26,610 bases of DNA, taken from positions 1-26,610 of the IMG/VR virus record IMGVR_UViG_3300025646_000298. The stretch is one strand, 5' to 3'. The DNA comes from a virus. The position numbers and the translations under genes were made by a program. Below the pieces are notes generated by a model. The model was not told the origin of the DNA. It saw only the letters and a list, made by a program, of their open reading frames with translations, and made no database searches. Numbering within the stretch: position 1 is the first letter of the stretch; the number at the start of each line of letters is the position of its first letter. Of the stretch, positions 1 to 26,610 are shown one piece after another.

Positions 1-3000
1 AGCATTAGCTGAAGCTCCGCTTCCTACTTTTAAATAGGATCCATCAAATGTTAAATTAGCTTCACCATTAATAGTTGATGTACCAGTAGCTGTTAATACA
101 TAATTGTTTGTATTGTTAGATATAGTAGCAGCACCACTTGTACCTGATGAACCTGATGTACCTGATGAGCCGCTAGTTCCTGATGAACCACTTGTACCAC
201 TAGCTCCAGCAGCACCTGAGGTACCAGATGAACCACTTGATCCTGAGGTACCAGATGAACCACTTGATCCTGATGTTCCTGAGCTTCCACTTGTTCCACT
301 TGTTCCAGCAGCTCCTGTTGCACCTGTTGCTCCTGAAGTACCACTTGATCCTGATGAACCACTAGTTCCTGAACTTCCGCTTGAACCTGATGTTCCTGAG
401 CTTCCTGAAGTACCAGATGAACCGCTTGTTCCTGAAGTACCTGCTGCACCTGCAGCACCTGTTGCTCCTGAGGTTCCTGATGAACCTGATGAGCCACTTG
501 TTCCGCTTGAGCCACTTGACCCAGATGTTCCTGAACTGCCTGATGTACCAGATGTACCTGATGTTCCTGAAGCACCACTAGCTCCTGAACTTCCACTTGT
601 ACCACTTGAACCTGAAGAGCCTGAAGTTCCTGAAGAACCTGAAGAACCTGAAGTTCCGCTTGAACCTGAAGTTCCGCTTGAACCTGATGTTCCGCTTGAA
701 CCTGATGTTCCTGAAGCACCTGGAGAACCAGTAGCTCCTGATGTACCTGAAGAGCCTGAGCTTCCACTAGTTCCTGAAGAACCTGAAGAGCCACTTGTTC
801 CGCTTGAACCAGAGGTACCTGAAGAACCAGAGGTACCTGATGCGCCTGGAGAACCAGTTGCTCCTGAAGTACCTGAACTTCCTGATGAGCCACTTGTTCC
901 GCTTGATCCTGATGAACCTGATGTTCCTGAACTTCCGCTTGTTCCTGATGACCCTGAAGTACCACTAGTACCTGGAGTACCCGGGGAACCAGTTGCTCCA
1001 GATGTTCCGCTTGAACCTGAAGAACCGCTTGTTCCACTTGATCCTGATGAGCCGCTTGTTCCTGAAGAACCTGATGTTCCACTACTTCCGCTTGTTCCTG
1101 AAGTACCAGGTGTTCCTGGAGAACCAGTAGCGCCTGATGTTCCTGATGAACCTGATGAACCACTAGTTCCGCTTGAACCAGATGAGCCTGATGTTCCTGA
1201 AGAGCCTGATGTTCCTGAAGAGCCTGATGTACCGCTTGTACCTGCTGCTCCTGTAGCACCTGATGTACCTGAAGTACCATTAACACCACTTATACCTGAA
1301 GTACCAGATGATCCAGATGATCCAGATGTTCCAGATGAGCCACTAGAACCTGAAGTTCCTGATGAACCTGATGTTCCTGAACTTCCGCTTGTTCCGCTTG
1401 AGCCTGAGGTACCACTTGTACCAGCAGCTCCTGTAGCACCTGATGTTCCACTTGAACCTGACGAACCACTAGTTCCACTTGAACCTGAGCTTCCGCTTGT
1501 TCCTGATGAACCGCTAGTTCCTGAAGAACCTGATGTTCCAGATGAACCACTTGTTCCTGATGAACCTGATGAGCCTGAAGTTCCTGATGAGCCGGATGAA
1601 CCTGAAGTACCTGAACTACCACTAGTTCCTGATGAACCACTAGTACCTGAGTTACCTGATGTTCCACTTGATCCACTTGAACCTGAAGTACCTGATGAGC
1701 CTGAAGAACCTGATGTTCCAGATGAGCCGCTTGTTCCTGATGAGCCTGATGTACCTGATGATCCTGAACTACCACTAGTCCCACTTGAACCTGAAGAGCC
1801 TGAAGTTCCTGATGATCCAGATGTTCCAGATGAACCTGAACTTCCTGATGTCCCAGATGAACCTGAACTTCCTGATGTTCCACTTGAGCCTGAAGTTCCA
1901 GAAGAACCTGATGTACCGCTTGTACCTGCTGCTCCTGTAGCACCTGATGTACCTGAGGAACCAGATGAGCCGCTTGTTCCACTAGAACCTGAGCTTCCAC
2001 TTGTTCCACTTGAACCTGATGTTCCTGAACTACCGCTTGTTCCTGAGCTTCCTGAACTACCTGAAGTTCCTGATGAGCCTGATGAACCTGAAGTACCTGA
2101 ACTACCACTTGTGCCTGAAGAACCGCTTGTTCCTGATGAACCACTAGTTCCATTAACACCACTTATACCTGAGGTACCACTGCTTCCTGATGAGCCAGAA
2201 GTACCTGATGAGCCACTAGAACCTGAAGTTCCAGAGCTTCCGCTTGTTCCTGATGAACCGCTAGTTCCTGATGATCCTGAGCTACCTGATGTACCACTTG
2301 ATCCTGAAGAGCCTGATGTACCTGATGAACCAGAAGTTCCAGATGTTCCCGATGAACCTGAACTACCAGATGTTCCAGAAGAACCTGAAGAACCTGATGT
2401 TCCACTTGAGCCTGATGTTCCTGAAGAGCCTGATGTTCCAGATGAACCACTTGATCCAGAAGTTCCGCTTGAACCAGATGAACCAGAAGTACCTGATGAG
2501 CCACTTGTTCCTGATGAACCTGAAGTGCCACTTGAACCGCTTGTTCCAGATGAGCCAGATGATCCTGAAGTACCTGAAGAACCTGAGCTTCCTGATGTTC
2601 CTGAAGAACCACTAGTACCTGATGAACCAGAAGTACCTGATGAACCACTTGAACCACTTGTTCCACTTGAACCACTTGAACCTGATGTTCCTGAACTGCC
2701 GCTAGTTCCACTTGAACCTGATGTTCCTGAAGAACCTGAAGTACCACTACTTCCGGATGAACCAGAAGTACCTGAACTACCTGATGAACCTGAAGTACCA
2801 GATGAGCCTGATGTACCTGAAGAACCACTTGTTCCACTCGAACCAGATGATCCTGAAGTTCCTGAAAAACCACTTGAGCCTGATGTTCCTGAAGAACCTG
2901 AAGTGCCGCTTGAACCAGAAGTTCCGCTTGAACCACTTGTTCCATTAACACCTGATATACCTGAGGTACCAGAGCTACCACTTGAACCACTTGTACCTGA

Positions 3001-6000
3001 TGAACCACTTGAGCCTGATGTTCCAGAGCTTCCACTTGTGCCTGAAGAACCACTTGTTCCTGATGAACCACTAGTTCCTGATGATCCTGAACTACCGCTA
3101 GTTCCGCTTGAACCTGAAGAACCTGAGGTGCCAGACGAGCCTGAACTACCTGATGTACCAGAAGAACCGCTTGTTCCTGATGAGCCTGATGTTCCAGATG
3201 AACCACTTGAACCGCTTGTTCCAGATGAGCCAGATGATCCTGAAGTACCTGAGCTGCCTGAAGTACCAGATGAACCACTTGTTCCACTTGAACCGCTTGT
3301 TCCACTTGAACCACTAGAGCCGCTTGTACCTGATGAACCGCTTGAACCTGATGTTCCACTAGAACCTGAAGTACCAGATGAGCCTGAAGTACCACTACTT
3401 CCTGATGAACCAGAAGTGCCTGAGCTACCTGAAGAACCTGATGTTCCAGATGAACCTGAAGTTCCACTTGAACCGCTTGTGCCGCTTGAACCAGATGATC
3501 CTGAAGTTCCTGAAGAACCACTTGATCCACTTGTTCCGCTTGAACCTGATGTACCACTAGAACCTGATGTTCCGTTTACACCACTTATACCTGAAGTACC
3601 ACTTGATCCACTTGAACCACTAGTACCTGATGAACCTGATGAGCCAGAAGTTCCTGAAGAACCTGAAGTTCCTGATGAGCCACTTGTCCCAGAGCTTCCG
3701 CTAGTTCCAGAAGAACCAGAAGAACCGCTTGTTCCACTTGAACCAGAAGATCCAGAAGTTCCGCTTGAACCACTTGTTCCGCTTGAACCAGATGTTCCTG
3801 ATGAACCGCTTGAGCCTGATGTTCCACTTGAGCCTGAACTACCTGATGTACCAGAAGAACCACTTGAACCTGAAGTACCAGAACTACCTGATGTTCCACT
3901 TGAACCTGAACTTCCGCTTGTTCCGGAAGAGCCTGAGCTACCTGAAGTACCTGAGCTACCTGAGGTTCCAGATGAACCGCTTGTACCACTTGAACCTGAG
4001 CTACCTGAAGTACCACTACTTCCTGATGAACCAGAAGTACCTGATGAGCCACTTGTTCCTGATGAACCTGAAGTGCCACTTGAACCACTAGTTCCACTTG
4101 AACCGCTTGAACCTGATGTACCACTAGAACCTGAAGAACCGGATGTTCCGCTAGATCCTGATGTTCCAGAACTACCGCTAGTTCCTGAAGAACCGCTAGT
4201 TCCATTTACACCGCTTATACCTGATGTTCCTGATGAACCTGAGCTTCCGCTTGTTCCAGAAGAACCTGAACTACCTGAAGTTCCTGAAGAACCTGAAGTG
4301 CCACTTGAACCGGATGTTCCTGATGAGCCACTTGAACCTGATGTTCCACTTGAACCTGATGAACCTGAAGTACCTGATGAGCCACTTGTTCCTGATGAGC
4401 CTGATGAACCGGATGTTCCTGAGCTACCTGAAGAGCCACTTGTACCAGAAGAGCCTGATGTTCCACTTGAACCAGATGATCCAGAAGTTCCACTTGAACC
4501 ACTTGAACCTGAAGTACCAGATGAACCACTAGTACCTGATGAACCAGAAGTTCCTGATGAGCCACTACTACCTGAAGTACCAGATGAGCCACTACTTCCT
4601 GATGTTCCTGAACTACCACTTGTTCCTGATGAACCACTAGTACCTGAACTACCGCTTGTTCCTGAAGAGCCACTTGAACCACTAGTTCCTGATGAACCGG
4701 AACTACCTGAGGTACCTGATGAGCCACTTGTTCCGCTTGAACCTGATGTTCCTGATGAACCAGATGAACCAGATGTTCCTGAGCTTCCTGAAGAGCCGCT
4801 TGTACCTGATGATCCTGAAGTTCCGCTTGAACCACTAGTTCCATTTACACCACTTATACCTGATGTACCAGATGATCCTGAAGAACCGCTAGTACCTGAT
4901 GAACCTGAAGAACCTGATGTTCCTGATGAGCCAGATGTTCCTGATGAGCCAGATGTTCCTGAGCTACCTGATGTACCTGAACTGCCTGATGAACCGCTAG
5001 TACCACTTGATCCTGAAGAACCGGATGTTCCAGATGAGCCAGAAGTACCTGATGAGCCAGATGTTCCAGATGAACCACTAGAACCTGATGTTCCTGAAGA
5101 ACCAGAGCTACCTGATGTTCCTGAAGAACCTGAACTACCGCTAGTTCCTGAAGAACCGCTAGTTCCAGATGAACCTGATGAACCAGATGTTCCGCTACTT
5201 CCAGAAGAACCAGAAGTACCACTTGAACCTGAAGTTCCTGAGCTTCCTGAAGTTCCAGATGAACCGGATGAACCACTAGTTCCGCTTGAACCTGATGAAC
5301 CAGATGTTCCACTAGAACCTGATGTTCCAGATGAACCACTTGTTCCGCTTGAACCACTAGTTCCAGATGAACCACTTGATCCTGAAGTTCCTGATGAACC
5401 GCTTGAACCACTAGTTCCGCTTGAACCTGATGTACCACTAGAACCTGAAGTTCCTGAAGAACCACTTGTTCCATTAACACCACTTATACCTGAAGTACCG
5501 CTACTACCACTTGAGCCGCTTGTACCTGATGAGCCTGATGAACCACTTGTTCCTGAAGAACCACTTGAACCACTTGTGCCTGATGAACCAGAGGTTCCGC
5601 TTGAACCTGAAGTACCAGAACTACCTGAAGTACCACTTGAACCTGAGCTACCACTAGTTCCTGATGAACCAGAGCTGCCTGAAGTTCCTGAACTACCTGA
5701 AGTACCTGATGAACCACTTGTGCCTGAGCTTCCTGAACTACCTGAAGTACCACTACTTCCTGATGAACCTGAAGTACCAGATGAACCACTTGTACCACTT
5801 GAGCCTGAAGTTCCTGATGAACCAGATGAACCGCTAGTACCAGATGAACCGGATGAACCACTAGTTCCGCTTGAACCTGAAGTTCCGCTTGAACCACTAG
5901 TACCTGAACTACCTGAAGTGCCAGATGAACCAGATGAACCTGATGTTCCGCTTGAGCCTGAGCTGCCTGATGTTCCGCTTGAACCTGAAGTACCTGAAGA

Positions 6001-9000
6001 ACCACTTGTTCCTGAGCTGCCTGAACTACCTGAAGTTCCTGATGAGCCACTTGAACCTGATGTACCTGAACTACCACTTGTTCCTGATGAACCACTAGTT
6101 CCATTCACACCACTTATACCTGAAGTACCTGAGCTGCCTGAAGAGCCGCTTGTACCTGATGAACCACTAGAACCTGATGTTCCAGAGCTTCCACTTGTTC
6201 CTGATGAGCCTGAGGTTCCGCTTGAACCACTTGTTCCTGAAGAACCACTTGAACCACTTGTACCTGATGAACCACTTGATCCAGATGTTCCTGATGAACC
6301 TGAAGTGCCAGAACTACCTGATGTTCCGCTTGAACCTGATGAGCCACTTGTTCCTGAAGAACCGCTAGAGCCACTTGTTCCACTAGAACCTGATGTTCCA
6401 GAGCTTCCGCTTGTTCCTGATGAACCTGAGCTGCCTGATGTTCCAGATGAGCCTGAGCTGCCTGATGTTCCTGATGATCCAGATGTTCCACTAGATCCAG
6501 ATGTTCCAGATGAACCTGATGAACCTGAAGTTCCTGAGGATCCAGATGAACCTGATGTACCACTAGATCCGCTTGTTCCGCTTGATCCTGAAGTTCCTGA
6601 TGAACCAGATGTTCCTGATGAACCGGATGAGCCTGAAGTACCTGATGAACCTGAACTACCACTAGTTCCTGATGAACCTGAAGTACCTGAACTACCACTA
6701 GTTCCTGAAGAGCCTGATGTACCATTTACACCAGATATACCTGAAGTACCTGATGAGCCTGAAGAGCCGCTTGTACCTGATGAGCCTGATGAGCCTGAAG
6801 TTCCTGAACTACCACTTGTTCCAGATGAACCAGAGGTTCCAGATGAACCAGATGAGCCTGATGTTCCAGATGAACCTGAGCTTCCTGAAGTACCAGATGA
6901 ACCAGATGAACCTGAGGTTCCAGATGATCCACTAGTACCACTAGAACCTGAAGTTCCTGATGAGCCACTTGAACCACTTGTACCTGATGAACCACTTGAT
7001 CCTGATGTTCCTGAAGAACCAGATGTTCCTGAAGAACCGCTTGTTCCGCTTGAACCTGAAGTACCACTTGAACCTGATGAGCCTGATGTTCCACTTGAAC
7101 CTGATGAGCCTGATGTTCCACTAGATCCACTAGTTCCACTGGACCCGCTAGTTCCGCTAGAACCTGAAGAGCCACTTGTACCTGATGAACCTGAGCTACC
7201 TGATGTACCACTTGATCCTGAAGTGCCTGATGAACCACTAGTTCCGCTTGATCCGCTAGAACCTGAAGTACCTGAGGAGCCTGATGAGCCTGATGTACCA
7301 GATGAACCGCTTGTACCACTTGAACCAGAAGTTCCACTTGAACCACTTGTTCCATTAACACCGCTTATACCTGAAGTACCACTTGAACCAGATGATCCAC
7401 TAGTACCAGATGAGCCGGATGTACCTGAACTTCCGCTTGTACCGCTTGATCCTGAAGAACCTGATGTTCCACTTGAACCTGAAGAACCAGAAGTACCTGA
7501 ACTTCCAGAAGTTCCACTTGAACCAGAAGTTCCGCTTGATCCTGATGAACCTGATGTACCTGATGAGCCTGAGCTGCCTGAGGTACCACTAGAACCAGAT
7601 GTTCCTGAAGAACCTGAAGTTCCAGAAGAACCGCTTGTTCCGCTTGATCCAGATGAACCGCTTGTTCCGCTTGATCCTGAAGAGCCACTTGTGCCTGAGC
7701 TACCTGATGTACCAGAAGAACCTGATGTTCCTGATGAACCGCTTGAGCCACTAGTTCCTGATGAACCAGAGCTTCCTGATGTACCTGATGAACCTGAAGT
7801 TCCAGAAGAACCGCTTGTTCCATTTACACCACTTATACCTGATGTACCTGATGATCCTGATGAACCACTAGTACCTGATGAGCCTGATGAACCTGAAGTA
7901 CCACTAGAACCAGATGTTCCAGATGAACCTGAAGTACCTGAAGAACCTGAAGAACCAGATGTTCCTGATGAACCGCTTGATCCAGATGTTCCTGAAGAAC
8001 CTGAAGTTCCAGAAGAACCGCTTGTTCCGCTTGAACCACTAGATCCTGAAGTACCACTTGATCCTGAAGAACCGCTTGTGCCTGAAGAACCTGAAGTTCC
8101 AGATGAGCCTGATGTTCCTGAAGAACCTGAAGTTCCGCTTGATCCGCTTGATCCAGATGTTCCTGAAGAACCTGATGAACCAGATGTTCCTGAAGAACCT
8201 GATGAACCACTTGTTCCTGATTCTCCTGAACTACCTGAACTACCTGAGGTGCCTGATGAACCAGAGGTTCCACTAGAACCACTAGTACCATTTACACCAC
8301 TTATACCTGATGTACCACTGCTTCCTGATGAGCCAGAAGTACCTGATGAACCACTTGATCCGCTTGTTCCGCTTGATCCTGAAGTTCCGCTTGAGCCACT
8401 TGTACCTGAAGAGCCAGAGGTTCCACTAGAACCACTTGATCCAGAAGTTCCAGAAGAACCTGATGAACCTGAAGTACCAGATGAACCGCTTGTTCCACTT
8501 GAACCTGAAGTTCCGCTTGAGCCTGAGCTACCACTAGTTCCTGATGATCCTGATGAACCACTTGTTCCGCTTGAGCCACTTGATCCAGATGTTCCTGAAG
8601 AGCCACTTGTACCTGATGATCCAGATGTTCCACTGCTTCCTGATGAGCCTGATGTTCCTGAAGAACCTGAACTACCTGAAGTTCCTGATGAACCACTAGT
8701 CCCTGATTCTCCTGAACTTCCACTGGAGCCTGAAGTACCAGATGAACCACTTGTTCCATTAACACCACTTATACCTGAGCTTCCGCTTGTTCCTGATGAA
8801 CCAGATGAACCACTTGTTCCTGATGAACCGCTTGAACCTGAAGTTCCGCTTGAGCCACTTGTACCTGATGAGCCTGAACTACCTGAGGTGCCTGAAGAAC
8901 CACTTGAGCCTGATGTACCTGATGAACCTGAAGTACCGGATGAACCGCTTGTTCCGCTTGAACCAGATGAGCCACTTGTTCCTGATGAACCTGAGCTACC

Positions 9001-11745
9001 AGATGTTCCTGATGAACCGCTTGTTCCGCTTGAACCTGAAGTTCCAGAAGAGCCACTTGTTCCACTTGAACCTGAGCTACCTGAAGTGCCTGATGAACCG
9101 CTTGAGCCAGATGTTCCTGAAGAACCACTTGTACCTGATGAACCTGAGCTACCAGATGTTCCTGAAGAACCACTTGAACCGCTAGTTCCTGATGAACCGC
9201 TTGTTCCGCTTGAGCCAGATGTACCATTTACACCTGATATACCTGAAGTACCAGAGCTGCCTGAAGAGCCGCTTGTACCTGATGAGCCTGATGAGCCTGA
9301 AGTTCCTGAGCTTCCACTGGAACCTGAAGTGCCAGATGAGCCGCTTGAGCCTGATGTACCGCTTGAACCAGATGTTCCTGAAGAGCCGCTTGAGCCAGAT
9401 GTTCCTGATGAACCACTTGAGCCAGATGTTCCACTTGATCCTGAAGAACCAGAAGTACCTGATTCTCCTGAACTTCCGCTTGAACCACTAGTTCCTGATG
9501 AACCAGAACTACCTGAGGTACCAGATGAACCTGAAGTACCATTAACACCTGATATGCCTGAGGTACCTGAACTGCCGCTTGAGCCTGATGTACCACTTGA
9601 GCCTGAAGAACCAGAAGTGCCTGATTCTCCTGATGAACCACTTGAGCCAGAGGTTCCTGATGAACCACTTGAGCCTGATGTACCACTAGAACCTGATGTT
9701 CCATTTACACCACTTATACCTGAAGTACCTGAGCTGCCTGAAGAGCCACTTGTACCTGATGAGCCTGAAGTTCCTGATGAACCTGATGTACCACTAGATC
9801 CGCTTGAACCTGATGTACCGCTTGAACCTGATGAGCCTGATGTTCCTGATGAACCACTAGTGCCACTAGAACCTGAAGTACCAGAGGATCCTGAAGAACC
9901 TGAAGTGCCTGATGAACCTGATGAGCCTGAAGTGCCAGAAGAACCGCTTGTTCCGCTTGAGCCTGAACTTCCTGATGTGCCACTTGAACCGGAACTGCCT
10001 GATGTTCCTGATGAACCACTTGTTCCGCTTGAGCCTGATGTACCACTTGAACCGGAACTACCTGAGGTTCCTGATGAACCGCTTGAGCCTGAAGTTCCAC
10101 TAGAACCAGAAGTTCCAGATGAACCACTAGTTCCTGATGAACCAGATGAACCAGAAGTACCAGATGAGCCTGAACTACCTGATGTTCCTGATGAACCAGA
10201 AGTACCAGATGAACCAGAAGTTCCATCTATACCACTAGTTCCAGAACTACCTGAGCTTCCGCTTGTTCCTGATGAACCGCTTGAACCTGAAGTACCAGAA
10301 CTACCTGAAGTGCCTGATGAACCTGAAGTGCCAGAACTACCTGAACTTCCGCTAGTTCCTGAAGAACCTGATGAACCGCTAGTACCAGAACTACCTGATG
10401 TTCCGTCTATACCTGAAGTACCAGATGAGCCTGAACTACCTGAAGTTCCAGATGAGCCGCTTGAGCCACTTGTTCCTGAACTTCCACTTGTACCAGAACT
10501 ACCTGATGTTCCTGATGAGCCTGATGTTCCACTTGAACCACTTGAGCCTGATGTACCACTTGATCCTGATGAGCCAGAAGTACCATCTATACCTGAAGTG
10601 CCAGACGATCCTGATGAACCACTAGTACCTGATGAACCTGATGAACCACTTGTTCCGCTTGAACCTGAGCTTCCGCTTGTTCCTGATGAGCCACTTGAAC
10701 CAGATGTTCCTGAAGAACCGCTTGTTCCGCTTGAGCCTGAACTGCCTGAAGTACCAGATGAACCTGATGAACCACTTGTTCCGCTTGAACCAGAGGTTCC
10801 TGAAGAGCCACTTGTTCCACTAGAGCCTGAGCTTCCGCTTGTTCCTGATGAACCGCTTGAACCTGAAGTTCCTGATGAGCCTGATGTACCAGATGAGCCT
10901 GATGTACCACTTGAGCCTGATGAGCCAGAGGTACCATCTATACCTGAAGTACCAGAAGAACCACTTGAACCTGAGGTACCTGATGAACCTGAACTTCCGC
11001 TAGTTCCTGAACTACCTGAAGTGCCAGATGAGCCACTAGTTCCGCTTGATCCTGAAGAACCAGATGTACCTGAAGATCCTGATGAACCTGAAGTTCCAGA
11101 TGAACCACTAGTTCCACTTGAACCAGAGGTACCACTTGAGCCTGAACTTCCACTTGAACCAGATGAGCCTGAGGTTCCTGATGAGCCTGAGGTTCCTGAT
11201 GAACCTGAGGTTCCACTAGAGCCAGAACTACCTGAAGTTCCGCTAGAGCCGGAACTACCTGAAGTTCCACTAGAGCCAGAACTACCTGAAGTTCCTGATG
11301 AACCACTAGTTCCACTTGAGCCTGATGAGCCAGATGTTCCTGAACTACCTGAAGTTCCTGATGTTCCAGATGAAGGCATATCAGAATATTCTACTTCTCC
11401 AGTAGCAGGTATATAAGTTACAACATATGAAGGACTAGCTTCATATGGTAAAGTTTGAATTATAATAGGTTGGGAAGAACCAGAGATTACTAATGAGCCG
11501 GTAATTACTGCTGAACCAGAAAATGGGAAACCTATACCTGAACCTGATATAAAGACTGTTACTCCTTCTGTTGAAGAAATAATATCTGTATAAGCATCAA
11601 CTGAGCCTGTAAAATTAATAAAAGGAGCACTAGATTTAACTAGTGACCCAGTATAATATATATCAATAGTACCATTACCACTTCCTGCTGTATCCGCTTG
11701 GAAAACCCCTACTGGTACCTGATCAAGGAATCTAACTTTAGCCAT
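1..11745 (-). CDS. Giant collagen-like (Gly-X-Y) phage fibre protein, C-terminus beyond window
   Basis: The frame is open from an ATG at 11743-11745 to base 1, at least 3,915 residues. Residues 1-126 form a non-repetitive domain beginning MAKVRFLDQVPVGVFQAD and ending in short beta-type GS repeats (GSAVITGSLVISGS). Residues 127-3873 are 1,249 Gly-X-Y triplets, almost all Gly-Thr-Ser or Gly-Ser-Ser, with virtually no Pro, aromatic or charged residues. The last 42 visible residues (ATISNNTNNYVLTATG and onward) resemble the region before C-terminal tip or chaperone domains of phage fibres. The gene sits alone behind an AATATTTATA box, 24 nt after the gp15-like gene, so a tail or neck fibre is likely. 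Gly-X-Y rods in phage fibres normally trimerise; the Ser/Thr-rich, Pro-poor composition could instead favour glycosylation or a polyglycine-II-like packing. Receptor binding is inference. The repeat frame is certain; the exact role is not. Confidence 0.9.
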   Translation of the reverse strand, partial: MAKVRFLDQVPVGVFQADTAGSGNGTIDIYYTGSLVKSSAPFINFTGSVDAYTDIISSTEGVTVFISGSGIGFPFSGSAVITGSLVISGSSQPIIIQTLPYEASPSYVVTYIPATGEVEYSDMPSSGTSGTSGSSGTSGSSGSSGTSGSSGTSGSSGSSGTSGSSGSSGTSGSSGSSGTSGSSGTSGSSGTSGSSGSSGSSGSSGTSGSSGTSGSSGTSGSSGSSGTSGSSGSSGTSGSSGTSGSSGTSGSSGSSGTSGSSGSSGTSGIDGTSGSSGSSGTSGSSGTSGSSGTSGSSGSSGTSGSSGSSGTSGSSGTSGSSGTSGSSGSSGTSGSSGSSGTSGSSGTSGSSGSSGTSGSSGSSGTSGSSGSSGTSGSSGSSGTSGIDGTSGSSGSSGTSGSSGSSGTSGSSGTSGSSGTSGSSGTSGSSGSSGTSGSSGSSGTSGIDGTSGSSGTSGSSGSSGTSGSSGSSGTSGSSGTSGSSGTSGSSGSSGTSGSSGSSGTSGIDGTSGSSGTSGSSGTSGSSGSSGTSGSSGSSGTSGSSGTSGSSGTSGSSGSSGTSGSSGSSGTSGSSGTSGSSGTSGSSGSSGTSGSSGSSGTSGSSGTSGSSGSSGTSGSSGSSGTSGSSGTSGSSGTSGSSGSSGTSGSSGSSGTSGSSGTSGSSGTSGSSGSSGTSGISGVNGTSGSSGTSGSSGSSGTSGSSGSSGESGTSGSSGSSGTSGSSGSSGTSGISGVNGTSGSSGTSGSSGSSGTSGSSGSSGESGTSGSSGSSGTSGSSGSSGTSGSSGSSGTSGSSGTSGSSGSSGTSGSSGSSGTSGSSGSSGTSGSSGSSGTSGISGVNGTSGSSGTSGSSGTSGSSGSSGTSGSSGSSGTSGSSGTSGSSGSSGTSGSSGSSGTSGSSGTSGSSGTSGSSGTSGSSGSSGTSGSSGSSGTSGSSGTSGSSGTSGSSGSSGTSGSSGSSGTSGSSGTSGSSGSSGTSGSSGSSGTSGSSGISGVNGTSGSSGTSGSSGSSGESGTSGSSGTSGSSGSSGTSGSSGSSGTSGSSGTSGSSGTSGSSGSSGTSGSSGSSGTSGSSGSSGTSGSSGTSGSSGTSGSSGSSGTSGSSGSSGTSGSSGTSGSSGTSGSSGTSGSSGSSGTSGSSGSSGTSGISGVNGTSGSSGTSGSSGTSGSSGSSGESGTSGSSGSSGTSGSSGSSGTSGSSGSSGTSGSSGTSGSSGTSGSSGTSGSSGSSGTSGSSGSSGTSGSSGTSGSSGTSGSSGSSGTSGSSGSSGTSGSSGTSGSSGTSGSSGSSGTSGSSGSSGTSGISGVNGTSGSSGTSGSSGTSGSSGSSGTSGSSGSSGTSGSSGTSGSSGTSGSSGSSGTSGSSGSSGTSGSSGTSGSSGTSGSSGTSGSSGSSGTSGSSGSSGTSGSSGTSGSSGTSGSSGSSGTSGSSGSSGTSGSSGTSGSSGTSGSSGSSGTSGISGVNGTSGSSGTSGSSGTSGSSGTSGSSGSSGTSGSSGSSGTSGSSGTSGSSGTSGSSGSSGTSGSSGSSGTSGSSGTSGSSGTSGSSGSSGTSGSSGSSGTSGSSGTSGSSGTSGSSGTSGSSGSSGTSGSSGSSGTSGSSGTSGSSGTSGSSGSSGTSGSSGSSGTSGSSGSSGTSGSSGTSGSSGTSGSSGSSGTSGSSGSSGTSGISGVNGTSGSSGTSGSSGTSGSSGTSGSSGSSGTSGSSGSSGTSGSSGTSGSSGTSGSSGTSGSSGSSGTSGSSGSSGTSGSSGTSGSSGTSGSSGSSGTSGSSGSSGTSGSSGTSGSSGTSGSSGSSGTSGSSGSSGTSGSSGTSGSSGTSGSSGSSGTSGSSGSSGTSGSSGTSGSSGTSGSSGTSGSSGSSGTSGSSGSSGTSGISGVNGTSGSSGTSGSSGTSGSSGSSGTSGSSGSSGTSGSSGTSGSSGTSGSSGSSGTSGSSGSSGTSGSSGTSGSSGTSGSSGTSGSSGSSGTSGSSGSSGTSGSSGTSGSSGTSGSSGSSGTSGSSGSSGTSGSSGTSGSSGTSGSSGSSGTSGSSGSSGTSGSSGTSGSSGTSGSSGTSGSSGSSGTSGSSGSSGTSGSSGSSGTSGISGVNGTSGSSGTSGSSGTSGSSGTSGSSGSSGTSGSSGSSGTSGSSGTSGSSGTSGSSGTSGSSGSSGTSGSSGSSGTSGSSGTSGSSGTSGSSGSSGTSGSSGSSGTSGSSGTSGSSGSSGTSGSSGSSGTSGSSGSSGTSGSSGTSGSSGTSGSSGSSGTSGSSGSSGTSGSSGTSGSSGTSGSSGTSGSSGSSGTSGSSGSSGTSGISGVNGTSGSSGTSGSSGTSGSSGSSGTSGSSGSSGTSGSSGTSGSSGTSGSSGSSGTSGSSGSSGTSGSSGTSGSSGTSGSSGTSGSSGSSGTSGSSGSSGTSGSSGTSGSSGTSGSSGSSGTSGSSGSSGTSGSSGTSGSSGSSGTSGSSGSSGTSGSSGTSGSSGSSGTSGSSGSSGTSGSSGTSGSSGTSGSSGSSGTSGSSGSSGTSGISGVNGTSGSSGTSGSSGTSGSSGTSGSSGSSGTSGSSGSSGTSGSSGTSGSSGTSGSSGTSGSSGSSGTSGSSGSSGTSGSSGTSGSSGTSGSSGSSGTSGSSGSSGTSGSSGTSGSSGSSGTSGSSGSSGTSGSSGSSGTSGSSGTSGSSGTSGSSGSSGTSGSSGSSGTSGSSGTSGSSGTSGSSGTSGSSGSSGTSGSSGSSGTSGISGVNGTSGSSGTSGSSGTSGSSGSSGTSGSSGSSGTSGSSGTSGSSGTSGSSGSSGTSGSSGSSGTSGSSGTSGSSGTSGSSGSSGTSGSSGSSGTSGSSGTSGSSGTSGSSGTSGSSGSSGTSGSSGSSGTSGSSGTSGSSGTSGSSGSSGTSGSSGSSGTSGSSGSSGTSGSSGTSGSSGTSGSSGTSGSSGSSGTSGSSGSSGTSGISGVNGTSGSSGTSGSSGTSGSSGTSGSSGFSGTSGSSGSSGTSGSSGTSGSSGTSGSSGSSGTSGSSGSSGTSGSSGTSGSSGTSGSSGTSGSSGSSGTSGSSGSSGTSGSSGTSGSSGTSGSSGSSGTSGSSGSSGTSGSSGTSGSSGTSGSSGTSGSSGSSGTSGSSGSSGTSGSSGTSGSSGTSGSSGSSGTSGSSGSSGTSGTSGSSGTSGSSGSSGTSGSSGSSGTSGSSGTSGSSGTSGSSGSSGTSGSSGSSGTSGISGVNGTSGSSGTSGSSGTSGSSGTSGSSGSSGTSGSSGSSGTSGSSGTSGSSGTSGSSGSSGTSGSSGSSGTSGATGAAGTSGTSGSSGTSGSSGTSGSSGSSGTSGSSGSSGTSGSSGTSGSSGSSGTSGSSGSSGTSGSSGTSGSSGTSGSSGSSGTSGSSGSSGTSGNSGTSGSSGTSGSSGTSGSSGSSGTSGSSGSSGTSGSSGTSGSSGTSGSSGTSGSSGSSGTSGSSGSSGTSGATGAAGTSGTSGSSGTSGSSGTSGSSGTSGSSGSSGTSGSSGSSGTSGISGVNGTSGTSGATGAAGTSGTSGSSGTSGSSGTSGSSGSSGTSGSSGSSGTSGATGSPGTPGTSGTSGSSGTSGSSGTSGSSGSSGTSGSSGSSGTSGATGSPGTPGTSGTSGSSGTSGSSGTSGSSGSSGTSGSSGSSGTSGATGSPGASGTSGSSGTSGSSGTSGSSGSSGTSGSSGSSGTSGATGSPGASGTSGSSGTSGSSGTSGSSGTSGSSGSSGTSGSSGSSGTSGSSGASGASGTSGTSGTSGSSGTSGSSGSSGTSGSSGSSGTSGATGAAGAAGTSGTSGSSGTSGSSGTSGSSGSSGTSGSSGSSGTSGATGATGAAGTSGTSGSSGTSGSSGSSGTSGSSGSSGTSGAAGASGTSGSSGTSGSSGTSGSSGTSGAATISNNTNNYVLTATGTSTINGEANLTFDGSYLKVGSGASANA
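718..1263 (-). repeat. Pro/Ala-bearing sub-repeat (Gly-Ala-Thr-Gly-Ser-Pro-Gly) near the C-terminal end of the rod
   Basis: GATGSPG recurs with its Pro codon at 721, 847, 982 and 1117, and a related GATGAAG has its first-listed Ala codon at 1243. Spacings are 126, 135, 135 and 126 nt, or 14-15 triplets. Further Ala-rich triplets occur near 1423 and 1927 and in 190-480. This end of the rod is the only part where Pro appears regularly, so it may be a distinct, stiffer section next to the tip domain. Confidence 0.85.
1276..10942 (-). repeat. Landmark triplets dividing the rod into quantised segments
   Basis: Sixteen copies of Gly-Ile-Ser-Gly-Val-Asn-Gly have their Asn codon at 9703, 9541, 9226, 8758, 8290, 7822, 7354, 6724, 6103, 5473, 4843, 4204, 3574, 2944, 2152 and 1279. 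Four N-terminal copies read Gly-Ile-Asp-Gly instead, with the Asp codon at 10936, 10585, 10405 and 10225. From N- to C-terminus the spacings in triplets are 39, 20, 20, 58, 18, 35, 52, 52, 52, 52, 70, 69, 70, 70, 71, 70, 70, 88 and 97. They cluster at whole multiples of about 17.5 triplets (about 19.5 in the first section). Confidence 0.92.
11162..11293 (-). repeat. Perfect and near-perfect tandem copies at the N-terminal start of the rod
   Basis: Three 18-bp copies (11162-11179, 11180-11197, 11198-11215) are followed by three 27-bp copies (11213-11239, 11240-11266, 11267-11293) that differ by only one or two bases each. The units are whole numbers of triplets (2 and 3), so copy-number change would keep the reading frame. 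This looks like recent slippage, unlike the synonymously scrambled rest of the rod. Confidence 0.85.
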
Positions 11746-11755
11746 TATTGTTTAC

Positions 11756-11765
11756 TATAAATATT
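11756..11765 (-). promoter_or_regulatory. AATATTTATA box upstream of the giant fibre
   Basis: The box ends 10 nt before the fibre ATG. It shares a wider block (11745-11766) with the sequence upstream of phoH (15689-15710), with 21 of 22 positions identical. A promoter role is inferred from recurrence and position only. Confidence 0.5.
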
Positions 11766-11769
11766 GGCC

Positions 11770-12708
11770 TTATCCGACTGAGGTTGATCTATTTGAAGCT
11801 CTTTTAGCGTTTGGATCTTCAGTTACAATTCTTCCACCTTCTGTATTTCCATCAAAAATATCTTGATTATTTGTAGCTTCAATTGAAAATATTACTTTTG
11901 CTCCTTCAGAGTATTTTTTAGTTGCGTTCATGTCTTTTTGAATTGTATCTGGTATTATATATCCGTTTAATGTTAAATCAAATGTACTTCTAACAATTCG
12001 TTCACTACTTTCTGCTAATTCTGTTTGAAAACCAAAAGAATTTATCATAGCTTTAAATTTAAAACGTTCTGGATCTCCCCAGTATGAGTCAGAAGCATAT
12101 TCTATAGCTTCAATTATTTTATTTTGTTGTTCTACATAGTATGTAAAAACTATAAATGAGTAAGTGACAGTTAAATAATCAGGCATCACTACAGCATAAT
12201 ATGTTTTAGATGGTGCTCTGTTATTTAATACTTTAAAATTATCATATATTTCTTTAGGGTTGTATTTTTTAGTAAATACACCATAATTGTAAGGTGAGTT
12301 AGCATCTAATTTATTAGCGATGCTTCTATTTTTTTCAATGTTTGTTCTTTTAAACATAATTAAAGGAGCCATTAAAGCACCCTTTAAATCTCTTAAGTAA
12401 CCATCTTTTTGATAGGATTTCCATTTTTCAGGATCTCCATATAACACAGGAACCTCTACTCTTTGGCCATTTTGAACTGTAAAAGGCTTAATAACATTTC
12501 TCATATAATAGAAAATAGCCTCATCAATGTCTTGTATGCCTATACTAAAGGGCTTTGTGTTATCACCTTTAAATGAGGTTTGTAACGCTCTATTTTTTGT
12601 ATCTAACGATAAGTTAGGATTGCCTTCTTGAGGAAAAGAAGGAACATGTTGAGCTATACTTAACTCTTTTTGGGTTGCTGGTATTGGTTTTCTTCCGTTT
12701 ATTGGCAT
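11770..12708 (-). CDS. gp15: gp15-like tail completion / proximal sheath stabiliser protein
   Basis: 312 residues, against 272 for T4 gp15. From memory of the T4 protein, similar blocks occur in the same order: a valine-rich strand followed by a basic, helical region (QRVEVPVLYGDPEKW, residues about 83-97); then a strand-helix block with aromatic residues (TVTYSFIVFTYYVEQQNKI, about 186-204); and near the C-terminus a STFDLTLNGYIIP strand like the T4 EWSLTFEVNGWMYP region. T4 gp15 caps the tail and joins it to the head. The start ATG overlaps the stop of the gp14-like gene as TAATG, implying translational coupling, and the 13-14-15 order matches T4. Assignment rests on recalled pattern plus synteny, so it is good but not certain. 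Confidence 0.72.
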   Translation of the reverse strand: MPINGRKPIPATQKELSIAQHVPSFPQEGNPNLSLDTKNRALQTSFKGDNTKPFSIGIQDIDEAIFYYMRNVIKPFTVQNGQRVEVPVLYGDPEKWKSYQKDGYLRDLKGALMAPLIMFKRTNIEKNRSIANKLDANSPYNYGVFTKKYNPKEIYDNFKVLNNRAPSKTYYAVVMPDYLTVTYSFIVFTYYVEQQNKIIEAIEYASDSYWGDPERFKFKAMINSFGFQTELAESSERIVRSTFDLTLNGYIIPDTIQKDMNATKKYSEGAKVIFSIEATNNQDIFDGNTEGGRIVTEDPNAKRASNRSTSVG

Positions 12709-13229
12709 TATAATCTTTGATTTATTATACCAACTCTATCAGCTGGTACATAGTGGGCAGAACATATAACTGATACGTTATAACCGAATTCTCCTAGGTC
12801 TGTTTCGTATGGGTTATTATCATTATCATCTAAATAAGGATATTGTGGATCTTTTCCTACAAATAATTGATTAATTTCTGTGTTATCAATTTCCCAATAT
12901 CCATTACTCCACATTATGAAATCTCCTACTTCAGGAACTAAATTAGCATCTACTAAATCATCTCTTAGAAATCTAAAAGTTATAGGCCAATTAAATCCTA
13001 TCTGTTCATCTAAAATTGGTGATGTTTGTCCTGATCTATCAATTAAAGAGAATATAAGTAAAGGTTCATTAAATATTCTACCTTGTGAAGCTTCACCATA
13101 CATATTAGTTACTGTTTCACCAACATTACATTTATAATATACTACTTGTTGAGAAATAATATTATGCATCAATTCACGATTCATGAATCGAAACATACTA
13201 ATATCCCTCATTTGTCCGTATAGTGCCAT
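12708..13229 (-). CDS. gp14: gp14-like neck protein
   Basis: 173 residues. The visible features are a segment with QQVVYYKCN, then NMYGEASQGRIFNEPLLIF, then FRFLRDDLVDANLVPEVGDFIMWSNGYWEID, and a C-terminal strand ending in SVICSAHY. The pattern of interface strands and a 'VGDFI..N..YWEI' motif is typical of neck or head-completion proteins of T4-like phages, which sit below the portal and connect head to tail. It lies one base after the gp13-like gene and overlaps the gp15-like gene by one base, so these three are one translational unit. It is shorter than T4 gp14 (256 residues). Family identity comes mainly from motif style and gene order. Confidence 0.65.
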   Translation of the reverse strand: MALYGQMRDISMFRFMNRELMHNIISQQVVYYKCNVGETVTNMYGEASQGRIFNEPLLIFSLIDRSGQTSPILDEQIGFNWPITFRFLRDDLVDANLVPEVGDFIMWSNGYWEIDNTEINQLFVGKDPQYPYLDDNDNNPYETDLGEFGYNVSVICSAHYVPADRVGIINQRL

Positions 13230-13230
13230 A

Positions 13231-14463
13231 TTATCCTATAAAAATTGTCATTGGTACCTGGTTGATTTCTTGTACACGTGCTGCTGATTCCGCTGCTCTT
13301 CTTTCAAGTAATGATTGGCGAGAAGTTTGATCAAAATATTCTCTTAATCTTGTAATTAAAGTTTCTTGTTCAGTAATACCTTGTGTAGCTAAAGAATCAC
13401 CATTTAGTGTTACTTCAGCTCCTGGAATAGGAATTTGAGAGTATTTGTTACGAGTTAAGCCTAGCATTTCTTTAGCTTTAGCTAAAGTGTACTCGAATAT
13501 CCAGCTTCTACCAATTGAATTAATTTTAGAATAAGTTGGATTTAAATAAGGAGCATCTGATGTATTGGTAATTTTGTTTGTACCGTTTGCAAAAGCAGCA
13601 TCAATTCTATCTTGTATTTTAATAAAGTCAAATATTAAATATTCACCATAATATAAATTAGCTCCACCATCAATTCCATCATCAGCAAATCCTGTTCCTG
13701 GAACAGGGAATACTGATAGTACATTATCTACAATGTTAAAAGTATAATTTGAAAGCATTACTTGGTTTTGCATTTCAATTGCTTGAATGTTTTGCATAGT
13801 AAAGCTTGTAGGCATCATTAAATAATTAGCATATCCATATCCAAATCCATATAAACCAGCAGCAGGAACACCTCCTAAACCACCTTGTCCAGTTAGTAAA
13901 GAAGTAGAATATAATTGATTAACTGCGGGTGGTGGTTGATACCAAACATTTTTAATTTCTATACCTCCGGTTATACCTTCGGCTTCTGCCCAAGCTGCTA
14001 AATCATACTTTTGTTGGCCTGGTACTAGGGTTAATCTACCTTTATACCAAGTTACATTACCTCCAACACCTGCTTCTTCACCATATTGTTGAGATAATCT
14101 AACAATAGAAGCCATTGTAGGAGTAAATACAGAATTATTTACATCAATTCTATCAGAAGCACCTTCTAAAGATAAGTAATTATCTCTTAATTGGAAAGCA
14201 TACAATTCATTTCCATATACAGTTACTGCTTCTTCAAAAGCAGCAAAAAAGTTAATATCTTGTAATTCGACGTTTTCAATAGGATAACCTAAGTGCAAAG
14301 CACAAAAGTTAGAAACTTTGTTAGCATCGGTTTGGAATTGGGTATCATTGTCATAAAACCCAAATGGGGTAGGAGGTGGCCACGTACCTGTTCCATAATA
14401 AGAAGCAGATACTTGAACAAAGGATGCTGAGCCGGGCCAAATTGGAATTACTGTAGATGCCAT
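13231..14463 (-). CDS. gp13: gp13-like neck protein
   Basis: 410 residues (T4 gp13: 309). A block at residues about 53-88 (FCALHLGYPIENVELQDINF, then FAAFEEAVTVYGNEL) is the recognisable N-terminal signature of gp13 homologues in marine T4-like phages. The C-terminal part has a helical region with LGLTRNKYSQIPIPG and a long arginine/glutamate-rich helix (LITRLREYFDQTSRQSLLERRAAESA). T4 gp13 binds gp14 and closes the filled head before tail joining. The middle of the protein (about 165-260) is Gly/Tyr-rich and looks like an insertion relative to T4. It begins 6 nt after the 140-residue gene and ends one base before the gp14-like start. Confidence 0.75.
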   Translation of the reverse strand: MASTVIPIWPGSASFVQVSASYYGTGTWPPPTPFGFYDNDTQFQTDANKVSNFCALHLGYPIENVELQDINFFAAFEEAVTVYGNELYAFQLRDNYLSLEGASDRIDVNNSVFTPTMASIVRLSQQYGEEAGVGGNVTWYKGRLTLVPGQQKYDLAAWAEAEGITGGIEIKNVWYQPPPAVNQLYSTSLLTGQGGLGGVPAAGLYGFGYGYANYLMMPTSFTMQNIQAIEMQNQVMLSNYTFNIVDNVLSVFPVPGTGFADDGIDGGANLYYGEYLIFDFIKIQDRIDAAFANGTNKITNTSDAPYLNPTYSKINSIGRSWIFEYTLAKAKEMLGLTRNKYSQIPIPGAEVTLNGDSLATQGITEQETLITRLREYFDQTSRQSLLERRAAESAARVQEINQVPMTIFIG

Positions 14464-14469
14464 AATTTA

Positions 14470-14892
14470 TTAGGTTGTTACTATGTAATATTCTATACTT
14501 GCAGAACTTCCAGATGGTTCTACTTTTACAGATTTAATACTATCAAAAGATAAACCACTTGTACTTCCAGTCATTTGGGTTGAAGACATCATATATGAAC
14601 TTCCAGTAGTTATTAAATAACTCATAGCTTCTGTTGAAGAAGATATAATTAATTGAATAGGAGTTGTAGTAGAATTGTTTGTTACTCTAACATATTTTAC
14701 ACTACTTGTTACAAAAGTACCGGCTCCCGGTACAGAATCAAATGAAAATAAAGTTGTTACTGATCCTGATGGGACACTTAAGATTCTATTATCAACATAA
14801 TTAACATTAGTAATAGTATTAACTACAGAAGATCCTACATCGTCTCCGTTTAAACTTAAAATTTCGTATATTTGGGAAGTAAAAGTTGCCAT
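14470..14892 (-). CDS. Small beta-rich protein of unknown function, probably virion-associated
   Basis: 140 residues, Ser/Thr-rich, predicted almost entirely beta from alternating hydrophobic strands (NRILSVPSGSVTTLFSF, KYVRVTNNSTTTPIQLII, KSVKVEPSGSSASIEYYIV). There is no signal peptide, membrane segment, cysteine or catalytic motif. It is the first gene of the unit leading into the gp13, gp14 and gp15 homologues, with its own AATATTTATA box inside an inverted repeat just before the ATG. A head decoration or neck-associated role is possible from context, but I do not recognise the family. It resembles in size and texture the 118-residue gene at 21489-21845, without obvious sequence identity. 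Confidence 0.8.
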   Translation of the reverse strand: MATFTSQIYEILSLNGDDVGSSVVNTITNVNYVDNRILSVPSGSVTTLFSFDSVPGAGTFVTSSVKYVRVTNNSTTTPIQLIISSSTEAMSYLITTGSSYMMSSTQMTGSTSGLSFDSIKSVKVEPSGSSASIEYYIVTT

Positions 14893-14893
14893 A

Positions 14894-14918
14894 CCTTTTA
14901 GTTATAAATATTAAAAGG
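14894..14918 (-). promoter_or_regulatory. AATATTTATA box held in the loop of an inverted repeat
   Basis: The box (14903-14912) is flanked by 7-bp complementary arms, 14894-14900 and 14912-14918, leaving an 11-nt loop. It ends 10 nt before the ATG at 14892, the same spacing as for the giant fibre gene. The hairpin could be a weak terminator or a translation control; the box is a presumed promoter. Confidence 0.5.
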
Positions 14919-14931
14919 ATATGGGAACGTT

Positions 14932-15666
14932 CTATCTTTTTGAAGTTCCGTTAGTTCCTGATGTACCTAAAGTTAATCCTTTTTCTGCTGCTTCTTCATA
15001 AATATTTATCAAGTCTGATACAATCGGGTCTCTATGATTTTGTTTTAAAGTAATTGCTGCCATATTTTTAACTTTACGAGCGGCTGTGTATAAGAATCTA
15101 AAACCAGAATCACGTTTTGCTTTTAAGTCTACCTGGTGGTCATCTCCGCAAATAATCATTTTGCTTCGTAAACCAATACGGGTAGCTATCATTTCCATTT
15201 GCTCGTGGGTAACGTTTTGAGCCTCATCTACAATAATACAAGCATCTAAGAATGTTCTACCTCTCATAAATGCTAAAGGTACAATTTCTATTTTGCCATC
15301 TTCAATTAATTTTTCTACTTTATCTTTATCATATAAAGCATACATATTTTGATAGATAGGTTGAATCCAAGGATCCATTTTTTCTCTTAAGTCACCTGGT
15401 AAGAATCCAATTTCTTCTTTTGATACTGTTGGTCTTGTAATGATAATTTTCTCATAATGTCTTCTTATGAGACCATCTAAAGCCACTTGAACAGCTAATA
15501 ACGTTTTACCTGAACCGGCGGAACCTGCTAAAAGAGTTAATGTATTATTTAATATTTCTTCTTTAGCTAATTTTTGTTCTTCGTTTAATTGAATTTTGAA
15601 TTTAATAGGATTTTTTATCACTCGTTGTTGTCTATGCACCTCATCGGTGTGTGGTCTTGATGCCAT
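14932..15666 (-). CDS. phoH: PhoH-like P-loop ATPase
   Basis: 244 residues. The Walker A motif GSAGSGKT is at residues 48-55 and Walker B CIIVDEAQ at 143-150, followed by CGDDHQVDL and an arginine-containing KQNHRDPIV motif, all standard for the PhoH helicase-like ATPase family. PhoH genes are common in marine and T4-like phages; RNA metabolism or phosphate-stress roles are proposed but their phage function is unsettled. The C-terminus is odd: after the last helix it ends GTSGTNGTSKR (residues 234-244), three Gly-X-Y triplets of the same kind as the giant fibre. It lies between virion genes and has its own upstream box with a 33-nt gap to the ATG. Confidence 0.96.
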   Translation of the reverse strand: MASRPHTDEVHRQQRVIKNPIKFKIQLNEEQKLAKEEILNNTLTLLAGSAGSGKTLLAVQVALDGLIRRHYEKIIITRPTVSKEEIGFLPGDLREKMDPWIQPIYQNMYALYDKDKVEKLIEDGKIEIVPLAFMRGRTFLDACIIVDEAQNVTHEQMEMIATRIGLRSKMIICGDDHQVDLKAKRDSGFRFLYTAARKVKNMAAITLKQNHRDPIVSDLINIYEEAAEKGLTLGTSGTNGTSKR

Positions 15667-15699
15667 TGTTTAAGAACATTAGTTAAACTTATTGTTTAT

Positions 15700-15709
15700 T
15701 ATAAATATT
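15700..15709 (-). promoter_or_regulatory. AATATTTATA box upstream of phoH
   Basis: It lies 33 nt before the phoH ATG, within a 54-bp gap. The block 15689-15710 is 21/22 identical to the one before the giant fibre gene (11745-11766). An out-of-frame ATG lies between box and start. Confidence 0.5.
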
Positions 15710-15720
15710 GTGAAAACAAA

Positions 15721-16359
15721 TTAGTATGTTTTTCTTAGAGTAAAGATTCGAGAGTAAATTGAATCACTTGCGTTTGAATTGGCCCAGATTGCCTTAACTA
15801 CTAATGTGTTATCTATAGTAGTGTCAAAGGTAGTATTATTGACAGAACTAAAAATTTCAGTCACAACATCACCAGCAGAATTTGTTCTAAAAGTAAATGT
15901 ACCTGCAGAAGCAATTTCAGCTACTCCAGCTGCTCCAATTGCATTAATTGAAAAATCTATATTTAATGTCCAATCCTTATTAGTGACATTAGGCATAGTA
16001 ATAACACCTGTGTCTGCAAGATTTGTACCATCTGATTCAATATGGATTTCAAGAGTGTGGTTTTGTACAGCAGTTAATTTACCATGAAAATTAGCTGTAA
16101 AAGCATCTCCTACTTTAAATCCATTAGCAGGAACTGATAAGGTACCTGCACCTCCATCTATTAAACTACCTGTTGGGGCATTACCTAAAACAGGAGTACT
16201 ATCACCTGTTTGATTAAATAAACCATAATTACTAGATAAACTAGTATAAAGTGAATTTAAAGATGTTTGTTTTGTTACTCCATCTTGAACCATAGCAAAT
16301 AGTTCAGTTCCGTCTAAAGTATTACCTGTTGGTAATCCTGATATTGGTAAATTTGGCAT
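15721..16359 (-). CDS. Putative virion structural protein, N-terminal adaptor motif
   Basis: 212 residues. It opens with LPISGLPTGNTLDGTELFAM followed by VQDGVTKQTSLNSLYTSL. This short module is frequent at the N-terminus of phage tail, fibre or decoration proteins, where it probably serves as an attachment segment. Residues about 70-212 are beta-rich, with several strands in the style of a jelly-roll (TLEIHIESDG, TLNIDFSINAIG, TFTFRTNSAG, TLVVKAIWANSN). There is no enzyme motif. It starts one base after the stop of the 93-residue gene, so the two are co-transcribed. A virion protein is likely from texture and neighbours; exact role unknown. Confidence 0.75.
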   Translation of the reverse strand: MPNLPISGLPTGNTLDGTELFAMVQDGVTKQTSLNSLYTSLSSNYGLFNQTGDSTPVLGNAPTGSLIDGGAGTLSVPANGFKVGDAFTANFHGKLTAVQNHTLEIHIESDGTNLADTGVITMPNVTNKDWTLNIDFSINAIGAAGVAEIASAGTFTFRTNSAGDVVTEIFSSVNNTTFDTTIDNTLVVKAIWANSNASDSIYSRIFTLRKTY

Positions 16360-16360
16360 G

Positions 16361-16642
16361 TTATATTAAAGCTGTTACAAAAATTCCAGATCCATCTTCT
16401 TGAAGAATTAAAAAATAATCATTATCAACAGGATCAAACTCTTCTTGAGCTAACAATCCAATATTTTGAATTGTAGGAATACGAGGTCCTTTATTTTGAT
16501 AATCTATCCAATTTAATCTCGCTATAGATAAATCTGATATATATTGGTTATAATATGTTATTTGTTCATTAAGGGATAATTTAGCTATTTTAGGTAATTT
16601 ACTAAATTGTTGCCAAGTTAACTCCTCAAATATATTAAACAT
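16361..16642 (-). CDS. Small conserved-type hypothetical protein
   Basis: 93 residues, with N-terminal helices (MFNIFEELTWQQFSKLPKIA, then LSLNEQITYYNQYISDLSIARL) followed by a C-terminal half with strands (NDYFLILQEDGSGIFVT). The C-terminal YFLILQEDGSGIF looks like a short beta-hairpin. I recognise no family. It is the first gene after the capsid terminator and has an AATATTTATA-type box only 5 nt before its ATG. The next gene begins one base after its stop, so the pair probably functions together in the virion or assembly. Confidence 0.7.
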   Translation of the reverse strand: MFNIFEELTWQQFSKLPKIAKLSLNEQITYYNQYISDLSIARLNWIDYQNKGPRIPTIQNIGLLAQEEFDPVDNDYFLILQEDGSGIFVTALI

Positions 16643-16647
16643 ATAAT

Positions 16648-16657
16648 TATAAATATA
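16648..16657 (-). promoter_or_regulatory. TATATTTATA box between the capsid terminator and the next gene
   Basis: On the coding strand the order is capsid stop (16721), hairpin terminator (16692-16673), T-tract, this box, then an ATG 5 nt later. If the terminator works, new transcription must start about here, which supports the box as a promoter. Confidence 0.55.
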
Positions 16658-16661
16658 ACAG

Positions 16662-16692
16662 TAAAAACAAAAAGCCCCGCTTTCGCGGGGCT
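16662..16692 (-). terminator. gp23: Intrinsic terminator after the major capsid gene
   Basis: On the minus strand an 8-bp stem AGCCCCGC / GCGGGGCT with a GAAA loop (16692-16673) is followed by a T-rich tract interrupted once by G (16672-16662). It starts 28 nt after the capsid stop codon. It is the only GC-rich hairpin of this type seen in the window and would insulate the highly expressed scaffold-capsid unit. Confidence 0.93.
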
Positions 16693-16720
16693 CTTTTAAT
16701 GTTTATCCGTTTGGATTAGA

Positions 16721-18481
16721 TTACAAAGTGTTCAAGCCACTAACGTAAATCTTACCATAGAATTCAGGACGTAACATCTTCTTGGCGTAACGAGTCAAGA
16801 GACCTTTTCTAGGAGTGAAGGTATCAGGATCGTAAACCAATGGAGTCATGATCAATGGAATGTATGGAGCAAATACAGCACCAGTTTCCAAGAATTGTGA
16901 ACCTCTATAGCCCATTAAGATTAAGTTTTCAGTCATGTATGGGTTCTTGTAAACCTTGTAACGACCGTTAACTGAACCAACTTTCTGTACACCGAATGCA
17001 TACTCTTCTTGAGCAGCATCACCGTTGTTTGTAGAAGCAAATCCTGGGATTGATTCCAAGATAGTAGCGATAGTTGGAGAAGTTACTAAGAAGTTTGCAC
17101 CACCACGTAAAGTTAATTGGTGAATCTTGTTAGATACTTTCTGGATCTTAGTTCCTAAAGTTTGGAACCACTGACCTTGAGTGTTGTAGAATGGAGAAGC
17201 AGCTGTAGTGAAAGCAGTTCCAGCGTTGTTAATAACTTCGTTGTTATTAGCTGACCAGTACTCAGTAGCAGCAGCAGCATCTTCGATCAACATATCCAAG
17301 ATTTCCATATCAATTTCCATTGAAATGTACTCACTCATAATGTTAGTCAATTCAGCTTCAGCATCGATGTTTTGGTAAGCTGACAAGTCTTGAGCGAACT
17401 CAGGAGTCCATACAGCTTTCAATTTCTTAGTCTTAGCAGTGATAGCTTGTGACTGCATCTTAACGTTGATCTCAGGGATAACGATTTGAGAAGCAGAAGC
17501 AGCGTTAGGTACTGAGAAAGCACCATCAGCTTCGAAATCACCACGACCAGATACTAAACCAGAACCACCGTTGTTACCTGAAGTTACATTCAATCCATCT
17601 TGGGAAGTTGACTTCTGATAGAATACAGTGAATGAACCAGAGCAAGTAGCTGTAGTAGAAGCTGTGTAGTAGAAAGAAACTGTACCAGCAGTGTAGTTGT
17701 AAGTAGTGAATTGAGATAACAAGTTAGCTGGAGCGAAAGCACCACCATCAGCTGAACCTGAAACTACGAAACCACGAACAGCATCCTGATCGAATGAAGT
17801 TAATACAGAAGCAGTAGCTACAGTTACTTTGTAAATACCGTTAGCAACTACAGAAGCTGAATAATCTGAATCGAAATTCAAGTCAGCCCAAGAAGCGGTA
17901 ACGATAGAACCAGTTCCAGCAGCGATAGTTGGTAAAGTACCACCTCCGATAGATCCTGTGAAAGGAACAGAAGCTGAGAATTGGTTAGTAGCGTAAGTGA
18001 AACGACCTTCTGGACCACCATATAAACCACCAGCAGCGGCTGGAGTTGAGAATGGGAATTGAGAAGCAGTGTCTCTAGTTCCGTACAATGACTGACCAGC
18101 AGTGAAAGGATTCTTAGTGTTACCATATTGGAAATCCAAGAAGAATACAAGACCTGAAGGCATGTTCATTGGCTGAACGCTAACAAATTCTTTAGCTACG
18201 ATAGTACCGAATACTTTACGTACTAATGGAAGAGCAATACCAGCCCAGTTCTCACCCTCTCCACCTGAAGTGAAGTAAGAGTTTGAAGAAACAGTATTGA
18301 CTTCAGTTACTAATTGCTTAGCTTGGTTTTCCAACAATACAGACATATTGTTTTTGTTAACCTCGTCTAAGCCTTCCAATAAGCCAGTTCTAGCCCATTT
18401 CCCGGCTAATCTGGCAGCGTCGCTTTGCAAGTTCTTCCATGAACCAGCAGCGCTCTCTAATAATTGTTGTACTTGTGACAT
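16721..18481 (-). CDS. gp23: Major capsid protein, gp23-like
   Basis: 586 residues (T4 gp23: 521). The N-terminal block WARTGLLEGLDE and LLENQAKQLVTE (about 29-60), ENWAGIALPLVRKVFG (77-92) and VQPMNMPSGLVFFL (102-115) are clear gp23 signatures, as is the C-terminal TPRKGLLTRYAKKM. LVTE at 57-60 fits the [L/I]-x-E site cut by T4-type prohead proteases, close to the T4 gp23 cleavage after residue 65. A Gly/Ser-rich stretch (about 120-310) accounts for the extra length and may be an insertion or surface domain. Codon use favours AAC, ATC, TTC and TAC more than the neighbours, fitting very high expression. The leader is A-rich without Shine-Dalgarno sequence. It lies 29 nt after the scaffold gene and ends at a strong terminator. 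Confidence 0.98.
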   Translation of the reverse strand: MSQVQQLLESAAGSWKNLQSDAARLAGKWARTGLLEGLDEVNKNNMSVLLENQAKQLVTEVNTVSSNSYFTSGGEGENWAGIALPLVRKVFGTIVAKEFVSVQPMNMPSGLVFFLDFQYGNTKNPFTAGQSLYGTRDTASQFPFSTPAAAGGLYGGPEGRFTYATNQFSASVPFTGSIGGGTLPTIAAGTGSIVTASWADLNFDSDYSASVVANGIYKVTVATASVLTSFDQDAVRGFVVSGSADGGAFAPANLLSQFTTYNYTAGTVSFYYTASTTATCSGSFTVFYQKSTSQDGLNVTSGNNGGSGLVSGRGDFEADGAFSVPNAASASQIVIPEINVKMQSQAITAKTKKLKAVWTPEFAQDLSAYQNIDAEAELTNIMSEYISMEIDMEILDMLIEDAAAATEYWSANNNEVINNAGTAFTTAASPFYNTQGQWFQTLGTKIQKVSNKIHQLTLRGGANFLVTSPTIATILESIPGFASTNNGDAAQEEYAFGVQKVGSVNGRYKVYKNPYMTENLILMGYRGSQFLETGAVFAPYIPLIMTPLVYDPDTFTPRKGLLTRYAKKMLRPEFYGKIYVSGLNTL

Positions 18482-18510
18482 TTTTGTTTTTATTTTTTGT
18501 TTTTGTTAAA

Positions 18511-19884
18511 TTATTTAATACCGGCTAATTTTTGCCATCTAGCAACCTGATCATTAGCTTCCATAATTGGCTTTTTAGCAACTACACCAGCTACTTTAGA
18601 AGCACCACCATGGATTAATGATTCATTTACAGGAGCTTTCTTAGATTTAAATCCTTCATTCAAAGTATCAAATACTAATTTAGCTTCTTTAACACTAGCA
18701 GCTTTATCAAAAGCAGCTAATACTTTTACCTTTTGACCTTCGGTCAAGTTTTTAGATTTGAAGATTTTGTTAGTGTAAAGAAGTTTTGCGTTGAATAAGT
18801 TAACCTCAGCTAATTCTTCCTTAATAGTTTTAATGGTGTTATAAGCTTCATTTAACTCTTCTTCAAGATTACTTCCTGGTGAAAAACCGCCTTTAGCGTC
18901 TTTGTAATCAGGACCACCTTTTTTAACAAATGCTACAGCTTTTTCAGCAGCTACTTCAGGTTTCATTCCTTCTTTTTCATACTTTGCAGCTAAAGCAGCA
19001 ATTTCTTTCTTTTCATCAGCGTTTGCTTTCCAAGCTCCAAAAGCAGCAAGGGCTGAAACAATACCGCCAGCTATAAGAGCTGCGCCTACGATTTCGTTTA
19101 CTGGTTCTTTGTTTTCTTTCATTTTTCTTTTGTAATCAATTTCACCTTCAGCTTCAGCGGAATCTTTTTTCTTTGGACCACGACCATGACCTTCTTTTTT
19201 CTTTTTCATGTCGTCACGTTTTTCGTCGCCTTTGTTTCCACCGTACTTTTTACGTTCCATGATTTCTTCTTCTTCACCTTCTTCTTCTTCATCTTCTTCT
19301 TCGCCTTCAGCGCCTTCACCAGCTTCTAATTCACCAGCTTCAACCATGTCAGCGATTACATCTTCGATAAATTTCTTAAGATCATCTTCATCCATGTTTT
19401 CAAGATCGATTTCTTCTTCTTCACCTTCTTCTTCTTCACCTTCTTCTTCGTCAGCTTCTTCTTCATCAGCTTCAGCTACGTTTCCGTGGGCGGTTTCTGT
19501 TTTAGGATCGTTGATTAAATCTTCTCCCTCCATTACTGAATCATCTTCTTCTAATTCATCTAGTTCTCTAAGGAGTTCTTCAAGGTCCATTTCGTCGTCG
19601 TCGTCAGCTTCTTTAACACCTAAGTCTTTCTTGCCCATTTGGCCTTCATAGCCTTCAGCGTCATCAGCTTCTTCAACTTCGTAAGTTTCCTCGATTTCTT
19701 CCTCTTTCATTTCTTCTGCTTCTTCAATGTCTTCCTCATCCATTTCAGCTAGTTTTGCTTTAAGCAATTCTTGCATACGTGGAGCGAAGGCTTCTTCTAA
19801 AGCAGCTTTTGCATTGGCGATGGCTGTTTCCTTAACAGCTTTAGCATCGGCAATGGCTTCTTTGAGTAAGTCTCTGTTTGCCAT
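18511..19884 (-). CDS. gp22: Prohead scaffold protein, gp22-like, with acidic and hydrophobic insertions
   Basis: 457 residues from ATG at 19884; an upstream in-frame TTG (19908) would add MRKKLKKS-type residues but is less likely, because MANRDLLKEAIADAKAVKET is the usual scaffold N-terminus. The order is an N-terminal helix, a very long Glu/Asp tract (about 45-215), a Lys-rich stretch (about 215-255), a hydrophobic Gly/Ala segment EIVGAALIAGGIVSALAAFG (about 262-285), and a gp22-like C-terminal helical region ending VARWQKLAGIK. T4 gp22 (269 residues) forms the prohead core and is cut up by gp21 during maturation; possible [I/L]-x-E sites occur here (for example IME before ANDQ). It is followed at 29 nt by the capsid gene. 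The hydrophobic segment is unusual for a scaffold. Confidence 0.9.
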   Translation of the reverse strand: MANRDLLKEAIADAKAVKETAIANAKAALEEAFAPRMQELLKAKLAEMDEEDIEEAEEMKEEEIEETYEVEEADDAEGYEGQMGKKDLGVKEADDDDEMDLEELLRELDELEEDDSVMEGEDLINDPKTETAHGNVAEADEEEADEEEGEEEEGEEEEIDLENMDEDDLKKFIEDVIADMVEAGELEAGEGAEGEEEDEEEEGEEEEIMERKKYGGNKGDEKRDDMKKKKEGHGRGPKKKDSAEAEGEIDYKRKMKENKEPVNEIVGAALIAGGIVSALAAFGAWKANADEKKEIAALAAKYEKEGMKPEVAAEKAVAFVKKGGPDYKDAKGGFSPGSNLEEELNEAYNTIKTIKEELAEVNLFNAKLLYTNKIFKSKNLTEGQKVKVLAAFDKAASVKEAKLVFDTLNEGFKSKKAPVNESLIHGGASKVAGVVAKKPIMEANDQVARWQKLAGIK

Positions 19885-19964
19885 ACTTTTTTTTAGTTTT
19901 TTCCTCAATTAAATTGTGTTGGAAGTACGCTTATTATTGACGAATGTCGAAGCGTAATAGATAT

Positions 19965-19994
19965 TATAAATCTCGATGCCATATATTAATGGCA
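19965..19994 (-). promoter_or_regulatory. Leader of gp22: box core plus inverted repeat
   Basis: The 157-bp gap between protease and scaffold genes holds a GATTTATA version of the recurrent box (19965-19972), 80 nt before the ATG. Next to it is an inverted repeat with 6-bp arms TGCCAT and ATGGCA (19977-19982 and 19989-19994). The rest of the gap shows nothing I can name. It probably carries the promoter for the scaffold-capsid unit. Confidence 0.4.
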
Positions 19995-20041
19995 TATTGT
20001 CGGGTATACGTATATCGGTATTTTTAAAAAACGCAAAGGGT

Positions 20042-20644
20042 TTAAAGAATAGGGCAAGAACCGTTTGCGCAAAGAATTTCGGAAAGTAATGTGTTAACTT
20101 TACCGTATTGATATGTTGGTACTTCTTTACCTTCTTTAACAAGATGCATATATGAACCTGGATTAGAAGGTGTTGAAACAAAATCCCAACAAAGTAATTC
20201 AAAATCGTCTTGTACCTCTAATGTTTCACCTACTTGCTTAAGTGAACCCATTCCACGAGATGATACACCTACTGTAACACCGTTATCAATAAGTGCTTTT
20301 AAAATGTTTCCGGAGACGGTTGGTAAAATTTCTATTTTACCCATTACATTATTACCGTCCCACCAGCATTCTCTTATAATATGAGAAACGTTTTTAAGGG
20401 ATATAATAGAGGATTCAGGGTGGTCTAATTCACCTGTTGCTCTATTTTCTTTAATAATCTCTTGATATTTATTAATTTCTCTTTCCCATAACTCTCTATC
20501 GTACCATCTACCATTACCGTTTTTAACTTCAGCGGTAGCTAAAGGACCTTCTACAATTGGATTACCAGAAGGTGCTCTCATACCCTCATGTAATTGCTTA
20601 GGGGATACCTGGAAAGGGATAGTTTCGATGAGTACTTGTTTCAT
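20042..20644 (-). CDS. gp21: Prohead core protease, gp21-like
   Basis: 200 residues (T4 gp21: 212). The motif GELDHPES puts the catalytic His at 75, and GVSSRGMGS puts the nucleophilic Ser at 128 or 129; both are hallmarks of the T4 gp21 family of serine prohead proteases. WDFVSTPSNPGS (153-164) is the conserved block after the active site. The enzyme assembles within the prohead core and cleaves scaffold and capsid proteins after [L/I]-x-E. The start ATG overlaps the stop of the preceding gene (TAATG), so the two are coupled. The C-terminus (LSEILCANGSC) is short and probably autocleaved, as LSE fits the recognition rule. Confidence 0.96.
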   Translation of the reverse strand: MKQVLIETIPFQVSPKQLHEGMRAPSGNPIVEGPLATAEVKNGNGRWYDRELWEREINKYQEIIKENRATGELDHPESSIISLKNVSHIIRECWWDGNNVMGKIEILPTVSGNILKALIDNGVTVGVSSRGMGSLKQVGETLEVQDDFELLCWDFVSTPSNPGSYMHLVKEGKEVPTYQYGKVNTLLSEILCANGSCPIL

Positions 20645-21465
20645 TAGATAGCTGATTCTTTATCGGCGGCTTGTTTCTTAATGTTAGCTAAAGCTAATTC
20701 AGCAGCGGCTTTTTGTTTTCCTAAATCTTCTACTTTCTTTTCAGCAGCAGCAATTTGTTGATCAAGTGGTCCTTCTTCAATTGTATCTTCATTTTCTTCT
20801 ATATCATCTTCAGATAATAATTCTAATAAAGATTTTCTATATATTGATTCTTTAACTGGTTTTGGCATATCTCCATAACCAGAAGATTTATATTTTCCTT
20901 TAGGTTCTTTAGGTTCCCCACCACCAACAACATCATTAGTATATCCAATATCTTTAACACCAAATGAAGCTTTTGTATGATAATAATTAACATCTTTAGT
21001 CATATTTTTTAATACAATTTGCTTCAATTCATCTACAGTTTTATTAGCATTTTTAGGATCTTTCATTTCTGTATAATATCCCATTAAAAATGACTGACCA
21101 TAAACGTTATCAACATTTTTATTATTTTTATTATCAAACTGGTGGTCTAAAGTCTTTTGAACATCTTTGTCGATTTTTTCAAATTCGTTTTGATCACCAT
21201 ATTCTTTTTTATTTTTAACACCTACAGCTTCTTTAAGGCTATCATTAAATGTTTTAAACCAGTTTGGTGTAGCAGGAGTTAAAGTAACTACTCCACCTGC
21301 TGCTTCAGATAAAAGACTTTTACTTTTCAAAATATGAACAGTAGTATCAAAATCATTTAAAGAAGTAACGTATTCAGGAAACAAGTATTTAGCTTGTTTT
21401 AAAAAATGTTGTTTATCACCTTTACCTTCTTTAATTAAATTATATTGTTCTTGTAAGGTTGCCAT
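20644..21465 (-). CDS. Probable prohead core protein of unknown family
   Basis: 273 residues. The N-terminal part (LQEQYNLIKEGKGDKQHFLK and on) is helical. Residues about 100-200 are Asn/Lys-rich, with QSFLMGYYTEMKDPKNANKT and a KTVDELKQIVLKNM helix. The C-terminus (about 225-273) is an acidic then Ala/Lys coiled coil (DQQIAAAEKKVEDLGKQKAA). I recognise no named family. Placement directly before and coupled to the prohead protease, in the slot of T4 genes 67/68, and the coiled coil suggest a core or scaffold component that the protease degrades. It has a box only 5 nt before the ATG. Confidence 0.8.
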   Translation of the reverse strand: MATLQEQYNLIKEGKGDKQHFLKQAKYLFPEYVTSLNDFDTTVHILKSKSLLSEAAGGVVTLTPATPNWFKTFNDSLKEAVGVKNKKEYGDQNEFEKIDKDVQKTLDHQFDNKNNKNVDNVYGQSFLMGYYTEMKDPKNANKTVDELKQIVLKNMTKDVNYYHTKASFGVKDIGYTNDVVGGGEPKEPKGKYKSSGYGDMPKPVKESIYRKSLLELLSEDDIEENEDTIEEGPLDQQIAAAEKKVEDLGKQKAAAELALANIKKQAADKESAI

Positions 21466-21470
21466 ATGTT

Positions 21471-21480
21471 AATAAATATT
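21471..21480 (-). promoter_or_regulatory. AATATTTATT box before the 273-residue gene
   Basis: One-base variant of the recurrent box, ending 5 nt before the ATG at 21465, in a 23-bp gap between genes. Confidence 0.45.
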
Positions 21481-21488
21481 ATGTTTTT

Positions 21489-21845
21489 TTAGATAGATAT
21501 TGTTTCTTGTGGGCCATATCCTACTCCCCTTAATCTTAATGTGTTTGCTGGAATATCTGCTGCTGGTTCAAAAGTTAAAGTTGTATTTCCTGGGTCTACT
21601 ATAACAGAAGCTATATAGTCACTTTGTATTAAACTATACTGTCCAGAGTCTAAAGTAAATGAACCTGAGGTATTTTTTGGAGAACTTGTATCATATAAAC
21701 TAGAACTATTAGGTATAGTTTCTAATGTGAAATAACTTGTAGCGGGAGAAGGGTTATTAATAACAAAATCTAAAGTAGTACCAGAACTAACAGTTGTAGT
21801 CACTAAAGTATTACTAGATGTAGTTGATATATTTACTGTAGCCAT
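21489..21845 (-). CDS. Small beta-rich hypothetical protein
   Basis: 118 residues, Ser/Thr-rich, with regular strands (TLDFVINNPSPATSYFTLETI, SGSFTLDSGQYSLI, ASVIVDPGNTTLTFEP, NTLRLRGVGYG). There is no cysteine, signal or catalytic motif. It starts on a TAATG overlap with the 311-residue gene and so is translated with it. Its small beta-sandwich look would fit a head decoration or internal head protein, but no family is recognised. The position inside the prohead-core cluster is odd for a decoration protein. Confidence 0.75.
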   Translation of the reverse strand: MATVNISTTSSNTLVTTTVSSGTTLDFVINNPSPATSYFTLETIPNSSSLYDTSSPKNTSGSFTLDSGQYSLIQSDYIASVIVDPGNTTLTFEPAADIPANTLRLRGVGYGPQETISI

Positions 21846-22780
21846 TATTTTTTAAATAATTCTATTACGTCGTCTAAATATTCTTTAGCTAAATCTGTTC
21901 CATATACAACATTAAATGAATCTGGATTTTGTTTGTAGTAATCCATTGTTTCATGTTTTGCTTGTTGCATTAAAGGAATTAATTCATTTAACTTTCTTTC
22001 TATTTCATCAAATGCTAATAATCTACCTCCAACCCATTTTTGGTTTGATGATTTGTTTATATTAGCATCTTGTAAATAAGATTCAACATCTGTATCTTCC
22101 CAAAGTTTTTTAACTTCAATACCTTTAGCTGCCTTATTTAATTTATTTTTATTAACTAATTTATATTTAAAATCAGTTATGTATTTATTTTTAATAACAC
22201 CTTCAGGACCTGCTTTTGGACCAGGACCCATAGTTGCTCCTGGACCTTCATTTACTTTTTTAAATCCTGCTTGTGTATAAGCTCCATAAGTTGATTTTCT
22301 AGGAGAAGGACCATTATGGTTTTCACCTTCACCTCCTGAAGTAAAAAATGAAGTGGAGCCTAAAGTAGACATTTCATCTAATAAATTTTTAATTTGAACA
22401 TACTGTTCAGGATACTCTTTTCTAATATGAGTTCTAAATTTATTAAATACATTTCTAGCATCTTGAGCTAATACTGCTAAAGTAGGATCTGCTTTACCAT
22501 CTGCTGTTTTAGATAAGTCAGTTAATGCTTTAACCGCCTCTGACATTTCTCTTAAAGCATCTCCAAAATTAGCTAATTTTATAATTTGATGATTTATTTG
22601 ACCTGTTTCATCATCAACATCAACTGTTTTAAAGTAAGTACTTAAAGTATCATTAAAGAAGTCATTTTTATAATCAATTTTACCATAACGTCTTTCAATC
22701 CTATCTAATAATTCAGGATCAACGTCTTTAGGTTTGATTACATCATCCGCTTCTTTTAATTTATACTTGTAATTAGCCAT
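21845..22780 (-). CDS. Head-cluster protein sharing a 24-residue module with the capsid protein
   Basis: 311 residues, mostly helical. Residues 132-155 align without gaps to residues 56-79 of the major capsid protein with 14 identities, including an [L]-x-E site (LLDE, 133-136) and the string FTSGGEGEN. Next comes a Gly/Pro linker (about 179-195, EGPGATMGPGPKAGPEG), then a Lys-rich helical C-terminal domain. It overlaps the 285-residue gene by 8 nt and is coupled to the 118-residue gene. The shared module suggests processing by the same prohead protease or a shared binding surface. I know no family name; a head or core protein delivered in the prohead is the best reading. Confidence 0.8.
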   Translation of the reverse strand: MANYKYKLKEADDVIKPKDVDPELLDRIERRYGKIDYKNDFFNDTLSTYFKTVDVDDETGQINHQIIKLANFGDALREMSEAVKALTDLSKTADGKADPTLAVLAQDARNVFNKFRTHIRKEYPEQYVQIKNLLDEMSTLGSTSFFTSGGEGENHNGPSPRKSTYGAYTQAGFKKVNEGPGATMGPGPKAGPEGVIKNKYITDFKYKLVNKNKLNKAAKGIEVKKLWEDTDVESYLQDANINKSSNQKWVGGRLLAFDEIERKLNELIPLMQQAKHETMDYYKQNPDSFNVVYGTDLAKEYLDDVIELFKK

Positions 22781-23630
22781 GTACTTTAGTTAATTCTTCT
22801 AACAATTCAAAGTATTGTAACAAATTAACTAAATCATTATTACCAACATTGGCTGTTTTATTTAATGGAGAAAGTAAGTTAGCTACTTCATTTAATTTAA
22901 TCTGAACAGCTTTATCAGTGACTTTTTTAGATAATTTATTTATTTCTTCTTTAATTTCCCCAACTTTACCGTTGTAAAATTCTCTTAATTTTGGAGTTGA
23001 ATCAACTGAGTTGATGAATTCTTTTAAAACCACTTTTTGATTATCATTCAATGCTTCATATTTACCATTGAATTTTTCTAACATTACTTTGTAAGTTAAA
23101 ATTCTTAAATCCTTATCATATGATTTAAACTCTTCTAACAAATCATCTTCTACTTTTTCTTTAGTAATGTTTTTAGAGGTTAAATGCTCTAAAAGAGACA
23201 TTTTGTTATCTATAATTTGATCTGGGTTAGATAGGTTTTCGCTATTATAAATTTCTAATAAGGTATATAAAGAAGCAAATACTTTATAGTTAGGTAATTT
23301 AGTTTTGAAAAATTCTTCTAAATTATAATGCTTTTGAATTTCACTAATTAAATTATACTTTTGTCTTTTTAAAGCACCTCTATTAAGGTCTTTAGAAGAT
23401 TCAACAACGGTATTAATAATAATTTCGGCTTTGCCTTCAGTGATATTCTTATGTTTGGAAAGAGTTTCATATAATTTGTACTCTCTTCCTAATTCGGTTT
23501 TTACAAAGTATTTTTTTAGAATACCAGCTGCCTTAGAATCCTTACCAGATAAAGTGTCAGCGGTAATTTGTCTTACTAAAAGCTCAAATAAAAGGCCAGT
23601 ATTCTTATACTTAGAATGTTTAATATTCAT
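22773..23630 (-). CDS. Helical hypothetical protein downstream of the portal
   Basis: 285 residues, Lys/Glu/Leu-rich and almost wholly alpha-helical. It begins with SKYKNTGLLFELLVRQITADT, which looks conserved, and has amphipathic helices throughout (KRQKYNLISEIQKHYNLEEF, KVEDDLLEEFKSYDKDLRIL, EIKEEINKLSKKVTDKAVQI). No enzyme or membrane motif. It is the first gene of the unit following the portal and is overlapped by the next gene (ATGGCTAA). T4 has the small core genes 67 and 68 at this place; this protein is much larger and I see no sequence link. A prohead core or portal-associated assembly role is inferred from position. Confidence 0.78.
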   Translation of the reverse strand: MNIKHSKYKNTGLLFELLVRQITADTLSGKDSKAAGILKKYFVKTELGREYKLYETLSKHKNITEGKAEIIINTVVESSKDLNRGALKRQKYNLISEIQKHYNLEEFFKTKLPNYKVFASLYTLLEIYNSENLSNPDQIIDNKMSLLEHLTSKNITKEKVEDDLLEEFKSYDKDLRILTYKVMLEKFNGKYEALNDNQKVVLKEFINSVDSTPKLREFYNGKVGEIKEEINKLSKKVTDKAVQIKLNEVANLLSPLNKTANVGNNDLVNLLQYFELLEELTKVHG

Positions 23631-23644
23631 TCTTGAGGTTTTGT

Positions 23645-23654
23645 TATAAATATA
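23645..23654 (-). promoter_or_regulatory. TATATTTATA box before the 285-residue gene
   Basis: Ends 14 nt before the ATG at 23630, within the 33-bp gap after the portal gene. Confidence 0.5.
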
Positions 23655-23663
23655 TAAGGATTT

Positions 23664-25556
23664 TTACTTCTTTAACTTAGATTCATCAAGAAGTGAATCT
23701 CCATCATTGTTTTTATCTTTAAATAAACCTTCAATTAAACTTTTGTTTTTAAGGTAAATTTGTTTTGCTTCTAAAGCTAATGGTGAATCTCCTTTAAAAT
23801 TATTTCTTAAAGCACCATTTTCATTTTCATTGTCTTTATCATGAAGCCCTTTAGCGCCTAATCTATCTTTACCAAAAGGACTACTTTGTTTATTTCTATT
23901 GGTTGGTTCTTCAACTGGACGACCTAATTTAATATCTTCTCCATATCCTGTAGGTACATTTTCTGGATCAGAATACATTCTGCCTTTACCATATAATGAA
24001 GCTAAGTCATGTGGTGTGCCATATGATTTACCTGTCATTTTAGGATCATTACCTTCTCCGGATATTTGAGTGTTTCTAAAGGCACGTTTTTGATCTTCAA
24101 CAATTAAGTCTCTATATTCATCATATTGATCTTCAGATAAGTGGAAAATATTTTCATAAACCCAATCTGTTGGTAACAATTTAGTTTCCATAATCTTTTG
24201 AGCTAAATCTACCTTTTGAGTTAACAAAGCAATTTTTTCCTGATCATAAATGATTGATGGAGTAGTTAAATCTAATTCAAAATTGGTTAATTGTTCACCT
24301 GTATATCCTTGTGAATATAAATGTACTAAAGCAATTTTATACAACTCAGATAATACAATACGTTGAATACGGTTAATTGTACGAGCAAAACGAATATCTT
24401 CAGCTGCTAGTGTTGCTTTACCAGTTAAATCTTTTTCGTAGCCCATAAATGCTTTAGGCACTTTAAGGGCAGCGAATAATTTATCTCTTAAGTAAGTAAC
24501 ATCTGCTATACCATCATATTGTAAACCAGGTGTTGTTTCAATTTTAGTTGATTGATCATTACCACGAATTGGAATATAGAAATCTTCTAATAAATTCTGT
24601 TGGTTGTATTTTAAATTATAATCACCAGTTTTATTATCCATTAATGGAGTACGTTTCATTGTAGAAATAGTTTTCTGCATGAAATTTTCTACTTCATTTG
24701 GTGGAATAGAACCAACATTAATATAGAATATACGACGGTCTGGGGAACGAGAGATTCTATGAATTAACATAGCGTCTTCCATTAATACGTATTGTTTAAA
24801 GATACGACGAGCTGGTTCTAAATATGAACGACCATAAGGAAGATAGTTAACATCAGTTAACAATCTAAAGTGAGCCATTTCATAGTTGTCAAAATAAATA
24901 CCAGGCTCATTATCATAAGTTCCTAAATTAGGTGAACCATAATATCCTGAACCACCAGCATAAATACCTTCTGGTGAGTATTTAAATCTTACAGCGTTTG
25001 GATGTTCTTCATCATAATTTTCTTGTCTTTCAATATGAAAAGCAGTGTAAGGAATTACATTATAAACACCAAATTTTTCAGCAATTTCTAACTTTAAGAA
25101 AAAGTCTCCATATTTACACATTTGGCGAATCCAAGACCATAAATTAAATTCAATGTTTAATACATCATAAAATAAGTTATAAAGAATCTGTTGGATATCT
25201 TCGTCACTTGATTTAATATGAAGTACTTCTCCCATATCATTTTTTAATGTAGATTCATCTGAAATAATGTCAAGAGCAGAAGCAACAATAGCATCATAGT
25301 CCATATTATCATAATCTGAATAGATCATGGTTCTAAGGTATTGCCAGTTAACGTTTAATTGGGCTCCTAAAAGAGATGTAGAAGAAGGGGAATATAAACG
25401 ATTATATCTATCTATTAAAGAATTTGTCGCTATATCTCCTGAACGTTGAATTGAATCAACATCCATTACTTTTAATTCATTGCCACCCTGATTTCGAATG
25501 ATTACATCAGTTGAAAATAGTCGTTGCAGTCGGGTGAATAAGCTAGTATCTGCCAT
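23664..25556 (-). CDS. gp20: Portal vertex protein, gp20-like
   Basis: 630 residues (T4 gp20: 524). Clear portal blocks are YDNMDYDAIVASALDIISDE (about 80-99), WSWIRQMCKYGDFFLKLEI (about 140-158), a central ARRIFKQYVLMEDAMLIHRI with SRSPDRRIFYINVGSIPP, the segment KTGDYNLKYNQQNLLEDFYI with PIRG, and LFAALKVPKAFMGYEKDLTGKATLAAEDIRFARTI. Twelve copies form the unique vertex through which DNA enters and leaves, and the ring that starts prohead assembly. The C-terminal 120 residues (about 510-630) are polar, with a Gly/Asn-rich, probably disordered part that explains the extra length. It starts 12 nt after the terminase stop, with a box between, so packaging motor and portal are adjacent without the tail genes that separate them in T4. 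Confidence 0.98.
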   Translation of the reverse strand: MADTSLFTRLQRLFSTDVIIRNQGGNELKVMDVDSIQRSGDIATNSLIDRYNRLYSPSSTSLLGAQLNVNWQYLRTMIYSDYDNMDYDAIVASALDIISDESTLKNDMGEVLHIKSSDEDIQQILYNLFYDVLNIEFNLWSWIRQMCKYGDFFLKLEIAEKFGVYNVIPYTAFHIERQENYDEEHPNAVRFKYSPEGIYAGGSGYYGSPNLGTYDNEPGIYFDNYEMAHFRLLTDVNYLPYGRSYLEPARRIFKQYVLMEDAMLIHRISRSPDRRIFYINVGSIPPNEVENFMQKTISTMKRTPLMDNKTGDYNLKYNQQNLLEDFYIPIRGNDQSTKIETTPGLQYDGIADVTYLRDKLFAALKVPKAFMGYEKDLTGKATLAAEDIRFARTINRIQRIVLSELYKIALVHLYSQGYTGEQLTNFELDLTTPSIIYDQEKIALLTQKVDLAQKIMETKLLPTDWVYENIFHLSEDQYDEYRDLIVEDQKRAFRNTQISGEGNDPKMTGKSYGTPHDLASLYGKGRMYSDPENVPTGYGEDIKLGRPVEEPTNRNKQSSPFGKDRLGAKGLHDKDNENENGALRNNFKGDSPLALEAKQIYLKNKSLIEGLFKDKNNDGDSLLDESKLKK

Positions 25557-25560
25557 ATTT

Positions 25561-25570
25561 TATAAATATT
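25561..25570 (-). promoter_or_regulatory. AATATTTATA box before the portal gene
   Basis: It overlaps the end of the terminase stop codon and ends 4 nt before the portal ATG. If it is a -10 type promoter, the transcript would be leaderless or nearly so. Confidence 0.5.
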
Positions 25571-26610
25571 ATAGTAACCATCTAATGTCCTCAGATCCAT
25601 GATCTGTTTGGATAGAATATGGGTTTTTTACTTGATTGTTATTATATCCACCAATATAAGTAGTCTTACTCATATTTCCAAGGGCAGCTCGAGTCATGTC
25701 TTGAGAATGTTGTTGAAATTTTAATGATGTATCCCTTAAAAACATACCTATTCCAAAGGACATAACTAAATCATCATTATATCCTGATTGTGCTTCTGGG
25801 CGTCCATTTCTCCAAATAAACACTTTCATTTCTTCTAACAAACGTTTTGAACGAATTGTTACTGATCTATCACCAACATATTCTCTAAATTTATTTACAA
25901 CTAAAGGTCGTGTTCTTAAAGACATTGTAAATCCAGGAGTCATATCTGAATTACCTTCAAATACTTTTAAATAAGATTCTGCTGTTAATTGATCTGATTT
26001 TGGTGAGTGGTATAAGTTTCTATATCCTCTTTCAATAATAGCATCAAGTGTAGCCCAACCAATTGAGGCATTTTCTACAACTAACAGTGCATTATTATAT
26101 TCAGTAGCTAAGCCTGTAAGGAAATAACCATATTCTTTAGGTGGTAATTGTCCTTTATATTCAGCAACTTGTGTATTAGTTTGGATATCAATTACATGAC
26201 AAGCAGAAGAGTCTTTACCATCACCTCTAGCTACATCAGCTACTATCATATAGTCTCTACTATAATCCGCTGGTTCCCATATCCAAAGATTTTGGTCTGT
26301 TCCTCTTCTTTCTAAAGGATCTTTGATTGTTGTTTCTTTAACAAATTCAATCCATTCAGGATAAAAAACGGTTTCACCAGATGTACTAAAGTCACAGTCA
26401 CACTCTTGGGCTGCTAATCTAGGATCACCTAGTAATTCATCTTGTCGTTTTCTCCAATCCTCATTTCTTTCCGGATGTACATACCAAGGAAGCTTGATAG
26501 GTAAAAAGTCGTTTTCCGCTGATTCCGCTGACACCCATGTCTTGTGAAACCAGTTTCCAGTTCCATACGGTGTTGAAAGTACTATTGCTCCACCACCCGT
26601 GGCTAGTGTT
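25569..26610 (-). CDS. gp17: Terminase large subunit, gp17-like, N-terminus beyond window
   Basis: The last 346 residues are visible, and the frame stays open to the right edge; GTG at 26534 is internal, not the start. The visible part begins near the end of the ATPase domain (TLATGGGAIVLSTPYGTGNW, the coupling-motif STP region). It is followed by the RNase-H-like nuclease domain: MIVADVARGDGKDSS with catalytic Asp at visible residue 125, LLVVENASIGW with Glu at 179, and YNDDLVMS with Asp at 279/280. These match Asp401, Glu458 and Asp542 of T4 gp17. The protein pumps DNA into the prohead through the portal and cuts concatemers. T4 gp17 has 610 residues, so about half is missing here. Confidence 0.97.
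   Translation of the reverse strand, partial: TLATGGGAIVLSTPYGTGNWFHKTWVSAESAENDFLPIKLPWYVHPERNEDWRKRQDELLGDPRLAAQECDCDFSTSGETVFYPEWIEFVKETTIKDPLERRGTDQNLWIWEPADYSRDYMIVADVARGDGKDSSACHVIDIQTNTQVAEYKGQLPPKEYGYFLTGLATEYNNALLVVENASIGWATLDAIIERGYRNLYHSPKSDQLTAESYLKVFEGNSDMTPGFTMSLRTRPLVVNKFREYVGDRSVTIRSKRLLEEMKVFIWRNGRPEAQSGYNDDLVMSFGIGMFLRDTSLKFQQHSQDMTRAALGNMSKTTYIGGYNNNQVKNPYSIQTDHGSEDIRWLL

Follow-up and report, generated by a model that had tools for sequence, protein, structure and literature searches.

What is a hydrophobic, Gly/Ala-rich segment doing inside the scaffold protein of a T4-related phage? The question is raised by a 26,610-base virus contig (the window, that is, the whole stretch of DNA analyzed), in which positions 18511-19884 form a single uninterrupted minus-strand ORF of 457 residues from an ATG; a plus-strand reading was ruled out by its many stops. 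The gene order is gp21, scaffold, gp23, and gp22 occupies the same place in T4. Because gp21 and gp23 flank the gene and a T4-type portal lies upstream, together with part of a terminase, the gene holds the gp22 position, which identifies its product as the scaffold of a T4-related phage. No unusual RNA structure was found ahead of the gene (z -1.51). The features discussed here are collected in Table 1. Elsewhere in the window, a minus-strand ORF at 1-11751 (3917 residues, open at the window edge) contains 1249 unbroken Gly-X-Y triplets and is rich in Ser/Thr. Its predicted product is a giant collagen-like protein, and a 3770-residue plus-strand ORF is probably its shadow.

Table 1. Features of the scaffold locus, in window positions unless a locus is named
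Feature	Position	Strand	Basis or remark
gp22-position prohead scaffold gene	18511..19884	minus	457 aa and stop; neighbors, unbroken ORF
gp21 prohead protease (Peptidase_S77)	20042..20644	minus	domain match; presumed cutter of the scaffold
gp23 major capsid protein	16721..18481	minus	Gp23 match
273-aa protein, probable second core protein	20644..21465	minus	lookalikes at other loci have scaffold-type basic cassettes; likeness by eye
Residues 1-45, conserved N-terminal helix	19750..19884	minus	conserved alignment columns; model helix 3-58
Residues 46-210, acidic tract	19255..19749	minus	53% D/E; mostly low model confidence
Residues 211-264, Lys-rich cassette (KKYGGNKGD...)	19093..19254	minus	from after EIME210 to VNE264
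Glu264, proposed P1 of the cut VNE264/I265 ahead of the hydrophobic segment	19093..19095	minus	motif counts; T4 L/I-X-E
Residues 265-285, Gly/Ala-rich hydrophobic segment, 21 residues	19030..19092	minus	hydropathy; model helix 261-281
Residues 265-346, proposed exchangeable module	18847..19092	minus	comparison with relatives, model
Residues 347-457, conserved C-terminal domain	18514..18846	minus	alignment, model; VNE421/S, IME442/A, end motif RWQKLAGIK
Neighbor proteins with scaffold-type basic cassettes	L069:2160-3275, L051:498-1847, L064:1510-3534		

The scaffold has no Pfam match and one weak match to an unnamed PHROG family. An hhalign comparison with T4-type gp22 is collinear (probability 3.7, P 0.012), a score insignificant by itself, and the short collinear alignment sets TKDLTESQKEKV against SKNLTEGQKVKV of T4 gp22. 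Its location in the gene order and this short match together favor homology to T4-type gp22. Like T4 gp22, the protein lies between gp21 and gp23, is rich in Glu and is helical; unlike T4 gp22, it has 457 rather than 269 residues, a long acidic tract, and a slot with hydrophobic and basic modules. The original prediction, made before any database search, of an enlarged gp22-type scaffold with a long Glu/Asp tract, a Lys-rich stretch behind it and a hydrophobic Gly/Ala segment is borne out in each of these parts. The acidic tract contains a conserved helix, DDLKKFIEDVIADMV; the Lys-rich cassette has 35% K/R and 24% D/E, and the scaffold as a whole 29% D/E. Cassettes akin to this one are present in the scaffolds of loci L002, L004, L033, and L036. 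Another ORF at L033 (L033:3136-3591) has FITEAKRMQKLAGI close to its N-terminus. At the other end of the scaffold, the C-terminus past IME442 (R.QKLAGI; window 18514-18561 and homologues) is strongly conserved and resembles a detachable end tag.

The hydrophobic segment reaches a best 19-residue Kyte–Doolittle mean of 2.14, matched in 18 of 10,000 shuffles of the protein, while seven T4-type gp22 proteins from named phages lack such a segment (highest 19-residue hydropathy 1.29). A flat biological (Hessa) sum is +0.6 for 19 residues and +1.0 for 21, which makes the segment, as judged from its letters, a borderline and not clear-cut candidate for a transmembrane helix. The proposed module of about 80 residues would consist of this hydrophobic helix, a hairpin at 289-321 and a Gly-rich linker running to LNE346. 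Its end at 346 is less sure because Glu346 is also kept in scaffolds without the module (48 of 51 aligned rows). The module region is 100% identical on four other IMG/VR contigs, one of which, L083, has a shorter acidic tract.

An AlphaFold2 model of the scaffold, built on an alignment of 51 sequences, is confident for residues 341-410 of the C-domain (pLDDT blocks 86-96) and gives blocks of 76-91 for the hairpin. The hydrophobic segment is modeled as a helix with low to moderate confidence (blocks 57, 72, and 76), compatible with a membrane or a soluble setting. The acidic tract is mostly of low confidence, and the ordered parts of the protein are helices; with an overall pTM of 0.32, these parts are not positioned relative to one another. 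In the model of a relative with two hydrophobic modules (L116), the first module (173-252) forms four helices, its pLDDT blocks lying at 75-90 apart from two weak blocks at 64 and 51, and the second is mostly of low confidence (40-73). At an E-value limit of 0.001, Foldseek found nothing similar to either model, and the VIA-align matches were mainly common three-helix bundles on the C-domain.

Relatives were sampled by scans of viral and genome contigs, mostly up to 80 loci per scan. The 224 ORF matches reduced to 186 unique sequences, 151 with a complete C-domain start and 129 clusters, of which 121 have at least 150 residues ahead of the C-domain; 21 new clusters were added later. The named-phage matches comprise six records, four of them Flavobacterium phage immuto, one Microcystis phage Mel-JY01 and one an uncultured phage. 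The immuto scaffold matches the C-terminal part of the query with 56% identity over 107 residues. Flavobacterium phage vB_FspM_immuto shares the order of portal, protease, scaffold, and capsid, and its slot holds a tandem pair of modules; unlike the query module, those of immuto lack a hydrophobic character (hydropathy across the protein peaks at 0.69). An immuto scaffold homologue (L089:7095-8336) is annotated as a DNA polymerase phi-like protein, probably because of its acidic tract. Of 17 loci found in the genome-contig scan, six come from bins assigned to Flavobacteriales or Flavobacteriaceae and the others from unrelated or unnamed bins, which makes a host among the Bacteroidota plausible.

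Comparison with these relatives locates the variation. In the first 80 loci listed, the stretch that separates the acidic helix from the C-domain varies greatly, and among the 144 representatives from the sampled loci that hold this slot, 28 have a hydrophobic module, 57 another low-acid block and 59 neither, a hydrophobic module being defined by a 19-residue hydropathy of at least 1.5, a cut-off chosen after the sequences had been seen. BLAST linkage, which is rough for compositionally biased sequences of this kind, sorts the hydrophobic modules into 11 families. The query module belongs with those of L002, L005, L086, and their near-copies; the largest family has 13 representatives spread over diverged scaffolds. 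L003 resembles the query closely (C-domain 87%, gp23 80%) yet carries a different module, and L006, L008, and L009 (C-domain 83-85%, gp23 70-74%) have no hydrophobic module at all. Among slot-bearing scaffolds, each cluster being represented by a single row, 76 of 328 pairs whose C-domains are at least 85% identical disagree on the hydrophobic module; with all slot-bearing rows, many of them near-copies, the count is 106 of 490. A C-domain tree with 139 rows requires at least 15 changes of the hydrophobic-module state against a shuffled mean of 25.7, so that presence of the module clusters on the tree even though gains and losses are frequent; the starred branches alone force four changes in a tree with few columns and many unsure forks. 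The slot is hypervariable, and the comparison with related scaffolds proposed in the original prediction shows that the segment is an insertion. A variable slot in a T4-type scaffold was not found in the titles and abstract starts of papers listed by searches of an open-licence library.

What fills the slot appears to be maintained. In 11 of 14 pairs, those with enough change, module dN/dS is 0.04-0.47, the pairs being partly non-independent through shared sequences and the window-L002 pair being near saturation. The remaining three pairs are too close: L002-L087 gives 0.67 on very few changes, and two pairs are nearly identical. Low dN/dS within families indicates that the modules are under selection and are not filler; the substitution patterns show purifying selection on them, and the modules are frequently replaced, though for the most part preserved as long as they are there. 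GxxxG packing, a feature of some two-peptide bacteriocins, was considered for the hydrophobic modules and rejected, as 11 of 28 carry the motif and composition shuffles give 10.9.

The modules were also sought outside the scaffold. A scan with the query module found seven loci and one with a second hydrophobic module eight, and the idea of free-standing module genes was discarded, the matches falling in scaffold ORFs at all 15 loci. At 14 of the 15, the matched ORF includes the scaffold C-domain as well, and the fifteenth, at L087, is a scaffold by other comparisons. Hydrophobic slots gave no match to non-scaffold ORFs of the sampled loci, the second hydrophobic module none in the phage collection, and the modules scanned no convincing known family in Pfam, NCBIfam, and PDB-sequence searches; a hit of the L002 module to perm_prefix_1 (20 bits, cut-off 30) was set aside. 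The Lys-rich cassettes behave differently from the hydrophobic inserts. Cassettes of some scaffolds recur at L069, L051, L064, L072, and L073 in a neighbor protein that by eye resembles the 20644-21465 product, and the cassette in the L069 neighbor protein is 70% identical over 88 residues with L021. These cassettes seem to travel between head proteins. The 42 unique neighbor-like proteins, collected by an N-terminal motif, range from 172 to 829 residues, some perhaps clipped by contig ends, and none of the 42 has a hydrophobic insert. Gp47 of Pelagibacter phage HTVC027P (L088; a 57.6-kb phage) is a 112-residue basic protein with a weak match to the cassette pattern QGY.DR.DES...SYGKFG.

Whether a module could be released from the scaffold depends on sites for the prohead protease. 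In T4, gp21 cuts after L/I-X-E (PMC9026906). A motif of this type, [VIL][NT]E, lies within 45 residues ahead of the hydrophobic core in 23 of the 28 scaffolds with a hydrophobic module, compared with 8 of the 59 block-free scaffolds and 2 of the 57 that carry another block (p = 6e-10). This p value is optimistic, since the sequences had already been viewed when the [NT] form, the window of 45 residues and the hydropathy cut-off were set, the windows compared differ in location, and the representatives are related. The reversed motif occurs in 6 of 28 hydrophobic scaffolds and 3 of 59 without a block, and the plain [VIL]xE hardly separates the groups (27 of 28 versus 47 of 59, p = 0.053). By reading, 9 of the 11 hydrophobic families have at least one member with [VIL][NT]E, the exceptions being L003 (IDE) and L184. 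At block starts, P3 is V, I, or L in 36 of 86 cases against 1538 of 7991, with kinship between sequences ignored; in a per-protein shuffle of the distance from site to hydrophobic start, p fell below 0.05 in 3 of 22 rows (out of 26). By these counts, putative protease-type sites are enriched ahead of the hydrophobic modules.

The query scaffold has five [VIL][NT]E sites, after residues 264, 346, 382, 410, and 421, and the module lies between the first two. With 31 [VILM]xE sites in the protein, no single site counts for much; VNE264/I is, on its motif and place, a likely gp21-like protease site. Of 51 aligned scaffolds, 48 retain Glu421 and 49 retain Glu442, and P3 is V, I, or L at 95 of 106 and 119 of 119 of these places against a background of 2721 of 9735, counted in those of the 129 representatives where a Glu-requiring pattern found the place. 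The capsid protein has a candidate cut, LVTE60/V61, near the place of the T4 65-residue propeptide cut (PMC9958956), and [VIL]xE stands there at 301 of 301 loci showing the surrounding motif (334 loci sampled, many of them near-copies). The peptide FTSGGEGEN is identical in gp23 and the minus-strand ORF 21845-22780, its gp23 copy standing ten residues past the proposed propeptide cut. Among tandem copies, site and copy edge meet in some cases. A strict repeat scan found 13 representatives with internal repeats, some outside the slot, and none in the 21 new clusters; on these 13, a strict edge test matched a site to 4 of the 26 copy edges, or to 5 with M allowed. For L046 and L099, each tandem copy begins at the Glu of a site (VTE/IEE and LSE/LEE); judged by eye, the immuto copies begin at VNE/GFEQW and LEE/GFEQW, and those of L007 at IDE and IKE.

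Scaffolds, proteases, and ejected internal proteins are known kinds of phage component. Phages inject varied proteins with their DNA, the T4 internal proteins being an example. Here the slot holds the Lys-rich cassette (211-264) and the proposed hydrophobic-helix/hairpin module (265-346). We infer that the scaffold, in hundreds of copies, would bring the module into the prohead core, where gp21 would cut at VNE264/I and near LNE346/A to free a peptide of about 82 residues; that the peptide would be retained in the head and delivered into the cell together with the DNA, in the manner of T4 internal proteins; and that its helix may then act on a membrane or a host target, action on the membrane at DNA entry being a guess. 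The scaffold would thus be a carrier, whose exchangeable slot peptides are freed by gp21, kept, ejected, and active in the cell, a reading that we favor tentatively and put at somewhat short of an even chance. The original prediction had also raised a fusion of a core protein to gp22, which holds only in the wider sense of a scaffold fused to exchangeable modules.

T4 offers partial precedents for the carrier. Each prohead has 576 copies of gp22, and a 2.5-kDa gp22 fragment is retained at 115 copies per head (PMC9026906). The T4 internal proteins are varied, share a common targeting sequence and include one that blocks a restriction enzyme (PMC3012670, PMC9026906). The slot resembles IPI-IPIII in its highly diverse content, which in those proteins follows a targeting part that stays constant and an L/I-X-E cleavage site (PMC3012670, PMC9026906); unlike IPI-IPIII, the variable part lies inside the scaffold gene and not in separate genes with an N-terminal capsid targeting sequence. 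The proposed likeness to the gp22 and gp67 fragments is that these are core-protein pieces freed by gp21 and retained in the head (PMC9026906); unlike those fragments of 2.5 and 3.9 kDa, the module would have about 82 residues and be partly hydrophobic.

The main rival to the carrier reading is a role in assembly only, by which the modules serve as spacers or helical contacts to adjust how the core packs, the size of the head or the contact with the shell, after which gp21 destroys them along with the remaining scaffold and they leave the head. T4 fragments of gp22, gp67, and gp68 do mostly leave the head (PMC9026906, PMC9958956), the four-helix model of the first L116 module could be a soluble bundle, and the 59 of 144 representatives with neither block also favor this account; yet 11 hydrophobic families and the discordance between near relatives suit cargo better than a surface matching a conserved capsid, and we consider a purely structural role somewhat unlikely. 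Neutral insertion, in which in-frame DNA of any kind is accepted in a disordered region of the scaffold and occasionally happens to encode a hydrophobic stretch, would suit the patchy distribution, the many unrelated contents and the L002-L087 value on very few changes. It fits poorly with the low dN/dS of the 11 judgeable pairs, with a linked family of 13 representatives over diverged scaffolds and with [VIL][NT]E ahead of 23 of 28 hydrophobic modules, and appears very improbable.

The original prediction had considered it conceivable that the segment anchors the prohead. T4 heads start on the inner membrane via gp20 and detach after proteolysis (PMC9026906, PMC9958956), so the segment, with its hydropathy of 2.14, could tether the assembling core to the inner membrane, with the VNE264 cut aiding detachment. 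The segment is, however, missing in 116 of 144 representatives and in the close relatives L006, L008, and L009, and the seven T4-type gp22 proteins do without one. The at least 15 state changes on the C-domain tree, a slot shared with soluble-looking and basic blocks, a likely protease site just ahead of the segment and the borderline insertion sum tell against it as well. Such tethering is improbable, and a permanent membrane anchor unlikely.

For the carrier, support is good for the slot and modest for release and delivery. A wider form of the same idea, possible but doubtful, is that across a large environmental T4-like group the scaffold serves as a polyprotein vehicle, with a protease-edged slot for swappable, sometimes tandem, membrane-active or host-targeting peptides injected by the hundreds per head. 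Because there is a cultured Flavobacterium phage, the carrier reading is testable. If true for this widespread environmental group, one conserved gene would be a place to find new anti-host peptides in viral genomes, and these scaffolds would offer a model from nature of how peptides can be loaded into the head of a phage.
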